Shown here piece after piece: positions 1 to 64,000 of a stretch of 64,000 nucleotides of DNA. The notes below the pieces were generated by a model. It did not search any database. It was given only the letters and a program-made list of their open reading frames with translations, and was not told the DNA's origin. Both the position numbers and the translations under genes were made by a program. The DNA is from Prosthecobacter sp. GTDB taxonomy: Bacteria > Verrucomicrobiota > Verrucomicrobiia > Verrucomicrobiales > Verrucomicrobiaceae. The stretch's first letter is position 1; each line of letters begins with the position of its first letter. Location: positions 1-64,000 of the forward strand of contig NZ_JACSRD010000112.1 of NCBI RefSeq assembly GCF_014879935.1, given 5' to 3'.

Positions 1-36
1 GCTTCAACGGGGCCGCCGCTCATGAGCGGCGGAGAG
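1..36 (-). CRISPR. Probable leader-proximal CRISPR repeat (array cut by window edge)
   Basis: On the minus strand this stretch ends in GTTGAAGC, like the 3' end of many CRISPR repeats, and contains a perfect 20-bp palindrome CCGCCGCTCATGAGCGGCGG (positions 13-32). It lies just downstream of cas2, where the first repeat next to the leader is expected. Only one copy is visible, so repeat length (about 36 nt, perhaps a few more on the right) and the existence of spacers cannot be confirmed from the window. Confidence 0.6.
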
Positions 37-251
37 TGTCGCTCCTGTGTGCTTGCAGAATCAAGGCTTCCATCCGCACTTGGCGAGCGGTTGGGAGGAT
101 TGAGTCTGCCGGCACAGAGGGGCGAGCGGGATTGTGGGCCATTGCCTTCATTTTCAAGGCGCGAGCGCGTCCGGGGGCTGGAAGCGCCACCGGGGCGCTC
201 GCGATGAATGATTTGGAGATGTGAAAGATCGAAAACCAAGACGTGGGTGTT
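37..251 (-). promoter_or_regulatory. Putative CRISPR leader between cas2 and the array
   Basis: This 215-bp stretch has no plausible gene. It separates the cas2 stop from the probable first repeat, the usual place of the leader with the array promoter and integration signals. It is less AT-rich than many leaders, with an AT-richer segment next to cas2 (about 205-240). The call is by position only; no leader motif was recognised. Confidence 0.45.
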
Positions 252-602
252 CTACACCACGTAGCAGGGCGCATCAAACCGCGAGTAAGGCAGCCCGAGC
301 GAGGAGATCACCCGGTCGCCGCGCCCCTCGGCGGGGCCGAGGGAGACGAAGAGGACTTGATCCTCGTCCTGTTTGATGAGCGCCTTCAGTTCACGCTGGA
401 GCACGGTCAGCTCACGCGGGGTGAGGTCGCACTCAAAGACGGAAAATTGGAGATGGGTGCCGTGGTTTTTGCACACCTTGAAGACCTTCTTCAGCCGCTT
501 GTCGTTCGCGATGTCGTAACACACCAGGTAGGTGTGGCGGGCGCTGATCAGAGTGGAGCGGTCGGACACGAGATTCCAAATTTGAGATTTCAAATCAGCC
601 AT
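252..602 (-). CDS. cas2: CRISPR-associated endoribonuclease Cas2 (N-terminally extended)
   Basis: Cas2 forms the integration complex with Cas1 for spacer acquisition. The body reads HTYLVCYDIANDKRLKKVFK, the first beta strand and helix of the family with its conserved Asp, followed by FSVFECDLT and a C-terminal strand. At 116 aa it is longer than the usual 85-100. The excess is the N-terminus (residues 1-14), encoded by a copy of the AT-rich repeat (571-597) that supplies the present ATG 4 nt after the cas1 stop. A native start near residue 20 is likely, but no ATG remains there. It ends the cas operon just before the leader. Confidence 0.93.
   Translation of the reverse strand: MADLKSQIWNLVSDRSTLISARHTYLVCYDIANDKRLKKVFKVCKNHGTHLQFSVFECDLTPRELTVLQRELKALIKQDEDQVLFVSLGPAEGRGDRVISSLGLPYSRFDAPCYVV
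571..597. repeat. AT-rich repeat copy forming the Cas2 N-terminus
   Basis: AGATTCCAAATTTGAGATTT and the next bases belong to the same repeat family. The copy is translated as the first residues of Cas2 (MADLKSQIWNL). Confidence 0.7.
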
Positions 603-606
603 CGGA

Positions 607-2904
607 CTACCGCGTCACCATGGGCACATAGTCAGGGATTTCACCGGTCAGCCAGCGGGCGAGCAGGCGGGCCTGCAGTTCCAGCACACGGCGGTAGCTC
701 ACCTTGTAATCGAAGACCGGGTGCGTGATCAACGCGTTCATGCGTTGCTCGTAGGCATGAAAAAAGGCCTTCCGTCCGTGCGGCGTCAGGTTCACGGCCT
801 CTCCGGCGCGGACAAAGTGACCCGGCGTGACCATGCGATTGTTGATCGCGGTCAGCACGGCGCTTTCGGCGACCAGTGGGCGAAATTCCTCCATGAGATC
901 GAGCGCCAGCGCGGGCCTGCCGTGTCTCGGCTGGTGGTAAAAGCCCACATAGGGATCAAAGCCCACCGCCAGAGCGGCGATGGTGCAATCCTTCGCCAAC
1001 AGGCTGTAGGCGAGCGATAGCAACGCGTTCACCGGATCAGTCGGCGGGCGGCGTTTGCGATGCGTGAAGTCAAAGGTGAAGGCCTCCGTCTCCGCCTTCC
1101 GCCGCTCTTGCGTCTTCGAGTTTGTCTCCAGGCCGGGGATTTCATCCTCCAGGTCGTCCTCGCCCACTTTGATCATCCCGGCGAAGTGCTGGAAGTAGAG
1201 CGCCGCCGCCGCGCCTTCCATACCGAGCAACTCGTCCAGCCCACGAGCATTCGACACGCGTCCGGCGATCTCTTTCAGGCCCACCACGGCGGCACTCGGC
1301 GGCTGCGTGTGCAGGCGCATGAGCATCGTGCGGTGGTTGCGGATCTTCGCCTGCACGATCTTCTGCGCCACCGCCAGGCATTGCAGCGGGTTCGATGCCA
1401 CCGCGAACTGCTGGATGCGCGTGTGTACGTTCTTCAGGCCATGCCCGCGAGTCAGACCATAAAACCAGCCGCCCATGCTGAAGTAGGCCACAGGGATTTC
1501 CTGCTCGCAAAGTTCCTGCACGGCCTGCGTGCTGAGCTGGATGTTCCCAAACAGCGCCACATGCGTCACATCGTTCAGGCGAATTTCGTCAATCACGCTG
1601 TCACCATCCTTGATGACGAGTCGCTCGGACTTGATGCCCACGCGATGCCCCTGCGTGTTCAGGTAGAGCGCTCGCTCGTCATCGCGTGCGGCGATCAGGC
1701 GACGTGGGACAGGTGTCCCACCTGTCGCCGGTGTGGCGGGCATTTTGCCCGCCTTTGCTTCGGACACAGCGGGCAGGATACCCGCTTCACTCGTGACAGG
1801 CAGAATGCCCGTCCTACCCGCCAGCATCCGTGTCTCGTCCGGCAGACAAACAGGCGCAAGGGAGCAGCGGACGCACTTGGGACTGTTCACCAGCGGCGGC
1901 GGGATCGTTGGCGATGCGGCCAGTTCGCGGGCCTCGGCGATCTGGGCGATGATCCACGCCTCCAGCTCCGGCGTCATGCGCAGGGGCACGCGCTGTTTCG
2001 TGGCGCGGTAGTAAATGACACCTTCATCGCAGGTGTAGCCGTTGTCCCGCAGGATGAGGATTTGCAGACCGAGCTGCATCTTGTCCGCATCCCACAGCTC
2101 GTTCGACTCCAGGCCGACCTTCGGCGCACCGGCTTTGTAGTCCACCGGCGTCACGCTTTGCACCTCACGACTGGCAAAGAGATCCTCGGCACTGCGTGCG
2201 GTCATCTTCACTTCGATCAGGTCCATCTTCGCCACCACGCCCAGGCGTGTGGAGCTGAGCATGGCGGAGCGGGAGTGGATCGTCTCTTCCTTGGGCGTGC
2301 TCTCCTCTGGCGCGTGCGTTTTCAGGTCGGCGAGGTCGGATGTAGCCGCGCCTGCAAAGGCGTGGTCAGTTGTAGCGTGGCCCGGACCTTCCACCATTCC
2401 CCTATCCGCAGGCAGGATGCCTGCGTCACTCGTGTCAGGCGGGACGCCCGACCTACGCCGGGCCTTCGGCAGCGCTCCTTTGCCGCGATCCACCTTCTCA
2501 TGAATGGCAGAGCCGCGCTCCGTGTCCGCGTTGCTCACGAAGACACCCTCCACCTGCTCATAGTAAAACAGGCGCGGGCAATACACGAACTCGTTGAGCA
2601 TCCGGGCACGCAGAGGCTCTGCTGAGATTTCAGATTTGAGATTGGAGATTTCAGATGGGGAGCCTGGTGCTGAGGAGATTTCAGATTTGAGATTTGAAAT
2701 TTCAGATGAGGAATCTGAGATCAGTGATCTGAGATTTGAGATCGTCGGGGCATCCTCGGCCTCATTTTCTCTCCGCACCCGTGTGATGCCCCAGAGGTCC
2801 AGCTCGGGATGATCCGCCGGCACCGGCAGCGGCTCCGGGATGAGGAAGTCCTCCCAGCGCACCCGGTCGGGTGGGACCATCGCGCGGGCGGAGCGGGAGT
2901 GCAT
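607..2904 (-). CDS. cas4-cas1: CRISPR-associated Cas4-Cas1 fusion, carrying in-frame repeats
   Basis: This is a two-domain adaptation protein typical of type I-G: a Cas4 nuclease that trims prespacers, fused to the Cas1 integrase. The ATG at 2904 gives 765 aa; an open frame further upstream runs into repeat sequence. Cas4 has C109 in FVYCPRLF, D228 and D255-x-K257 as nuclease residues, and the C344-x2-C347-x5-C353 cluster for Fe-S binding. Cas1 starts near residue 400 and has E563 (GMEGAA), H657 (GFYHQPR) and the LALDLMEEFRP motif. Three stretches look foreign: residues 53-94 (copies of ISNLKSEIS), about 148-170, and the linker 363-400 (copies of GILPA). All key residues survive, so the enzyme may still work. 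Confidence 0.93.
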   Translation of the reverse strand: MHSRSARAMVPPDRVRWEDFLIPEPLPVPADHPELDLWGITRVRRENEAEDAPTISNLRSLISDSSSEISNLKSEISSAPGSPSEISNLKSEISAEPLRARMLNEFVYCPRLFYYEQVEGVFVSNADTERGSAIHEKVDRGKGALPKARRRSGVPPDTSDAGILPADRGMVEGPGHATTDHAFAGAATSDLADLKTHAPEESTPKEETIHSRSAMLSSTRLGVVAKMDLIEVKMTARSAEDLFASREVQSVTPVDYKAGAPKVGLESNELWDADKMQLGLQILILRDNGYTCDEGVIYYRATKQRVPLRMTPELEAWIIAQIAEARELAASPTIPPPLVNSPKCVRCSLAPVCLPDETRMLAGRTGILPVTSEAGILPAVSEAKAGKMPATPATGGTPVPRRLIAARDDERALYLNTQGHRVGIKSERLVIKDGDSVIDEIRLNDVTHVALFGNIQLSTQAVQELCEQEIPVAYFSMGGWFYGLTRGHGLKNVHTRIQQFAVASNPLQCLAVAQKIVQAKIRNHRTMLMRLHTQPPSAAVVGLKEIAGRVSNARGLDELLGMEGAAAALYFQHFAGMIKVGEDDLEDEIPGLETNSKTQERRKAETEAFTFDFTHRKRRPPTDPVNALLSLAYSLLAKDCTIAALAVGFDPYVGFYHQPRHGRPALALDLMEEFRPLVAESAVLTAINNRMVTPGHFVRAGEAVNLTPHGRKAFFHAYEQRMNALITHPVFDYKVSYRRVLELQARLLARWLTGEIPDYVPMVTR
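1700..1834. repeat. Cluster of short palindromic repeats at the Cas4-Cas1 junction
   Basis: Four consecutive hairpin-forming units are visible, including GGGACAGGTGTCCC, GGCGGGCATTTTGCCCGCC, GCGGGCAGGATACCCGC and a GGCAGAATGCCC unit. They are read in frame as the GILPA-rich linker between Cas4 and Cas1. The last units match the second cluster at about 2405-2455. Such REP-like units are common in verrucomicrobial and planctomycete genomes. Confidence 0.8.
2405..2460. repeat. Second cluster of the GILPA-type palindromic repeat inside Cas4
   Basis: GCAGGCAGGATGCCTGC followed by TCACTCGTGTCAGGCGGGA closely matches the pair of units at about 1768-1815. It is read in frame between the RGSAIHEKVD and LGVVAKMDLIE motifs of Cas4, in a loop that is short in most Cas4 proteins. 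Confidence 0.75.
2624..2743. repeat. AT-rich TTTGAGATTTCA repeats, tandem, in cas4-cas1
   Basis: Blocks at 2624-2657 and 2674-2743 consist of imperfectly palindromic units around ATTTGAGATTTGAAATTTC. On the coding strand they read as ISNLKSEIS repeats (residues 53-94 of the fusion). They are far more AT-rich than the flanking gene. Confidence 0.8.
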
Positions 2905-2905
2905 G

Positions 2906-2934
2906 GATTTCAGATTGAAGATTTCAAATTTCAG
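2906..2934. repeat. AT-rich repeat copy just upstream of the cas4-cas1 ATG
   Basis: CAGATTGAAGATTTCAAATT is a further copy of the family found within cas4-cas1. It directly abuts the ATG at 2904 and occupies the place of the ribosome binding site. It also covers the end of the four-helix bundle gene. Confidence 0.75.
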
Positions 2935-3371
2935 CGGGATGCTGAGCCTGTTGGCTTGCGGGTAGGCTTGGTCGTCGAGATGAGATGTCTCTGGCCCTTG
3001 ATGTCGCTCTTCTGCAAGGCGTCTGCCCATGCGCGAATCTGACGGCTGCAAGACTCCGAGAGGGCTAGGATGTTTGAAATCTGTGGCTTGTAGTGAGTCA
3101 AAGCGGGGCGTCGGTCAAAAAAGCGCATCATGCTACGCACTTCTCCGGCAGAACCGCGTGCGATGTAGAGATAGGCCAGCAGCTCCTTCGTTGTCCCTCG
3201 CTCGAAACCCTCGGCGATGTTGTTGCTCACCGATAGCGAGCAACGATCTAGCTGATCGTGTTTTCCGCGAGTGACGCGAGCGCCTGCCTCCAATAAAAAA
3301 TCCTCGGCCATCTCCGCCAAACGAATGGCGTCCTGCCACACGGGCACGTCCTCAAATCGCTTGTAGGTCAT
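2931..3371 (-). CDS. Four-helix bundle protein (23S-IVS / Avd-like family)
   Basis: From the ATG at 3371 the protein begins MTYKRFEDVPVWQDAIRLAE and contains SVSNNIAEGFERGT followed by a helix ending in RSMMRFF. These are the hallmarks of the small four-helix bundle family found in 23S rRNA intervening sequences and related to diversity-generating retroelement Avd proteins. Family members are usually about 120 aa; here 146 aa, with a basic tail read through the downstream repeat. The frame extends upstream to 3416, but only through repeat DNA. Copies of the AT-rich repeat flank the gene on both sides. It lies in the cas operon between the Fic module and cas4-cas1. No reverse transcriptase or rRNA is nearby, and a role here is unknown. 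Confidence 0.85.
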   Translation of the reverse strand: MTYKRFEDVPVWQDAIRLAEMAEDFLLEAGARVTRGKHDQLDRCSLSVSNNIAEGFERGTTKELLAYLYIARGSAGEVRSMMRFFDRRPALTHYKPQISNILALSESCSRQIRAWADALQKSDIKGQRHLISTTKPTRKPTGSASR

Positions 3372-3387
3372 AATTAAGGATAATCTG

Positions 3388-3462
3388 TGATCTTCGATTT
3401 CAAATCTCAAATTCACTTGGCCTCTGACGAGATTTCAGATCTCAAATTTCAAATCTGAGATA
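3388..3462. repeat. AT-rich repeat pair upstream of the four-helix bundle gene
   Basis: Two copies, 3388-3415 (GATTTCAAATCTCAAATTC) and 3430-3462 (GATTTCAGATCTCAAATTTC), lie head-on to the start of the four-helix bundle gene and belong to the family seen in cas4-cas1. Confidence 0.75.
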
Positions 3463-3479
3463 TTCCACTGGGTTCGCAG

Positions 3480-3755
3480 TCAGATGCCCGTGGGCAAAGA
3501 TGTGGCGGATGCAGGCATCAGCGGATCTGAAATTTCAAATTTCAAATCTGAGATCCACCTGAGCCCGCCAAAACAGGCCGCCAGCCGCAGCCGGTTCGCG
3601 AAGCGGTAAAAATCAAACTTCGTGCCGATGAAGCCCAGCCCTGCCAGCGAATCTCCCGCCGCCTTCACCAACACCCGCCCCCGATGAAACCCCGGCAAGG
3701 CTTCCTCCAGGTAAGGGTAGGCGGCGGAGTTCGGAGGTTCAGGTTCAGCATTCAT
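3480..3755 (-). CDS. Hypothetical protein of the cas operon, 91 aa, probably remodelled
   Basis: The ATG at 3755 has a good AAGGAG ribosome binding site 8 nt upstream, just after the Fic stop. Residues 12-31 (AYPYLEEALPGFHRGRVLVK) duplicate the start of the truncated ORF at 4516-4659. The middle (GTKFDFYRFANRLRLAACF) resembles no family I recognise. The last 24 residues come from the AT-rich repeat and its flank. I infer that the native gene began at the csb2 end and was displaced and partly duplicated when the Fic module entered. Function unknown. Confidence 0.5.
   Translation of the reverse strand: MNAEPEPPNSAAYPYLEEALPGFHRGRVLVKAAGDSLAGLGFIGTKFDFYRFANRLRLAACFGGLRWISDLKFEISDPLMPASATSLPTGI
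3522..3555. repeat. AT-rich repeat copy in the C-terminus of the 91-aa ORF
   Basis: GGATCTGAAATTTCAAATTT and the bases after it form a near-palindrome of the same family. It is translated as ISDLKFEISDP in the 91-aa ORF. Confidence 0.75.
3661..3727. repeat. 67-bp direct repeat, copy A (left of Fic module)
   Basis: It is identical to 4577-4643 except for one base (CACCAACACC versus CACCCACACC). Weaker similarity continues on the right (GGAGGTTCAGG versus GGAGGATTCAGG). With copy B it brackets the Fic antitoxin and toxin genes. Confidence 0.9.
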
Positions 3756-3773
3756 CGGTGACGTCTCCTTCGC

Positions 3774-4526
3774 TCAGGCCTGGCTGAGACGGCACTCCCA
3801 GACTTGCATCAAAGGCTGCCAGTCCTGGCGGTCCGCCGCTTCCAGCGCTGCGAAGTAGGCGGCCCGGCCCTCCTCGGTTTGCGGGGCCAGTTCCACCCGT
3901 GGCAGGTCCAGGCGGCGCAGCAGTTCCAGCAGGAACACACGAATCGTCCGCCCATTGAAGTCCCGGAAGGGATGCACGGTGAGAAACCTGCCCTCGGCAA
4001 AGGCGAGAAACTCCAGCAGCAGCCCCGGATCACCGGAAACCGCGCCTGCCCAGCGCGCCTGGAGATCCAGCCCATAGTCCCGCATCAGCGTGGCCAACTG
4101 CCACGGCGCAGGAGGGGAAAGCCTGCCCACCGTCACTTCGATGTCACGCCAGCGCCCGGCCCAGTCTGGCATCAAGTCACCCGCGATGCCCCGGTGAATG
4201 TCCTTCACCAAGTGCTCATCCAGCGCTGCTTCCGCGAAACACTCATGCTCAAACAGCTCCAGCTCCAGCAAGGCCACACGTTCCGCCAGCAGCGGTGCCA
4301 GCTCGGCATAGCTCAGGGTTCCGAGCCGGGTTTCGATGAACCGGGTGGCATTTTCCGGGCGTGTGTCGCGAGTGTCTCTCGAATCAGCTCGATGTCCACC
4401 GGCTCCCGCTCGAAGGCCATGCTCTGCGCCACATCCAGAGCAATCGCCTCCCGCCGGATTTGAAGCTTGCGCTCCGCCGGAAGACTCCGCCACTGGGCGA
4501 TGTTCTGGGTCCACGTCATGACTCAT
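3774..4526 (-). CDS. Fic-domain protein (class I FicT toxin), start unclear
   Basis: Fic proteins transfer AMP or related groups from nucleotides to target proteins. The catalytic loop reads HPFRDFNGRTIR, a variant of HPFxxGNGRxxR that keeps the His and the Arg residues. Real Fic sequence seems to begin at RFIETRLGTLSYAEL (about 4335). No ATG, GTG or TTG exists in this frame near that point; the only ATG is at 4526, whose first 60 or so codons are antisense-like sequence over the antitoxin gene. A -1 slip at AAAA in the antitoxin 3' end (about 4352) would join the two frames, so this may be an antitoxin-toxin fusion made by frameshifting, or a damaged gene. The stop lies 18 nt before the next ORF. 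Confidence 0.75.
   Translation of the reverse strand: MSHDVDPEHRPVAESSGGAQASNPAGGDCSGCGAEHGLRAGAGGHRADSRDTRDTRPENATRFIETRLGTLSYAELAPLLAERVALLELELFEHECFAEAALDEHLVKDIHRGIAGDLMPDWAGRWRDIEVTVGRLSPPAPWQLATLMRDYGLDLQARWAGAVSGDPGLLLEFLAFAEGRFLTVHPFRDFNGRTIRVFLLELLRRLDLPRVELAPQTEEGRAAYFAALEAADRQDWQPLMQVWECRLSQA
4313..4519 (-). CDS. Class I Fic antitoxin (VbhA/FicA-like), 68 aa
   Basis: The small protein starts MTWTQNIAQWRSLPAERKLQ and contains SMAFERE, matching the inhibitory S/T-x-x-x-E helix motif that blocks the ATP site of class I Fic toxins. Arg replaces the usual Gly or Asn after the Glu. The ATG overlaps the stop of the preceding truncated ORF (TCATGA), suggesting translational coupling. Its 3' end overlaps the Fic frame. 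Size and order (antitoxin first) match FicTA modules. Confidence 0.7.
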   Translation of the reverse strand: MTWTQNIAQWRSLPAERKLQIRREAIALDVAQSMAFEREPVDIELIRETLATHARKMPPGSSKPGSEP

Positions 4527-4659
4527 GGAGTATGCGGTGCTGGAGGTGAATGTTCAAGAGTTGAAACAAAACTCGCGCCTTCACCCACACCCGCCCCCGA
4601 TGAAACCCCGGCAAGGCTTCCTCCAGGTAAGGGTAGGCGGCGGTGGAGGATTCAGGCAT
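4516..4659 (-). pseudogene. Truncated 47-aa ORF overlapping the csb2 stop
   Basis: The ATG at 4659 overlaps the end of csb2, as coupled genes in cas operons often do. The ORF reads MPESSTAAYPYLEEALPGFH, then a VWVKA stretch, then unrelated residues to a stop that overlaps the FicA start. The first 25 or so codons duplicate the 91-aa ORF at 3480-3755. It is best explained as the original 5' end of that gene, cut off by the Fic module. It may still serve to couple csb2 and ficA translation. Confidence 0.55.
4577..4643. repeat. 67-bp direct repeat, copy B (right of Fic module)
   Basis: This is the partner of 3661-3727 with 66 of 67 bases identical. It encodes the same YPYLEEALPGFHRGRV stretch. 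Distance between copies is 916 bp, spanning the Fic pair. Confidence 0.9.
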
Positions 4660-6331
4660 GATCGACGGGGACGAAGAGGCCGAGGCCGAAGTGGGAGCTG
4701 TGGCCTAGGGCTGGCATGGGAAGTGTTACGGGTTCGTCAAAGGTTAGCTGCATGAAGAAGCCGATGCGGCGCTGGTGAGCCTTCATTGAGTCGCTGCTGT
4801 TTTGGTGTGCGGCAACCTCAATGGCTTGGTCGAATGGCAACGCGGAGAGGTCATCGCCCTCCGGGGCACGGACGATGTCCCAAGCTGGCATGAGTGGGAT
4901 CTCATCCGTGCTTGTTGTCGGTACCGAGGAATGCTGAAGCGCCGATAGCCGCTGGATCACGACCGGGGTGCCGACTCCGACTTCCCTCAAAGCCTTGGCA
5001 AGTTGAAGCTCCGGTGTGGCGTTGGCTTTGGCCTTCGGATTGGATTTGTCACCACGAAAGAAGTGGCCCGGCGGGATGAAGGGGGTGGTGCTCTGCCAAA
5101 CGCGGCTGCGAAGCGGTTGTGTGGCACAATCACCCGTGGCGAGCTTGACGTCAGGGGGCGGCTCTTGGCCCATTGCGATGAGGACAGGATTCACCGGGAA
5201 GCGCCCCTTGCCCCAACTGAGCTGGCGGATGCGAAGCAGGACATCCACCTCGGCACGGGTGAGGCCCATCGGGCACCAAAGGTGCAGGTCTGTTAGCATT
5301 CCTGGTTGCGAGTCATCTTGCGCCATCGGCAGGTAAAAAGCGTGCTGGTGGCCTTCGAGTGGGCCGTTGGTATCCTTGCCGAGCAGAGCCGGACTTTGAG
5401 AGCCGTTGCCGTGGACTTTGCAGAGATGATGATTGGCTGCGGCTCGAAACAGCTCTGCCAAAGTGACAGTGAACTTCGGGGCGATAGGCACACGGCATTG
5501 CAGGGAGAAGCGCAGGTAGCGGGCAACTTTCGGACCATCCGATGGTGCTGGCTTGCTGGGCTTCTTTTCGGTGCGGGGAGTTTTCACCACCCACTTCTGC
5601 GGCCAGCCCTCCGGCATTTCGTAGGACACGAGGCAGCCGCCATCCACCTGCATGTCGGTGGCGAGCATTTGGTTCACGAGATGAATGGGCGCGTTCTCCA
5701 CTTGGGTGTCGGAGGTTCTGCGCTGCCAAAGGTCGGTGAGTTGAAAGCTTGATGGATCAGGGCAAAAAACGTCACGACAATTTGGGGCGATGCGTCGATG
5801 CGGCTCGTCGCCTTCTGAGAGACAGGGCTTGCACCAACCAAACTCTTTGGGTTCGGGCCAGTTGTCAGGCTGAAGCGTGGCTTCGCAGATGGAGTCTGCC
5901 CTGCCAAAATAGGAGACGTGTTCCAGCAACGTCGTCAGAAGAGCTTTCTGCGTGTCATCCAAAGTCAAAGCACCCCAGCGGAAGCAAATTGGCAGTGAAG
6001 TAGCAGCGAAGTGGTTTTCGTGACGCGTGGTTCCGTAGCTCGCCGTCGCTTTGTCCCCTTTGCCGTAGTTAGGCTGATAGTGAACCGTCTGGGAGAAGCT
6101 GACTTTGCCAATGCCGATGAGCGGGAGGCGTTTCCCGAGTGCCTCTATGAGTGCTCTCAACTCCTCGGAATGAGCCATGCCAGGATGAGAGCGGAACCAA
6201 GCTGAGGCAAGAGAACGGAGCAGTCGCCAAGGGCTGGGAGGCCATTCAGCCTCCTTAACCCTTCCTGGGTTTTGCCCCCACGGATGCGCGTGGTAGCGAT
6301 CCCAGTAGAGTTTGATCTGGATTGTGGTCAT
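4652..6331 (-). CDS. csb2: Type I-G CRISPR protein Csb2 (Cas5-Cas6 type)
   Basis: The 559-aa protein begins MTTIQIKLYWDRYHAHPWGQ and has the EAEWPPSPWRLLRSLASAW segment characteristic of Csb2 (GSU0054 family). In type I-G Csb2 combines Cas5-like and Cas6-like RAMP folds and processes crRNA. It has CPMGLTRAEVDVLLRIRQLSWG in its middle part and GFFMQLTFDEPVTLPMPALG, a beta-strand and Gly-rich ending, at the C-terminus. The ATG at 6331 lies 6 nt after the csb1 stop. The gene looks intact. Confidence 0.92.
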   Translation of the reverse strand: MTTIQIKLYWDRYHAHPWGQNPGRVKEAEWPPSPWRLLRSLASAWFRSHPGMAHSEELRALIEALGKRLPLIGIGKVSFSQTVHYQPNYGKGDKATASYGTTRHENHFAATSLPICFRWGALTLDDTQKALLTTLLEHVSYFGRADSICEATLQPDNWPEPKEFGWCKPCLSEGDEPHRRIAPNCRDVFCPDPSSFQLTDLWQRRTSDTQVENAPIHLVNQMLATDMQVDGGCLVSYEMPEGWPQKWVVKTPRTEKKPSKPAPSDGPKVARYLRFSLQCRVPIAPKFTVTLAELFRAAANHHLCKVHGNGSQSPALLGKDTNGPLEGHQHAFYLPMAQDDSQPGMLTDLHLWCPMGLTRAEVDVLLRIRQLSWGKGRFPVNPVLIAMGQEPPPDVKLATGDCATQPLRSRVWQSTTPFIPPGHFFRGDKSNPKAKANATPELQLAKALREVGVGTPVVIQRLSALQHSSVPTTSTDEIPLMPAWDIVRAPEGDDLSALPFDQAIEVAAHQNSSDSMKAHQRRIGFFMQLTFDEPVTLPMPALGHSSHFGLGLFVPVDHA

Positions 6332-6337
6332 GGCCGC

Positions 6338-7450
6338 TTAGAACTGGAGGGTGAGCGGCGAGCGGCCAGTAGGAAGATGAGCGTTGGGGATGACTCCATC
6401 AGTGCCGACAAGAGACACTGAGGCGATTGCAGCATAGCCGAAGTCACCCTTTGATGAGGCCGTGCCCTCAATGGAGTATTTTGGAGAGACCTCGTCACCG
6501 GCGTCATCCCGCTTGATCCGCAACTTGCACTCTGTCCGCAGACTCAACTCATGTTTGAGCAGATCAAGGAAGGTGGCGACTTTCCAGAGGGCGATGGCAA
6601 GCAGCAGTTGGAGTCTCGCGGACTGATGTGGGCCGGGCTGATCATTCTCTCCCACGCTATCGAGACGAAGTGAGGCCAGCAGTCCGACATCAATAGAAAA
6701 TCTGACTTCGATCTTCTTGGCGGTGATGCGGGCTTTCTGGAAGATGGCTTGGCCTGACGCACTCTCGACATCGTTTTGACTGAATTTGATCCCTGGGACA
6801 GTGACTCGATTGCAGTCAAAACCAACGATGGAGGCGCTGAGAGCGCGAGGTAAACGGAGGCCAACGAACTTGATTTGCTCGTTAGAAATCTGGAAGCCGT
6901 GAATCAGTGACATCGGGTCGAGACTCATGACCAGAGGGAAGACATTTGGGATGTTTGCCACGGGCATGGACTTGCCCCCGTCAGTCATTGCCAACGTTGT
7001 CTTGATGTGGTCAGCAAGGGTGGTTTCACCACCACCTTGAGTGAAGTTTGCTTTTCCTTTCGCAAGGAAATCAGAAGCAAAGCGGTGACCGTCGATGGTT
7101 GATGCTGTGGTGAATTCCTTTTTGGTTTCTGCTTTCAAGTAAGGCAAGCCTGCAAAGGTGGGCTTCAAGCTGCCGATGTATTTGTTATCAAAACACACTT
7201 CTTCCAAGCGGTTCGCCATGGAGGCTTCGGATTCGATGAGGCAGATGAGTCCGTTTTTGCCGCTGGGGTCTGGATATAGAACGGGACCGAGGTCGGGGAA
7301 GCCGGTGGGCTGAATGAGGGAGCCTTCGTTGGAGGGTTCCAGTTCAGCAGTAATGAGGATGCGGCGGCAGCCTGCGGGAACGGTAAAGCCTCCGAAGGTG
7401 AAGGGCAGTGCAGGTGCTGGCTGTGTTGTGGGTTCGGTGGTGTTGGACAT
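6338..7450 (-). CDS. csb1: Type I-G CRISPR protein Csb1 (Cas7)
   Basis: Csb1 is the backbone (Cas7) subunit that coats the crRNA in the I-G effector. Family features seen are the early strand ILITAELEPSNEGSLIQPTG, then FPDLGPVLYPDP and LIESEASMANRLEEVCFD. The frame opens at 7525, but the upstream 25 residues overlap the end of csx17. The ATG at 7450 (MSNTTEPTTQP) is preferred, leaving 32 nt after the csx17 stop. Length 370 aa is in the normal range. Confidence 0.92.
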   Translation of the reverse strand: MSNTTEPTTQPAPALPFTFGGFTVPAGCRRILITAELEPSNEGSLIQPTGFPDLGPVLYPDPSGKNGLICLIESEASMANRLEEVCFDNKYIGSLKPTFAGLPYLKAETKKEFTTASTIDGHRFASDFLAKGKANFTQGGGETTLADHIKTTLAMTDGGKSMPVANIPNVFPLVMSLDPMSLIHGFQISNEQIKFVGLRLPRALSASIVGFDCNRVTVPGIKFSQNDVESASGQAIFQKARITAKKIEVRFSIDVGLLASLRLDSVGENDQPGPHQSARLQLLLAIALWKVATFLDLLKHELSLRTECKLRIKRDDAGDEVSPKYSIEGTASSKGDFGYAAIASVSLVGTDGVIPNAHLPTGRSPLTLQF

Positions 7451-7482
7451 GACGGATGTGTTTGTTGGAGTTGAGGTGAGAT

Positions 7483-10248
7483 TTAGGCAGAGAAAGGCAG
7501 GGTGATCGCCCGGCGGAGTTGCCACTGATCTTCCCAGGCAAGGGGGATGCAGACGGCGGCGGCGAGGCGGGCGGGATCGACGAGAGTGTCAGTGAAATTC
7601 AGGTCGGTGGGGTCGAGACGGATGACGTAGCGCCCGCTGAGAATTTCCTTTTCCTGGCGGGATTCGGCTCCCCAGGGATTCTGAACACCCCAGATGCCGA
7701 TCCAGCGTAGCGCCTCGCTCACGGCCACGGGCAGGCTGCTGGCGGAGCGTTGGCAGAGATGGGAGATCGGCTGCTGGCTGCGGCGTTTTTTCCATGCACT
7801 TCGGTTCTGTCTCTGCCACTCACACTCCAACTCCAGCAGGGTGCGCAAGGCAGCGTAGGCTAAGGGTATGGCGGGTGACGTCTTGGATTCACCGTCTTCG
7901 GCAAGATCGAGCGGCGCGGCATCGGCTGCTGCAAGAGCTTTAGCTGTCTCCGCTTCACCATCATCATCTCTGCCATCGGCCTTCTTCTCGAAGTGCCAGC
8001 CGATGAGACTGAGCGCTTCGATCCAGCGGGCGATGAGGTGATCATCCAGCTCATGATTCAGAAAGGCCATCACATCCGACAGCCGTGCCTGATGCACGCC
8101 ACGCAAGGCGGGTTGGTCGTCTTTGAGCGAGTCCATGTAACGCCGCTGGAGCACGACGGTGAGGTCGTGGCAGAGATCCGTGCCCGTCCAGACGGCTTGG
8201 TAGCTTTTTTCTTCCAGTTGCCAACGTCCAAAACTGTAGGCGAGTGGTAGCAAAGAGCCGAGCATGGGCTGAACTTTGGAGTTCCGCTTTTGATCATGTT
8301 GAAGCATCAACCCAGGGATGGATGCGATAGCACGAGCAACGCGGAACTCGGGAATTGCCTCCAGATCCTTCAAAAGCTCATGCCAATCATTAATGGGCAG
8401 TTTGTCGAAGAAAGTACCTATACCATGCACCTTCGCACGAAAGGTTTTGGAGATGGCTAGCTGGCGGCTGGCTTTGAAAATCGACTCCAGCAAGGCCATG
8501 CAATGATGCGCTGTGGGATCGAGGGCCGCTGTCTCCATTGCGGCATTGATCTCGGCCCGAACAGTGTGGGGGCCATCCTTTTCGATTTCCCCAGTTTTCT
8601 TATTTCGGCTAAAATCAAACTGATCAATAAAACAGCTCTCATCCAATGGCGAGAGGGCGCGGTTTAGCTGAGTAGCGGCTTTGTTGTTACTGGCAGCGAT
8701 GTAGCGTCCGGTTGTAATCCAAGGGACTTTACTGCCTTTCATTCTGAAGCGGAACTCCTGCCACCCTGCGAAACCAGCATCCACTCCTTGAGAGTTCATC
8801 GCCCGGACGAATTCTGCCGAAAACCGGGCTTCCTTGCCTGAAAGCCGCGCTTGAGCGTCGGTGATGAAGCTGGCGAGTTCGTCGAAGGTGGTTTTGCGAT
8901 CCCAGAGCGGAAACCACAGGGAGGAACTGGTGCCCGTTATTGTATTCTCATCATCCACCATTTCTTCGGCAGAATCGAAGACGAAAGGGAAAGCCGCGAA
9001 TCGCTTGGAGTTGGCCCCGAGCGTGCGGGACGCCCCTCCCCGCATGGCGAAGGCTCCTTCAACAGCGAGAACGTAATCAAGCGGATAGATTGGGTAATCT
9101 GACTGGACCCACCCTGAACCGATATTATATGACTTGAATGCGTCGGGGAAGAAAGGTGAAGCACCATCCTTGGGAGGAGCGTCTTCTGAGGCTAACCCAA
9201 AGAGCGAGCCTTTGACGTTGTTCTCGGCAGCCACTTTTGCAGAGAGGAAAAAGCCCCAGAAGGCTCTGAATACTTCGCTATTTCCCGCTTTACCTCGATT
9301 CAGGAACAAGGGGCTGTCCATGGGCCTTGCCGACGCTCTTGTTGTGAAAACAGAATCCATGGCTTGCGATGCCGAGTCGGGAACTTTATCCCTGAATTGC
9401 TCAAGTAGCGCGGTTCCGTTTGTTTCATCAGCTTGGAAGTCGGCGAAGAAATCACGCCCCAAGTTAAGTGACGTCAAAGCATCTGGGTGCGATGCTAGCT
9501 CATTTGCCAGCAGAGCCATAACTGCCTTTTTACCTGATTCCTTGATCTGAACTGAATACTCAGCACCGGCCATTGGAGCTAGACTGCTGAGAGCGGATTC
9601 GTCCTTGAGGTCAAAAGTGAATTCGCTTTTACCTGGAATAAACTTTTTGATCACAGAGTCGGTAAACTTGATGCAGCGCTCTAAATTTGGGCGCTGATCC
9701 GACATTGCCCCAAATAGCTTTGTACGAGCGGCGTCTGACCATGAAATTTGGACCGTAGTTTTGGGCTTCTTTTGTTTCCCGATTGTGACGATGACGGAGA
9801 TGTCATCTGTTGGTTTTAACTCATTCTCTGCCAGCTTTAACTCGAAAGGCTTTTCAGGCATCTCTGGAACTCCATCTCCCTCAGGTTTTGGAAAGCCGTG
9901 TGCTAGTAGCGCCTCTTTGTTGGCTTGCCAATAATCATGCCATGACTTCGGGGCACAGCGAAAGATGACGATTTTCTTCTCATCCATTCCACCGCCAGTG
10001 TTCCACGGCGAAAATACTGGTGTTGGCTGATAGTTCTTCTCAAAGAAATCCACCAACGACTCCATTGTGGGATACTTCGGCGAACGGAGGTAGAAGATTG
10101 CGTCATCGGGGTTCCACCAGCCTTCGGCATCGGGATCGCGGTGCTCAGGAGCGGCGCATTTCGAGACGACGCGGAGGATGCCCATGGCCTTGAGGTAGTG
10201 GCCGAGGATGTCGTGGCGGCAGCCAGGGAGTGGAATGGGTGAGGACAT
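7483..10248 (-). CDS. csx17: Type I-G CRISPR protein Csx17 (Cas8 large subunit)
   Basis: Csx17 (GSU0052 family) is the large subunit of the I-G effector. The N-terminus has the family signature LPGCRHDILGHYLKAMGILR, followed by WWNPDDAIFYLRS and PVFSPWNTGGGMDEKK. The frame opens at a TTG (10257) overlapping the cas3 stop. The ATG at 10248, 5 nt after that stop, fits the family start better (MSSPIPLPGCRHD) and gives 921 aa. It sits between cas3 and csb1, the standard order. Confidence 0.92.
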   Translation of the reverse strand: MSSPIPLPGCRHDILGHYLKAMGILRVVSKCAAPEHRDPDAEGWWNPDDAIFYLRSPKYPTMESLVDFFEKNYQPTPVFSPWNTGGGMDEKKIVIFRCAPKSWHDYWQANKEALLAHGFPKPEGDGVPEMPEKPFELKLAENELKPTDDISVIVTIGKQKKPKTTVQISWSDAARTKLFGAMSDQRPNLERCIKFTDSVIKKFIPGKSEFTFDLKDESALSSLAPMAGAEYSVQIKESGKKAVMALLANELASHPDALTSLNLGRDFFADFQADETNGTALLEQFRDKVPDSASQAMDSVFTTRASARPMDSPLFLNRGKAGNSEVFRAFWGFFLSAKVAAENNVKGSLFGLASEDAPPKDGASPFFPDAFKSYNIGSGWVQSDYPIYPLDYVLAVEGAFAMRGGASRTLGANSKRFAAFPFVFDSAEEMVDDENTITGTSSSLWFPLWDRKTTFDELASFITDAQARLSGKEARFSAEFVRAMNSQGVDAGFAGWQEFRFRMKGSKVPWITTGRYIAASNNKAATQLNRALSPLDESCFIDQFDFSRNKKTGEIEKDGPHTVRAEINAAMETAALDPTAHHCMALLESIFKASRQLAISKTFRAKVHGIGTFFDKLPINDWHELLKDLEAIPEFRVARAIASIPGLMLQHDQKRNSKVQPMLGSLLPLAYSFGRWQLEEKSYQAVWTGTDLCHDLTVVLQRRYMDSLKDDQPALRGVHQARLSDVMAFLNHELDDHLIARWIEALSLIGWHFEKKADGRDDDGEAETAKALAAADAAPLDLAEDGESKTSPAIPLAYAALRTLLELECEWQRQNRSAWKKRRSQQPISHLCQRSASSLPVAVSEALRWIGIWGVQNPWGAESRQEKEILSGRYVIRLDPTDLNFTDTLVDPARLAAAVCIPLAWEDQWQLRRAITLPFSA

Positions 10249-10253
10249 GGAGT

Positions 10254-12959
10254 TCAAGCAGTTGGGGTGTCCTTGGCGAGAATGGATGCGCGGATGTCCG
10301 CAGCACGGAAGAGAGACTCGAGATAGGCGAGGCGGAAGGGTCCGTAATGTTCCAGGAGTCGCAGGACGCCACGGGTGTAACTTTCGTTGCCATCGGCATC
10401 GCGGCCCATTTTGCGGCCGTCGGTGGAGAGTGTGGTGGGGCCGAGGGTTTCAGTGCCGATTTGCACGGCTTCCAAGGTGTCGCCGTTAGCGATGCCTCGG
10501 ACAGAATCGGCGTCTTTGGCCTCTTTGTGGTTCTTGGGTAGTTCGTCGCGCAGGACTTTCCGCACATGACCATGGTGGGCCATGATAAGGTATTCGGATA
10601 GGAGGCTGGTGATGGGGCGGGCGGTGCCTGGACCGTGCTTCGCTATCTCTGACTGCCGGAAGGCTAGCGCGGAAGCGACTTCATGGGCGATGCCTGGTTT
10701 GAAGCTGCGACGGAGTTTTGTGATCTCACGCTTTAGTTCAGTGCCGGTAAACTTGGGGTTTCCGTCAACGTCTTTGAGTTTGAGGCTGTCCGACAATTGA
10801 AATTTGGCAAGAGGCTGATGCTCAGAAGGAATGACGATGTTGGCCTCATTGAGTGCCTTGATGGCTGCGTCTCTCCATGAAGCGTGGTTTTTGCCGAGAT
10901 CGTGCCAGTGGATGCCCTGAGCGCAGGCTTGACGTTCTTCAGGCAAGAGGAGATCGGTAGGCAGTTCTCGGAGGATGCCATCAAAGGCAGAATGCACTTC
11001 TTGTGTGTGTTTTGAGATGCTTCGCCATCCGTTTTCGAGGCTGGATAGCATGTCTTCGTCCGACATTGTAGGGCGGGGCTCGAAGAGATCAGAGACAGGC
11101 TGATCTTTCTCATTCCCCGTCCAACCGGCATCCACGGAGTAGCCGCCCGCTGTGGATGGAAGCAGGATGGTCATGCCGGGATACACATCACTGTCTCTGA
11201 CGCTGATCCAGCCTGCCTCTTTGCCTCGCCAGACCCAGCCTTTGCTGAGAATGGCGCGGGCATCCTTGACCTTGCCGAAAGGCACGGAGCAAAGTTCCTG
11301 GCGCTGGAAATCGGGTTGGTAGTTATGATCGGGCTTGGAGCCATCCCATTCACGCCAGAGCACTTGGAAGTCGGTGTCAGTATCGGTGCCGCGAACGAAG
11401 GGTGAGACATCGGTGAACCCCAAGGAAAGATTGGCATCCGTGTCGAAGAAGTCGAGCAACTCGTGGCGCTGAAGCGAGTAGGGGCAACGCTCGATGGACT
11501 TCTCAATAGCGGGCTGGATGCGCTCTAGTCCTCGTGGGGATGCGTCGGTTTTTAGGGACTTGAGAGCGGTGAATGCGTCGTGACACTTTTCCCAATTGTA
11601 AGGGAGGTGGGCAATGGTGGCCGTTTTCGTCTCGTCCGCCATTTGCTCCTTAGTGCGCTTGGCTCCGTCTCTGGGGTCGGGAGCTTCTATGCCAAGCACG
11701 ACAGCCTGTGGGTCATAGTTGAGTTCATTGAACTCGCCATTGCGATTCAGTCTGCCCAAACGCTGAACGATGGATGCCAGCGGTGCGATTTCCGTCCAGA
11801 GAATGGCGCTCGAAACGTCCACGCCAGCTTCGATGACCTGGGTGGCTATCACTATCTGGCTGGAGTGTGCTGCTTTCAGCCGTTGAGTTTGCTCAAGGCG
11901 CTCGTTGGGCCGGAAACGCGAGTGCATGAGGAGCAGGTCTTCGGCGTGGTTCTCACCTAGCGCCGCTTTGATGGCGGCATAAACGCGGACTGCACGGTCC
12001 ACGGTGTTTACGATGATCAGTGTCCGGCGGGGGATGTCAGCGGGAGCTTGCTGCAAACTTTGCACCATTTCACGATGATGCTTCACAATGTCTGCGATGA
12101 GCTTGGCATCTGGCTGCTTGTCTTTGCTGCCAAAGTTCTTGTCCTGCTTTGGTACGAGTTTCTTTCTGGCTCCCAATCGTTGAGCGATTGGACCGCTGGT
12201 GGCGATCTTTTCATCTTTGAGATTGAAGATGAAATCGGTGGGGCGTTCTATATCACGCCACTCGCGGGTTTTGAGCAGCTCTGCATTAACCGTGGCAGAG
12301 GCATACCAAGTGACCGAGCGGCTGCCGGGCATTGAGCCGAACAGCCCCGGCCCTTCGCGGCGAAATGCTTCTAACTGACATGCCGTGCTCAGCCCTGGCC
12401 CCATGAGTTGCGTTTCATCCAGCACCCAGAGGCAGTCGTTGTTCAGCAAGCCGAAGTGCATCGGCCAGCGGTAGCGGCTCATGCCGTAGCCGCGATTCAG
12501 GGCGCGAGAAAGCAGCATGTCCTGGGTGCCGATGAGGATGGCGTCGCGTTCGGGATGCAGGTCCCACGGTTCGGTTTCCTCGCCACCCATGAGGATGTGG
12601 ACTTTAGGATGTTCGCCTCTGATGAGTCCTGCGCCGGCGAGGTTGGTGATCCATTTCTCGGCCTCACCCGCCGTTTGCTCCACCAGCGTGCGCATGGGCA
12701 GGCAATAGACGAGGCGGCGGGGCCAAGTGGAGTTGGGTTGCTGTCGGTTCCAAAGCCACGAAAGAACGACGGCAGCGGTCTTGCCCAGGCCAGTGGGGAC
12801 GCTGATCAGGCGGCTTTCGCACGGACCAGACGACCGGAGCCAATCGCTTTCACTTTGGCCTTGCTGCTGTTTGCCACAGGCGAGGCGCTTTTGGTAGTCG
12901 TAAGGCTGGCGTTTGTCATCGAACGCAGCGGAGAAGAAGGTTTTGAAGTCTTCGGGCAT
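10254..12959 (-). CDS. cas3: Type I-G Cas3 helicase-nuclease, HD domain at C-terminus
   Basis: Cas3 unwinds and degrades target DNA. The 901-aa protein starts with an SF2 helicase: P-loop SVPTGLGKT (53-61), DETQ at 181-184 in place of DEAH, IVIATQVIEAGVDVSS (369-384) and QRLGRLNRNG (399-408). The HD nuclease follows, with IHWHDLGKNHASW (HD at 686-687) and YLIMAHHGHVRK further on. The helicase-then-HD order is that of type I-G Cas3. The ATG at 12959 lies 6 nt after the PDDEXK gene stop. Confidence 0.94.
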   Translation of the reverse strand: MPEDFKTFFSAAFDDKRQPYDYQKRLACGKQQQGQSESDWLRSSGPCESRLISVPTGLGKTAAVVLSWLWNRQQPNSTWPRRLVYCLPMRTLVEQTAGEAEKWITNLAGAGLIRGEHPKVHILMGGEETEPWDLHPERDAILIGTQDMLLSRALNRGYGMSRYRWPMHFGLLNNDCLWVLDETQLMGPGLSTACQLEAFRREGPGLFGSMPGSRSVTWYASATVNAELLKTREWRDIERPTDFIFNLKDEKIATSGPIAQRLGARKKLVPKQDKNFGSKDKQPDAKLIADIVKHHREMVQSLQQAPADIPRRTLIIVNTVDRAVRVYAAIKAALGENHAEDLLLMHSRFRPNERLEQTQRLKAAHSSQIVIATQVIEAGVDVSSAILWTEIAPLASIVQRLGRLNRNGEFNELNYDPQAVVLGIEAPDPRDGAKRTKEQMADETKTATIAHLPYNWEKCHDAFTALKSLKTDASPRGLERIQPAIEKSIERCPYSLQRHELLDFFDTDANLSLGFTDVSPFVRGTDTDTDFQVLWREWDGSKPDHNYQPDFQRQELCSVPFGKVKDARAILSKGWVWRGKEAGWISVRDSDVYPGMTILLPSTAGGYSVDAGWTGNEKDQPVSDLFEPRPTMSDEDMLSSLENGWRSISKHTQEVHSAFDGILRELPTDLLLPEERQACAQGIHWHDLGKNHASWRDAAIKALNEANIVIPSEHQPLAKFQLSDSLKLKDVDGNPKFTGTELKREITKLRRSFKPGIAHEVASALAFRQSEIAKHGPGTARPITSLLSEYLIMAHHGHVRKVLRDELPKNHKEAKDADSVRGIANGDTLEAVQIGTETLGPTTLSTDGRKMGRDADGNESYTRGVLRLLEHYGPFRLAYLESLFRAADIRASILAKDTPTA

Positions 12960-12965
12960 GGCGAG

Positions 12966-14132
12966 TCAGGCTTCGGAGGGTTGATTTTGCAGCCAGGCGG
13001 CGGTGTCTCGCTCGATGAGGGCTTGCAGATCCTCGGGCTTGGGGAGGGCGACGAGATAGCGTGAGACGAAGAGTTCCTGGTCCAGCCCGGCGGTGGCGTA
13101 GTCCACGCGGGTTTGCTTCTTGTCGGTGCAGAGGATGAGTCCGACGGGCGGCTGATCGCCAGGGGCCAGCATGTTGTCCTTCCAGTAGTTGAGGTAGAAG
13201 TTCATCTGGCCCGCATCGCCATGTTTGAAGGGGCGGACTTTGAGGTCGATGAGCAGATGGCAGCGGAGGAGGCGGTGGTAGAAGACGAGGTCGAGGTAAT
13301 CATGCTCGTCGCCGACGGTGACGCGTTTTTGCCGGGCCTCGAAGCAGAAGCCGGTGCCGAGTTCGAGCAAGAAGGACTGCAAGTGATCGAGGAGAGCTGT
13401 TTCGAGGTCTTTCTCCAGGTAGTGCGGCTTTTCGGCCAGCCCGACGAACTCGAGAATGTAGGGATCACGGATGAGATCGGCGATTTGCCCGGGTGTTTCG
13501 AGTGCCTGCTGGCGGGCGTGCTCAAGGACGGCCCGTTTGTCGGTGGAAAGGCCGGTGCGCTCGTAGAGCAGGGAGCCGATCTGGCGCTGGAGATCACGCA
13601 CGACCCAATTTCCTTTCAAGCACTCGTTTTCATAGAAAGCACGCTTCCAGGGGTCGTCGATGCGAATGAATTCGAGGAAATGAGTCCATGACAACCGCAA
13701 CAGAACCTGAGCGGGCAAGGGCGTGGGGGCGGCTCCTGCTCCAGCATCGGCGGGCTGCGGCGGTGCTTCAGTGGCAGGGGCGGTCAAAAGGCCAATCGGT
13801 GATTGGCCTTTTTGAAGGTGGGTCAGCAGGGCTTGAAATTGGCCAATCGCTGATTGGCCCATTTGGGGATAGGTGCGGTAGAAAGTGCGGCAACCTTTGA
13901 GAGTGCTGAGTCCGAGTCCGGTCATGCCTTTGGCGGCAAGATCGTCGCAGAGGTTCCGCAGCATTCGCTCGCCATAGGCAGCCCGGTCGTCGCCGTGCTG
14001 CTCGAACTCAACAATGAGGCAGCCGACCGTCCAATTGCGAAGGACGTGGAGGTGATTGACGGCCTTGGCCGTGCCGCGAAGAGCAGCGCTGTGAACGTTA
14101 CTGACGGTGGAAAGCAGGTCGGTGTAATTCAT
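12966..14132 (-). CDS. PDDEXK nuclease of the YhcG/DUF1016 family, first gene of the cas operon
   Basis: The N-terminal half is the DUF1016 winged-helix type region (VGCLIVEFEQHGDDRAAYGE, then GLSTLKGCRTFYRTYPQ). The C-terminal half is a PD-(D/E)xK nuclease with EHDYLDLVFYHRLLRCHLLI followed by DLKVRPFKHGDAGQMNFYL. The ATG at 14132 (MNYTDLLSTVSNVHS) gives 388 aa; an upstream TTG at 14159 is less likely. Only 6 nt separate it from cas3, so it should share the cas transcript. Such nucleases are common mobile or defence-island genes. A link to CRISPR function is not established and may be chance. Confidence 0.85.
   Translation of the reverse strand: MNYTDLLSTVSNVHSAALRGTAKAVNHLHVLRNWTVGCLIVEFEQHGDDRAAYGERMLRNLCDDLAAKGMTGLGLSTLKGCRTFYRTYPQMGQSAIGQFQALLTHLQKGQSPIGLLTAPATEAPPQPADAGAGAAPTPLPAQVLLRLSWTHFLEFIRIDDPWKRAFYENECLKGNWVVRDLQRQIGSLLYERTGLSTDKRAVLEHARQQALETPGQIADLIRDPYILEFVGLAEKPHYLEKDLETALLDHLQSFLLELGTGFCFEARQKRVTVGDEHDYLDLVFYHRLLRCHLLIDLKVRPFKHGDAGQMNFYLNYWKDNMLAPGDQPPVGLILCTDKKQTRVDYATAGLDQELFVSRYLVALPKPEDLQALIERDTAAWLQNQPSEA
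13786..13859. repeat. Two hairpins built from GGCCAATC units inside the PDDEXK gene
   Basis: 13786-13812 reads AAAAGGCCAATC-GGT-GATTGGCCTTTT, a perfect 12-bp stem with a 3-nt loop. 13841-13859 repeats the core, GGCCAATC-GCT-GATTGGCC. Both lie in the variable linker after the DUF1016 domain and read as QSAIGQ and GQSPIG. The first would look like an intrinsic terminator on either strand. Confidence 0.8.
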
Positions 14133-14329
14133 GGCTGGAATCGAGGCTTGACGATCCAAACTGGGACTGTATCGGTAAAAGTCAATACTTCCCTAAAACC
14201 CATCAATCTACAATGAAATGTTCTTTCCATGATCCCGCACCGATGACGCTTGTCAGCGGTGTTCAAGGTGATGGCCCCGTTGAAGGATTGTTGACTGCTG
14301 GGTGGCCTTCCATGCCTCTGAGCACTCTC

Positions 14330-14349
14330 CGCGCTCCTTCGGGAGCGCG
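14330..14349. terminator. Stem-loop CGCGCTCC-TTCG-GGAGCGCG in the gap before the small divergent pair
   Basis: A perfect 8-bp GC-rich stem with a TTCG tetraloop, downstream of the leftward gene ending at 14386. There is no strong T-run on the minus strand (CCCCTTTCTC lies on the plus side). The rest of 14133-14385 shows no gene; it must hold the promoter of the leftward cas operon. Confidence 0.45.
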
Positions 14350-14385
14350 GCCCCTTTCTCATCCTCCCAGCCGCATCTGGCAGGC

Positions 14386-14652
14386 TCAGGCGGCGGCCAG
14401 TTCGAGGGCCTCCACCTCGGCGATTTCGATGCGTTTCGAGGTCGCCGGAATGCCGCGAGGCAGGCGAACCGGGATTTCCTCGCTGACGCCATCCACGGTG
14501 AGGGTGACGACGCCTTCCGAGGCGGAACTGCTGAAGGTTTCCTTCAAAATGAGGAAGTCTGGTCCCATCTGGGCCACAGGCACCTCCACCCCACCGAGGC
14601 GCAGGATCATGCGCACGATGGAGGAGTGGCCGATGGAATTTTGAGCTGCCAT
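14386..14652 (-). CDS. Small conserved hypothetical protein, partner of kinase-like gene
   Basis: The protein is 88 aa if started at 14652 or 74 aa from the ATG at 14610 (MILRLGGVEVPVAQMGPDFL). It is rich in beta strands and ends EIAEVEALELAAA. I recall similar short proteins next to small kinase-like genes in planctomycetes and verrucomicrobia, but no function is known. The upstream start overlaps the divergent gene's ATG in a CATG, so the inner start is more plausible, as it leaves 40 bp for transcription signals. Confidence 0.65.
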   Translation of the reverse strand: MAAQNSIGHSSIVRMILRLGGVEVPVAQMGPDFLILKETFSSSASEGVVTLTVDGVSEEIPVRLPRGIPATSKRIEIAEVEALELAAA

Positions 14653-15148
14653 GTGGAAGAAAGATTTGCTGCCTGATGCTGAAGCCTACGCCTGGAGGCG
14701 AGGGCTGGAGCTGAGCGGACGGCTCGGGGACGGCGCTGATGGTAATGTCTGGAAGGTGCGCGGCAAGCGCAAGCGTGTCTCGTGGGCGCTGAAATTGCAG
14801 GCCGGGACGGCAGGCTACCAGAGGGAACGAGACTGCTACGAGCGCCTGGGCGAGCATGGAGTGAGCGAGATCGCCGGATTTCATGTGCCGCAGCTCATCC
14901 GCAGCGATGACGAATCGAACGCCATCGAGATGTCCATCGTGAGCCGCCCTTTCATGCTGGACTTTGCCCAGGCGTATCTGGATGAGGTGCCAGAATTCCC
15001 TGACGAGGTGTGGGAGGAGCGACTGGAGACGTGGCAGGAGATCTATGCGGAGGACTGGCCTCAGGTAAGCCGTGCTCTCCGGGAGCTGCGATGCCTCGGG
15101 ATTCACTACCTGGATGTGCATCGTCAAAACATCGCGCTGGCTGGATGA
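14651..15148 (+). CDS. Small protein-kinase-like fold protein
   Basis: The 165-aa protein has GRLGDGADGNVWKVRGK (a glycine-loop-like segment), WALKLQ (candidate ATP-binding Lys) and GIHYLDVHRQNIAL, which resembles a kinase catalytic loop with Asp and Asn in place but no HRD triad and no DFG after it, because the protein ends there. The family may be a reduced kinase or an inactive relative. It is divergent from the 88-aa gene with starts overlapping at CATG, suggesting a functional pair. Confidence 0.7.
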   Translation: MWKKDLLPDAEAYAWRRGLELSGRLGDGADGNVWKVRGKRKRVSWALKLQAGTAGYQRERDCYERLGEHGVSEIAGFHVPQLIRSDDESNAIEMSIVSRPFMLDFAQAYLDEVPEFPDEVWEERLETWQEIYAEDWPQVSRALRELRCLGIHYLDVHRQNIALAG

Positions 15149-15272
15149 CCACATTCCTGTCTCGCCCACAGGCAGCAGAGAATTCATTTCCTGAGATCGT
15201 CGCATGGAATTCACGATGACATTCAAGTCGTAATCTGAGCAATCGTCCATAAGTTTATTATGGTGATCTGGT

Positions 15273-15608
15273 TCACACCGCCATGACGCGGACGCGCTCT
15301 GGGTTGGCTTCGAGGATTTGCAGGTGCGTTCCCTCGGGGAGGAGGACTTGCAGCGGCTGCGGCCAGGGAACGATGGCCGTCTGGCCGCGTTCCAGCCGGA
15401 TGAGCGGCTCGTCGGGCGAGGGTTTTTCGAGATAGGTGACCACAGGACGCGGAAACCCCGCGTTCTGGCGAACGCGCCTGCACGCCAGGCTGCCCGCCGC
15501 CGTCATGCCCAGCAAGGCGGCGAGCAGGGCCAGTCCGGCCATGCCCGCGAGGACCGTCCCGACCAGGCAGAACGCAAAGAATGCTTCAAGCGGCTGAGGA
15601 TGTTTCAT
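15273..15608 (-). CDS. Hypothetical membrane protein
   Basis: From the ATG at 15608 (MKHPQPLEAFFAFCLVGTVL) the 111-aa protein has one long hydrophobic hairpin or two membrane segments (residues 8-45) and a soluble C-terminal strand region ending QILEANPERVRVMAV. No family recognised. The gap 15149-15272 upstream of the stop holds a small CCATAA-GTTTA-TTATGG inverted repeat (15247-15263) and nothing else visible. Confidence 0.6.
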   Translation of the reverse strand: MKHPQPLEAFFAFCLVGTVLAGMAGLALLAALLGMTAAGSLACRRVRQNAGFPRPVVTYLEKPSPDEPLIRLERGQTAIVPWPQPLQVLLPEGTHLQILEANPERVRVMAV

Positions 15609-15712
15609 GATGCGTGATTTCAAAAACTGACCCCGCCCGCAGCGATGCGGGCGGGACTTCCAAGCACTGACCCACTGACTCTCTGGCTCACTGACCCACC
15701 GGCTCCTCCAGG

Positions 15713-16417
15713 CTACTGCTTCGCTTCCTCCTCTTTGACGATCTCACTCATGGGCTTGACGGCGTCGGCGAGCACGTCCGGCGGCGGGGGGATGGCCGAG
15801 GCCAGGACCCGGGAGGCGCGCACTTTCCGTGCGATGGCCCCACCGGTGGACATCATTCCCGCCGCGCTGGCCGCCACGCTGCCGCTGTGGCTAGCGCTGA
15901 TGCTGAGGGAGGCGGCGGTGGCGATGGCGTCCTGGTTCGCGGCGAGGAAGTAGAACTCCCAGCCCTTCGCATCGCGATGGTGGGCGATGAGGTCGCTCAC
16001 GTGCGCGAGCGTGTACTGCCGGGAGGCGTTTTCCTCCCCGTCGGTGAAGATGGCGACGATGACCTTCGCCGGCTGGTGCGCGGGCGGCAGCTTTTGCAGG
16101 CGGATGTCGAGCTCCTTGAGGGTGCGGCCGATGGCATCGAGCAAGGCGGTGCCGCCACGCGGCACAAAGGTGGCGGCGGTGAGCTGCGGCACTTCCTGAA
16201 GGCGCAGGGCATTGACCGGAACCTCATACTGGTCGTCAAACTGCACCAGCGTGAGCCGTGCCTCTCCCGGCACGGTCAGCTGGACCTTCAGGAAGTCATT
16301 GAAGGCGGCGACGGCAGCCTCCTGGAGGGGCTGCATGGACCCACTGCGGTCCAGAATGTAGGCGATTTCGATGTGTTTTTCGGCGGTGACGGAGGGTGCG
16401 GAGGATGTGTTGCTCAT
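15713..16417 (-). CDS. von Willebrand factor type A domain protein
   Basis: A MIDAS-bearing vWA domain is seen: YILDRSGSM (DxSGS), PRGGTALLDAIG (the conserved Thr) and VAIFTDGEENAS (the conserved Asp). From the ATG at 16417 it is 234 aa; an earlier ATG at 16450 is possible. No signal peptide is evident, so it is probably cytosolic. The C-terminus is a low-complexity Ala/Pro-rich tail. It is divergent from the WYL regulator, with about 60-95 bp shared promoter region. Confidence 0.85.
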   Translation of the reverse strand: MSNTSSAPSVTAEKHIEIAYILDRSGSMQPLQEAAVAAFNDFLKVQLTVPGEARLTLVQFDDQYEVPVNALRLQEVPQLTAATFVPRGGTALLDAIGRTLKELDIRLQKLPPAHQPAKVIVAIFTDGEENASRQYTLAHVSDLIAHHRDAKGWEFYFLAANQDAIATAASLSISASHSGSVAASAAGMMSTGGAIARKVRASRVLASAIPPPPDVLADAVKPMSEIVKEEEAKQ

Positions 16418-16512
16418 GACAGGCGCATCTTGCCACATGGGGTTGGACATTTGCTGGCTGACACCCGCGACTTTTCATGCTTATTTACTCCACAGATCTT
16501 AAGCTTCCTGCC

Positions 16513-17559
16513 ATGCATGTCCGTGCCCCTTCCCTTCCCGTTTCCCGCCCCAGCCGGGTGCAGCCCGCCGCGCGTCTGGGTGTCCGCCGCACGGTGGACT
16601 GGCGCGTGGGCCGCATCATCAGCATCATCGCCTCCGGCCAGTATCCGAACTGCCAGACGCTGGCACGGGAGATCGAGGTGTCAGCGAAGACCATCCAGCG
16701 GGACCTGGATCACCTGCGACATCAAAAGGACCTGCCTCTGGAATACGACGAGGTGCGGCACGGCTTTTACTTCACCCGGCCGGTGAGTGAGTTCGCGCCG
16801 ATGCAGCTCTCCCGTGGCGAGCTGGTGGCGCTGTTTGTGGCGCTGAAGGCGCTGGAGCCGCTGCGGGGCACGCCTCTCTACAAGCAGGTGGCGCAGAGCC
16901 TGAACAAGATCGCCGGGGCCTGCCCGGAGGCGGTGTCCATCCACTGGCAGGACCTGAATGCCGCCTGCTCCGTGAAGGATGCCGGTGCCATGCAGGTGGA
17001 TGCCACGCTCTTTTCCACGCTGCTGGACGCGGCGCTGAACCGCCAGGAGGTGGCCTTCTTCTACCGCAAGCTCAGCGGCGGCGGCCGGGGCGAGCTGCGC
17101 CGGCTGCAGCCCCATCACGTGGGGAATCTGATGAACGGGTGGTATGTCATCGGGCATGACCTGGACCGGGGCGGCTGGCGCACCTTTGCCCTCCAGCGCA
17201 TCAGCGGCCTGGAGGTGCTGAAGACGCGCTTCGTGCGCGATCCAGCCTTCCACATCCGCGATCACCTGAGCACCGGCTTCGGCGTGTGGAGCTACGGAGC
17301 GGAGGCGGAGACCTTCGAGGCCTGCATCCGCCTCACCGGCTGGGCCGCCCGCTACGTGGCGGAGGGCCGCTGGCACCGCAGCCAGAAAATCACCCCGCTG
17401 AAGGACGATGGCAGCGAGATCGAATTCCGCGCCGAGCTGGCCGGGCTGGAGGAGATCACCCGCTGGGTGCTCGGCTTCGGCCGCCATGCGAAAGTCGTGT
17501 CGCCCAAGAAACTCCGCGACGCCGTCCACGCCGAGGCCCGCGCCATGCTGGAATCGTAG
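16513..17559 (+). CDS. WYL-domain helix-turn-helix transcriptional regulator
   Basis: The N-terminal HTH (RIISIIASGQYPNCQTLARE, then SAKTIQRDLDHLR) is of the DeoR/HTH_11 type. The WYL domain follows at about residues 150-260: GELRRLQPHHVGNLMNGWYV, with NGWYVIGHD replacing the WYL tripeptide. A C-terminal WCX-like domain ends with VLGFGRHAKVVSPKKLRDAV. WYL proteins often sense ligands such as nucleic acids or nucleotides. The start may be the ATG at 16513 (348 aa) or 16477. Target unknown; the divergent vWA gene is the nearest candidate. Confidence 0.88.
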   Translation: MHVRAPSLPVSRPSRVQPAARLGVRRTVDWRVGRIISIIASGQYPNCQTLAREIEVSAKTIQRDLDHLRHQKDLPLEYDEVRHGFYFTRPVSEFAPMQLSRGELVALFVALKALEPLRGTPLYKQVAQSLNKIAGACPEAVSIHWQDLNAACSVKDAGAMQVDATLFSTLLDAALNRQEVAFFYRKLSGGGRGELRRLQPHHVGNLMNGWYVIGHDLDRGGWRTFALQRISGLEVLKTRFVRDPAFHIRDHLSTGFGVWSYGAEAETFEACIRLTGWAARYVAEGRWHRSQKITPLKDDGSEIEFRAELAGLEEITRWVLGFGRHAKVVSPKKLRDAVHAEARAMLES

Positions 17560-17636
17560 ATGGGAGCGCGGACGCCCTCGCGCCGTCGTCCGCTGCCCCC
17601 GTTCACCTTTTCGGCTGCCGCGTTTGCCGAATCTCC

Positions 17637-18644
17637 TCACCGCACCTCAAAACGCAGCAGCGTCGCACGTGCGGCCTGCCCGGGCTGGTCGCGGTCCACT
17701 TCAAAGGGGTGCTGAAGGTTGTTGCCCGCCAGGTCTTCCAGCAGCGGGTCGATGTGAATCGTGTGCTCACCTGCCTGCCACGCTTGTGCGGGCGTGAAGA
17801 TCCACGAGCGCGCATCGGCGGCGGCTTTCACCTGCCCTTCGACCGGCTTGCCGCCCAGACTGACCTCCAAAGCGGACAAGAGCATCGCAGAATCGAGCGG
17901 TTCATCGAACCGGACGCTCAGAATGTCCCGGCTTCCCGCTTTGGGGGCCATGACCGTCCAACTCAAGGGATCAGGGCAGCCATGATCAGCCGCCCCCGCA
18001 GTGACATCGAAGGTGACATCCTTTCCCAGCGCCACTCCAGCCGTGGAACGCCAGTCTCCCGCGACCCTCAGCGAGCACTGTTCCCCTTCCCGCAATACGG
18101 GCCCTTCGTCGCGATTGAGGTTCACGCCTGTCTTCTGCCGGCCCGGATGAAACCACAGCGTCAGCCGCCGGCCATCCGGCGACCACAGCTCCGTCTCGCG
18201 AAACGCGCCTGCCACGACACCACCGTCCTGACGGTGCAGGAAGATGCGCTCCAGAAACACGCCCTGCTCCATCGGTTGCGTGAAGTGCAGATACACCTTG
18301 AGCGCGTTCGCCGGCAAAACAGCGGGCGTGGGTGCCAGGCCCACGGCCGGCACTTCGGTCTTGAGCGGATCGAAGCGCCATGGCTCGCGGTGCCAGCGGC
18401 CATCGGCCGTCTGAAACTCGATGCGATAGGTCTCTCCTGCCACCAGCGGCAGCGACGGCACAAACCGCACGGCTTTTTCCTCCCGCGTGATGCTGCCGAA
18501 CAATGGAGCCTTCGCATCGCCTCGATACACGCGCACATCGACGCCCGGAACCACGATCTGCCCGGATTGATTGATGCGCGCTTCCCCGGCGTGAAGCATC
18601 ACGCCCCAGAAAAGGGGGACAAACCGGCGGAGGAGCGTGATCAC
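17637..18644 (-). CDS. Secreted protein with Ig-like (Big_5-type) domains
   Basis: The GTG at 18644 gives a protein starting with an apolar signal-like segment (LRRFVPLFWGVMLHAGEA). The frame continues to a GTG at 18722, but that part is a GGGACTG-GGGA-CAGTCCC palindrome and reads as low complexity. The body has repeated strand patterns (LKVYLHFTQPMEQGVFLERI; ILSVRFDEPLDSAMLLSALE) typical of Big_5 Ig-like domains found in exported proteins. It follows the 376-aa secreted gene and is probably in its operon. Confidence 0.65.
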   Translation of the reverse strand: MITLLRRFVPLFWGVMLHAGEARINQSGQIVVPGVDVRVYRGDAKAPLFGSITREEKAVRFVPSLPLVAGETYRIEFQTADGRWHREPWRFDPLKTEVPAVGLAPTPAVLPANALKVYLHFTQPMEQGVFLERIFLHRQDGGVVAGAFRETELWSPDGRRLTLWFHPGRQKTGVNLNRDEGPVLREGEQCSLRVAGDWRSTAGVALGKDVTFDVTAGAADHGCPDPLSWTVMAPKAGSRDILSVRFDEPLDSAMLLSALEVSLGGKPVEGQVKAAADARSWIFTPAQAWQAGEHTIHIDPLLEDLAGNNLQHPFEVDRDQPGQAARATLLRFEVR

Positions 18645-18725
18645 GACATCAAGGAGACGGAGCGGCCCGCTCCGCTGGCTTCCAGAAACGGGACTGGGGA
18701 CAGTCCCGCTCCTTGGATTCACACC

Positions 18726-19856
18726 TCACGGCAAGGCGGCGACTTCGAGACTCAGCGTGCCTTCGTTGTCACGCAGCACCACGGCCTCGCTGTTGCTGAG
18801 CTTGTCCACCTGCACGGCTCCGAAGAGCGCATCGACGATCTCGATGCCCTCCGGCCCTTCGTGCTGCTTCTCATCGCGACGCGCGGCGTTTTCGTTCGTC
18901 TTGTCCGGCGTCTTGCCGTCGAGGTAGTCCATGCTGATGCGCGCGCCCCACATCTTGCTGGGGCCGAAGGCGTTCTGCTTGAAACGCTGCGTGTGCACCA
19001 CAAGCCAGTCCTTGCCGCTCTTGTCCGTGTAGCTGAACAGGTCCAGCGGACGGTTGCCGCTGCCGAGTTCCACCATGCTGACGCCTTTGACCTGCGCACC
19101 GCTTTGAATGTCGTCCACTTTGAACTTCGCCACCGGCGTGCAGGCGAAAGCACCCACCACATAGGTGCCATCCGGCGAATCGTAGGGCACGAAGCTCTGG
19201 ATCGGAGCCTTCGTCTCCCACTTCCGATGCGCCACATGGTAAGTCTCGGCGCTGAAGACATTCGCCGTCGCGCCATTCTTGATCGGCACCGGAATGGTGA
19301 AGATGCGCGAGGCGAACTCCTCATTGCAGGTGCCGGTGGCAAACACGCGGTCCTTGTCGAAGGCGACGTCGGTGATGTTGGTCACCTTGCTGCTGGTGCC
19401 GCCGGGCAGCGTCACGCGCACCCAGGGCAGCGGATCGAGATTCAGCGGGGCGACTTTGCCCGCGGCATCGACAGTCACGATCATCACCGCATTGTCCGGA
19501 CGACGCTGCACCGCGAGGTAGATGCGGCCGCTGGCGGGATTCACCGCCATGTCCTTCACGGTGATGTCCTCCTTCTTCGCACCGAGGCCGTCGGCGATCG
19601 CCGCGCCGATGTCCGGCACGGCCTTTTTCAACACCGCCTTCGCAGCGCCGGTGTCACCCGTTTGAATGGCGACGATGCTCGCCGTGCCCGGTTCGGCGGC
19701 GAGCAGCAGCCCGCCGGGACCAAAGCTGATGGAACTGAGCGAGCCCAGCTTCAATCCGCCGGTCTGCGGCGATTCGATGAGGGCGGAGGCGGCGACCGGC
19801 GCGGCGCAGGCGGCGAGCACGGATGCAAACAGCAGGGCGGAACAGAGTGTTTTCAT
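18726..19856 (-). CDS. Secreted beta-propeller-like hypothetical protein
   Basis: A clear signal peptide (MKTLCSALLFASVLAACAAP) precedes a 350-aa body with repeating strands such as ISFGPGGLLLAAEPGTASIV, MAVNPASGRIYLAVQRR and ITDVAFDKDRVFATGTCNEE, as in NHL/SBBP-like propellers. No catalytic motif is evident. Its stop lies 3 nt before the longest frame of the next secreted gene. The gap 19857-19985 upstream holds the shared divergent promoter region with the penicillin-binding protein. Confidence 0.7.
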   Translation of the reverse strand: MKTLCSALLFASVLAACAAPVAASALIESPQTGGLKLGSLSSISFGPGGLLLAAEPGTASIVAIQTGDTGAAKAVLKKAVPDIGAAIADGLGAKKEDITVKDMAVNPASGRIYLAVQRRPDNAVMIVTVDAAGKVAPLNLDPLPWVRVTLPGGTSSKVTNITDVAFDKDRVFATGTCNEEFASRIFTIPVPIKNGATANVFSAETYHVAHRKWETKAPIQSFVPYDSPDGTYVVGAFACTPVAKFKVDDIQSGAQVKGVSMVELGSGNRPLDLFSYTDKSGKDWLVVHTQRFKQNAFGPSKMWGARISMDYLDGKTPDKTNENAARRDEKQHEGPEGIEIVDALFGAVQVDKLSNSEAVVLRDNEGTLSLEVAALP

Positions 19857-19985
19857 GAGCGTTGGGTTGGAGTTCGCGTCATGCTACGGAACTGGACGGG
19901 CCGATGTCACGAACAAAGATGAAATCGAAGTTCACACGGAGTTCATCGTCTGAGGCTTGATCTTTGGTGGAAAACCAGCGACCCG

Positions 19986-22172
19986 ATGCCCGTCCGCATG
20001 AAAAAACAGCCCTCCGAAGCCCGCAAGCCGGCGAAGCGCACGCTCTCGCGCTGGCACTCGTTCAAGCGGCTCGCGATCATCACTTTGATGAGTGGCTCGC
20101 TTCTCTGCACGGTCACCGCGGCGGTGGTCATCGGCATCTACAGCAATCTCGCGAAGGACTACGACCTCACCAAGCTCGGCCAGATGCCCGAGCGCACCAT
20201 CGTGATGGATTACAAGGGCGAGGTGCTCGGCCGCATGCACGGCGAGAATCGCATCATCGTGCCGCTCAGCGAGGTTTCGCCCTGGTTTGTGAAGGCGCTG
20301 CTCGCCCGTGAGGACGCGCGTTTCTACAGCCACGGCGGCATCGACTACAAAGGCGTGCTGCGTGCCACGATCCGCAATCTCAAGGACATGCGCGTGGTGC
20401 AGGGTGCAAGCACGCTGACAATGCAGCTAGCACGCAACAGCTACCCGGATCTCGATGACCGCAGCCTGCATCGGAAGCTGGTGGAGATGATGCTCGCCCG
20501 CCGCATCGAGAAGGCCTGCACGAAGGACCAGATCATCGAGCACTACGTGAACCGCATCTTCTACGGCCCGGGCATCTACGGGGTGCAACGCGCCAGCCAG
20601 GTTTACTTCGGCAAACATGCCAGCCAGCTCAATCTGAGCGAGGCGGCGATGATCGCGGGCATCATTCGCAGTCCGGCGCGGTTCTCGCCCTTCCGCAATT
20701 ACGAGGGAGCCCTCAAGGAGCGTGATGATGTGCTGAAACGCATGGTGGAAACGAAGGTCATCACGCCGGAGGAGGAAATCGCCGCGCGCTATGCCGACAT
20801 CGCGCTGCATGCCCAGCCTGCCTTTCAAAGCCAGGGCGGCTACGCGCTCGATGCCGTGCGGCGTGATCTCGATCTGATCCTGGAGCAGCAGGAGATCGAG
20901 GACGGCGGCCTGCAGGTCTTCACCACCCTCAACAAGGAGCTGCAGGACGCGGCAGATGAATCGGTGGAGAAGCGCCTCAGCGCGGTGGAGAAGCAACGCG
21001 GCTACAAACACCCGAAGAAGGCGGATTTCGACCGCACGTGGGACGGCACGCAGGAAATCTCGTCCACGCCTTACCTGCAAAGCGCCGTCATGATGCTGGA
21101 CAATCAAACCGGCGGCATCCTCGCCGTGGTCGGCGGGCGTGACTATCGGCACAGCAAGTACAACCGGGCCATGCAGGGCGAACGCCAGATCGGTTCGACC
21201 GTGAAGCCTTTCGTCTATGCCGCGGGCGTCGCCTCGGGTTTCATGCCCGGCACTTATATCAATGACGCGCCCATCCAGCCCGGCGAGATCGATGGAGCCG
21301 ATCCTGGCTGGAGCCCGCAGAACTCCGACGGCAAGTTCCTCGGCCTTTCCACCGTCACCGACGGCCTCGTGCGCAGCCGCAACACGATGACCGTCCGCCT
21401 CGGCAACTACGCGGGCCTGGATCGCGTCATCAACCTGCTCACCAACGCCGGCTTCAGCAAACCCGCCGAGCGCACGCCGCAGATCTTCATCGGCAATCTG
21501 GGCGGCAATCCGCGTCAGCTCACCAGCGCCATCAGCATCTTCCCCAACCAGGGCATCCGCCGTCGCCCCTTTCTCATCGACCGCATCATCGACAAGGCCG
21601 GAAACGTCATCTACCAGACGCCCGTCCTCGAATCGGAAGTCATCACGCCGAGCGTGGCGCTCCTGATGCGGCAGATTCTCTCCCAGGTGCTGGATCGCGG
21701 GACGGCGGCCGCCTTGCGCAGCACCTACGGCTTCAAGGAGCCGGGCGGTGGCAAGACAGGCACCACCAATGATTACAAGGACGCCTGGTTCGCCGGCTAC
21801 ACCGACCGCTTGAGCTGCGGGGTGTGGGTGGGCCTCGACAAGCCGCAGACCATTGTCGATGAAGGCTACGGCGGCACGCTGGCGCTGCCGATCTGGGCCG
21901 ACGTGATGAAAAAAGCCGTCGCACTTGGCTACAAGACGGAGGTTCCGAAAGTCCTGCTGCCGCTCACCAAGGTCACGCTCTGCCGCGTGAGCAGCCAGCT
22001 CGCCACCGATGGCTGCGGCCACGCCCGCACCGCCTATGAGGAGGCCCTGCCTTACGATCTCGTGCCGCAGGGCTTCTGCATGGAGCACACGGGCTACGCC
22101 GCTCCTCGACCACGCACACAGCCGCAGTCTCAGCGCGGCCTGTTTGACCGCATCCGCAGTTGGTTCCGTTGA
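19986..22172 (+). CDS. Penicillin-binding protein class A (PBP1a-type)
   Basis: A bifunctional peptidoglycan synthase. A cytoplasmic basic tail and one membrane segment (about residues 28-52) precede the GT51 transglycosylase with REDARFYSHGGID and GASTLTMQLARN. The transpeptidase follows with STVK (S404), SRN (S464) and KTG (K590). C-terminal extension ends in a basic segment. The 728-aa length is usual. The first ATG fits the TM topology. It is divergent from the secreted gene pair. Confidence 0.94.
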   Translation: MPVRMKKQPSEARKPAKRTLSRWHSFKRLAIITLMSGSLLCTVTAAVVIGIYSNLAKDYDLTKLGQMPERTIVMDYKGEVLGRMHGENRIIVPLSEVSPWFVKALLAREDARFYSHGGIDYKGVLRATIRNLKDMRVVQGASTLTMQLARNSYPDLDDRSLHRKLVEMMLARRIEKACTKDQIIEHYVNRIFYGPGIYGVQRASQVYFGKHASQLNLSEAAMIAGIIRSPARFSPFRNYEGALKERDDVLKRMVETKVITPEEEIAARYADIALHAQPAFQSQGGYALDAVRRDLDLILEQQEIEDGGLQVFTTLNKELQDAADESVEKRLSAVEKQRGYKHPKKADFDRTWDGTQEISSTPYLQSAVMMLDNQTGGILAVVGGRDYRHSKYNRAMQGERQIGSTVKPFVYAAGVASGFMPGTYINDAPIQPGEIDGADPGWSPQNSDGKFLGLSTVTDGLVRSRNTMTVRLGNYAGLDRVINLLTNAGFSKPAERTPQIFIGNLGGNPRQLTSAISIFPNQGIRRRPFLIDRIIDKAGNVIYQTPVLESEVITPSVALLMRQILSQVLDRGTAAALRSTYGFKEPGGGKTGTTNDYKDAWFAGYTDRLSCGVWVGLDKPQTIVDEGYGGTLALPIWADVMKKAVALGYKTEVPKVLLPLTKVTLCRVSSQLATDGCGHARTAYEEALPYDLVPQGFCMEHTGYAAPRPRTQPQSQRGLFDRIRSWFR

Positions 22173-22206
22173 TACCGGCGCCGCCGCTGATCCACCGCAC
22201 TCTCGC

Positions 22207-23049
22207 ATGAAATCCATCGCGCTGTTCTTTCTCGCCGTCGCCTCCGCCTTTGCGCAAAGCACCACGATCGATGTCGAGTACGGTCGCGTGGGCGAAACGG
22301 TGTTGAAACTCGACCTTCATCTGCCGAAGGCCGGGAATGCGCGGCTGATCGTCTATGTGCACGGCGGCGCGTGGCGTGCGGGCAGCAAAGCGGACGTGCC
22401 AATCGCCGGTCTGCTCGATCATGGCTTTGCGATTGCGAGCGTGGACTACCGGCTGTCAACGCAAGCGCGTTTTCCGGCGCAAATTCACGACATCAAGGCC
22501 GCGATTCGCTTCCTGCGGGCCAAATCGGACCTGTTTCATCTCAACACCGACAAGATCGCGATCATCGGCTCATCGGCCGGCGGGCACCTCGCGGCGCTCG
22601 TTGGCGTCACGAACGGCCACAAGGCACTCGAAGGCCAGATCGGCGAGCATTTGGACCAAAGCAGCGACATCGCCTGCATCGTGAGTTTGTATGGCGCGTC
22701 GAACTTGCAGTCGATTTTGGGCCAGAGCACCGAGTTCGGCCTCAAGATGCGCGTTCCGGCGCTGCAACTGCTCCTTGGCGATGTTCCCGACCAGGTGCCC
22801 GATCTTGCCAAACTGGCGAGTCCCGTGGCTCACCTCGATGCGAAAGACCCGCCGCTGCTGTTGATCCACGGTGACGCCGATCCGCAGATGCCGCCGCAGC
22901 AGTCGCAGGAGCTCGCAAAGGCGTATGAGGCGAAGAAACGCCCCGTGACGCTGATCCTGCTGCCAGGCAGCAAGCACGGCGGCGCGGAGTTTTATGATGA
23001 AACACGGCTGAAGACGATGGCCGCGTTTTTGACGAAGCATCTTCGATAA
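22207..23049 (+). CDS. Secreted alpha/beta-hydrolase, esterase/lipase type
   Basis: The ATG at 22207 gives a signal peptide MKSIALFFLAVASAFAQS. The HGGAWRAG oxyanion segment, the nucleophile elbow GSSAGGH, and GDADPQMPP plus SKHGG carrying likely Asp and His complete the triad of BD-FAE/hormone-sensitive-lipase-like carbohydrate esterases. 280 aa. It follows the PBP after 34 nt and may be co-transcribed. Substrate not inferable. Confidence 0.88.
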   Translation: MKSIALFFLAVASAFAQSTTIDVEYGRVGETVLKLDLHLPKAGNARLIVYVHGGAWRAGSKADVPIAGLLDHGFAIASVDYRLSTQARFPAQIHDIKAAIRFLRAKSDLFHLNTDKIAIIGSSAGGHLAALVGVTNGHKALEGQIGEHLDQSSDIACIVSLYGASNLQSILGQSTEFGLKMRVPALQLLLGDVPDQVPDLAKLASPVAHLDAKDPPLLLIHGDADPQMPPQQSQELAKAYEAKKRPVTLILLPGSKHGGAEFYDETRLKTMAAFLTKHLR

Positions 23050-23078
23050 GAGCGTCGCCGCAGTCACAATCCAGCCGC

Positions 23079-23810
23079 ATGCATGACGACTCCATCATTC
23101 CTGGCGCGCGCCAGTTTGCCACGACGCACTGGACGCTCGTCGGCCGGGCCGCGGCGCAGGACACGCTGGCGGCGGAGGCGCTGGAGCGGTTGTGTCGCGA
23201 CTACTGGTATCCGCTCTACGCCTTCGTGCGGCGGCGCGGGCACAGCGCGGCGGATGCGCAGGACCTGACGCAGTCGTTCTTTGTGGCGCTGATCGAGAAA
23301 AACACGCTCGCGCAGGCGGATCGCGCACGTGGACGGCTGCGGTCGTTTTTGCTCGCGGCGCTGACGCATTTCCTGGCGAACGAGCAGGACAAAAAACGCA
23401 CGCTGAAGCGCGGCGGCGGCAAGATCCTGGAGTGGGACGCGCTGGACGCGGAGGAACGTTACGCCGCCGAGCCCTCGAGCGCGGAAGGCACGCCGGAGAC
23501 GGTGTTTGACCGCCGCTGGGCCTTCACCCTGGTGGATCGCGCGCTGAAGCAGCTCCGCGAAGCCTACGCGGCCGCGGGCAAGGCGGAGCTGTTTGACGCC
23601 CTGCGCGGCTCTTTGACCGGAAACGAGCCTCCACGGGCCGAAACGATGCAAAAGCTCGGCTTCAGCGAGTCCGCGCTGAAGACGGCGGTTCATCGCCTGC
23701 GGCACCAGTATCGCGAAATCCTCCGCGCGGAGGTCTCCCGCACCGTTTCGGAGGAAGGCGAGATCGAGGCCGAGATGCGCCACCTCGCGGCGCTGCTGCG
23801 GCAGGGCTGA
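23079..23810 (+). CDS. ECF-type RNA polymerase sigma factor of the STK-associated kind
   Basis: Region 2 has LERLCRDYWYPLYAFVRRRG and DAQDLTQSFFVALIEK; region 4 has FSESALKTAVHRLRHQYREI. N-terminal TTHWTLVGRA is shared with sigma factors located beside Ser/Thr kinases in verrucomicrobia and planctomycetes. No anti-sigma factor gene follows; the adjacent kinase is the likely regulator. 243 aa. The next gene starts 48 nt on. Confidence 0.88.
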   Translation: MHDDSIIPGARQFATTHWTLVGRAAAQDTLAAEALERLCRDYWYPLYAFVRRRGHSAADAQDLTQSFFVALIEKNTLAQADRARGRLRSFLLAALTHFLANEQDKKRTLKRGGGKILEWDALDAEERYAAEPSSAEGTPETVFDRRWAFTLVDRALKQLREAYAAAGKAELFDALRGSLTGNEPPRAETMQKLGFSESALKTAVHRLRHQYREILRAEVSRTVSEEGEIEAEMRHLAALLRQG

Positions 23811-23857
23811 AAACTTTTTTGCAACCCGCCGCCGCCATTCCTTCAAACAGGAATGCC

Positions 23858-26800
23858 ATGAACTCTCCTGCCTCCTTTCCCTGCCCTCGCTGCCGTGCTC
23901 CGCTGCCTTCCGCGGAGGCTGAATGCCCCGCCTGCCTGCTGAGCATGGGCGCGGATGCGGATGCCACGCGCATGCTTGCGGCTGAAAAACTGCCGGAGCG
24001 GCGTTTGCAGCCAGGCGAGGTCTTTGGCGGCTACCGCATCGAGCAGGAGCTGGGGCGCGGAGGCATGGGGGCGGTGTATGCGGCGACGGAAGCGGCCACG
24101 GGACGGCGCATCGCGCTCAAAGTGCTCTCGCAACGGCTGGCGGATGTGGAATCGCGGACACGATTCCTGCGCGAGGGACGCGTGGCGGCCTCCATCAACC
24201 ATGCGAACAGCGTGTACATCTTTGGCACGGAGGAGATCGAGGGGCGCAGCGTGATCGCGATGGAGCTGATCGGCGGCGGCACCTTGCAGCAGCGTGTGGC
24301 GGAGAAAGGACCGCTGCCAGTGGGCGAGGCGGTGGACGCCATTCTGGACATCATCGCCGGCCTGGAGGCGGCGGAGGCGGCGGGCGTGCTGCATCGCGAC
24401 ATCAAGCCGGCGAACTGCTTCATCGACACGGATGGCATGGTGAAGGTGGGTGATTTCGGCCTGAGCATCAGCACGGAGGGCAGCCGCGATCTGAATGTGA
24501 CGCAGCACGGCGTCTTCCTCGGCACGCCGGCGTTTTGCAGCCCGGAGCAGCTCCGTGGCGAGCCGCTGGACGTGCGCAGTGACATCTACGCGGTCGGAGT
24601 CACACTGTATTATCTGCTCACGGGCCAGACACCGTTCGAAGGCGCGAACGTGATGCAACTGATGGCGAACGCGCTCGACAAGGCGCCGCGAGATCCGGCG
24701 AAACTGCGTGCCGGCCTGCCGAGGGAGATCGTGAACGTGCTCACGCGCTGCCTGGCGAAGCAGGCGGGCAACCGCCCCGCCACTTACGCGGAGCTGAAGT
24801 CGTTGCTGCTGCCTTTCCGCAGCACCGCGCCGACGCCGACCTCCGTGGGGCTGCGGTTTGCGTCCTGGCTGCTGGACTATTTGATCGAGGCGGCTCTTGG
24901 CCTGATGGTCTCACTCTGGCTGCTGGATGCCTCGGAGATCGGCCAGGACATCGGCGGATGGAGCTGGGGCATGTGGGCGTCGTTTTTGTTCCTGGCGGGG
25001 CTGCTGATCGTGCCGCAGGGGCTGTGGGGTGCCACGATTGGTCAGGCCTTGGTCGGACTGCGGGTGGTGCGCGGGGATCGCGGCGCTCCAGGCCTGCCGC
25101 GTGCCGCGGGACGCTATCTCATCCTGTATCTGCCTGGCCTGGTGATGATGCTGCTGCCGCTGGCGGGCGCGACCTTCAACACGCGCGTGCTGCTGGCCTA
25201 TGCGCTGCCGGTTTACCGGCTGCTCTTGTTTGTGACGATCCGCCGGCGCAATGGCTACGCGGCCGTGCATGACCTGCTGACAGGCACGCGTGTGGTGGAA
25301 AAAGCCGCTGTGCATGCCGAGAAGGCCGCCGCCAGTCCCATCCAGGAGCCGGTGTCCGCGCAGAACGCCTCCGGGCAGGAGCCGATCGGCCCCTATCAAG
25401 TGCTCGGCATGCTGGAGGAACGAGCGGAGGACACGCTGCTGCTGGGCTTTGATCCGCGCCTGCTGCGGCGTGTGTGGCTGCGTCTTCATCCAGGTAAAGA
25501 CGGTTCGCCACGGCATCCGGTCACGCGTTTCACCCGCCTGCGCTGGCTGGCGAGCGGGATGACGGCAGATCATCACTGGGATGCCTATGAAGCACCTGCC
25601 GGCACCGCTTTGCTGCAACTCGCGCGCGAGCCGCAGCCGTGGTCGGTGGTGCGAGGCTGGCTGCACGATCTGGCGCAGGAACTCGAAGCTTCGCGCAGGG
25701 AGGGCTCCCTGCCGCCAACGCTGGGTCTCGATCAACTGTGGATCACTGCGGAGCAACGGCTGAAGGTGCTGCCCTTCACTGCGCCGGGCCCAGGAAACGC
25801 GCCGAAGGTGCAGGCGGCGCATTTTCTCAATCACACCGCGCAGACAGTGCTGGAAGGCCTCGCCGTCCCGCCTGCCGCAGCCATGGAACGTGCCGCTCAC
25901 GCCCCGATGCCTGCCGCGGCAAGGGCCTGGCTGAACAGCCTGGTGAAGGCAGCGCCAGAGGTCGCGCTGGCCTCTCTCAAACCGCTGCTGACGATGCCCG
26001 CGTCCGTGAGCCGGCTGAAACGTGCCATGCTGCTGCTGCTTCCGGCTTCTCCGTCGTTGCTGATGCTGCTGGGACTCCTGGTGACAGGTCCTTTCATGGA
26101 AAAAGCCCGTGAGATGCACGCCCGCCATCCACAACTGAGCGAGGCATCGAAAGTCGTCTTCCAGTTCGACACGATGGAGATGATGGCCCGCTTCCTGCCA
26201 CCGCCGACGGACAACGATCCGCTGTATGCCGTGCTGAAAGAGGACAAGGAGAAGGCCCGGCGCCTGCTGGGCGTGCTGCTCTCCTCCCGCTACGGCCGGT
26301 TCGTTCGCGATGAGGCTGAATGGAGCAGCTCGGAGGTGAAAAGCATCCTCATCCAGCATCACGACCGGGTCGAGGAACTGGTGAAGAAACACCCTGCGCC
26401 CACGGCGGCGGAAGTGGCGGAGGCGGAACGTGTCTTTGCCCCGACACTCAAGACGGTGGCCCGCTTGGAAAGCTCCCGCCAGTCCGGCCGGAGTCTCATG
26501 AGCATGCAGGACATGGTTCGCTTCAGTTGCAGCCTGTTGATGAGCCTGATGTTCTGCAGCCTGCTGCTGACCGTGCTGCTGCGCCGCAGCGTGTTGCCGC
26601 GGGCCTTCGGAGTCGATTATGTGCTCATGGACGGGCGTCCTGCGGGTCGCGCCAGGCTTCTGTGGCGTGCATTGCTCGGCTGGCTGCCCGCGTTCGGCCT
26701 CGCTCTGCTGCTCATGCTGATGAAATGGCCGCTGATGCCCGGCTCGCTCATCGTTGTGTGCGTGGCGGGAATGGCCGCGCTGTCGCTTTGGCTTCACAGC

Positions 26801-26863
26801 CTGCTGCGTCCGCGACGTGCGCTGCACGATCAGATCACCGGCACCTGGCCGGTTCTGGCATGA
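23858..26863 (+). CDS. Zn-ribbon Ser/Thr protein kinase with two RDD-like membrane blocks and a degenerate second kinase-like region
   Basis: From the ATG at 23858 (1001 aa): a zinc ribbon with C9, C12, C23 and C26; an active kinase with GRGGMG (66-71), K88, HRDIKPAN (179-186) and DFG (199-201); then an RDD-type membrane domain (SWLLDYLIEAALGLMVSLWL; later HDLLTGTRVV). A second segment begins GPYQVLGMLEERAEDTLLLG like a kinase N-lobe but lacks a P-loop, HRD and DFG. More membrane segments and a second RDD-like end (VDYVLMDGRPAGRARLLWRA, LHDQITGTWPVLA) close the protein. It is probably paired with the ECF factor just upstream. Confidence 0.88.
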   Translation: MNSPASFPCPRCRAPLPSAEAECPACLLSMGADADATRMLAAEKLPERRLQPGEVFGGYRIEQELGRGGMGAVYAATEAATGRRIALKVLSQRLADVESRTRFLREGRVAASINHANSVYIFGTEEIEGRSVIAMELIGGGTLQQRVAEKGPLPVGEAVDAILDIIAGLEAAEAAGVLHRDIKPANCFIDTDGMVKVGDFGLSISTEGSRDLNVTQHGVFLGTPAFCSPEQLRGEPLDVRSDIYAVGVTLYYLLTGQTPFEGANVMQLMANALDKAPRDPAKLRAGLPREIVNVLTRCLAKQAGNRPATYAELKSLLLPFRSTAPTPTSVGLRFASWLLDYLIEAALGLMVSLWLLDASEIGQDIGGWSWGMWASFLFLAGLLIVPQGLWGATIGQALVGLRVVRGDRGAPGLPRAAGRYLILYLPGLVMMLLPLAGATFNTRVLLAYALPVYRLLLFVTIRRRNGYAAVHDLLTGTRVVEKAAVHAEKAAASPIQEPVSAQNASGQEPIGPYQVLGMLEERAEDTLLLGFDPRLLRRVWLRLHPGKDGSPRHPVTRFTRLRWLASGMTADHHWDAYEAPAGTALLQLAREPQPWSVVRGWLHDLAQELEASRREGSLPPTLGLDQLWITAEQRLKVLPFTAPGPGNAPKVQAAHFLNHTAQTVLEGLAVPPAAAMERAAHAPMPAAARAWLNSLVKAAPEVALASLKPLLTMPASVSRLKRAMLLLLPASPSLLMLLGLLVTGPFMEKAREMHARHPQLSEASKVVFQFDTMEMMARFLPPPTDNDPLYAVLKEDKEKARRLLGVLLSSRYGRFVRDEAEWSSSEVKSILIQHHDRVEELVKKHPAPTAAEVAEAERVFAPTLKTVARLESSRQSGRSLMSMQDMVRFSCSLLMSLMFCSLLLTVLLRRSVLPRAFGVDYVLMDGRPAGRARLLWRALLGWLPAFGLALLLMLMKWPLMPGSLIVVCVAGMAALSLWLHSLLRPRRALHDQITGTWPVLA

Positions 26864-26914
26864 ACACGCGATCGGTCTGCGCTGCGAGGTCGCTCAAGTG
26901 GGCGGCTTGCGAAC

Positions 26915-29900
26915 TCAATACCCGAGCCAAGGGCCGAGCCAGCGTTCCATCTCCTCGACGCTCATGCCTTTGCGTTTGGCGTAGTCTTCGACTTGGTCTT
27001 TGCCGAGGACGCTGATGCCGAAGTAGTGGGACTCGGGGTGGGCGAAGTAGAGGCCGCTGACGGCGCTGCCGGGGTGCATGGCCATGCTTTCGGTGAGTTC
27101 GACGCCGGTTTTGGCGGTGGCGTCGAGCAACGCGAAGAGGATGGGCTTCTCGGTGTGGTCGGGCTGCGCGGGATAACCGGGCGCGGGGCGGATGCCGCGG
27201 TAGTTTTCCTTGATGAGATCGGCGTTGGCGATGTCGCCGGGCTTTTCGTAGCCCCAGGCGAAGCGGGCTTGCTGATGCAGATACTCGGCGAAGGCCTCGG
27301 CGAGTCGGTCGGCGACGGCTTTGGTCAAAATGCCGTGGTAGGGATCGTGCGCGGCATCAAACTCCTTCGCGAGCTCATCGGCACCGTGAATGCCGACGCA
27401 GAAGCCGCCGATGTGGTCGGTGCGGCCGCTGGATTTCGGCGCGACGTAGTCGCTGAGCGCGAAGTTGGCCTTGTCCTTCTTGATGACTTGCTGGCGCAGC
27501 GTGTGGAAGGTTGTTTTGAGCTTCCCGCCTTCATAGACTTCGATGTCGTCGCCGACGCTGTTGGCGGGGAAGAGGCCAAAGACGCCTTTCGCGGTGAAAC
27601 GCTTCTCCGCGATAATGCGGTCGAGGAGTGTGTTGGCGTCGTTGTAGAGCTTCAAAGCCTCTGCTTCGGCTTTGAGCTTCATTTCGGCATCTTCATGCGC
27701 GGAGGAGAAACGGCCTTCATTCGCGATCCAGCGTCCGCGCAGCTCCCACGAGTGGAAGAAGGGCGACCAGTCGATGAACTCGCGCAGCGTGGCGATCAGG
27801 TCCGCGCCTTCATACACCTTCGTGCCGGTGAAGCTCGGCGTGGCGATGTCCTGCGTGCTCCAGTCGAATTTTTGGCCCTTCTCGCGTGATTCGTCGAGGC
27901 TGAGGAGCTGGCGGTCCTTCTTCTTGCCATATTCCTCGCGGAGGCGGGCGTGGCGTTCTTCGTTGGATTTGATGAAGCCTTCGCGTTGATCGTCGGAGAG
28001 CAGCGAAGTGGTCACCGGCACGCTGCGGGAGGCATCGAGCACATGCACGATGGGTCCGCTGTATTTCGGCGCGATCTTGATGGCGGTGTGCGCGGGGCTG
28101 GTGGTGGCGCCGCCGATCAAAAGCGGCTGCTTGAAGCCGAGTCGCTCCATTTCCGCCGCGACGTGCACCATTTCATCGAGCGACGGCGTGATGAGGCCGC
28201 TGAGGCCGATGACATCGGCGCCGACTTCGACAGCTTTGTCGAGAATCTTCTGGCATGGCACCATGACGCCCATGTCGGTGACTTCGAAGCCATTGCAGGC
28301 CAAAACGATGCCGACAATGTTTTTGCCGATGTCATGCACATCGCCCTTCACGGTGGCGAGGACGATTTTGCCACCACCCTGCTTCGCCGCCTCGGCAGGG
28401 ATCAAATCAGCGGCGGTCAGGCCGCCAGAGCCGCCTGCATTTCCTTGAACCGAGCCTGAGTGAGCTCGAACGCCCGGATATCCTCCTCCAACCTCGTCTG
28501 GTAGTCGATGACCGCCTGCGCCTGTTGCTCCTGTGTCATGGCTTGCGCCTGCGCCAGTTGCTCCATCTGATGATGCTGTCTGCACGCCTCCACGAGACCG
28601 TGAGCCTCCAGCTCCCTCAGCCAAGCTTTGCGCAGTGAGAGCATCGGAGCCTGCTCGCTGAGGCTGCGTCGTACCTGCTTCAACTCGTCGCTGGAGAAAC
28701 CCTTCGAGGATTTCACGACGGTAGAGGTCGGGGCGGCTTGAAGCGTCGAAGTGTTCATGGAGATAAGATTCACCGGTTTGCAGCAGGTTTTCAATAGATT
28801 TGTGAAGATGGTCCAGAAGCCAGTCCTGATCGCGTAGGGTTGGCGATCCGAACACGCTGTTATCGATGATGATCAGCTCAAAAAGAGGGTTGTTCTCATT
28901 TTCGGAAGCCAGGTGAAGAGTGGTTCGCGCAGCCTGAAAATGTCCGCCAGCAGCACGTCGCAGAGGCACGATGCGGCCACCTTCCTCGACGGAGCGCCTG
29001 ACCATGTTGGCGACAGCCTGCCGCCAGGGACAGTAAACAAACCTGACTTGCAGATGAATGCCTGACTCCAGGGCGCACTGGATATGAATCCGGCTGCGGC
29101 TCAGATTCTGCAAGGTTCCATCCATGACAAGAATGGCATCATCATCAGAGAAGGATCGCGTGGCCGTCGTCTTCCCGCTGCCCTGGCCTCCGGCATTGAA
29201 AACGATCACATCGCCCAGTTTGGCGGCGCTCACGATCTTTTCGAACATCCAGTCCACAAACGCACCCGCAGGCTCCAGCGTGGCGACGCTCCACTTTTGG
29301 CGGCTTTCGCGGGTGGCGGCGTAGTCGGGGCTGAGTTCCTGGACGTTGTTGCGGTCGAGGACGTTGGCAAAGCGGCGCTTGTACTCGGTGGCGGCAGATT
29401 CGAGGTCAGCAGCGAGCTCGGCGGCGAATTTCACCTCGATGCGGCGCTCTTCGAGGCTGAGGCCGGGATAGGGCGTGTACGTGAAGCCTTCGACGGCAGT
29501 CACGTCACGGTCGCTTTCGAGTGCCTTCACGGTCTTCTCCGCGATCTCGATGAGCAGCTCGCGTTCGCGGGCCTTGCGGGCTTTTTCGGCCTCCATGTAG
29601 GGCTGCAAATACGCGACGCTCTGCTTCATCACGCGGGCGCTTTTCACGACCTGCGGCAGGAACATCTTCCCAGCGCCGAAGAGGTCACCGACGACGCTCA
29701 TGCCGTCCATGAGCGGGCCTTCGATGACGGAGAGCGGTTTGCCGAGCTTCGCGAGTGCTTCGGCGGTGTCTTCGTTGATGAAATCGGTGATGCCTTTGAG
29801 CAACGCGTGCTCGAGTCGCTTCTCGACGCTCTCATTGCGCCAGCTGAGATCGACTTCGGTCTTCTTCGCGCTACCGGCCTGGCCTTTGAACTGCTCGGCG

Positions 29901-31879
29901 TAATCGACGAGCACCTCGGTGGCGGTGGCGTTGCGGTTGAGGATGACGTCCTCGACCTTCACGAGCATCTCCGGCGGGATTTCCTCGTAAACTTCGAGCA
30001 TGCCGGCATTAACGATGCCCATGTCCATGCCTGCTTTGATCGCGTGATACAAAAACACGCTGTGCATGGCTTCGCGCACCTTGTTGTTGCCGCGGAAGCT
30101 GAAGCTGATGTTGCTCACGCCGCCGCTGACCTTCGCGTAAGGCAGGTTTTCTTTGATCCAGCGCGTCGCGTTGATGAAATCGAGCGCGTAGTTGTTGTGC
30201 TCCTCGATGCCGGTTGCGACGGTGAGGATGTTTGGATCGAAAATGATGTCCTCGGGCGGGAAACCGACCTCATCGACGAGGATACGATACGCTCGCTCGC
30301 AGATGCGGATCTTGTCTTCGTAAGTCGCGGCCTGGCCTTGCTCGTCGAAGGCCATCACCACCGTGGCGGCGCCGTATTGTTTGATCTTCGTGGCGTATTC
30401 CTTGAACTTCGCCTCGCCTTCCTTCAGCGAGATGGAGTTCACGATGCCTTTGCCCTGCAGGCACTTCAGACCGGCCTCGATGATCTCCCACTTCGAGGAA
30501 TCGACCATGATCGGCACCTTGTTCACCTCCGGCTCGGTTTGCAGGAGGATCAAAAACTTCGTCATCATCGGCACGCCGTCGATGAGACCCTCATCCATGC
30601 AGACGTCGATGACGTTCGCGCCGCTCTCGACCTGCTGACGCGCGATGGCGACGGCCTCCTCGAGTTTGTTTTCCTTGATGAGCTTCGCGAATTTCGGCGA
30701 GCCGGCCACGTTCGTGCGCTCGCCGATCATGAGGTAGTTCGAGCCGGGGCTCAGCACATACGGCTGCGAGCCGCTGAGTCGCATCGTGTGCGGATCGGCG
30801 GGGATTTCGCGCGGCGCGAGTTTTTCGACGGCCTTCGCGATTGCGGCGATGTGCTCGGGCGTGTTGCCGCAGCAGCCGCCCATGATGTTCACGAAGCCGC
30901 TGCTGGCGAAGTCGGTGGCGTAACCGGCCATGTCCGGCGGCAGCAAATCGAAGCCGGTGGGCGCGAGCGGGTTCGGCATGCCGGCGTTCGGGTAGCACGA
31001 GACGAAGCAATCCGCCTTCGCCGCGAGCTCCGCGAGGAAGGGACGCATCTTGTCCGGGCCGAGCGAGCAGTTCAGGCCGATCGACAGCGGCTTCACATGC
31101 CGCATGGCATTCAAATAGGCCTCCGTGACCTGCCCGGAGATCATCGTCTCGCCACCGGGGCCGACGGCGGCGCTGATCTGCACCGGCAGCTCCAGTTTGT
31201 CCTCTTCAAAGACCTCGCGGATCGCCACGAGCGCTGTCTTCGCATTCAACGAATCGAAAATCGTCTCGACGAGCAGCGTATCGACGCCACCAGCGATCAA
31301 CGCACGCACCTGATGCTTATACGCCTGCTTCACCTGATCGAAGGTGACGTAGCGGAAGCTCAAATCGCTCAAGTCCGGGAACTGCGACAGCGACACCGTG
31401 AGCGGTCCGATCGCTCCCGCGACGTAGCGCTTCCGTCCCGTCTGCTCAGCCACGATGTCGGCCCATTTGCGGCACTGGCGAGCGGACTCGAAATTGATCT
31501 CCCACGCGAGATCATTCAGAAACGTGTCCTCGATGATGCCCTGGAAGAATTCCGGGTTCTTCTTCCCTTCGCGGAAGAATTCCGCCTGCGCGATGCTCGT
31601 CGCCGAAAACGTGTTCGTCTCGATGATGTCCGCACCCGCTTCGAGGAAGCGCTTGTGGATGTCCTCAATGATGTCCGGGCGAGTGATCGAGAGGATGTCG
31701 CCGTTGTTCAGGATGTCCTTCTCGTTGTCGCGGAAGCGCTCACCGCGAGCGGAGGCCTCATCGAGCACGCCCTTGGCCTTATACTGCCGGATCGTCGTCC
31801 CCATCGCGCCATCGATCACGAGGATGCGCTGACGCAGGGCGGCTTCGAGTTCAGGGCGGCAGTTGGGACGGGCAGGCAT
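26915..31879 (-). CDS. metH: Cobalamin-dependent methionine synthase, interrupted in frame by a 390-codon insert
   Basis: MetH methylates homocysteine using methyl-tetrahydrofolate and B12. Modules in order: homocysteine-binding ([11 protein letters not shown]; zinc Cys in NCSLGPD and [10 protein letters not shown]), pterin-binding ([13 protein letters not shown]), cap ([20 protein letters not shown]), then the insert from about residue 767 to 1154, then the B12 domain ([14 protein letters not shown] with the Co-ligand His) and the activation domain ([13 protein letters not shown]). Without the insert it would be about 1266 aa, near E. coli MetH (1227). The insert falls in the linker between cap and B12 domain and keeps frame, so a full-length 1654-aa product is possible. 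The reading frame is open throughout. Confidence 0.93.
28417..28758 (-). CDS. Small helical protein overlapping the metH frame (possible antitoxin or cassette partner)
   Basis: The ATG at 28758 opens a 113-aa frame, offset from metH. From about residue 20 it reads as a well-formed alpha-helical protein ([40 protein letters not shown]). In the same stretch the metH frame is Gly/Ser/Ala-rich and unlike any domain. This argues that the small frame is the real gene here. It starts inside the zeta-like domain, as in coupled two-gene modules. Antitoxin function is a guess from context; no family recognised. Confidence 0.6.
28682..29503 (-). CDS. Zeta-toxin-like P-loop kinase domain embedded in MetH
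   Basis: Key segments are [20 protein letters not shown], the Walker A loop [12 protein letters not shown] (about residues 897-908 of the fusion), [12 protein letters not shown] and [11 protein letters not shown], resembling zeta/PezT-like kinases that phosphorylate UDP-N-acetylglucosamine. The substrate here is unknown. A GTG at 29503 ([16 protein letters not shown]) could start a free protein, but it lacks a convincing ribosome site. There is no stop at the domain's end; the frame runs on through antisense-like sequence into the MetH B12 domain. The end coordinate marks only the end of recognisable sequence. Confidence 0.55.
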
Positions 31880-31926
31880 GGTCGGAAACTACCCAAAGTG
31901 CGCGAAGGGTCAACTGTCACATCAAC

Positions 31927-31953
31927 GCATCATGTTTTGAGTATATGTGATGC
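31927..31953. promoter_or_regulatory. Inverted repeat GCATCA-N15-TGATGC upstream of metH
   Basis: Six-base arms at 31927-31932 and 31948-31953, about 50 bp upstream of the metH ATG. It could be an operator or a hairpin in the leader. No known SAM, SAH or cobalamin riboswitch was recognised in 31880-32077. Confidence 0.3.
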
Positions 31954-31984
31954 TTCCAAGGAGGAAAACGGCAGTGAAGCGAGG

Positions 31985-32006
31985 TCAGTAACCATTCAGT
32001 TACTGA
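31985..32006. promoter_or_regulatory. TAAC-N6-GTTAC element, site 1 (upstream of response regulator)
   Basis: TCAGTAAC-CATTCA-GTTACTGA is a perfect inverted repeat with 8-bp arms, ending 72 nt before the response regulator ATG. Copies of its core stand before three further genes to the right. It is the most symmetrical of the four, as expected for autoregulation. Confidence 0.6.
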
Positions 32007-32077
32007 TTTTCCCTTATCGGCCGCCAGCGGAGACTGCTAGGCTCCAGCCATCTGCCGCACAGCCTCCCATTTAGCCC

Positions 32078-32755
32078 ATGAACATCCTTGTTGTTGAAGA
32101 CGAGCCGGATCTTGCCCGCCACATCGCGGGTGCGCTGACGCGCAGCGGTCATTCGACAGAAGTTCGGCACGATGGTCAGGAAGCCCTGGAGACGGCGCTG
32201 AACCGCCGTCCGGACCTCATCGTGCTGGATGTGAACCTGCCCACGATGGACGGTTTCACCGTGCTTTCGCGGCTGAGACAGTCCCAGTCATCCTCCCGGG
32301 TGATCATGCTGACCTCACACGGCGATGTGGAAAGCCGTCTGCGTGGCCTGAATGGTGGTGCGGACGACTATCTGGCGAAGCCTTTCTCCATGGATGAACT
32401 GGTGGCGCGGGTGAATGTGCTCGGGCGCCGTGGCGGCACGATCGCCGAGGGAGACGTGATCAAGGCGGGCGATGTGGTCATGGACGTGCCAAAGCGCAAA
32501 GTGACGCGGAAGGGCGAGAAGATCGAACTCTCGCCGCGTGAGTTCGAGGTGCTGCAAATCCTTATGAAGGAGCCGGCGCGCGTCTTTTCCCGCAATGACA
32601 TCTGCGAGCGCATCTGGCAGCGCGAGCACCAGTATGACACCCGCACGGTGGAGATCTTCATCATGCGGCTGCGCAAGAAGCTGGAGCTCGACGACGGGGC
32701 GAATTTGATTCGCACCGTGCGCGGCGCGGGCTACCAGATGGCCGTGACCGAATGA
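32078..32755 (+). CDS. OmpR/PhoB-family response regulator
   Basis: The receiver domain has EDEPD, phospho-acceptor D51 in LIVLDVNLPTMDG, T79 region VIMLTS and K in DDYLAKPFS. The winged-helix output domain has LSPREFEVLQILMKE and RTVEIFIMRLRKKLELDDGA. 225 aa. It overlaps the kinase start (ATGA), so the two are co-translated. The divergent inverted repeat upstream suggests self-control. Confidence 0.95.
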   Translation: MNILVVEDEPDLARHIAGALTRSGHSTEVRHDGQEALETALNRRPDLIVLDVNLPTMDGFTVLSRLRQSQSSSRVIMLTSHGDVESRLRGLNGGADDYLAKPFSMDELVARVNVLGRRGGTIAEGDVIKAGDVVMDVPKRKVTRKGEKIELSPREFEVLQILMKEPARVFSRNDICERIWQREHQYDTRTVEIFIMRLRKKLELDDGANLIRTVRGAGYQMAVTE

Positions 32756-34098
32756 GACGGTGGCCGCTCAAGATCAAAACCGGCGCCTACGCGGCGCTGC
32801 TGACCATGCTGACGCTCATGGTCACTGCAGTGTTCTTTTTCACCATCCTCTACCACCGCCAGCGCAAGGAGGTGGATGACGAGCTTCTCGACAATGCGGA
32901 CGAACTGGTGCGTGACCTGCGCAATTTCCGCGGCGCCCCGGTGAACCCGCGGCACCCGCTCAGCGCGAAGTTTGTGCCCCTGGATCTGCGTGAGCACCAC
33001 CTGATGCTGATGGGACCCGAAGGGCAGCTTTTGTATCACTCACCGAATCTGCAGGGCGCCAGCATCGAGGGGCCGCCAGGGTTCCGCACCGTGACGGTGG
33101 CTGGGCAGGCGTGCCGTGCAGGCAGCTTCAAGATGGGTGACTTCACCGTGCATGTGGCGATGAGCCTCGCGCCGCTGGAGGCCTTTCATGCGGATCTGCG
33201 TTTTGGACTGCTGATGACGCTGCCCCTCATCGGCGTGATGGTCTTTGCCGGCGGTTTGTGGCTCGGAAATCGTGCCGTGGCACCCTTGGCGGCGCTTTCC
33301 TCGGCTGCAGAGGCCATTTCGGTCGAAAACCTCTCCGAGCGCCTGCCGACACCGCCTGCGGACGACGAGATCGCGCGGCTCACCGTGGTGCTGAACAGCG
33401 CGTTTGACCGCATGCGTGCCGCCTACACCTCCGCGGCACGGTTTTCGGCCGACGCCTCGCACCAGCTCAAAACGCCGGTGGCGGTGATGCGGGCGGGGTT
33501 GGAGTCGCTGCGTGACTCGCCTGAAATCGGCTCCGCCGCACGCGAGGAACTCGACGGCCTGCTGCGTCAGGTGCGGCGGCTCACGGGGCTGATTCAGGAC
33601 CTGCTGCTGCTGGCAGGCACAGACGCGAGGCGGCTGCGTTTGGAGAGCCAGCCCTTCGATTTGAGCGATCTGGCCGCTGAGGCGCTCGACGACCTCAGTG
33701 TGCTGGCTCATGACCGCCTGGAGGTGGAGAGTGCTCTCACGCCCGGGCTCACCGTGTGCGCGGATCGCCGCCACGTGGCAATGGTTTCGCAGAACCTGGT
33801 CGAAAACGCGGCCAAATACACCCCGGAAGGCGGGCGGGTGCGCATCACGACGAAACGGGAGGGCAATGTGGCGCATCTGTCGGTGGCGAACACCGGTCCT
33901 GCACTTCCCGAAGCGGATCGCGAAGGCATCTTCGAGCGTTTCCGCCGCGGTTCCCAAGTCGGCGAAGGTCAAACCGGTCACGGTCTGGGCCTGAACATCG
34001 CCCGTGAACTCGCCCGAGCCCACGGCGGTGACTTGGAGCTGGTGCGCAGCGATGGCGAGTGGACGGAGTTTGCCCTGACGCTGCCGGTGGGTGTGTGA
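32752..34098 (+). CDS. Sensor histidine kinase with HAMP domain
   Basis: Two membrane segments (about residues 9-31 and 150-172) flank a periplasmic loop of about 120 aa. HAMP follows, then HisKA with FSADASHQLKTPVAV (phospho-His), the N box SQNLVENAAKY and the G box GHGLGLNIAREL. 448 aa. The signal sensed is unknown; the loop is small and without a recognised domain. Downstream it converges on the 488-aa gene with a 24-bp gap. Confidence 0.94.
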   Translation: MRRWPLKIKTGAYAALLTMLTLMVTAVFFFTILYHRQRKEVDDELLDNADELVRDLRNFRGAPVNPRHPLSAKFVPLDLREHHLMLMGPEGQLLYHSPNLQGASIEGPPGFRTVTVAGQACRAGSFKMGDFTVHVAMSLAPLEAFHADLRFGLLMTLPLIGVMVFAGGLWLGNRAVAPLAALSSAAEAISVENLSERLPTPPADDEIARLTVVLNSAFDRMRAAYTSAARFSADASHQLKTPVAVMRAGLESLRDSPEIGSAAREELDGLLRQVRRLTGLIQDLLLLAGTDARRLRLESQPFDLSDLAAEALDDLSVLAHDRLEVESALTPGLTVCADRRHVAMVSQNLVENAAKYTPEGGRVRITTKREGNVAHLSVANTGPALPEADREGIFERFRRGSQVGEGQTGHGLGLNIARELARAHGGDLELVRSDGEWTEFALTLPVGV

Positions 34099-34122
34099 TG
34101 CGGCCAGAATTGGCGTACCCGG

Positions 34123-35589
34123 CTACCTCGCCACGATCGGGCGATACTGCTCGATGGTCAGACGTTGCTGCGTGGAGTTGGAAAAGGTGGACCAGTTGGT
34201 GGCGAGCCAGTCTTGGGCGGACTGGTCATCGGTTTTGCGCCAGGCACGGTAGTAGCGGGCGAGAGCGTCGTCACGGCCGCGCGAGGTGGAGAGCTGGTTG
34301 GCAAGAACGAGCGAGGCACCAATGTCGGACGACGCGAGCATGTCAGCGAGGCTCAGACGAGCCTGATCCATGGAGGGCGCGACCGGGTTGGCGTCCACCC
34401 ATTGACGGAGGCCGATGGGATCGGTGGCAGCCCAGGAATTGTAGGCTCCGGCGTATCCTTCCGTGGCGAGTTCCCTCGGCTGGGAGTCGAGCCAAGCCAG
34501 CGCCTTGTCCGGCTCCATGGCCCCCCACATGGTGCCGATGTGCGTGATGGCCTGGCGGCGCACACTCGCATCGGCCAGCGAAGTGCTCCACGAGGTGGCG
34601 GCCTCGATGTCGCTGGCAGCCCAGACGGTGGCGAGCGTGGCGGCGGCTTCGTCCCGGCCCGGCCCTGCCGGAAGGGTGCGAATCCAGTCCGCAGTCGCGG
34701 CCGGATCGGTGGTTCCCCAAATATCGGCGATGGCCGCCGCCAGCGCGGCGCCGTCCGGCTGGGAGACGGCCTCGGCATAGTGCTCAGCGGCTTCCTGCGG
34801 GTGCTGCAGGGACCATTGACTGGCGACGGAAACCTCCGCAGTGCGTCTTGCGTCGGCGTTGGTCAAAGAAGCGGCCCAGTTTGCAGCAGCGAGGGCGTTT
34901 TGTTCGGCCCAAGTGGTGGCCGTGGCGGCAATGAGAGGCTGGGAGAGATATCCGGTGGAGCTGAGCCACTGGGCAGCAGCGGCCGGCGTGCGGCGCGTCC
35001 AGCCGATCATCACATCGGTGAGCGCCTGGTCTTTGAGAGGACCGCTGAGATTCTCATCCGCCCACATCCACGCGGCGCGGGCGTCCCGCGCCGCCCACTT
35101 GTTCACGGCGATGCCGATGGACTCCGAGCGCATGGTGCCGGCATGGAGCGAGGTGCGGGCGTAATCGAGGGCGGCGATGGGATCCGTGTCGCTCCAGACA
35201 GAGTAGATGCCGCGCAGGTAGTCGAGCTTGTCCTGCTCGGAGGAAATCGTCTGCATGACCTGCAGCGCCGTGGCAGGATCCTGCCGCGCAGCTTCGGCAC
35301 CCGCGTCACGGAGCATCGCTGAACGCTCCTGGGGATCGACCTCCTGCATGGCCGAGGACAGCGAGGGAGCACCGGCCTTGCCCTCGCCGGAAGACCCGCC
35401 GGGCGCGGGTGTCGTGAGCGCTTGCCCGCGATCCGGCGAACCTCCTGGCACCGCATCGCGGTGCTGGGATCGCAGGTCGGTGTCGCTCATCATGGGAGAG
35501 AGCAGCACCGTCACTCCAGCCCCTGCCGCGGCGCCAATGGCGACGAGCAGGGCGTTCGCCAAAAGCGAGCCGTTGCGGAGTGAGAACAT
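34123..35589 (-). CDS. Exported helical repeat protein (Trp/Ala-rich repeats)
   Basis: An N-terminal signal/anchor segment (NALLVAIGAAAGAGVTVLLS) precedes about 400 residues of 30-35-aa helical repeats with recurring W-A-x-x-D-P or W-A-x-x-N/D motifs (KWAARDARAAWMWA; TWAEQNALAAANWA; IWGTTDPAATADWI; SWAATDPIGLRQWV). This resembles verrucomicrobial Sel1- or TPR-like repeat proteins of unknown function. Its start is divergent from the 899-aa gene, with a TAAC-N6-GTTAC element between them. 488 aa. Confidence 0.7.
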   Translation of the reverse strand: MFSLRNGSLLANALLVAIGAAAGAGVTVLLSPMMSDTDLRSQHRDAVPGGSPDRGQALTTPAPGGSSGEGKAGAPSLSSAMQEVDPQERSAMLRDAGAEAARQDPATALQVMQTISSEQDKLDYLRGIYSVWSDTDPIAALDYARTSLHAGTMRSESIGIAVNKWAARDARAAWMWADENLSGPLKDQALTDVMIGWTRRTPAAAAQWLSSTGYLSQPLIAATATTWAEQNALAAANWAASLTNADARRTAEVSVASQWSLQHPQEAAEHYAEAVSQPDGAALAAAIADIWGTTDPAATADWIRTLPAGPGRDEAAATLATVWAASDIEAATSWSTSLADASVRRQAITHIGTMWGAMEPDKALAWLDSQPRELATEGYAGAYNSWAATDPIGLRQWVDANPVAPSMDQARLSLADMLASSDIGASLVLANQLSTSRGRDDALARYYRAWRKTDDQSAQDWLATNWSTFSNSTQQRLTIEQYRPIVAR

Positions 35590-35640
35590 ATTTCGACCCT
35601 TAAGAGACCATTTTCCCGTTCCATGGGCAATCTGGATTTG

Positions 35641-35660
35641 GTAACTGAACAGTTACTGTT
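35641..35660. promoter_or_regulatory. TAAC-N6-GTTAC element, site 2 (divergent region)
   Basis: GTAAC-TGAACA-GTTAC followed by TGTT, 52 nt upstream of the leftward 488-aa gene and 48 nt upstream of the rightward 899-aa gene. AACAGT-T-ACTGTT also forms a nested palindrome. It could serve either or both promoters. Confidence 0.6.
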
Positions 35661-35704
35661 CGAACTTGGCATCGAAAGATGCGTACTGATAAATTCCACG
35701 TCCT

Positions 35705-38404
35705 GTGAGCCTTTTTGCCCGTGTGTTACTCGTCTGCGCCAGCCTGACGGCGGGGGCGGCGCGTGCCTCAGTGTCGTATGAGGTGCTCTCCAGCTTCCAA
35801 AAACCCGGCACCCAGGTCGTCGCCCCGCTGATGCAGCATTCAGACGGTAATTTCTACGGCGTGGCCTCGACCAATGGGGCGTTTCGCCTCGGAACCGTGT
35901 TCAAACTGACGCCAGCGGGAGCGCTGACCACGCTTCACTCCTTCAGCGGCACGGACGGCTCCGGACCATCGGCGGGACTGGTCGAGGGGGCGGATCAGGC
36001 GCTCTACGGCACCACTTCCAGCGGCGGCACTCACGGGTTTGGCGTGGTTTTCAAGATCACCAGCGGAGGCGTGTTCACAAAGCTGGTCGATTTCACCGGT
36101 AGCGCAGGGTCAGCCCCTGGATCGGTCCCCCATGGGCTGATGCGGCATGGAAACGACCTTTTTTACGGCGTGACGCAGGGCGGTGGGGCGAATGGCTTCG
36201 GCACCGTGTTTCAAATGACGCCCGGAGGCGTGCTGACGACGCTGCGTGACTTCACAGGAAGCAGCGGGGCCGCTCCTGGAGCCGAAGCGCAGGGCCCGCT
36301 GGTGGCTTCAGGCAACCTTCTTTACGGCATGACGAAGCTGGGCGGTGCCACAGGACAGGGCGTGCTCTTCGAAGTGAGCACTGCGGGGGTGTATCGCTCC
36401 CTGGGGGAGTTTTCCGGCACCGCAGGCACACGCGCGGGTGCCAATCCGTCGGGTGGACTCATGCTCAACACGGACGGCGCTTTGTACGGTGTCACCGAAT
36501 ACGGCGGCACGAACAGCTTCGGCGTGGCCTTCAAGATCACCACCGCGGCCTCGCCAGTTTACACCGTGCTGCGTCACTTTGCCGACGCTTCCGGCTCACA
36601 GCCGGTCGGCCCCCTGGCGCGGGGCAGCGACGGGCAGCTTTATGGCGCGACGGCCAACGGCGGTGTGAGCGCCCGTGGCACGCTGTTCAAGATCACCACC
36701 ACAGGCACTCACACGCTGCTGGCGAATTTCACGGGCGAAACCGGTGGCGCCTTGGGTTCCGCACCGCGCGCCGGACCATGCCTCGCGACGGATGGCTTGT
36801 TCTACCTGCTCACCAGCGCGGGCTCGACGGGGAACATGGGCTCGTTTTGCAAGATCAGCAGCGCGGGAGTCTTCACCGCAGTTTCGTCGCTGTCGCTCGG
36901 CGCAGGCTGGATGCCCAGCGGCATGCCTGTGGCATCGGGAAGCGGGGCACTCCTCTTTCCGATGGCTGCGGGCGGCACCGCTGGCGGCGGAAATGTTTCC
37001 AGCGTCAGCACTGCGGGCACGGTGAGCCCGCTCGCGGCGCTCGGTGGCACGCTGGGCACCTATGCGGATGGCGGCCTGAGTGCGGTCAGCGGCAGTTTTT
37101 ATGGTGTGACGGCCCGTGGCGGTGCTTCCGCTCGTGGCACGCTTTACCGCTACACGCCCGGCACAGGCACCGCTCTGGTTCTCGCCTACACCACGTCTGC
37201 GGGCTCCCTGGGTGAAGGATCGCTCACGCTCGGCGCGGATGGCTTGCTTTACGGGATAGGGCGTGAAGGCGGCGCATCGAGCCGCGGTTCGATCTATAAA
37301 GTGACGACGGCAGGTGTGCGCACGCGCCTCATTTCCTTCACGGGAACCGCCGGAGCGGCCCCGGGCGGGCGACCTTGCGGTCCGCTCGTGCTCGCAGGCG
37401 ATGGAAACTTCTACGGCATGACGGAGGAAGGCGGCACCGCCAATGTGGGCGTCGTTTTTCGCCTGACACCCGCAGGCGCGTATTCGGCGCTGCATCATTT
37501 CACGGCCGTCGGACCGCGTTCGCCTCAAGGCGGCTTCGTCATTGGCAACGACGGCCAGCTTTACGGCACCACCAGTGCTGGAGGAACGGACGATGCGGGC
37601 ACGCTGATCCGCTTCCTGCCCTCCTCGGGCCTCGTGCAAGTCCTGGGCGAGTTCTCCGGCATCGGAGGAGCCACACCGGGCGCGATTCCGATGGGTGAGC
37701 TGACAGTGGCCTCGAATGGCTCCATCTACGGCATGACCGCCGCCGGTGGAAACGCCGATGAAGGAACCGTGTGGCGCTACTCAACCTCAGGCGGCCTGGA
37801 AACGCTGCTATCCTTCACGGGGCAGGCGGGCGCCGCGCCTGGCTCCGCAGCAGACACCGACGGGGCGGGACTCATTCTCACGGGCGGGCTGGCCTTCGGC
37901 TCAGACGGCCAGCTTTACGGTGTCTCGGCCGGTGGTGGTCCGGAGGGCGGCGGCGTGGTGTTTCGTCTTCAGTTCAGTTCACCTCTTCAGGACTGGAAAC
38001 TGGCCCTGCTGGGCGATCCCAACGCTCCCGATGCCGGGGACGCAGATGCCGACGGTCTCGCGAACCTGCTCGAATACATCTTCGACACCTCACCGGTGGC
38101 TCCACAGACCTCTTCAGCGATGGACTCCGGCCTCAGCAGCTACCCTGACGGAGATTTCCTGACCGTCATCGTGCCCCGCGACCCTGCCCGGTCTGACGTG
38201 ACCATCATTGTGGAGGCTTCGGACACGCTCGCCCCGGGTTCATGGACGACTTTGGCCACCAGCACCCTGGGTGGCGTCTTCACCGGCCCCGGCTACTACG
38301 ATGGTGATTCCGCCTCCCCGGGCGTGAAGCAGGTCATCATTCGTGATGTGCAGCCTGTTGCCACTTCCCCCCGGCGTTTTGTGCGCGTGCGGGTCACCCG
38401 ATGA
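35705..38404 (+). CDS. Secreted GloVer-repeat (gloeo/verruco) protein
   Basis: A GTG start gives a signal peptide (LFARVLLVCASLTAGAARAS). About a dozen copies of a 55-65-aa unit follow, with the pattern D/N-G-x-L/F-Y-G-x-T-x-x-G-G...G-x-x-F-K-I/L-T (e.g. LYGTTSSGGTHGFGVVFKIT), the TIGR03803-type beta-propeller-like repeat. The C-terminus carries a DADADGLANLLEYIFDTSP segment, common at the end of exported verrucomicrobial proteins, then a beta domain. Surface or extracellular role inferred; function unknown. Confidence 0.88.
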   Translation: MSLFARVLLVCASLTAGAARASVSYEVLSSFQKPGTQVVAPLMQHSDGNFYGVASTNGAFRLGTVFKLTPAGALTTLHSFSGTDGSGPSAGLVEGADQALYGTTSSGGTHGFGVVFKITSGGVFTKLVDFTGSAGSAPGSVPHGLMRHGNDLFYGVTQGGGANGFGTVFQMTPGGVLTTLRDFTGSSGAAPGAEAQGPLVASGNLLYGMTKLGGATGQGVLFEVSTAGVYRSLGEFSGTAGTRAGANPSGGLMLNTDGALYGVTEYGGTNSFGVAFKITTAASPVYTVLRHFADASGSQPVGPLARGSDGQLYGATANGGVSARGTLFKITTTGTHTLLANFTGETGGALGSAPRAGPCLATDGLFYLLTSAGSTGNMGSFCKISSAGVFTAVSSLSLGAGWMPSGMPVASGSGALLFPMAAGGTAGGGNVSSVSTAGTVSPLAALGGTLGTYADGGLSAVSGSFYGVTARGGASARGTLYRYTPGTGTALVLAYTTSAGSLGEGSLTLGADGLLYGIGREGGASSRGSIYKVTTAGVRTRLISFTGTAGAAPGGRPCGPLVLAGDGNFYGMTEEGGTANVGVVFRLTPAGAYSALHHFTAVGPRSPQGGFVIGNDGQLYGTTSAGGTDDAGTLIRFLPSSGLVQVLGEFSGIGGATPGAIPMGELTVASNGSIYGMTAAGGNADEGTVWRYSTSGGLETLLSFTGQAGAAPGSAADTDGAGLILTGGLAFGSDGQLYGVSAGGGPEGGGVVFRLQFSSPLQDWKLALLGDPNAPDAGDADADGLANLLEYIFDTSPVAPQTSSAMDSGLSSYPDGDFLTVIVPRDPARSDVTIIVEASDTLAPGSWTTLATSTLGGVFTGPGYYDGDSASPGVKQVIIRDVQPVATSPRRFVRVRVTR

Positions 38405-38421
38405 TGCTGCGTGCCACCTCC

Positions 38422-38441
38422 TAACCAAACCGTTACTGTTG
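38422..38441. promoter_or_regulatory. TAAC-N6-GTTAC element, site 3
   Basis: CTAAC-CAAACC-GTTAC then TGTTGCCCCATTGT, ending 75 nt before the ATG at 38512. Sites 3 and 4 also share TCCTAACCA in front and CATTGT at identical spacing behind. Confidence 0.6.
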
Positions 38442-38511
38442 CCCCATTGTTCCCAGCCCGCTTTCCATTCACCATGGCCGCCGAGCGCACCACCCCTACC
38501 CTGAACCTCTC

Positions 38512-39936
38512 ATGAAACGCCTACGCCCAGATTTTCTGCCGCTGCTGGTCGCCGCGCTCGTTGTGCTCGCCCTTCACCCGGCCTCCGCGGCCTACTGGAA
38601 CGGCCACAAATCGCTCCGCGACCTCGACGGCGACGGCATCCCGAACGTCGTCGATCCCGACATCGACAACGACGGCATCCCGAACGCGCTCGACAAGAAC
38701 ATCGACGGCGGCATCGCCAAGACCGGACCCTTTGCCGGCAAATACATCGGTGACCATATCGACAACGACAATCCCGAGGAGGAGGACGCCGACGATGACG
38801 GCCTCGCCGACGACTCGCTCGCCGAAAAGGACATCGATGGCGATGGCAAATTCGACGACGACCCGCTGGAGGACGACATCGATGGCGACGGCCGCAAGGA
38901 TGACTCTGCCGCCGAGCACGACATCGACGGCGACGGTCGCGACGACGATTCTCCCGAAGAGGACGACATCGACGGCGACGGTCTTGATGATGACGATGAC
39001 CTCGAAGACGACATCGATGGTGACAACAAAAAGGACGACGTGGACGACGACATCGACGGCGATGGCAAGGCCAACGACGACAGCACCGAGCACGACACCG
39101 ACGGAGATGGCATCGCCAACGATGATCCAGCCGACAAGGATGACGATGGCGACGGAGTTTCCGATCGTCATGACGATGACGACAACAACGACGGCGTGAA
39201 GGACATCGACGACCCGAATCACCATCCCGAGGACGGCGAGCAGGAGCTGCAAAACGACCTTTCCCGCGTCGCAGCACCGGGAGGCAGCTCCGCCCGTGTG
39301 ACGCTGAAATACCTCGCCACCGGAGCAGGCAGCTTCGTTATGGATGTGCGTGATGCCGCTGCAGGCAGTTATGACCTCGTGGTGGGCGGCGTGGTGCGCG
39401 GCACCGTCGTCGTCGAGCAGCAGAGCAGCAAGACGCGCGGCACGCTGACCTTCAAGACAACCACTTCTGGCAGCGGCAGCCTTCTTTTGGACTTCCCCGT
39501 CGCCGAGCAGCTCGTCGAAATTCGTCAGGCGGCCACGGTTTACTACTCCGGCACCGTTCCCGCCCTGCCACCTCCTTCTGGAGACGACGAGGTCGGGGAG
39601 GCCAGTGTGACACTCGCCCGCGGCCAGGGCGTGCCTGCCGATGCTGAGTCGAAAGCAGTCATGGAATTCGACACCACGGGTGCGATCCAGATCGAACTCG
39701 AGGTGACCAAGCTGCCCATCGGCGACTACGACGTGTCCATCGGTGAAAGTGTGCGTGGCACGATGTCGGTCGCCGCAGGCTCCAATGGCACGCTCGGTGT
39801 GCTGAAGTTCACCAAGCAAGGTGACGCAGGCACGATCCTCATGAACTTCCCCGTCGCGGGCCAGACCATCTCCATCACGCAAGGCGGCACCACTTTCTTC
39901 ACAGGACAGCTTCCTTCCGCCCCGACGCCTCCGTAA
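38512..39936 (+). CDS. Secreted acidic Ca-binding-like repeat protein (DIDGDG repeats)
   Basis: A signal peptide (PDFLPLLVAALVVLALHPAS) is followed by about 200 residues of DIDGDGxxDDxxxED repeats (residues 40-240), an extreme form of TSP3-like calcium-binding repeats. Two copies of a 90-100-aa beta domain close the protein: one starts ARVTLKYLATGAGSFVMDV, the other ASVTLARGQGVP, each with a Y-D-L/V-x-V/I-G and a LDFPVAEQ/MNFPVAGQ pattern. 474 aa. Probably on the cell surface, stabilised by calcium. A site-3 element stands 75 nt upstream. Confidence 0.82.
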   Translation: MKRLRPDFLPLLVAALVVLALHPASAAYWNGHKSLRDLDGDGIPNVVDPDIDNDGIPNALDKNIDGGIAKTGPFAGKYIGDHIDNDNPEEEDADDDGLADDSLAEKDIDGDGKFDDDPLEDDIDGDGRKDDSAAEHDIDGDGRDDDSPEEDDIDGDGLDDDDDLEDDIDGDNKKDDVDDDIDGDGKANDDSTEHDTDGDGIANDDPADKDDDGDGVSDRHDDDDNNDGVKDIDDPNHHPEDGEQELQNDLSRVAAPGGSSARVTLKYLATGAGSFVMDVRDAAAGSYDLVVGGVVRGTVVVEQQSSKTRGTLTFKTTTSGSGSLLLDFPVAEQLVEIRQAATVYYSGTVPALPPPSGDDEVGEASVTLARGQGVPADAESKAVMEFDTTGAIQIELEVTKLPIGDYDVSIGESVRGTMSVAAGSNGTLGVLKFTKQGDAGTILMNFPVAGQTISITQGGTTFFTGQLPSAPTPP

Positions 39937-40165
39937 GGCACACCGGCAGCGCATTGATCTCAGGCCATAGAATCAGGCCGCTCATCCGCAAGGGTGGGCG
40001 GCCTGTGTGTTTGGTGCGGCAGCAAAGTGGCCACTCGCTCCGCGAGATGAGCGCAGAGCCCTCGCAAGCACTCACCTCATCGCGTGAGTGTGCGTTGTTC
40101 ATGCTTGAGCGGGCCTCGTGAAACCAATCCCACGCTAAAGCGTGAACAACGTGCTCATCACTTCC
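39937..40165. other. Gene-free gap with stem-loops
   Basis: The 340-bp gap between the acidic repeat protein and the next gene holds a stem-loop AGGCCGC...GCGGCCT (39975-40004), followed by GTGTGTTTGG, which may end the upstream transcript. Also seen are smaller inverted repeats such as CTCGCTCCGCGAG and an ACGCTAAAGCGTGA stretch, and the site-4 element near its right end. No ORF with coding character was seen. Confidence 0.5.
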
Positions 40166-40185
40166 TAACCACACTGTTACGGTGC
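40166..40185. promoter_or_regulatory. TAAC-N6-GTTAC element, site 4
   Basis: CTAAC-CACACT-GTTAC then GGTGCCCGCATTGT, ending 97 nt before the ATG at 40277. See site 3 for the extended similarity. Confidence 0.6.
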
Positions 40186-40276
40186 CCGCATTGTGAGATC
40201 ACACACCGCAAGAGACAGTGCATCACGCTCAAGAAATGAACGATTGCCAGTCAGAAAACCAAATCAACACAACGCC

Positions 40277-41410
40277 ATGAACCTGCACTCACCGCTTCTC
40301 TCGCCTGTGCGCCCCGCCTGGGCCCGCAATGGTCTCCTACCGATCATCGCCGCCTTCAGCCTTCATTCCCTCGAAGCACAGACGAGCTACACCGCCGTCG
40401 ATCTCACACCGACCGCCTCCGGCTCCGCGCAAACCGCGAGCGGTGGTCAGGCCGCGGGTTACACCGGCAGCACGCCGAATGCCTTCAGCGGTCGTGCCAC
40501 GCTCTGGACGGGTGATGGAGCCATCGATCTGCATCCCGCCTTTCTGGATGGCGCGGGCGCTCGCTCCCAGGTGAACGGTTTCGCCGGCAATCTGCAGGTC
40601 GGCATCGGTGCAGGCACCTCCACCGGCAATCGCAACGTGCCGATCGCGTGGAGTGACAGCGCCGCATCCGCCACGCTGCTCAGCATTCCCTTCGTGAATG
40701 CCGGCGGCCAGGCCAATGCCACCGACGGCATTCAGATCGTCGGCTCCGCCATCGGTTACGACCGCGATGGCACCACGCTCGGCAGCGCCCACGCCCTCAT
40801 CTGGAATGTCGCCACCGGCAGCGTGATCGACATCGGCATCGATGCCTCGCTCAACGATGTGGCCGGCGGCATGCAGGTCGGCACCATCAGCAAAGGTATC
40901 GCGAACGCCGCCTTCTGGCGCGGAACGAACAAAGCGACCTCTCTGCACCCGAAGACCGCCGTCGTCTCCGTCGCCAACGGCACGGACGGCGTGCGCCAGG
41001 TCGGTTACGCGGGTTTTGACATCCGCGTCCGCCGCGAGGCTGTGAACGGCAACAAAGATCGCCGCTTCAACTATGCCCACGTCTGGACCGGCACTGCCGC
41101 CAGCGCCTTGAACATCCATCCGTATGCCTCGACGGCCGATGGGAAGCTCCTCGACCACAGCTACGCGCTGAAGGTGAAAGGCCAGTACATCGTCGGTTAT
41201 GCCAACGTCGCCACCGGCACCACCACCATCGGCCTCGCCCGCGCCATCGTGTGGGATTCGAACTACCAGGCCACCGATTTGCAGGCCTTTGTGCCCGCCG
41301 AGTTCATCAGCTCCGTCGCCTACGGTGTGGATGAAAGCGGCTGTGTCGCCGGTGTCATGACCAAGGCCGACGGCACCCGCCACGCCGTCCTCTGGGTGCC
41401 GAATCCGTGA
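40277..41410 (+). CDS. Secreted repeat protein, HAF/beta-propeller-like
   Basis: The ATG at 40277 gives a long signal region ending LEAQTSYTAVDL. The body (377 aa in total) shows repeated motifs of the type ASGGQAAGYTGS, VNGFAGNLQVGIGAG, DVAGGMQVGTISKG and GVRQVGYAGFD, with intervening AxLWxG strands, like HAF-repeat extracellular proteins. No catalytic motif. The upstream part of the open frame (from 40193) is not expected to be translated. A strong terminator follows. Confidence 0.72.
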   Translation: MNLHSPLLSPVRPAWARNGLLPIIAAFSLHSLEAQTSYTAVDLTPTASGSAQTASGGQAAGYTGSTPNAFSGRATLWTGDGAIDLHPAFLDGAGARSQVNGFAGNLQVGIGAGTSTGNRNVPIAWSDSAASATLLSIPFVNAGGQANATDGIQIVGSAIGYDRDGTTLGSAHALIWNVATGSVIDIGIDASLNDVAGGMQVGTISKGIANAAFWRGTNKATSLHPKTAVVSVANGTDGVRQVGYAGFDIRVRREAVNGNKDRRFNYAHVWTGTAASALNIHPYASTADGKLLDHSYALKVKGQYIVGYANVATGTTTIGLARAIVWDSNYQATDLQAFVPAEFISSVAYGVDESGCVAGVMTKADGTRHAVLWVPNP

Positions 41411-41433
41411 TCTGAAGACGCCAGTCGTGCCGC

Positions 41434-41470
41434 AAAACGGCCCTCGTGTTTCGAGGGCCGTTTTTATTTT
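41434..41470 (+). terminator. Rho-independent terminator
   Basis: A perfect 10-bp stem ACGGCCCTCG-TGTTT-CGAGGGCCGT, preceded by AAA and followed by TTTTATTTT. It ends the transcript of the HAF-like gene 24 nt after its stop. Confidence 0.92.
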
Positions 41471-41517
41471 CCTCCAACATCTAATTTACAAGAAGCGCGT
41501 CCGTTATACTGGCGCGC

Positions 41518-42117
41518 ATGCCCGCCAAACGCAAGAGCAGCATCCCCGAATCCAGCCCCGAGGCCATCAATGAGAACCTCGGCAAGCGCGTGAAGAAACT
41601 CCGCGCGGATCGAGGCTGGTCGCTCGAAGAACTCGCCAATGCCAGCGGCGTGAGCCGCAGCATGCTCAGCGAAATCGAGCGTGAGAAGGCGAACCCCACG
41701 CTCACCGTCACCTTCCGCATCGCGCGGGCCTTTGGGCTCACTTTGCAGGAACTGATCGAGAGCGCGGAGGCCAGCGCTTCGAAGATTCAGGTCATCCGCG
41801 CCAATGATCGCGCTCAGGTGTATCGCAGCGACAAACAGTGCGAGATCCGCACGCTTTCGCCGCTGAATTTGGAGAAGGATGTCGAGTTCTACGAGCTCAC
41901 ACTGAAGCCGGGCGGTGCCTTGCGCAGCCAGCCGCACTTTGAGGGCACGCGTGAGTTCCTCACCGTCGAAGAAGGCAGCGTCCGCATCGAATCCGGCGAA
42001 GACCACGACGACCTCACCAAAGGCGACAGCGGCACCTACCGCGCCGATGTCCCCCACGCCATCGTCAACACCGCCAAAGGAGCTGCGGTGGTGTTTCTGG
42101 TCGTGATTTACCGCTGA
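41518..42117 (+). CDS. XRE-family regulator with C-terminal cupin
   Basis: HTH at residues 22-75 (KRVKKLRADRGWSLEELANA, SGVSRSMLSEIEREKANPT). The cupin domain at 110-195 has LTLKPGGALRSQPHFEGTRE and a second strand set around YRADVPHAIVN. 199 aa, the usual architecture of single-cupin regulators that bind small ligands. It stands alone, so the target is not evident. Confidence 0.9.
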   Translation: MPAKRKSSIPESSPEAINENLGKRVKKLRADRGWSLEELANASGVSRSMLSEIEREKANPTLTVTFRIARAFGLTLQELIESAEASASKIQVIRANDRAQVYRSDKQCEIRTLSPLNLEKDVEFYELTLKPGGALRSQPHFEGTREFLTVEEGSVRIESGEDHDDLTKGDSGTYRADVPHAIVNTAKGAAVVFLVVIYR

Positions 42118-42123
42118 TTAACC

Positions 42124-42666
42124 ATGACACGACTACTGCTCATATTGTCAATCATCACGGTTCTTCCGAGCTGCCTGATTATGCCGCACTACGAAACGCT
42201 GACTAGAAAAGTCAGCGGACGTGTGGTGAACGCGAAAGGGCAGCCGGTTTCAGGAGCCATCATTGATTATCATCTTCGGAGCGACCGAATGTTGGGAGCC
42301 ACGGTTTCAGATTCGTCGGGCAACTTTGAGTTCGGCCCGTTCCGGCAGTGGTTTTACTTGGTTTATGTTGGCTCACCTGGTGTCTGTCCTGTTCCATACA
42401 TGTTGTTGGCGGACCCCGACCTGCCCGATGCATTAAAGGTGAGTAATGATGGTGGCATCGCAGTTTACTGCCTTGGGGATTTCGAGACGCATAAAGAAAG
42501 GATAAAGGACCATCATGGCTCCTCCGAGTTCGAACGACTCTCCAAAGCACGATGGGCAGGAAACCGCACGCCAATAACTTTGGTGATCACTCCATGGATG
42601 CGTGACCGCCTTCCTCCTCGCAGAGTATTTCATCCACCATCAGTGCCAGTTGATACGAAACGCTGA
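42124..42666 (+). CDS. Putative lipoprotein with carboxypeptidase-regulatory-like domain
   Basis: Residues 1-17 end in LPSC, a lipobox. KVSGRVVNAKGQPVSGAIID and SDSSGNFEFGPF are typical of CarboxypepD_reg-like beta domains. The gene starts 6 nt after the XRE-cupin stop. Base composition is lower in GC than its neighbours, by eye, which suggests transfer. 180 aa; function unknown. Confidence 0.65.
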   Translation: MTRLLLILSIITVLPSCLIMPHYETLTRKVSGRVVNAKGQPVSGAIIDYHLRSDRMLGATVSDSSGNFEFGPFRQWFYLVYVGSPGVCPVPYMLLADPDLPDALKVSNDGGIAVYCLGDFETHKERIKDHHGSSEFERLSKARWAGNRTPITLVITPWMRDRLPPRRVFHPPSVPVDTKR

Positions 42667-42687
42667 ACACCTTTCACCAACCCAACC

Positions 42688-44988
42688 ATGAACAACCGAC
42701 AGTTCTCCATCCTTCGATTTGTCTCACGCAAAGGCGCAAAGGCGCAAAGGTCTGAAAAAGATCGTTTCTCAAAACTTTGCGCCTTTGCGCCTTTGCGTGA
42801 GGCCTTCTTGTTTCTGGCCTGCGCAGCCGTTTTGAACGCCCAAATGCCTCCAGCGCTCGTGAATGCAGAGCGCGCGAAAATCCTCGAAGGCGTCAAATCG
42901 GTGCCAAAACTCGGAGCGCCGGGTCCGGTGGGCATTTGGGGCCAGATCGCGTTTCCGATCCTTTCGGCACCGGACAAGGATGGCGTCGAAATCGCGGTCG
43001 GAGCGGCCGCGGCCTACGGAAAAGGGCGCATCATCCTGTTTGGCCAGAATGCCTATCTCAGCGGTGACGGCGGCGGTGATCACGCACAACTCATCGAGAA
43101 CTGCGTGAAGTGGGCGGGCAACAAAGCGAAGCCACGCATCGGCCTCAAAGGCGTGAAAGGCGCTGCTTTGGCCCAGCGCGGGCTGAAGGCGGAGGAATTC
43201 GCCACGGTGGAGAAAAAGAACCTCTCCGACTACGACGTGGTCATCATCAATACACAAGGCGTGGTCAGCGTGGAGGAAGGCGCGGCTTTGATCGACTACA
43301 TCAAAGGCGGTGGCGGCTTCATCGGCGGCATGACGGGCTGGGCGTATGGACAGACGAGCGGTGGCAAGGACCTCGCCATCTCCCACGGCGTGAATCAGGC
43401 GCTCATGGCCGCAGGCGTGGCGAACACGGACATGAGCGCTTTCGACCAACTTCGCTCGTTTGAGGCCCGCGTGGAGCTTCCGGCGATGATGAATGCGTCT
43501 GACGCCATCACCGCGATCAAAAAGCAGCGCGAAGGCGGACCCGCACTCACGCCGGAGCAGATGAAGCAGGGCATGAACGCGATTCAGATCGCCATGGCCG
43601 CGCAACCGCCGGATCGCAGCAATTTGAAGAACGCCGTCGCCGCCGCGCTCGGCAACGCCGGCACCGATGCGCCGATTCCGACCGCCAAAGCACCTCTCAA
43701 TGACACGCAGCACGCCGCCGCGCGTCTGCGACTCGGCATGGAGACGCGCATGCTGCGCCTCATGAGCGCCGAAGGCATCAAGGCACATCCCGCTCACGCC
43801 GAATTCCCCGGCAAAGCGCCTGAAAACGCCCCGCGCACCGGCGCTGAGATCGCCATCACGCCGAGCATCTCTGGCTGGCACAGCACCGGCCTTTACGCCG
43901 TCGCGGGCGAGCCGATCACGGTGACGATCCCAGAAAAATACGCCGACAAAGGCTACGCCGTGCGCATCGGCTGCCACAGCGACACGCTTTACCATCTCGA
44001 CAAATGGGAACGCGCTCCCGACATCACGCGCAGCGATACTTTGGCCACCACCACGACGAAAACGGCCTCCGCCTTCGGTGGTCTTATCTACATCGAGGTC
44101 CCCGGTCGCGCGAAGGACGACGAGCCCTTCACCGCCGCCATCAAAGACGCGATCGCCGCGCCGCTCTTCGTGCTCGGCAAGGACGACGACGCCAAGTGGA
44201 AGGAAATCCGCCAGCGCCCCGCGCCGTGGGCGGAAATGGCCTGCGACAAGATGATCATCAGCTTCCCGCGCGAGGTCGCGCAGGCCATCAACAACCCCAC
44301 CGAGCTCATGCAGTTCTGGAAAGCCGTCGTCGAGGCTCAGGATGACGTTTCCAATCAAGCCACCGAACGCACACGGCCCGAGCGCATCGTCGCTGACGTG
44401 CAAATCAGTGCCGGTTACATGCACAGCGGCTATCCCATCATGATCCCGACCAGCGCCGGGCCGGAGATGACCACGCTCACGCGTCTCAAATTCCCCGGCT
44501 GGGGCTTTTACCACGAAATCGGCCACAACCACCAGCGCCGCACCTTCACATTCGACGGCACCGGCGAGGTCACGAACAACGTCATCGGCATGTATTGCTA
44601 CGAGGCCGTCCTGAAGAAAGACTGGCTCATAGGCCACGGCGGCATCAGCGAAGAGTCTCGCAAAAAGCATATCAAAGACATCAAGGCCGCCTCCAACAAA
44701 TGGCAGCTCTGGAAGAGCGAGCCGTTCCTCGCCCTCACCACCTACATCCAGCTCATTCAAGAGTTCGGCTGGGAAAGCTGGCGCAAATACCTGCACAGCT
44801 TCGACGGCACCGAATACGGCCCCGAGCCCAAAGGCGATGACGAAGCCCGCGACCAGTTCCTCATCCGCTACTCCAAGATCGCCAACAAGAACCTCGCCCC
44901 CTTCTTCGACTTCTGGGGCATTCCGGTGAGTTCGTCCGCGAAAGCGGAGGTGAGCAAGCTGGAAGCGTGGATGCCGAAGGGGCTGTGA
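42688..44988 (+). CDS. M60-like (enhancin) metallopeptidase with repeat-altered signal region
   Basis: The zinc motif is GFYHEIGHNHQRRTFTF with a distal Glu in TGEVTNNVIGMYCYEA, matching peptidase M60-like domains that cleave glycoproteins such as mucins. An N-terminal ThuA/GATase-like region (GAAAAYGKGRIILFGQNAYL; later FIGGMTGWAYGQTSGG) precedes it. The first 33 residues include RKGAKAQRSEKDR and CAFAPLRE, which come from a palindromic DNA repeat, before the hydrophobic core FLFLACAAVLNAQ. Thus the signal peptide has an unusual charged n-region. 766 aa. Secretion is likely but not certain. Confidence 0.85.
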   Translation: MNNRQFSILRFVSRKGAKAQRSEKDRFSKLCAFAPLREAFLFLACAAVLNAQMPPALVNAERAKILEGVKSVPKLGAPGPVGIWGQIAFPILSAPDKDGVEIAVGAAAAYGKGRIILFGQNAYLSGDGGGDHAQLIENCVKWAGNKAKPRIGLKGVKGAALAQRGLKAEEFATVEKKNLSDYDVVIINTQGVVSVEEGAALIDYIKGGGGFIGGMTGWAYGQTSGGKDLAISHGVNQALMAAGVANTDMSAFDQLRSFEARVELPAMMNASDAITAIKKQREGGPALTPEQMKQGMNAIQIAMAAQPPDRSNLKNAVAAALGNAGTDAPIPTAKAPLNDTQHAAARLRLGMETRMLRLMSAEGIKAHPAHAEFPGKAPENAPRTGAEIAITPSISGWHSTGLYAVAGEPITVTIPEKYADKGYAVRIGCHSDTLYHLDKWERAPDITRSDTLATTTTKTASAFGGLIYIEVPGRAKDDEPFTAAIKDAIAAPLFVLGKDDDAKWKEIRQRPAPWAEMACDKMIISFPREVAQAINNPTELMQFWKAVVEAQDDVSNQATERTRPERIVADVQISAGYMHSGYPIMIPTSAGPEMTTLTRLKFPGWGFYHEIGHNHQRRTFTFDGTGEVTNNVIGMYCYEAVLKKDWLIGHGGISEESRKKHIKDIKAASNKWQLWKSEPFLALTTYIQLIQEFGWESWRKYLHSFDGTEYGPEPKGDDEARDQFLIRYSKIANKNLAPFFDFWGIPVSSSAKAEVSKLEAWMPKGL
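42723..42801. repeat. 27-bp perfect inverted repeat in the M60 signal region
   Basis: Left arm 42723-42749 (CTCACGCAAAGGCGCAAAGG and on) and right arm 42775-42801 are exact reverse complements with a 25-nt loop. The arms contain tandem GGCGCAAA. This is the widespread RKGAKAQR / LCAFAPLRE type of dispersed repeat, here inside a coding region. Confidence 0.9.
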
Positions 44989-44999
44989 AAGACATTTCC

Positions 45000-45347
45000 A
45001 TGACAAAGCTTACTCGCGCCGACCTGAATACGTTCCTTCGTCAAACGCCGGTTGCCGTAGTCCACCTTGATGCTGAGTGGGACGGCTATCGTTTTGCAGT
45101 GGCCGAACAGATTGCACAAATCGAAAGTCAGTTCGCTGGCGTCGCATCCTTTGGCTACATGGACGTGGATGAAGAGCAAGAATACGCCAGGGAGATTGAC
45201 CTGCGAAACACGCCAGCTTGTGCCTACTTCAAGCATGGCAGACTGATCGCGGTCGTTATTGGAATCGGTCAAGACATAGCTAAAAACATACAGGTCATTC
45301 AAAAAGGTGGCCTCCCAGATACGTCGAACTGGATGAGCCGATTGTAA
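45000..45347 (+). CDS. Thioredoxin-fold protein lacking CxxC
   Basis: VAVVHLDAEWDGYRFAVAEQ aligns with the thioredoxin active-site strand and helix, but the CxxC motif is replaced by WDGYRF. FGYMDVDEEQEYAREIDLRN-T-P-A and a VIGIGQ turn with a cis-Pro-like T-P follow the fold. 115 aa. Redox catalysis is unlikely; a binding or chaperone role is possible. It starts 11 nt after the M60 gene stop. GC is lower than in neighbours. Confidence 0.65.
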   Translation: MTKLTRADLNTFLRQTPVAVVHLDAEWDGYRFAVAEQIAQIESQFAGVASFGYMDVDEEQEYAREIDLRNTPACAYFKHGRLIAVVIGIGQDIAKNIQVIQKGGLPDTSNWMSRL

Positions 45348-45370
45348 CGATTTATTTCCGGCGTCTGAAA

Positions 45371-45400
45371 GCTGGTTTGACAGAAAGCTGGGAAACCAGC
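45371..45400. promoter_or_regulatory. Inverted repeat GCTGGTTT-N14-AAACCAGC before vapB
   Basis: Perfect 8-bp arms, with the right arm 10 nt upstream of the vapB ATG. Position and symmetry fit the autoregulatory operator of a VapBC module. It could also be a terminator for the thioredoxin-like gene, though no T-run follows. Confidence 0.5.
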
Positions 45401-45410
45401 AATTTAGCTC

Positions 45411-45671
45411 ATGAAGACGACTTTGGAACTCCCCGGTGATCTGGTGCGTGAGGTAAAACTCCGCGCCGTGCATGAAGGCCGCAAACTCAAGGACACAGTG
45501 GCAGACTTGCTGCGCCGCGGGCTTGCGGCTCGAAAAACGAACCGCGCTCCAAAAAGTTCGCGGGTTAAACTTCCGCTCATCCAATGCCGGAAGGCTGCCG
45601 TGCTGACACCCGAGCAAGTATCGGAAATTTTAAACGGGCAGGAGGCGGAGTGGCATCATGAAGCTGCCTGA
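45411..45671 (+). CDS. VapB-type antitoxin
   Basis: The N-terminal ribbon-helix-helix pattern is MKTTLELPGDLVREVKLRAV followed by KLKDTVADLLRRGL. The C-terminus is a toxin-binding tail. 86 aa. It overlaps vapC by 14 nt, as usual. Confidence 0.85.
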   Translation: MKTTLELPGDLVREVKLRAVHEGRKLKDTVADLLRRGLAARKTNRAPKSSRVKLPLIQCRKAAVLTPEQVSEILNGQEAEWHHEAA

Positions 45672-46098
45672 CACGAATGTCTGGCTCGCGCTGTCATTGT
45701 CGAAGCACACGCACCACCGGGCAGCGGTAGAGTGGCTGGAGGAACAGGATTCGCCGGATGAGATCGCCTTTTGCCGCTCCACACAGCAGTCGTTCCTTCG
45801 TCTGCTCACCACCACGGGCGTCATGAGCGCCTATGGAATCGCCGCCCTGAGCAACAAGGACGCCTGGGCGGTTTATGAAGCCTTCATTGCCGATGATCGC
45901 ATTCTCTTCCAGGTCGAGCCGCCAGGTCTGAATCCCAATTGGAAGAAGCTTGCAGCCCGGCGCACCTCGTCGCCCAAACTTTGGATGGATGCCTACCTCG
46001 CTGCTTTTGCCATCGCTTCCGGTGCGGAACTGGTTACCACGGACAAGGCCTTCTCACAGTTTCCCGGTTTGGATGTGACCATTATTGAGGTGGTTTGA
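45658..46098 (+). CDS. PIN-domain toxin (VapC)
   Basis: VapC ribonucleases cleave RNA in a metal-dependent way. Acidic residues are in place: LPDTNVWLALS (first Asp), a Glu in the EQDSPDE region, WMDAYLAAFAIA and LVTTDKAF. The 146-aa size is typical. All four PIN acidic positions appear present. Confidence 0.88.
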   Translation: MKLPDTNVWLALSLSKHTHHRAAVEWLEEQDSPDEIAFCRSTQQSFLRLLTTTGVMSAYGIAALSNKDAWAVYEAFIADDRILFQVEPPGLNPNWKKLAARRTSSPKLWMDAYLAAFAIASGAELVTTDKAFSQFPGLDVTIIEVV

Positions 46099-46168
46099 GC
46101 CTTCTCCACCCCGTTGAGGACCCGTGACCAGCATGGACATCTTCCTGCGCGAGTGGTAACCTCCGCGC

Positions 46169-49100
46169 ATGCGCCTGGGTTTGCTCGCTTGTCTTATCGG
46201 ATGGATCGTTTCGCCGTTGAGGGCGGAATTCACGACGTTGTGGTCGCTCGGGGTTTGGGACGGGGATCCGCAGGATGAGTTTGGGAGCTCAACGTGGGAT
46301 TACAACGCGGCGCCGGGCAGTGCGACGGTGCTCGACAATGATTTTTACTTCGCGGGTACCTACCCCGCGCCCATCGGCACGGTGGCGGGCGAGCCGCCGA
46401 CGAACTTTGAGCCGGTGCTGGATACTCAAAACCTCTCGGTGAGGCTGCATTTCAATCTCACACCGGCGCAGGCCACGAGCACGGCCCGCATGCGGCTGAA
46501 CATGCATCAAGTTTGGGGCGGATGGTGGAACCCGGCGATCGACAATTATGCCGAAGGCTACGGGCGGCACCAGTTTGAGGTGTTTTGGAACGGGGTGCTG
46601 ATCAAAACCGCCGTTCACACGAAGGCAGACACGTTGATCGTCGAGGTGAATGCACCTGCGTTCACTCCGGTGGCAGGGGCGAATGTGCTCGAAATCCGCC
46701 GGGCACCGGCTCCGGCATCCTCGACGGATGGCTGGGTGCAGTTTGATGCGCTGTCGCTGGAGATTGACCCCATCGCTTTGCAAGACGTGGATGGCGATGG
46801 CCTGCCGCGCTGGTGGGAGGTGGATCATGGATTCAGCGATGCGGTGGCGAGCGCGGCCCAGGATGTGGATGCCGATGGTCGCACGAATGCGCAGGAGTTC
46901 GCCGCGGGCACGGAGCCGACGCAAAAGGACACGGATGGCGATGGTTTGAGCGATGGCGCGGAATTCACCGCGGGCACCAATCCGCTGATAGCGGACACGG
47001 ATGGCGATTCGCTGAGTGATGGCGAGGAGACAGCATCGAGTCCGCTTTTGGCAGATACGGATGGCGATGGCGCGGGCGATGCATGGGAGCTGCGCACCGG
47101 CTATCTCGCGAATTCGGCCGCGAGCACGCCTCCGGTCCAAAGCAGCGTGATCGGCATCAATTTCGTGATGGAGCTGAATCCCGACAATACCATCGCCAGT
47201 CATGAGGTGACCGGTTTGGTGCCTCAACGCTTCTGGAACAACACCTGGGCGCTGACGAGCTGGCGCAGCCAAAATGGCACGCAGGGTGACATCCTCTCGC
47301 CAACGGCCGATGTGATCGTGGACAGCACCGGCACCGCCACCGGGATGACGATGAACTGGGCTTTTGGCGGCACCTGGGCCAACGGCCAGTCCGGCAACGC
47401 CACGCAGAAGCTGCTCGATGGCTACCTGAGTGTCTCGTCGGACACGCCGGGCAGTCTCACGCTGAGCAATGTGCCATTCACTACCTACGATGTGATCGTT
47501 TATGTGGGCACCTCGTATGACAGCGCGGTGGCTTACACGCGGCTCAATGACACACCGGCCACGGATCGCTGGTTTCTCAGTGCCAGCACGCCGCCGCAGA
47601 CGAAGCTGGTTGAATTGATGCACTCGGATGCCGTGAAGCCTTGGCGGGCGAATGCGATCCGCTACCGCGATCAAACTCTTCCAACGGTGAACATCAAAAT
47701 CGCCCGGACGAGCTGGTATGAGACGGGCATTCACGGCATTCAAATCGTGGACACCACACTCGACAGCGACTCCGATGGCATGCCGGATGCCTACGAGTGG
47801 GAGCATGGTTTCAAAACGCTGGTGGCGGATGCCACGCTCGACGCGGATGGCGATGGGCTGACGAATCTGGCGGAGCGTAGCATCTTCACCAATCCTCGCG
47901 TTGCCGATACCGATGGCGATGGCTTGAACGATGCGGCGGAGACCACAACCAATCCTCTGCTGGCAGATTCGGATGGCGATGGCCTCAGCGATGGCGCGGA
48001 AATCAACGGCGTGCCGGTGGCGACGAATCCGAACAACGCGGACAGCGATGGCGACGGCATCGGTGATGCCGACGAAGTCGAGGGCTGGACCAATCCGACG
48101 GCCTCGCAATCGCTCATGCCAATAGTGAGCACGAGCCCTCGCACCTTTGACTGGATCGTCGAGAATGTGCAGATCGTGTGGGACCACGCCCGCGGCGGCG
48201 TGACGGATCAGGAGTGGGGCGATCATTCGCTCATGAACTTCCAAATCGTGAACTCGGCGAGCACGGGCAGCGATGCCTTCAACATCGGCATCCGGGTGAA
48301 GTCAGGTCGCTTGAGCTATTTCCTGTATTCGAGCCACGGAGGGGGCTTCAGCAACCCTGGTGACGACACGGGGGACATCTGGGAGGCGGACTGGCAGAGC
48401 TTTCCTACGGATTTGAAGGCAGCGATGGGCTTCAGCGGCATTAGCAGTCATGACATCAGCGACCGGCTGCGCTTCAAGATCGAAGGGAGCAGCACCGGCA
48501 GCCGCACGGCGTGGGATTTCACCTTCAGCATTACCAATCAGGACAAAAATGGAGGCACCGTGCTGTTCAGCAAAGTCTTCACCAACTGCGCCCTCGCTCA
48601 GAATGCGCACGATGGTGCCGCCACATGGCAGGATCGTAGCGATCCACCGCTCGTGAATCGGCTCGAAACGTGGGTGCATGATGGCGTGAGTGTTTTCATT
48701 CACCCCACGCGGCTGGAGGACATGACCGGCTATGCTGCCTGGAAGGACACGGACGACGACGGCATGCCGGATGTCTGGGAAGATGCGCATGGCCTGAACA
48801 AGAACAGCGCCGCCGATGGCATGCTCGATGGCGATGCGGATGGTCTGACGAATGTGCGCGAGTATCTCGCTGGCACGCTGCCAAATGATGCGGACAGCGA
48901 TGACGACCTCGCCCAAGACGGCCTGGAGGCTGACAGCGGCAGCGATCCGATGCTCGCGACGAGTCTGCCGCCTTTTTATCACGGCCTTCCCGCAGGTGTT
49001 TCCGGTGAGGATTTGAATGGAAACGGCATGTCGGACGCCTGGGAGCAATGGACCGGGCAGTTTGGACTGGTGGCGGCCCATGACAACGATGGTGACGGCA

Positions 49101-51193
49101 TGACGAATGGAGCTGAAGCTCTTGCGGGAACCAATCCGTTTGATGCGTCTTCACGGTTGTGGAGTGTGATCGAGAGTTCTGATGGCTTCATGACAGTCCG
49201 CTGGCCTTATTTGCCAAGAAAAGCCCATTACCTCGAGTACAGCGCAGATCTGTCTCTCTGGAACCCACTTGGGGACATTCCTGTCTTGAATATCACGCAT
49301 CCCACACAGCCCGAGAGATGGGTTTATTGGTACTCATTTGCACATGCACACACGCCCTCGACGGCTTTCTTCAGAATGCGTGTGGCTGATCAAGACACTG
49401 ACGAAGATGGTTTGAGTGATTGGTCCGAGTTTTACGGCTTTGGAACTTCACCAACCATTCCGAACAGCACCCGCAGCAGCGTGAGCATCGACGCCAACCA
49501 CGATGGCACGCCGGAAAGCACGCTCAGCGGCGATTACGTGGCGATGGTGGAGCAGCTTCAGGGCGCAGGCAGCGCAGGCGGCATGGCTGGAGGAGCGGGC
49601 GGCGGTGTGTCGCGACCACAGGCTGCGCGTTTCCTCATGCAGGCAGCCTTTGGTCCGACACTCGAGGACATCCAGCGTGTGCAGACGCTCGGCTATGCCG
49701 GCTGGATCACGCAGCAGATGAGCCTGCCGGCCACATGGCACTCAGACTACATCCGGGGCATTTTTCAAAACATGACCTCGCAGCGCCAGCACGAGACTTA
49801 CAGCCGCGGCGGTGGTGACAGCGATCCGTTCTTGTTCGGCAACAACATGCAGACGGCTTTTGCGCGTGCGGCGATCCAGGGCAGCGACCAGCTTCGTCAG
49901 CGTGTGGCGTTTGCCTTGAGCCAGATCCTCGTCACCTCGCGTCGCGATGCGAACCTCGAAAACCGCTGCCTCGGCATGGCGGACTACTACGACATCTTTG
50001 TTCGCAACGCCTTTGGCAACTACGAGGACGTGCTGATGGAGGTGACCATGCATCCGGTGATGGGCCGCTACCTTTCGCATGTGGGCAATCAGAAGGCTGA
50101 TCCATCGATCAATCGCTACCCGGATGAAAACTACGCCCGTGAGGTGATGCAGCTCTTCACGGTGGGCCTTTGGCAGCTCAATCCCGATGGCTCGCGGGTG
50201 CTCGTGAGCGGTCAGCCGGTGCCGACTTACTCGAACGAGGAGATCACACAGCTCGCCCGCGTGATGACAGGCTTCTGGTTCGGCGGCGACAACTGGGGCG
50301 GCGGCGGCTGGACCGAGCAGGACTACGCCACACCGATGACCCTGCATGCCGATCGCCATGACTTCGGCGCGAAGACACTGCTCGGTGGCTTTGTTATTCC
50401 AGCCCGTGCGGCGACGCTGGAGAATGCGCAACGCGATGTGCGGGATGCCATTCATCATCTTTTCGAGCATCCGAACTGCGGTGTGTTTGTCGGCAAGCAG
50501 CTCATCCAGTTCCTTGTCACGGACAATCCGAGTCCGGCGTATGTGCAGCGCATCAGCAGCGTCTTTGCGAACAACGGCAGCGGCATGCGTGGCGATCTCG
50601 GCGCGGTGGTGCGTGCCATCCTGCTCGATCCGGAGGCTCGCGGCCCGGTGGGGGCGCAGGCCGCGGGCTTCGGTCGCCTGAAGGAGCCGGTGATCCGCGC
50701 GATGTCGATGGCTCGCGTCTTCGGCATGAAGCAGGTGCCCGAGCTGCTGTGGTGGGACTGGAGCGAGTTTTACAACGAGAGCCGCCAGGCGCCGACGAAC
50801 TCGCCGAGCGTCTTCAACTTCTACCGCCCCGAGTATCGCGCTCCGGGTCTGGCGACGCAAAACGGCCTCGCGAGCCCGGTTTTCCAGATCACGGACAGCT
50901 ACAGCTCGATCAGCTTCCCGAACCGCCTGTGGAAGATGCTCGAAGAAGGGCTGAGCTTTTATGAGCAGTATCGTTTCCCCTTCGATTTCAGGCGCGAGCA
51001 GGCCTTCGCGACCTCACCCGAGCGTTTGATGGATCATTTCAATCTCCTCTTCTGCGCCGGTCAGATGAAGGCGAGCACGCGCAGCATCATCTTGAGCACG
51101 CTCGCCCAGATCCCCGCCGATCAAACCGCCGCCCGCATCCGCGTGGCCGCCTATCTCTCGCTGACGTGCCCGGAAGGCGCGGTGATGCGGTGA
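46169..51193 (+). CDS. DUF1800 protein with TSP3-like repeats, very large and secreted
   Basis: A signal peptide (LGLLACLIGWIVSPLRAEF) precedes beta domains and at least four blocks of TSP3/EF-like calcium repeats (DTDGDGLSDGAEF; DADGDGLTNLAERSIFTNPR). The C-terminal 500 residues are a DUF1800 domain with RFLMQAAFGPTLEDIQRVQT, NFYRPEYRAPG and RVAYLSLTCPE. 1674 aa. DUF1800 partners DUF1501 in many Gram-negative genomes, in pairs linked to exported or surface systems, but the biochemical role is unknown. Confidence 0.9.
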   Translation: MRLGLLACLIGWIVSPLRAEFTTLWSLGVWDGDPQDEFGSSTWDYNAAPGSATVLDNDFYFAGTYPAPIGTVAGEPPTNFEPVLDTQNLSVRLHFNLTPAQATSTARMRLNMHQVWGGWWNPAIDNYAEGYGRHQFEVFWNGVLIKTAVHTKADTLIVEVNAPAFTPVAGANVLEIRRAPAPASSTDGWVQFDALSLEIDPIALQDVDGDGLPRWWEVDHGFSDAVASAAQDVDADGRTNAQEFAAGTEPTQKDTDGDGLSDGAEFTAGTNPLIADTDGDSLSDGEETASSPLLADTDGDGAGDAWELRTGYLANSAASTPPVQSSVIGINFVMELNPDNTIASHEVTGLVPQRFWNNTWALTSWRSQNGTQGDILSPTADVIVDSTGTATGMTMNWAFGGTWANGQSGNATQKLLDGYLSVSSDTPGSLTLSNVPFTTYDVIVYVGTSYDSAVAYTRLNDTPATDRWFLSASTPPQTKLVELMHSDAVKPWRANAIRYRDQTLPTVNIKIARTSWYETGIHGIQIVDTTLDSDSDGMPDAYEWEHGFKTLVADATLDADGDGLTNLAERSIFTNPRVADTDGDGLNDAAETTTNPLLADSDGDGLSDGAEINGVPVATNPNNADSDGDGIGDADEVEGWTNPTASQSLMPIVSTSPRTFDWIVENVQIVWDHARGGVTDQEWGDHSLMNFQIVNSASTGSDAFNIGIRVKSGRLSYFLYSSHGGGFSNPGDDTGDIWEADWQSFPTDLKAAMGFSGISSHDISDRLRFKIEGSSTGSRTAWDFTFSITNQDKNGGTVLFSKVFTNCALAQNAHDGAATWQDRSDPPLVNRLETWVHDGVSVFIHPTRLEDMTGYAAWKDTDDDGMPDVWEDAHGLNKNSAADGMLDGDADGLTNVREYLAGTLPNDADSDDDLAQDGLEADSGSDPMLATSLPPFYHGLPAGVSGEDLNGNGMSDAWEQWTGQFGLVAAHDNDGDGMTNGAEALAGTNPFDASSRLWSVIESSDGFMTVRWPYLPRKAHYLEYSADLSLWNPLGDIPVLNITHPTQPERWVYWYSFAHAHTPSTAFFRMRVADQDTDEDGLSDWSEFYGFGTSPTIPNSTRSSVSIDANHDGTPESTLSGDYVAMVEQLQGAGSAGGMAGGAGGGVSRPQAARFLMQAAFGPTLEDIQRVQTLGYAGWITQQMSLPATWHSDYIRGIFQNMTSQRQHETYSRGGGDSDPFLFGNNMQTAFARAAIQGSDQLRQRVAFALSQILVTSRRDANLENRCLGMADYYDIFVRNAFGNYEDVLMEVTMHPVMGRYLSHVGNQKADPSINRYPDENYAREVMQLFTVGLWQLNPDGSRVLVSGQPVPTYSNEEITQLARVMTGFWFGGDNWGGGGWTEQDYATPMTLHADRHDFGAKTLLGGFVIPARAATLENAQRDVRDAIHHLFEHPNCGVFVGKQLIQFLVTDNPSPAYVQRISSVFANNGSGMRGDLGAVVRAILLDPEARGPVGAQAAGFGRLKEPVIRAMSMARVFGMKQVPELLWWDWSEFYNESRQAPTNSPSVFNFYRPEYRAPGLATQNGLASPVFQITDSYSSISFPNRLWKMLEEGLSFYEQYRFPFDFRREQAFATSPERLMDHFNLLFCAGQMKASTRSIILSTLAQIPADQTAARIRVAAYLSLTCPEGAVMR

Positions 51194-51218
51194 ACCTTTT
51201 TCGCTCCTTTTTGAAGTC

Positions 51219-52661
51219 ATGAACGCAGCCTCCACCCGCCGCCACTTCTTCGGACGCTCCGCCTGTGCGGCGATGAGCACCGTGCCGGTGCTGAATACGC
51301 TCCTCAATCTCCAGCTCGCCAGTCGCGTGGCAGCCGATGGAGCACCGACGGACTACAAGACGCTCGTTTGCGTGTTTTTGAACGGCGGGATGGATTCCTT
51401 CAATTTCCTCGTGCCACGCGATTCGACGCGGCATGGCATCTACACGACTACGCGGGGCAATCTGGCGCTTATGGCCGGCCAGCTTCTCAATCTCGATCAA
51501 GATGGCGGCGACGGGCAGCTCTACGGCATTCATCCGAGCTGCACGGGCCTGCGGGACATGTTCAACGGCACGGGCAACTTCGCCGGGAAGCGTCGCGCGG
51601 CCTTGCTGGCGAATGTGGGCACGCTCATCCAGCAGGTGACGAAGGCGCAATACCTCGCCGAGAGTGTGGCGCTGCCGCGGGCGCTGTATTCGCACAGCGA
51701 CCAGATCGACCAGTGGCAGACCTCCGTGCCGCAGGGCATGACAGAACTGAGCGGCTGGGCCGGACGCACCGCTGATCTACTGCACAGCACGGTGAACACG
51801 AACAGCATCGCGATGAACATTTCCCTCTCCGGGAACAGCCTGTGGCAGGTGGGCAATGCCACGACGCAGTTTGTGGTCACGGATCGCGGGGCGCTGACCT
51901 TCACCGGCAGCGAGATCACCGATCCGCTGCATCCGATGAAGCTCAAAAACACCGCGCATCGCAGCATCATCCAGCAAAACTACGCCAACCTGATGCAGCA
52001 GAGCTACGGCCAGCTCACGAAGAGCAGCATCGAGCTCCAAGAGTTCTTCCTCCAGCAATACAACAGCTACGACGACAGCGCCGTGGCCTCGCTCTTCCCG
52101 ACGAACAACTACATCGCGCAGCAGTTCCGTGCCGCGGTGAAGATGATCGCGCTGCGCCAGGCGCTCGGGCTGCACCGGCAGACGATTTTCATCACCTTCG
52201 GCGGCTGGGATCATCACGGCGAGTTGCTTAACACGCAGGCGGGCATGCTCAACACCCTCAACACGGCCCTCACCGCCTTCCAGCGGGCGCTGGAACAGCT
52301 CACGCTGCAAGACGGCGTGATCACCTTTAGCGCCTCCGACTTCGGCCGCACGCTGCGCAGCAACGGTCGCGGCACCGACCACGCCTGGGGTGGCAATGCG
52401 CTCGTCATGGGAGGTCCGATCCAGGGCGGTCGCGTGTATGGCACCTTCCCGGATCTCACGCTCGAAAGCGCCGACGACACCGGCTACGGCGGTCGCATGA
52501 TTCCCACGACGAGTGTGGATCAATTCTTCGGCGAGATGCTTCGCTGGTTTGGCGTTCCTGCGTCCGGCATGAGCAGCGTGCTGCCGAACATCGGCAACTT
52601 TTACAACGTGAACTCGGCGAGTTTGCCGATTGGCATGCTGCGGGCGGGAACGTGGAGCTGA
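51219..52661 (+). CDS. DUF1501 family protein with Tat-like signal
   Basis: The N-terminus is STRRHFFGRSACAAMS, a twin-Arg-like leader. The body matches DUF1501: VCVFLNGGMDSFNFLVPRDS, FITFGGWDHHGELL, ITFSASDFGRTLRSNGRGTD, HAWGGNALVMGGP. 480 aa. It follows the DUF1800 gene after 25 nt. Confidence 0.9.
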   Translation: MNAASTRRHFFGRSACAAMSTVPVLNTLLNLQLASRVAADGAPTDYKTLVCVFLNGGMDSFNFLVPRDSTRHGIYTTTRGNLALMAGQLLNLDQDGGDGQLYGIHPSCTGLRDMFNGTGNFAGKRRAALLANVGTLIQQVTKAQYLAESVALPRALYSHSDQIDQWQTSVPQGMTELSGWAGRTADLLHSTVNTNSIAMNISLSGNSLWQVGNATTQFVVTDRGALTFTGSEITDPLHPMKLKNTAHRSIIQQNYANLMQQSYGQLTKSSIELQEFFLQQYNSYDDSAVASLFPTNNYIAQQFRAAVKMIALRQALGLHRQTIFITFGGWDHHGELLNTQAGMLNTLNTALTAFQRALEQLTLQDGVITFSASDFGRTLRSNGRGTDHAWGGNALVMGGPIQGGRVYGTFPDLTLESADDTGYGGRMIPTTSVDQFFGEMLRWFGVPASGMSSVLPNIGNFYNVNSASLPIGMLRAGTWS

Positions 52662-52680
52662 GTTTCAAGTTTCAGGTTCC

Positions 52681-53262
52681 ATGTTTCAAGACAAGCAGAT
52701 GAGATGGAAGATGGCGGCGCTGATCGCGGTGGCAGCGACGCTGGGGGTCTGGTGGAAGGCGACTTCCAATCGACTGACGACGCGCCAGCCGGTCTTGCCC
52801 GCTGACATGACAAAAGTGATCGAGAAGGAGGCGGAGCAGCGCGGGAAAAGCATGCTTCCAGGCGAAGAGCTTCTCAAGGCCTATGCCGGCACGACCACAC
52901 GGCCGGAGGACGACCTGCACAGCATGGCGCATGTGTTTTCAAACCTGCAACTGCTCGTGAAAGGCGACTCGCCGTTTCGGATGGGAGCGAATGAGGAGTT
53001 CGCAGCGGCGTTGATGGGGAAGAATTCGGCGCGAGAGGTGTTCTTGAAGGCGCCGCATCCGTGTTTGAACGCCAATGGCCAGATTGTGGACCGCTGGGGC
53101 TCGCCGTTGTTCTTCCATGTGCGTGACCCCAGCCGCATCGACATCCGCAGCGCTGGTCCTGATCGTGAAATGTGGACGGAGGATGACCTGCACCGCTGTT
53201 ATGACGGCCCGTTTGTGCGGGGAGCGGGCCTGCCCGCCCACGATCTGCCGCCCGGCCCCTGA
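52681..53262 (+). CDS. Hypothetical membrane-anchored protein
   Basis: A single N-terminal membrane segment (KMAALIAVAATLGVWW) precedes a 160-aa soluble domain with GKNSAREVFLKAPHPCLNAN and RWGSPLFFHVRDPSRIDIRS, then a DREMWTEDDL motif. I recall similar proteins after DUF1501 genes in verrucomicrobia. The ATG at 52681 or 52699 is possible. The upstream TTTCAAGTTTCAGGTTCCAT is a short AT-rich repeat. Confidence 0.65.
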   Translation: MFQDKQMRWKMAALIAVAATLGVWWKATSNRLTTRQPVLPADMTKVIEKEAEQRGKSMLPGEELLKAYAGTTTRPEDDLHSMAHVFSNLQLLVKGDSPFRMGANEEFAAALMGKNSAREVFLKAPHPCLNANGQIVDRWGSPLFFHVRDPSRIDIRSAGPDREMWTEDDLHRCYDGPFVRGAGLPAHDLPPGP

Positions 53263-53442
53263 TCGGTCCTGACGCACGGCCTGGAAACAGCTCAAACAGC
53301 GCCCGGACAGCGTGAGAAGCGGTGAGACGCCGTTCGACGGGAGGAAATGGCATGCATCAAACCAGTCCAGACTCCGTGTCTCGTGCGATTTGCGTAGAGG
53401 CGCCTCCTGCAATCGGAGATTTGAAACTTCCATCGATCCACC

Positions 53443-53907
53443 ATGAACAACGACCTCATCATCGTCACCAATCTCGGCCTGCTCCGCGCCTATCGCGAGG
53501 TGAAGGGGCCGATGGATCGCGCATCACACCTTGAACTGATCGAGGAGTTCAAGCCGGAGGCTGCGCACGAGAAGTTGTCCGAGCAACTGACCGACCAGTC
53601 GGGCCGTTTCCCGAAGGGAGGTGGAGCCGGCCACGTTTCCGGTGATCTCTCCGCTGGAGAACGGCTCAATCTCGAAGGTGAGCAGGATCGACGCGTCATC
53701 GTGGGCCTGGCGCAAAAGATCAATGGTTTACTCGTGGACGGGGAGGTGACACGCTGCCGGTTCGCAGCCAGCGCGCCCGTTCACAAGCAGTTGCTGGATG
53801 CCCTCGAACCCGAAGCGCGTGCCAAAATCAGCCAGGTGCTCGCTTCCGACCTCGCAAAGATCGCTCCGTCGGAACTGCTGGAACACTTCAACCGTGCAGC
53901 GTCCTGA
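53443..53907 (+). CDS. Host-attachment-like protein
   Basis: The protein begins MNNDLIIVTNLGLLRAYREV and has the C-terminal set HKQLLDALEPEARAKISQVL, SDLAKIAPSELLEHF of the family annotated as required for attachment to host cells (baeRF-like fold). 154 aa. The stretch 53263-53442 before it shows no gene. Function in a free-living bacterium unclear. Confidence 0.82.
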   Translation: MNNDLIIVTNLGLLRAYREVKGPMDRASHLELIEEFKPEAAHEKLSEQLTDQSGRFPKGGGAGHVSGDLSAGERLNLEGEQDRRVIVGLAQKINGLLVDGEVTRCRFAASAPVHKQLLDALEPEARAKISQVLASDLAKIAPSELLEHFNRAAS

Positions 53908-54005
53908 TCCCGCCAGTCTGCGCGGGCTGCAACAGAGCCGCATGTGCCAGCCAGACTCCATCGGCATCAGAGCATCGAAAGTGAACCGGAGGACGCAGGC
54001 CATCC

Positions 54006-55379
54006 ATGACCCTCTCATCCACCCAGGGTTCAAAGCGAGGGGTGCCAGCGGGCATTCTCGCCGTGGCATGCCTCACCCTGTTGCTTCTTCCCTCCCTGGC
54101 ACGGGCACAGGTGACATTCCCCAAGGCGGAGGAACAGGTGGCCAAAGAGAGCCTCCTGCCGCTGAAGCCGGTGCCGGACAACGAGCTTTCAAACCGCCTC
54201 CGATCCGTGCTGGATCAGATCGAAGACTTCAAAGACGTGAAGGTCGAGGTGAATGCCGGCGTCGTCCGTCTCAGCGGTGCCACCATGCGGGGAAGCGTGA
54301 GGCAGAACGTCGAGGATTTGGTGAAGCGCTTCGAAGGCGTCGCATTTGTGGACAACCAGATCGAGGAGGGAGTCGCCGTCGAGACGCGCGTGGCGCCGTC
54401 GGTGGCGCGGCTTGAGGAGCTTGCCCGGCGAGCCGTTCAGCTGGCTCCGGTGGCCGCCGTTGCGCTGCTGATCGTCATCGGGTTTGCCGGTGCCGCACAT
54501 CTGGTGGGGCGATGGGAGGCGCCGCTGCGCTGGCTGCGGGTCAAACCGCTCCTGCGCGACCTGATTCAACGGCTCGCCGCCTCGATCTTGTTTGTGCTCG
54601 GGCTCGTGCTGGCTCTCGATGTGCTCGACGCGACCGCGATTGCCGGCGCGGTTCTCGGTGTCGCGGGACTTGCCGGACTGGCGGTGAGCTTTGCATTCCG
54701 GGACATCGTGGAAAACTATCTCGCAGGCATGCTGCTAAGTCTGCGCCAGCAGTTCTCGATTGGCGATCATCTGCGCATCCTGGATCAGGAGGGCAAGGTC
54801 ATGCGCCTGACCGCCCGCGAGATGGTGCTGCTGACGCTGGACGGCAATCACCTGCGCATTCCAAACAGCAGCGTCTTCAAGAACATCATCTGCAACTACA
54901 CCCGCAGCCCGCACCGACGCTTCGATTTCTCCGTTGGCATCGCCACGACCGAGGACATCGCCCGTGCCCAGCGTGTCGGCACGCGGGCGCTGGCCGCCCT
55001 GAAAGGCGTCATCGACGATCCCGAGCCGCAATCGCTGGTCGAGGAGCTTGGCGATTCCAACATTGTGCTGCGGTTTTTCGCCTGGGTGGATCAGGACAGG
55101 GCCGAGTTCGCAAAAGTACGCAGCGAGGCGATCCGCATCGTCAAAAATGCGCTGGATGAAACGGGCATCGAGATGCCCGAGCCGATTTATCGGCTGCACG
55201 TTTCAAAGATGGTCCCAAACGGGCGTCCACCTGAGAAAGAATGCGAAACAGCACCGGTCGCCGAACGCGAAGCCGCGAATGCGGAGGTGGCCGTTGAGAA
55301 CCAATTGGAGGAACAGATCCTCAAGGAACTCGCGAATTCAGCGGACGAGAATCTCCTGGAGCCGGAAAGCGTCCATTGA
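54006..55379 (+). CDS. Mechanosensitive channel (MscS) with N-terminal BON domain
   Basis: A signal-like start, then a BON domain (LSNRLRSVLDQIEDFKDVKV), then membrane segments at about 155-180 and 200-245. TM3 and the beta domain read GVAGLAGLAVSFAFRDIVEN, YLAGMLLSLRQQFSIGDHLR and GNHLRIPNSSVFKNII. 457 aa. BON-MscS fusions are known in Gram-negatives; this one may protect against osmotic shock. Confidence 0.92.
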   Translation: MTLSSTQGSKRGVPAGILAVACLTLLLLPSLARAQVTFPKAEEQVAKESLLPLKPVPDNELSNRLRSVLDQIEDFKDVKVEVNAGVVRLSGATMRGSVRQNVEDLVKRFEGVAFVDNQIEEGVAVETRVAPSVARLEELARRAVQLAPVAAVALLIVIGFAGAAHLVGRWEAPLRWLRVKPLLRDLIQRLAASILFVLGLVLALDVLDATAIAGAVLGVAGLAGLAVSFAFRDIVENYLAGMLLSLRQQFSIGDHLRILDQEGKVMRLTAREMVLLTLDGNHLRIPNSSVFKNIICNYTRSPHRRFDFSVGIATTEDIARAQRVGTRALAALKGVIDDPEPQSLVEELGDSNIVLRFFAWVDQDRAEFAKVRSEAIRIVKNALDETGIEMPEPIYRLHVSKMVPNGRPPEKECETAPVAEREAANAEVAVENQLEEQILKELANSADENLLEPESVH

Positions 55380-55388
55380 CCGCGCCGG

Positions 55389-56708
55389 TTACTTCGCCAG
55401 CGACACGCACACGATCTCCTCATCATTGCGCATGAAAACGCATTGGTTCGCGAAGGCGGGATGAGACCACACCACCTCACGGCGCGGATCAGTTGTCGTC
55501 GGTTTGAGGACATGGGCACGGCTGAGCTCCTCGTAGCCCTTGGGAGTCATTTTCGCGATGATGAGATCGCCTTGTTCATTGGCGAGGAAGAAGCGGTTCT
55601 CATGTTTCACGATGAAGGCGTTCGCCCAGCGCACTTCGCCGCCGCCAGTGGTCGCCGCGAAGGTTTCCCAGATGCGTTCGCCGGTTTCGAGCTTCAGGCA
55701 GCGGAGCTGGCCGTAGCTGCACACGCCGTAGATGTGGCCGTCCTCGATGAAGGGCGTGCTCATGATGCTGTGGAGCGTGTCGGTGTTCTTTTCACTGATG
55801 CTTTTGCCTTCCCACAGCAGCTCGGCGGCCGGTGTGCCCGCATCGAGCTTGAAACACTTCGAACTGGTGTAGAACGACGTCAGGAACAATCGATCTCCCG
55901 CGACCCTTGGCGTGGGAATGGTGAGGCCAAAGCGCACCTCCCACGGATAGGACCAGAACACCTTTCCCGTGGCCGGATCGAGCGAGTTCACGGACTGCGG
56001 ATGCCAGATGAGGAGCTGCCTCGTGCCACCGGCCTCGATCAGTGTCGGCACGCCGTAGCCAGGTTCGCGCGCATCGAGCGCACGCCACAGTTCCTTGCCG
56101 GAATCCTTGTCCAAAGCCACGACGACACTGCCAGGACCGCCGCAGAGGCAGACGAGGCGACTGCCATCGAGCAACAACTGTCCGGCGAATCCCCACTGCG
56201 GCGTCTTCGCGTTGTATTCCTGCTTCAAGTCGTGCGCCCAGAGCACCTTGCCCGTTGTGGCATCGAGACAGTGCAGGTGTGCCTCCGCACCGAAGGTCCA
56301 CACCTTGCCCTCATGCACGAGCGGCGTGGCACGCGGACCGGTGGAGTAGCTCATCGTGTAAGTGCAGTCGTAGCGATGCTCCCAAACCTGCCTGCCCGTT
56401 TTGGCATCGAGACAAAGCACACGCTCGCTGCCCGGAATGATGCCGCGTGCAAAGGCGTTCGCGGGTACGCTGGTCCTGTCGGCCACTTCACGGTCCATCA
56501 CATACACTTTGCCATCAGCCACCGCCGGTCCCGCGTAGCCACCACCGATCTTTGACCGCCACAGCGTCTGCGGTCCGCCTGCTGGAAACGTTTCCACGAT
56601 GCCGGTCTCACGCCACACCGCATCCCGCTGCGGTCCGAGCCATTGCGGCCAGTCGTCAGCGTGCAAAGTGAACGAGGCGAGACAAAGCAGGGTCAGGGGC
56701 ATGCGCAT
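55389..56708 (-). CDS. PQQ-type beta-propeller protein, secreted
   Basis: A signal peptide (MRMPLTLLCLASFTLHADD) is followed by DWPQWLGPQRDAVWRETGIV, the start seen in many planctomycete and verrucomicrobial BamB-like propellers, then repeats of A-x-x-G-x-V-W-x-x-D-x-x-T-G-K (LDATTGKVLWAHDL; LDPATGKVFWSYPW). 439 aa. It converges on the MscS gene with 9 nt between stops. Not a BamB ortholog by size; role unknown. Confidence 0.88.
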   Translation of the reverse strand: MRMPLTLLCLASFTLHADDWPQWLGPQRDAVWRETGIVETFPAGGPQTLWRSKIGGGYAGPAVADGKVYVMDREVADRTSVPANAFARGIIPGSERVLCLDAKTGRQVWEHRYDCTYTMSYSTGPRATPLVHEGKVWTFGAEAHLHCLDATTGKVLWAHDLKQEYNAKTPQWGFAGQLLLDGSRLVCLCGGPGSVVVALDKDSGKELWRALDAREPGYGVPTLIEAGGTRQLLIWHPQSVNSLDPATGKVFWSYPWEVRFGLTIPTPRVAGDRLFLTSFYTSSKCFKLDAGTPAAELLWEGKSISEKNTDTLHSIMSTPFIEDGHIYGVCSYGQLRCLKLETGERIWETFAATTGGGEVRWANAFIVKHENRFFLANEQGDLIIAKMTPKGYEELSRAHVLKPTTTDPRREVVWSHPAFANQCVFMRNDEEIVCVSLAK

Positions 56709-56762
56709 CCTGCAAACAAACAGGCGGAATCGGCCCGTATTGCAGCGGGACCACGGAAAGCC

Positions 56763-57353
56763 TCACCGCCCGGAAGCTGAGCGGCCATGAACGGCGGGCG
56801 TCGTGAGAACCTTCACGATGGCGAAACTGCCGAACCCGGCGGCAACGATGCTTGCGAGCAGGAGCAGCGCCATGCCGACGTGCCGCCACTCCAGCGCACC
56901 GGCACCTGAGCCGCCCTGCGAATGCGACCGCGGGATGTCATCGCGCTCATCGACCGTGGCAGCGCCGCTGTCATTCAGTCCATCCACCGTCGGCAGGCTG
57001 CTGGAACGGCGTGAACGCCGCAAGACCGAGCCGCTGACGCGTTGATACTTCGGAATCACGTCCTCCAGCGGCCGGGCACCGCGGCGGAGGGGCATGGGAA
57101 TGGGAGGACGCGAGTTTTCCCGGCGTTGCGGATCCGGCCATTTCGCGATCTTGGAGGCTTCACGGGCCGCGGCTTTGTCACGCAGGTATTCGGCTTCGAG
57201 GAAATCACGCAGCGTCTGCCATTCGCCATCCACCTCGATTTGATGCATGGAATGAATGTCGCCGGATTTCAGCGCCTCCTTGATGGCGGCGAGATCAAGC
57301 GGCCCTTTTTTGCTGCCGCGCCACTGAAGCTGGAACTGGGTGCTGTCACTCAT
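56763..57353 (-). CDS. GYF-like domain membrane protein
   Basis: N-terminal FQLQWRGSKKGPLDLAAIKE and IHSMHQIEVDGEWQTLRDFL match the GYF_2-like fold used for peptide or lipid interactions. A basic, low-complexity middle leads to one C-terminal membrane segment (VGMALLLLASIVAAGFGSFA). 196 aa. The ATG lies 1 nt after the stop of the helical membrane gene. It is the last gene of the GTPase operon. Confidence 0.65.
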   Translation of the reverse strand: MSDSTQFQLQWRGSKKGPLDLAAIKEALKSGDIHSMHQIEVDGEWQTLRDFLEAEYLRDKAAAREASKIAKWPDPQRRENSRPPIPMPLRRGARPLEDVIPKYQRVSGSVLRRSRRSSSLPTVDGLNDSGAATVDERDDIPRSHSQGGSGAGALEWRHVGMALLLLASIVAAGFGSFAIVKVLTTPAVHGRSASGR

Positions 57354-57354
57354 G

Positions 57355-60300
57355 TCAGGGCGTGATGAAGGGTGCGGAAGGGAGACGGCGGCCTGCGGCG
57401 TCGGTCTTGGCCATTTCGGTCTGATACTGGCTCAGCAGCCGCCCGCGGTCCACCGGCAGGTAAAACACCGGGCTCAGCGGCAGGGCTCCAGCACCCTTTG
57501 CCCGGCCAGCCCCGCTTTTTTCAGATCCGGCTTCCGACAGCAGGAGCGGCCCGCCGCCATCCGCCGTCAGCGTCCAGAGCTCACCGGCAGCACGGGCGGC
57601 GTTGTTCAGCACGAGCGATTGATCGACTTCCACATAGCCGCCGTAGCGCAGGCCCACGGTGGCGGCACTGTGCAGCACCGCCCGCCGGGCGGCCGCCTCA
57701 CGGAAGTAGGCACGCGACTGGCAGCGCTGGAAGAAGGCGGCCAGCGGCGCACCCAGCTTCTCACGCATCGCTGGCAGCAGCCAGTCCTCGCTCTGCAGCG
57801 CCAGATCATCCACGATCTGGTTCATCTCACGCAGATCCGCGTCCAGCGACGGGCAGAAATGCAGCCCCCAGGCCGTTTCACGACGGCGGAGGATGTTTTC
57901 GAGCCGCTGCATCACGCAGGCCTTCGCCACCGGGCTGGCCACCTGGTCGTGAACGATCATCTCGAACAGCTCCAGCAACGAGATGCGGAAACGCGCTCCA
58001 TCCGCATCCGTCATGCGGTTCAGCTTGAGAGCCTGGAGAAAGGCGGAGGTCGTGCTGGGCTTCGAATCGAGCACGTCCATGCCCATGAAGCCGCCGTTCG
58101 ATGCCGCCACACGCACAATGTCACGTTTCACAAAGCTCACGGCTGTGGTGCTTCTTTCCGGCACGAAGAAACGGCCGGACCAGCGGACATTGTCACCGAT
58201 GGTGCCGCGCGTCAGCGGACCGAAGGACCACCACACGGATTCCCCGCCGCCACGCGAATAGTCCGCCACGCGGTTCTCCCACACCTCGTTCAGGTAAGGA
58301 TCATCACGCAGCGCCAGCAGCACCTTCACATCCTGCTCCAGAGCCTGCGGTGGCAGCATGCGCGGACCGGAGAGATCCTCCATGACCGCCTTGAGCTGTG
58401 TTTCGCTGCCGTTCGTCAGCAGGGCGGCCAGGAATGACTGCTCCGTCGGCAGAATGGCCAGCGCCTTCGTCGCGACCGCCGCCTCGGCAAAGCGGACTTC
58501 CTTCCAGCGCTCCAAGGCTTCGCGATAGGTCGGCAAAGCGGCGGCTTCGGCCGTCTGCGCCCGGATCTGGCTGAATTTTGTCAGCTCGTCCTGGAACTGC
58601 TCCACCTGCTGCCGCACCGCGAGGATGCGCGTCTCCAGTTCGAAGGGAATCTTGAGCGCATCGACCTCCGGTTTGAGCGCCAGCTCCAGCGGGGCCAGTT
58701 TGCGGCTGATCTGCGTGACGTTCTCCGCCGTTTTGGCGACAGGAAGCTCGAAAGACAAGCCCGAGGCGGTCATTGGCTCCACGTCCATCAAGGCCTCCGC
58801 CACCTGCGCGGCCGTTTCTCTGGCCGCACGGGCCAGATGGAGGTCAATGCGGGTCCGGAGCGCCATGATCTGGTTTGAAGGCCCTCCGGCAAGATCCTCC
58901 GGCAGCGAGCGCACCATCGTCTCCGCGTCCTCCAGTTGCGCCACGAGCTGAGCCGGAGCCAGGCGGCTCGTCTCGCCGGTGAAACTGGACTCCAGCGCAT
59001 GAAGCGCCTCACGCGCCTGCTTTTCGATGTCGCGTTCCTGGCGTGTCCAGGCGCCGACTTCCTCGATGGTCGATTGCAGATACGGCCAGCGTGTCAGCCA
59101 GTCGTCCGCATCGGCCAGCCTGCGGATCATGTCCTCCGCCGGCACGCAGAGCTTGCGTATGCGATAGCCGGCGAGTTCCTCAGAGACGACGTGCGCCTTC
59201 CATCCATGGAGAATGACCGCTGTCACGCAGGCCAGCGCCGCCGCGATGGCCGTGGCGGCGGTCAGACGCCGCAACCGCCGTGCACGCCGCATGCCCGCCA
59301 GGCGGTTGCGGAGCGACTGTGCAGCGGATTGCATGCGCTTCGCCAGTTCCGGCGGCGGAGGAGAGCGATGGGATTCGATGCCCTTCCACCGCCGCATCAG
59401 GGAGCGGTCGATTTCAGCCGCTTCCTCATACGACAGCCCGCCACCGGCATGAAGCTGCATCTCCACCTCATCGAGCGCGGCATCACAATCACGCACCGAC
59501 TTGTCAAAGCTGCGGCGCTCCAGGTCCGCGCTGCTCTCACGGGCAAAAAACTGCCGCGCCTCCTCCAGCAGCCGCCGCGACTCGTGATCCGGCGCCTCGA
59601 TCGCGTGCTCATGCACCAGCACGTCCCAGGTTTCCAGATTCTCACCCACGGCCGGCCAGTCGCCGTCGTTCTGCCGCGCGGCCATCTCATCCAGCAGCTC
59701 AGGCAGACGTTGTTCCGCCTGCCGTTTCCGCCAGGCGCGGCGGACCGTTTGTCCGGCGGAATAGGCGTCGCAACGTTGCAGCCTGTCAGCGGAGCCGAGC
59801 GCCGTGAGCGCCTCCGTGAGGCAGGAGATGCGTTCCTCGTCATCAGTCTTCAGCGCCTCACGAAGCTGGTCGGCCTTTTCCTGGAACTGCTTGTTGTCCA
59901 GACGCTGCAGCTCCTTCTTCGCGTTCTCATCGGCCGGATTGAGCTTCAGGATCGTGTGCAGGATCTGCACCGACTTCGCATCGTCGCGGGAGAGCGCCGC
60001 GGCGCGGAAATCCTTGTACAGCGGATGATTCGCCGTGATGCCCTTCGTGTAGAGCGCGTCTAGCGCGTGCACCGTCTTCGCGTTCAGTCGCGGTGCCACG
60101 GCCAGCCCGTGCTCCTCGCAAAAATCCTGCCAGGGCCTTTCACCGCCGAAACTCAACGCGGCGACGAGATCGAGCAGCGCGGGCTCCTGCTCGGCCACTT
60201 GCAGCGCCTGGTAATCGCTGCCCTTCTCCAGCATCGCGGCCGCCGCGTCGAGCCGCTGCACCGCGTCGGCGCAGAACCGGGCGTAATCCTCCGCCACGCG

Positions 60301-60375
60301 TTCCGCCGACGCGTTCGGACTGCCGCTCTCCAACTGGGAACGCACGGCTTGGACGGTTTGGAGGACGTTTTTCAC
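57355..60375 (-). CDS. Large helical membrane protein of the GTPase operon
   Basis: The GTG at 60375 overlaps the preceding stop as GTGA, which decides the start (MKNVLQTVQAVRSQLESGSP). The first 390 residues are helical, perhaps TPR-like (QILHTILKLNPADENAKKEL). One membrane segment (LTAATAIAAALACVTAVILH) follows, then long coiled coils and a mixed C-terminal domain. About 1006 aa. No family was recognised. I infer an effector or scaffold in the GTPase system. Confidence 0.7.
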   Translation of the reverse strand: MKNVLQTVQAVRSQLESGSPNASAERVAEDYARFCADAVQRLDAAAAMLEKGSDYQALQVAEQEPALLDLVAALSFGGERPWQDFCEEHGLAVAPRLNAKTVHALDALYTKGITANHPLYKDFRAAALSRDDAKSVQILHTILKLNPADENAKKELQRLDNKQFQEKADQLREALKTDDEERISCLTEALTALGSADRLQRCDAYSAGQTVRRAWRKRQAEQRLPELLDEMAARQNDGDWPAVGENLETWDVLVHEHAIEAPDHESRRLLEEARQFFARESSADLERRSFDKSVRDCDAALDEVEMQLHAGGGLSYEEAAEIDRSLMRRWKGIESHRSPPPPELAKRMQSAAQSLRNRLAGMRRARRLRRLTAATAIAAALACVTAVILHGWKAHVVSEELAGYRIRKLCVPAEDMIRRLADADDWLTRWPYLQSTIEEVGAWTRQERDIEKQAREALHALESSFTGETSRLAPAQLVAQLEDAETMVRSLPEDLAGGPSNQIMALRTRIDLHLARAARETAAQVAEALMDVEPMTASGLSFELPVAKTAENVTQISRKLAPLELALKPEVDALKIPFELETRILAVRQQVEQFQDELTKFSQIRAQTAEAAALPTYREALERWKEVRFAEAAVATKALAILPTEQSFLAALLTNGSETQLKAVMEDLSGPRMLPPQALEQDVKVLLALRDDPYLNEVWENRVADYSRGGGESVWWSFGPLTRGTIGDNVRWSGRFFVPERSTTAVSFVKRDIVRVAASNGGFMGMDVLDSKPSTTSAFLQALKLNRMTDADGARFRISLLELFEMIVHDQVASPVAKACVMQRLENILRRRETAWGLHFCPSLDADLREMNQIVDDLALQSEDWLLPAMREKLGAPLAAFFQRCQSRAYFREAAARRAVLHSAATVGLRYGGYVEVDQSLVLNNAARAAGELWTLTADGGGPLLLSEAGSEKSGAGRAKGAGALPLSPVFYLPVDRGRLLSQYQTEMAKTDAAGRRLPSAPFITP

Positions 60376-63008
60376 GGCTTGCTGCGGGTGATGTTGATTC
60401 GGCAAAGGCCGCGGACCAGGCCTGTCATCTCCATGAGAAGACAGGGGCCGGCCGGAGGCGGAGTCGTGGGCGACTGCCTGCGCAGGGCCTGTATTTTGTC
60501 AGCGATCACAGCCAGCTTCACTTCCTTGTCCGCGATCGCGGCCATGAGCGCGGCCACACGCTGCTGACGGTCCGCCATCCTGGGGCTCAGTGTCTGGATG
60601 AACTCGCGATCTTTAAGGATGCCAGTGTTCAGCTCGGTCGCGCCGGCCTCCAGCATGCGCAGTTCGATCATCGCGGCGGACGGCAGGCTGGCGGAGAACA
60701 CGCTGACGCGCTCGCCATCGATCTGAAGTGAGTAGGCGGGCGCCGCGCCGGATGTTTCCTCGCAGCGGAGCTGGAACTGCGGCGTGGGGGCGTCCACCAG
60801 CCGGAGGCGGCGGATCACGCGGCCGATCTCGTCCACGCGCAACTGCTCACCGGCCACCACCAGCGGAACCTCGGGCACCTGGTCAAAGCGCACCAACTCC
60901 TGCGCCTTCGAGGACGGTGTGACGATGCGCAGGTCAAACAGCACGCGGCCTTCCGCCCCGCCGCGTGCGATCAGACGGCAGCCCTCCTTCCGCGTGGGAA
61001 GCTGCGTCAGCCGCCCTCCTTCAAACACGATTTTTTCACTCGCGCCGACGGACTGGCGGAAAGCGTTGCCGATCAGCCGCCATTCATCGCCCAGCCCGGC
61101 CGCACGGGCGGTCACAGCGCCAAACTGCAGTGTCATGCCGTCTTCAACGGGCAATCCCGGCAGACGGGTGAGCGCGGACTCCCACACCGTGTCTTCCCGG
61201 ATGGCCAGGACGTGAATGAGATGCGTCGCGGCCAGCGCATCCGCATCTGCCGCCGCCGGAGCCGCCCGCCGCACCGTCTCCTGCGGCCGCATGGCCTCCT
61301 GCGGCTTGTTTTGCGCCGCGTCGGCGGCCCAGGCGCGCTGCTTTTCACGCAGCAGCGTCTGAAACCACACGGGAGTGGCAGGTTGTCGGGCCAGTGAAAG
61401 CATTATCGTCTCAAAGCCTGCAGGAGGCCCATCGTTACCCATCGATTCGAGTTTCATCCAGGCCGCGAGCCACTGCGGCGGCGTGTCTTCACCCAATTCA
61501 ACCAGCAGACGCTGCCACTCTCCCGCCGTTCCCTGCGGACACCGGTCGCCATGGAGCGCCTCATGCACGCGCTCCTTGAGCTGCTGGAACTCGGAGTGAT
61601 CCACCGCCGGCTCACGGGTGAAATGCTCCGCAAAGCGCTGCCAGGCGTTTTTTTCATCGGCCCAACGGTTCAACACAGCACGCGCGTCCGCCGGCTCGCG
61701 CACATGCCAGTCCCCCGGCATTTTCACGGCCGCCCGTCTGCGCAGCCACTCGGCGTGGGAGTTCAGCAGATCGCTCCAGTCATCCTGCATGCGGTCCGGC
61801 GCGTCCACGGTCTGCGCCTGCGCCGGATTCGACAGACTGCGGCGGATCTGCGTGATGCAGGCCTCATGCGCGGCGATCCATGCCTCCGCATCCGGCGTGG
61901 TGGAAAGCTGCCGCGTCAGCCACTGCCGCGTGTCTTCCAGTTTGAGGTGATGGGTGCGCCACAAATCGGCGATCCGTCGTTCCAGGCGTGCTTTTCCCTC
62001 GGAATGCTGCTGACGCTTGTTGATCTGCCGAAACAAACCGCCGCCTGCGCCGATCACGAGTGCGGCGATGAGGAGCACCTTCAGCCACGGAAAACTGGAA
62101 CCGCCCGGTGGCGGCGATTCATGCTCGTCAGCCGCCGTGGCGATGACCGTTCGCGATCTGGGCGCAGATCCGGCCCGGGAGGGTGTTTCCGGCCTGCCTG
62201 CGGTTGGAACGGAAACCTCGGCCAGAGGCTCGTTCAGCCCGTTTTTTTGACTCAACGGCGGCGGTGGCTCGGGAAGCGAGTCTGGATGCCGCAGATCGAA
62301 GAATTCACGCGCCGAAGTCTCCGCCTGCGAAAACATCGGCGACTCCGCAGCGAGGCCTATCCAGCGGAAATCCGCCACGTCGTCACTCGATTCGAGATGA
62401 GTGGTGAAAGTCGTCTGCCAGGCCTGCGGCATCATCGCATGCAAGGACTCGCGAAACAGCGCGCGGGCATCCACCGCAGGCGGAATGACGATGTAGCAGC
62501 CCCGTTTTGCCACTGCGGGTGAAAGCACGCGCGCATCGTCGCCATTGCCAGTGATCTGCCGCCAGGCGGCGGAACTTTGCGCGGTGAAGGCCGTGAGATC
62601 GATCTCCTCGGCGGCTTCGAGAAAGCGCGGCGGCTCCGTCCACGAGGTGCGCCAGGGCAGCGCCATCAAGAGGTCCGCCGGCGTGACGCCGGCGGCGGCC
62701 AACGCGCGGACTTCCCGCGTCTCCGCGATGACATGATGCGCGATGTGATTCGTCCGGCCGGTGTAGTCCGAGCCCGCATCCCGGAGGCAGGAGAGGACAT
62801 GATGCTGCTGGCTGCCGAGGGTGACGATGCGGTGCGTGTAAACGATCCGGCGCGGGTCATGACCGGGCAGCCGTGCGAACTGGCTGAAGCGCTCGATCGT
62901 GGTGGCCAGCAGGCCGCTCACCGCCCGATGCCGGGCCACCGTGCCAAATCCTGTCCGTCCTGCCTCCAGCAGGCGGGGAGCACTGGTGTAGATGAGCTGC
63001 CAGGCCAT
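60372..63008 (-). CDS. GAP1-N2-like GTPase-associated membrane protein
   Basis: The N-terminus WQLIYTSAPRLLEAGRTGFG followed by TVARHRAVSGLLATTIERFS and SDYTGRTNHIAHHVIAETRE matches the GAP1-N2 domain of proteins found beside TRAFAC-type GTPases. A proline-rich linker and one membrane segment (WLKVLLIAALVIGAGGGLF) near residue 310 precede a long helical C-terminal half. 878 aa. It lies 6 nt after the GTPase stop and overlaps the next gene by GTGA. Confidence 0.78.
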   Translation of the reverse strand: MAWQLIYTSAPRLLEAGRTGFGTVARHRAVSGLLATTIERFSQFARLPGHDPRRIVYTHRIVTLGSQQHHVLSCLRDAGSDYTGRTNHIAHHVIAETREVRALAAAGVTPADLLMALPWRTSWTEPPRFLEAAEEIDLTAFTAQSSAAWRQITGNGDDARVLSPAVAKRGCYIVIPPAVDARALFRESLHAMMPQAWQTTFTTHLESSDDVADFRWIGLAAESPMFSQAETSAREFFDLRHPDSLPEPPPPLSQKNGLNEPLAEVSVPTAGRPETPSRAGSAPRSRTVIATAADEHESPPPGGSSFPWLKVLLIAALVIGAGGGLFRQINKRQQHSEGKARLERRIADLWRTHHLKLEDTRQWLTRQLSTTPDAEAWIAAHEACITQIRRSLSNPAQAQTVDAPDRMQDDWSDLLNSHAEWLRRRAAVKMPGDWHVREPADARAVLNRWADEKNAWQRFAEHFTREPAVDHSEFQQLKERVHEALHGDRCPQGTAGEWQRLLVELGEDTPPQWLAAWMKLESMGNDGPPAGFETIMLSLARQPATPVWFQTLLREKQRAWAADAAQNKPQEAMRPQETVRRAAPAAADADALAATHLIHVLAIREDTVWESALTRLPGLPVEDGMTLQFGAVTARAAGLGDEWRLIGNAFRQSVGASEKIVFEGGRLTQLPTRKEGCRLIARGGAEGRVLFDLRIVTPSSKAQELVRFDQVPEVPLVVAGEQLRVDEIGRVIRRLRLVDAPTPQFQLRCEETSGAAPAYSLQIDGERVSVFSASLPSAAMIELRMLEAGATELNTGILKDREFIQTLSPRMADRQQRVAALMAAIADKEVKLAVIADKIQALRRQSPTTPPPAGPCLLMEMTGLVRGLCRINITRSKP

Positions 63009-63014
63009 CGAAGA

Positions 63015-64000
63015 TCAGGTCGTGGGTTCACATGGCACAATATCCGGGGAGATTTGCGACAGAACCCATAACGTGGGCGCATCGACATGGCGAGGATCGA
63101 TTTTCTTCGGATCAGGGCCGATTCGCACATGACCTTCACCGTCCTTGAACTCGACCGGCGAGCAACCGAGCGGGCTGACGGCGAAATAGCACACATTCGA
63201 GGAGATGACCTCCGCGTTCGCCACGATGGCGGGGCAGACTTCGAGCAGGAGGCTGCGGATGCGTTTGGAATTCGCGGCAATGTTGGCCTGCGACACCGTG
63301 CCATCGACCGTGGCGGGCAGCAGCGGCTCCCTGCCGAGCATCAAGCTCCAGGTGTCGCATTTTCCGACCATGACGGCGAGCGGCGTGGCCACACGCTCAC
63401 GCGAGTCGAGCCCGAGGAGGCTTTTGATGCGCACCTCCGTCTCCGCCAGGATCACATCCTGATGATCCAGGCGGTGGCTGTTGAGCTGCGGGTCCTTCAC
63501 ATCGTTCAGCCGGCGGCGGAACTCCGTGTTGTGCAGCGGATCGAAGAGGAAAAAGATGCCGGAGGCCACCGCGATGTGCTGCGCGCCGGGTGAGTCGGCG
63601 CTGTTGCTCGTCGGCTCGAAATGTTCGCCCGCATTGTCGTAAAACACGACGGAGAAGCCGCTGTCCGGCGCCTGCGGATGCGAAAGCCGGAAGATGAACG
63701 GCTTCGGCAGCCGCACTTTCCGGCCCTGGCGCGGCAGGGTCTCGTAAAGAGCGCCTTCGAGCTCGGTCTTCGCCAGGAAGGCCTCCTGCGGCGTGGACGC
63801 GGAGAACAACTGCGACTTCATCTGCGTGAGGATGACGTTGTCGGAAGGATCGGCGTCGCGGAAGGTGATGCCGAACTTCTGGAACAACGAGTTTTGCAGC
63901 ACCTTCACCAGCACGCTGAGGTAGTAAGACTTCCCGGATGATGGAGCGCCGACGATCGAGAACACGTGATGCGGCAGATCGAGGAAGCCGGTGGGAAGCT
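63015..64000 (-). CDS. P-loop GTPase, partner of GAP1-N2 protein (5' end outside window)
   Basis: The reading frame stays open to the window edge, so the true start is beyond 64000. Walker A is GAPSSGKSYY, the G3 box FYDNAGEHF and the G4-like box VGKCDTW. A helical inserted region with SGIFFLFDPLHNTEFRRRL follows the pattern of TRAFAC GTPases tied to GAP1 proteins in predicted conflict systems. At least 328 aa are visible. It is the most upstream gene of the operon seen here. Confidence 0.8.
   Translation of the reverse strand, partial: LPTGFLDLPHHVFSIVGAPSSGKSYYLSVLVKVLQNSLFQKFGITFRDADPSDNVILTQMKSQLFSASTPQEAFLAKTELEGALYETLPRQGRKVRLPKPFIFRLSHPQAPDSGFSVVFYDNAGEHFEPTSNSADSPGAQHIAVASGIFFLFDPLHNTEFRRRLNDVKDPQLNSHRLDHQDVILAETEVRIKSLLGLDSRERVATPLAVMVGKCDTWSLMLGREPLLPATVDGTVSQANIAANSKRIRSLLLEVCPAIVANAEVISSNVCYFAVSPLGCSPVEFKDGEGHVRIGPDPKKIDPRHVDAPTLWVLSQISPDIVPCEPTT

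Follow-up and report, generated by a model that had tools for sequence, protein, structure and literature searches.

OmpR-family regulators bind two half-sites one helical turn apart, usually arranged as direct repeats. The closest described counterpart of the element presented here is the actinobacterial GlnR box, in Streptomyces venezuelae GTnAC-n6-GTnAC, to which the OmpR-family regulator GlnR and also MtrA bind; of the two repeats in its 22-nt consensus, the second shows the stronger conservation (PMC10704036). The stretch of DNA analysed here, 64,000 nucleotides from Prosthecobacter sp. and referred to below as the window, carries a box that has in common with the GlnR box a GTNAC half-site, a 6-bp spacer, an 11-bp period and, putatively, a winged-helix binder of the OmpR family; its promoter-proximal half is the stricter one, comparable with the better-conserved second repeat of GlnR (PMC10704036). 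It differs in that its half-sites form an inverted GTAAC/GTTAC pair in a host from the Verrucomicrobiota, in that the boxes are confined to one cassette of exported-protein genes rather than nitrogen genes, and in the presence of a cognate kinase. The match to GTnAC-n6-GTnAC, which the initial annotation had not noted, is a likeness of boxes alone and not membership of the GlnR system.

The motif TAAC-N6-GTTAC occurs exactly four times in the window, where 0.03 copies are expected and 0 of 100 shuffles attain four, and the positions given in the initial annotation (31989-32003, 35642-35656, 38422-38436 and 40166-40180) are all exact. The sequence GTAAC-N6-GTTAC at sites 1 and 2 is fully palindromic, with minus-strand matches at 31988 and 35641; in sites 3 and 4 the first G of GTAAC is replaced by C. 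All four lie in real gaps between genes, as had been claimed, the overlapping open reading frames being only antisense or chance ones, and the claimed distance to the start codon of 48-97 nt becomes 48-96 nt when measured from the box end for the four served genes. Box 1, GTAACCATTCAGTTAC (31988..32003, plus strand), was located by motif scan and in orthologous promoters, and stands 74 nt ahead of the response regulator start codon (32078) in the promoter of the regulator and kinase genes, where it would mediate a putative autoregulation. Box 2, GTAACTGAACAGTTAC (35641..35656, no strand assigned), found by the same scan and in orthologous gaps, is common to two divergent promoters, its ends lying 48 nt from the GloVer start (35705) and 52 nt from the start of the divergent gene (35589). 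Box 3, CTAACCAAACCGTTAC (38421..38436, plus strand), ends 75 nt before the start of the DIDGDG protein (38512) and is kept at loci L007, L018 and L083, while box 4, CTAACCACACTGTTAC (40165..40180, plus strand), is kept at L007 and ends 96 nt before the ATG of the HAF-like gene at 40277; an alternative GTG at 40193, 12 nt past the box, lies upstream of the predicted transcription start.

We propose a model in which the four elements are, with high probability, bound by the PhoB/OmpR-type response regulator encoded next to them, which would control its own expression and activate a small, local exoproteome regulon. The kinase would perceive a periplasmic signal through its PDC/PAS-like sensor and then phosphorylate the response regulator. 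A dimer of the regulator would bind GTAAC-N6-GTTAC, with its half-sites one helical turn (11 bp) apart, and from this position, 9-10 bp ahead of a weak sigma70 -35 element, would switch transcription on. Binding at box 1 would activate the operon of the regulator itself, at box 2 the divergent helical-repeat and GloVer genes, at box 3 the DIDGDG gene and at box 4 the HAF-like gene. The sequence itself shows the boxes, how rare they are elsewhere, that they are conserved and occur together with the regulator, and that their promoter geometry is fixed; direct binding by the regulator, activation over repression, the signal and the roles of the exported proteins are inferred.

The proposed binder (32078..32755, plus strand) consists of a receiver (PF00072, 107 bits) and a C-terminal winged helix of the Trans_reg_C type (PF00486, 86.5 bits), an architecture common to the PhoB, MtrA and CopR/CzcR regulators; it is not an ortholog of any of these, because all scores fall under the NCBIfam family cut-offs (PhoB 210.6 against 296.2, MtrA 197.3 against 300, cztR_silR_copR 196.6 against 279.2). 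Its closest solved structures are PrrA and MtrA. The kinase gene (32752..34098, plus strand) overlaps the regulator gene at its downstream end, and HAMP, HisKA and HATPase_c domains were found in its product, which makes this the cognate kinase of the same operon. Between its two transmembrane helices the model, with a mean pLDDT of 84, predicts a PDC/PAS-like periplasmic sensor of about 115 residues (about 34-151), whose nearest folds are CusS (Z 8.8), PhoQ (Z 8.5) and CpxA (Z 6.7) at only 10-15% identity, a level from which no ligand can be inferred.

Each box stands at a fixed distance from a sigma70-type promoter, a geometry that the initial annotation had missed. The -35 element lies 9-10 bp downstream of the box with the -10 about 17 bp beyond, and across aligned sites a T at +26 (59 of 63 sites, p 1.6e-32), an A at +50 and a T at +54 correspond to -35 and -10 elements with a 17-bp spacer. 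Box 1 is followed by a -35-like TTATCG at about 32014 and TAGGCT about 18 bp on, box 2 by TTGGCA and TAAATT on the plus strand and a -35 ATTGCC on the minus strand, box 3 by a -35 TTGTTC, and box 4 by TTGTGA and GACAGT with a spacer of 17; two points tell against the model, namely that boxes 1, 3 and 4 have only weak -10 elements and that the GloVer transcript, as predicted, would begin about 3 nt ahead of the assigned GTG. A sigma54 promoter at box 2 (TTGGCAT...TGC) was considered and rejected, since its GG-GC spacing is 11 by inspection rather than 10 and the -35/-10 profile fits sigma70. OmpR-family regulators can both activate and repress, and the placement of box 2 between two divergent promoters would suit a regulator that uses the same boxes for repression, or for activation at some promoters and repression at others. 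We consider this unlikely, as every box lies at a fixed distance upstream of the -35 without overlapping the -35, the -10 or the start, and the -35 and -10 elements in the window are weak, as those of activated promoters would be.

Control by the adjacent regulator is consistent with the distribution of the box, which is rare elsewhere, is kept in relatives and tracks the regulator across genomes, in support of the two-component regulon put forward by the initial annotation, which the checks on frequency and conservation did not refute. The whole 7.74-Mb genome contains 6 distinct TAAC-N6-GTTAC sites, 4 of them in the window and only 2 further, a near-absence outside the cassette; when a -35 is required as well, 5 sites are found, 4 in the window, against 0 for the reversed-pattern control. 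A large regulon in this genome was rejected, there being one further candidate only, C118:19534; a short gene with sigma70 region 2 follows 47 bp on, but the best -35 for this site is on the opposite strand. Hardly any matches came from a kinase search against close relatives with a threshold of E 1e-60; because few members of the genus carry the system, in a patchy pattern, orthologs were taken from other genera. Among the 79 loci collected by kinase homology for box counts, 44 hold 53 copies of GTAAC-N6-GTTAC, against 0-2 for other spacings and a mean of 0.7 for permuted half-sites, N6 with its 11-bp period being the only spacing enriched. Inverted copies outnumber direct ones by 53 to 4, and symmetry is 0.41 inverted against 0.08 direct, a departure from the direct repeats bound by textbook OmpR-family regulators that counts against the model; GTWAC is itself quasi-palindromic, so that either orientation of the subunits would be compatible with these letters. 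A relaxed box is present in 18 of 56 orthologous regulator promoters (permuted control mean 0.15), box 2 is kept in 10 orthologous HEL/GLV gaps, and the gene order RR-HK-HEL-GLV-DGD (regulator, kinase, helical-repeat, GloVer and DIDGDG genes), boxes included, is kept between families.

Among 37 related genomes a regulator ortholog was found, besides that of the window's genome, only in G021, G022, G026 and G036. Palindromic boxes that had been located before this survey adjoin the regulator in G022, G026 and G036, and in G021 there is a box in the HEL/GLV gap and another ahead of the regulator gene on a separate short contig. When the phylum was sampled evenly, the 162 kb surrounding the regulator genes held 11 boxes, where the permuted control predicts 0.02. 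The recognition helix, YDTRTVEIFIMRLRKK, is near-invariant across box-bearing loci, and the box-free loci L002, L003 and L036-L038 have a different one (Fisher p 0.016, a modest test); a point against the model is that, among the 47 loci sharing this helix class, 17 are without an exact box, some of these being contig edges and others having degenerate boxes such as YAAC-N6-GTTAC (L004, L005 and L010). Another factor, either unlinked or the XRE-cupin regulator at 41518, might bind the boxes with the two-component genes as mere targets, given that the XRE gene ends the cassette both in the window and in G021 (L083, 83% identical) and that G049 has 22 GTAACC..GGTTAC sites ahead of unrelated genes, where a similar sequence may serve some other protein. 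We regard this as improbable, as the other box-bearing lineages have no XRE homolog near the two-component genes within the neighbourhood ranges listed, and boxes accompany the regulator gene across families even where all other neighbours differ. A chance or mobile repeat, whether brief palindromes copied inside a single cluster or RNA hairpins, would fit the roughly 25 bp common to sites 3 and 4, as first reported, which comprise the box together with its -35 region and recur at the orthologous L007 sites. This reading has next to no probability, since conserved letters and spacing already refute it: the shuffle, spacing and permutation controls and the conservation of boxes at orthologous gaps across families speak against it, and the half-site letters are kept rather than swapped for other complementary pairs, so that hairpin pairing is not what is conserved.

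The recurrence of the box beside this regulator across the Verrucomicrobiota makes it very probable that sensor and regulator together govern a local set of secreted proteins of their own. The divergent target of box 2 (34123..35589, minus strand) is predicted to be an exported or membrane-anchored helical-repeat protein; profile searches gave no family match, and its orthologs, 41-87% identical, adjoin the same two-component system. The GloVer-repeat protein (35705..38404, plus strand), of 899 aa with a signal-peptide-like start, is a clear member of TIGR03803 (529 bits against a cut-off of 44, in 13 stretches), and its model (pLDDT 79) matches propellers, which suggests beta-propellers. The exported acidic DIDGDG-repeat protein (38512..39936, plus strand) is probably calcium-binding and has orthologs 39-85% identical, with N-terminal and C-terminal domains conserved. 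The HAF-like exported protein (40277..41410, plus strand) scores 16.6 bits with TIGR02913, under the cut-off of 22.65, and an ortholog (62%) at L184 adjoins the lineage-B two-component system and a box. In distant relatives the box precedes genes for Ig-domain, HAF-like, DUF3570 or GSDH proteins; the kind of target, exported repeat proteins, persists while the genes change, a feature that the initial annotation had not seen; the 22 sites of G049 do not mark this kind, the genes there being varied.

Verrucomicrobiota encode many very large exported repeat proteins. In our searches of the open-licence literature, neither a binding motif nor a regulon turned up that had been described for any two-component system in the Verrucomicrobiota; those on GloVer regulation and Verrucomicrobia regulons gave no relevant matches, and no regulator of GloVer (TIGR03803) or HAF (TIGR02913) family proteins was found. 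It is tempting, if speculative, to see here a regulator family found throughout the Verrucomicrobiota (Verrucomicrobiaceae, Opitutaceae and Chthoniobacterales) that uses a palindromic rather than tandem box to switch on and off a swappable local set of large exported proteins, as a portable module for surface remodelling; beta-propeller, Ca-binding, Ig and HAF proteins would make up the exported set. A box recognisable in sequence and a regulator that travels with it would offer a direct way to learn at what times proteins of the GloVer, DIDGDG, HAF-like and Ig kinds are produced, and would allow regulon membership in other genomes to be predicted.

The observations, in line with the initial annotation, support an OmpR-type two-component system that regulates itself and a small set of local genes; that its regulator binds the sites directly, and in which sense it acts on them, we infer from their pattern. 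Domain matches identify a PhoB/OmpR-type response regulator (RR, 32078..32755, plus strand) and its kinase (HK; HAMP/HisKA/HATPase), whose sensor part is predicted as a PDC/PAS-like domain (model pLDDT 84), the closest folds being the CusS and PhoQ sensors at Z values of 8.5-8.8, which allow a fold class to be suggested but no ligand. The cassette also encodes a divergent, Ala/Trp-rich helical-repeat protein lacking any Pfam or NCBIfam model (HEL, 34123-35589, minus strand), a GloVer protein (GLV, 35705..38404, plus strand; TIGR03803, 529 bits), a DIDGDG-repeat protein (DGD, 38512..39936, plus strand) and a HAF-like protein, with an XRE-cupin regulator in the neighbourhood. GLV is predicted to form beta-propellers (mean pLDDT 79), and Foldseek matched the model to BT4663 sensor propellers and Photorhabdus PLL lectins. 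In the neighbouring cobalamin-dependent methionine synthase (MetH, 26915-31879, minus strand; 1654 aa, domains complete), about 400 added residues separate the B12-binding_2 cap from the B12-binding domain. They include a P-loop, and residues 917-992 give a Zeta_toxin-like match (28.1 bits against a cut-off of 22.3); an in-frame kinase-like insertion and an assembly join would both be unusual here.

All four TAAC-N6-GTTAC sites initially described were found, starting at 31989 (before RR), 35642 (HEL/GLV gap), 38422 (before DGD) and 40166 (before the HAF-like gene), with no further site in the window (0.03 expected), and the first two are full GTAAC-N6-GTTAC palindromes. In the host genome (7.74 Mb in 286 contigs) six distinct sites occur, four of them within this 8.2 kb; the reversed control pattern is found more often (10 and 14), which makes the element a rare one there. 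When a -35-like TT at the conserved distance is also demanded, five host sites remain, four of them in the window (control 0). The host's fifth candidate box (G000:C118:19534-19549, or L085 7535-7550) lies 47 bp upstream of a gene for a short sigma70 region-2 protein (143 aa), but its best -35 is on the opposite strand.

A genome-contig search with the kinase as query yielded 79 loci (1.2 Mb), 44 of which carry the full palindrome (53 occurrences), against 0-2 occurrences at spacers 0-5 and 7-18 and a mean of 0.7 for other half-site permutations. As the kinase had guided the choice of these loci, two more tests drew on differently selected genomes. Among 37 relatives, in which palindromes were counted before RR was sought, an RR ortholog of at least 57% identity occurs only in the host, G021, G022, G026 and G036. 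G022 has a single box about 3.7 kb from RR, G026 has two, at 65 and 350 bp upstream of it, and G036 also two, at 2.5 and 5.6 kb downstream. The fragmented G021 assembly (52% complete) carries its box between HEL and GLV, a second TAAC-N6-GTTAC ahead of DGD and, on another contig, one more box in front of RR. In an even phylum sample of 289 genomes, with RR in eight other genomes, RR surroundings hold 11 boxes in a total of 162 kb (permuted control mean 0.017), with at least one box at 7 of 10 RR loci. G049 (genome of L020; loci L118-L137) has 22 full sites against a control of 3, mostly GTAACC..GGTTAC and adjoining varied genes (DnaK, glycosidase-like and metallophosphoesterase-like proteins, others); either the regulon has expanded greatly there, or a different regulator uses a box like this one.

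The order RR-HK-HEL-GLV is maintained in lineage A (Verrucomicrobiaceae and Opitutaceae: L005, L007, L008, L009, L014, L018, L019, L020, L026), mostly with DGD, and L033 retains RR-HK-GLV-DGD; boxes precede RR and DGD and occupy the HEL/GLV gap, in combinations that vary. The counterparts of HEL (41-87% identity, conserved across families), GLV (38-86%) and DGD (39-85%) are true orthologs. Lineage B, mostly Opitutaceae with RR 54-63% identical, has an operon of RR, a 210-aa exported protein, a 590-aa kinase and a 400-440-aa protein, then a box followed by genes for an exported Ig protein, a DUF3570 protein, a HAF-repeat protein, a GSDH/plastocyanin protein and others. L184, from the window's own family, links the two lineages, having the lineage-B operon and a box directly before a 62% ortholog of the HAF-like protein. 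A third branch of the system (L029, L031, L042; Chthoniobacterales and Spartobacteria) has boxes flanked by AAAG...CTTT, L029 additionally having several GTGAC variants around two adjacent RR-HK pairs.

Aligned on the box, 63 non-redundant sites carry T at +26 (59/63) and +27 (42/63), A at +50 (29/63) and T at +54 (38/63), a profile that reads as a -35 hexamer from 10 bp past the box and a -10 after a 17-bp spacer. The box thus lies just upstream of the -35, its calculated centre near -54, which is the place of an activator contacting polymerase from upstream. Box 2, in the HEL/GLV gap, has such a -35 on either strand (TTGGCA for GLV, ATTGCC for HEL); -10 elements are TAAATT for GLV and GACAGT for the HAF-like gene, and weak for RR and DGD. 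Within 35641-35705 of the window, the predicted GLV transcription start falls about 3 nt before the GTG, a short distance shared by GLV orthologs; the mRNA could lack a leader, or the start could be wrongly assigned.

Lineages A and B share an almost identical RR recognition helix, YDTRTVEIFIMRLRKK, the Chthoniobacterales variant K-LVEVF co-occurs with the AAAG/CTTT-flanked boxes, and L002, L003 and L036-L038 have related but different helices and no box; helix class is associated with box presence (Fisher p 0.016), an association confounded by relatedness. Among box-less loci, L004, L005, L010 and L024 keep GTTAC beside a degenerate left half (CAAC), making the promoter-proximal half the stricter one. 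The inverted form outnumbers the direct 53 to 4 in the 79 loci, and spacer and flanks correlate at 0.41 with their own reverse complement and 0.08 with an 11-bp shift. This preference is unusual for the OmpR family, and since GTWAC is quasi-palindromic it is no proof of head-to-head binding. In Streptomyces venezuelae an OmpR-family protein binds the GlnR box, GTnAC-n6-GTnAC, which has the same half-site and spacing (PMC10704036); there is thus a known case of an OmpR-type winged helix reading this arrangement. The point of interest is how closely cis-element, regulator and type of target (large exported repeat proteins) remain linked phylum-wide while the individual genes change.
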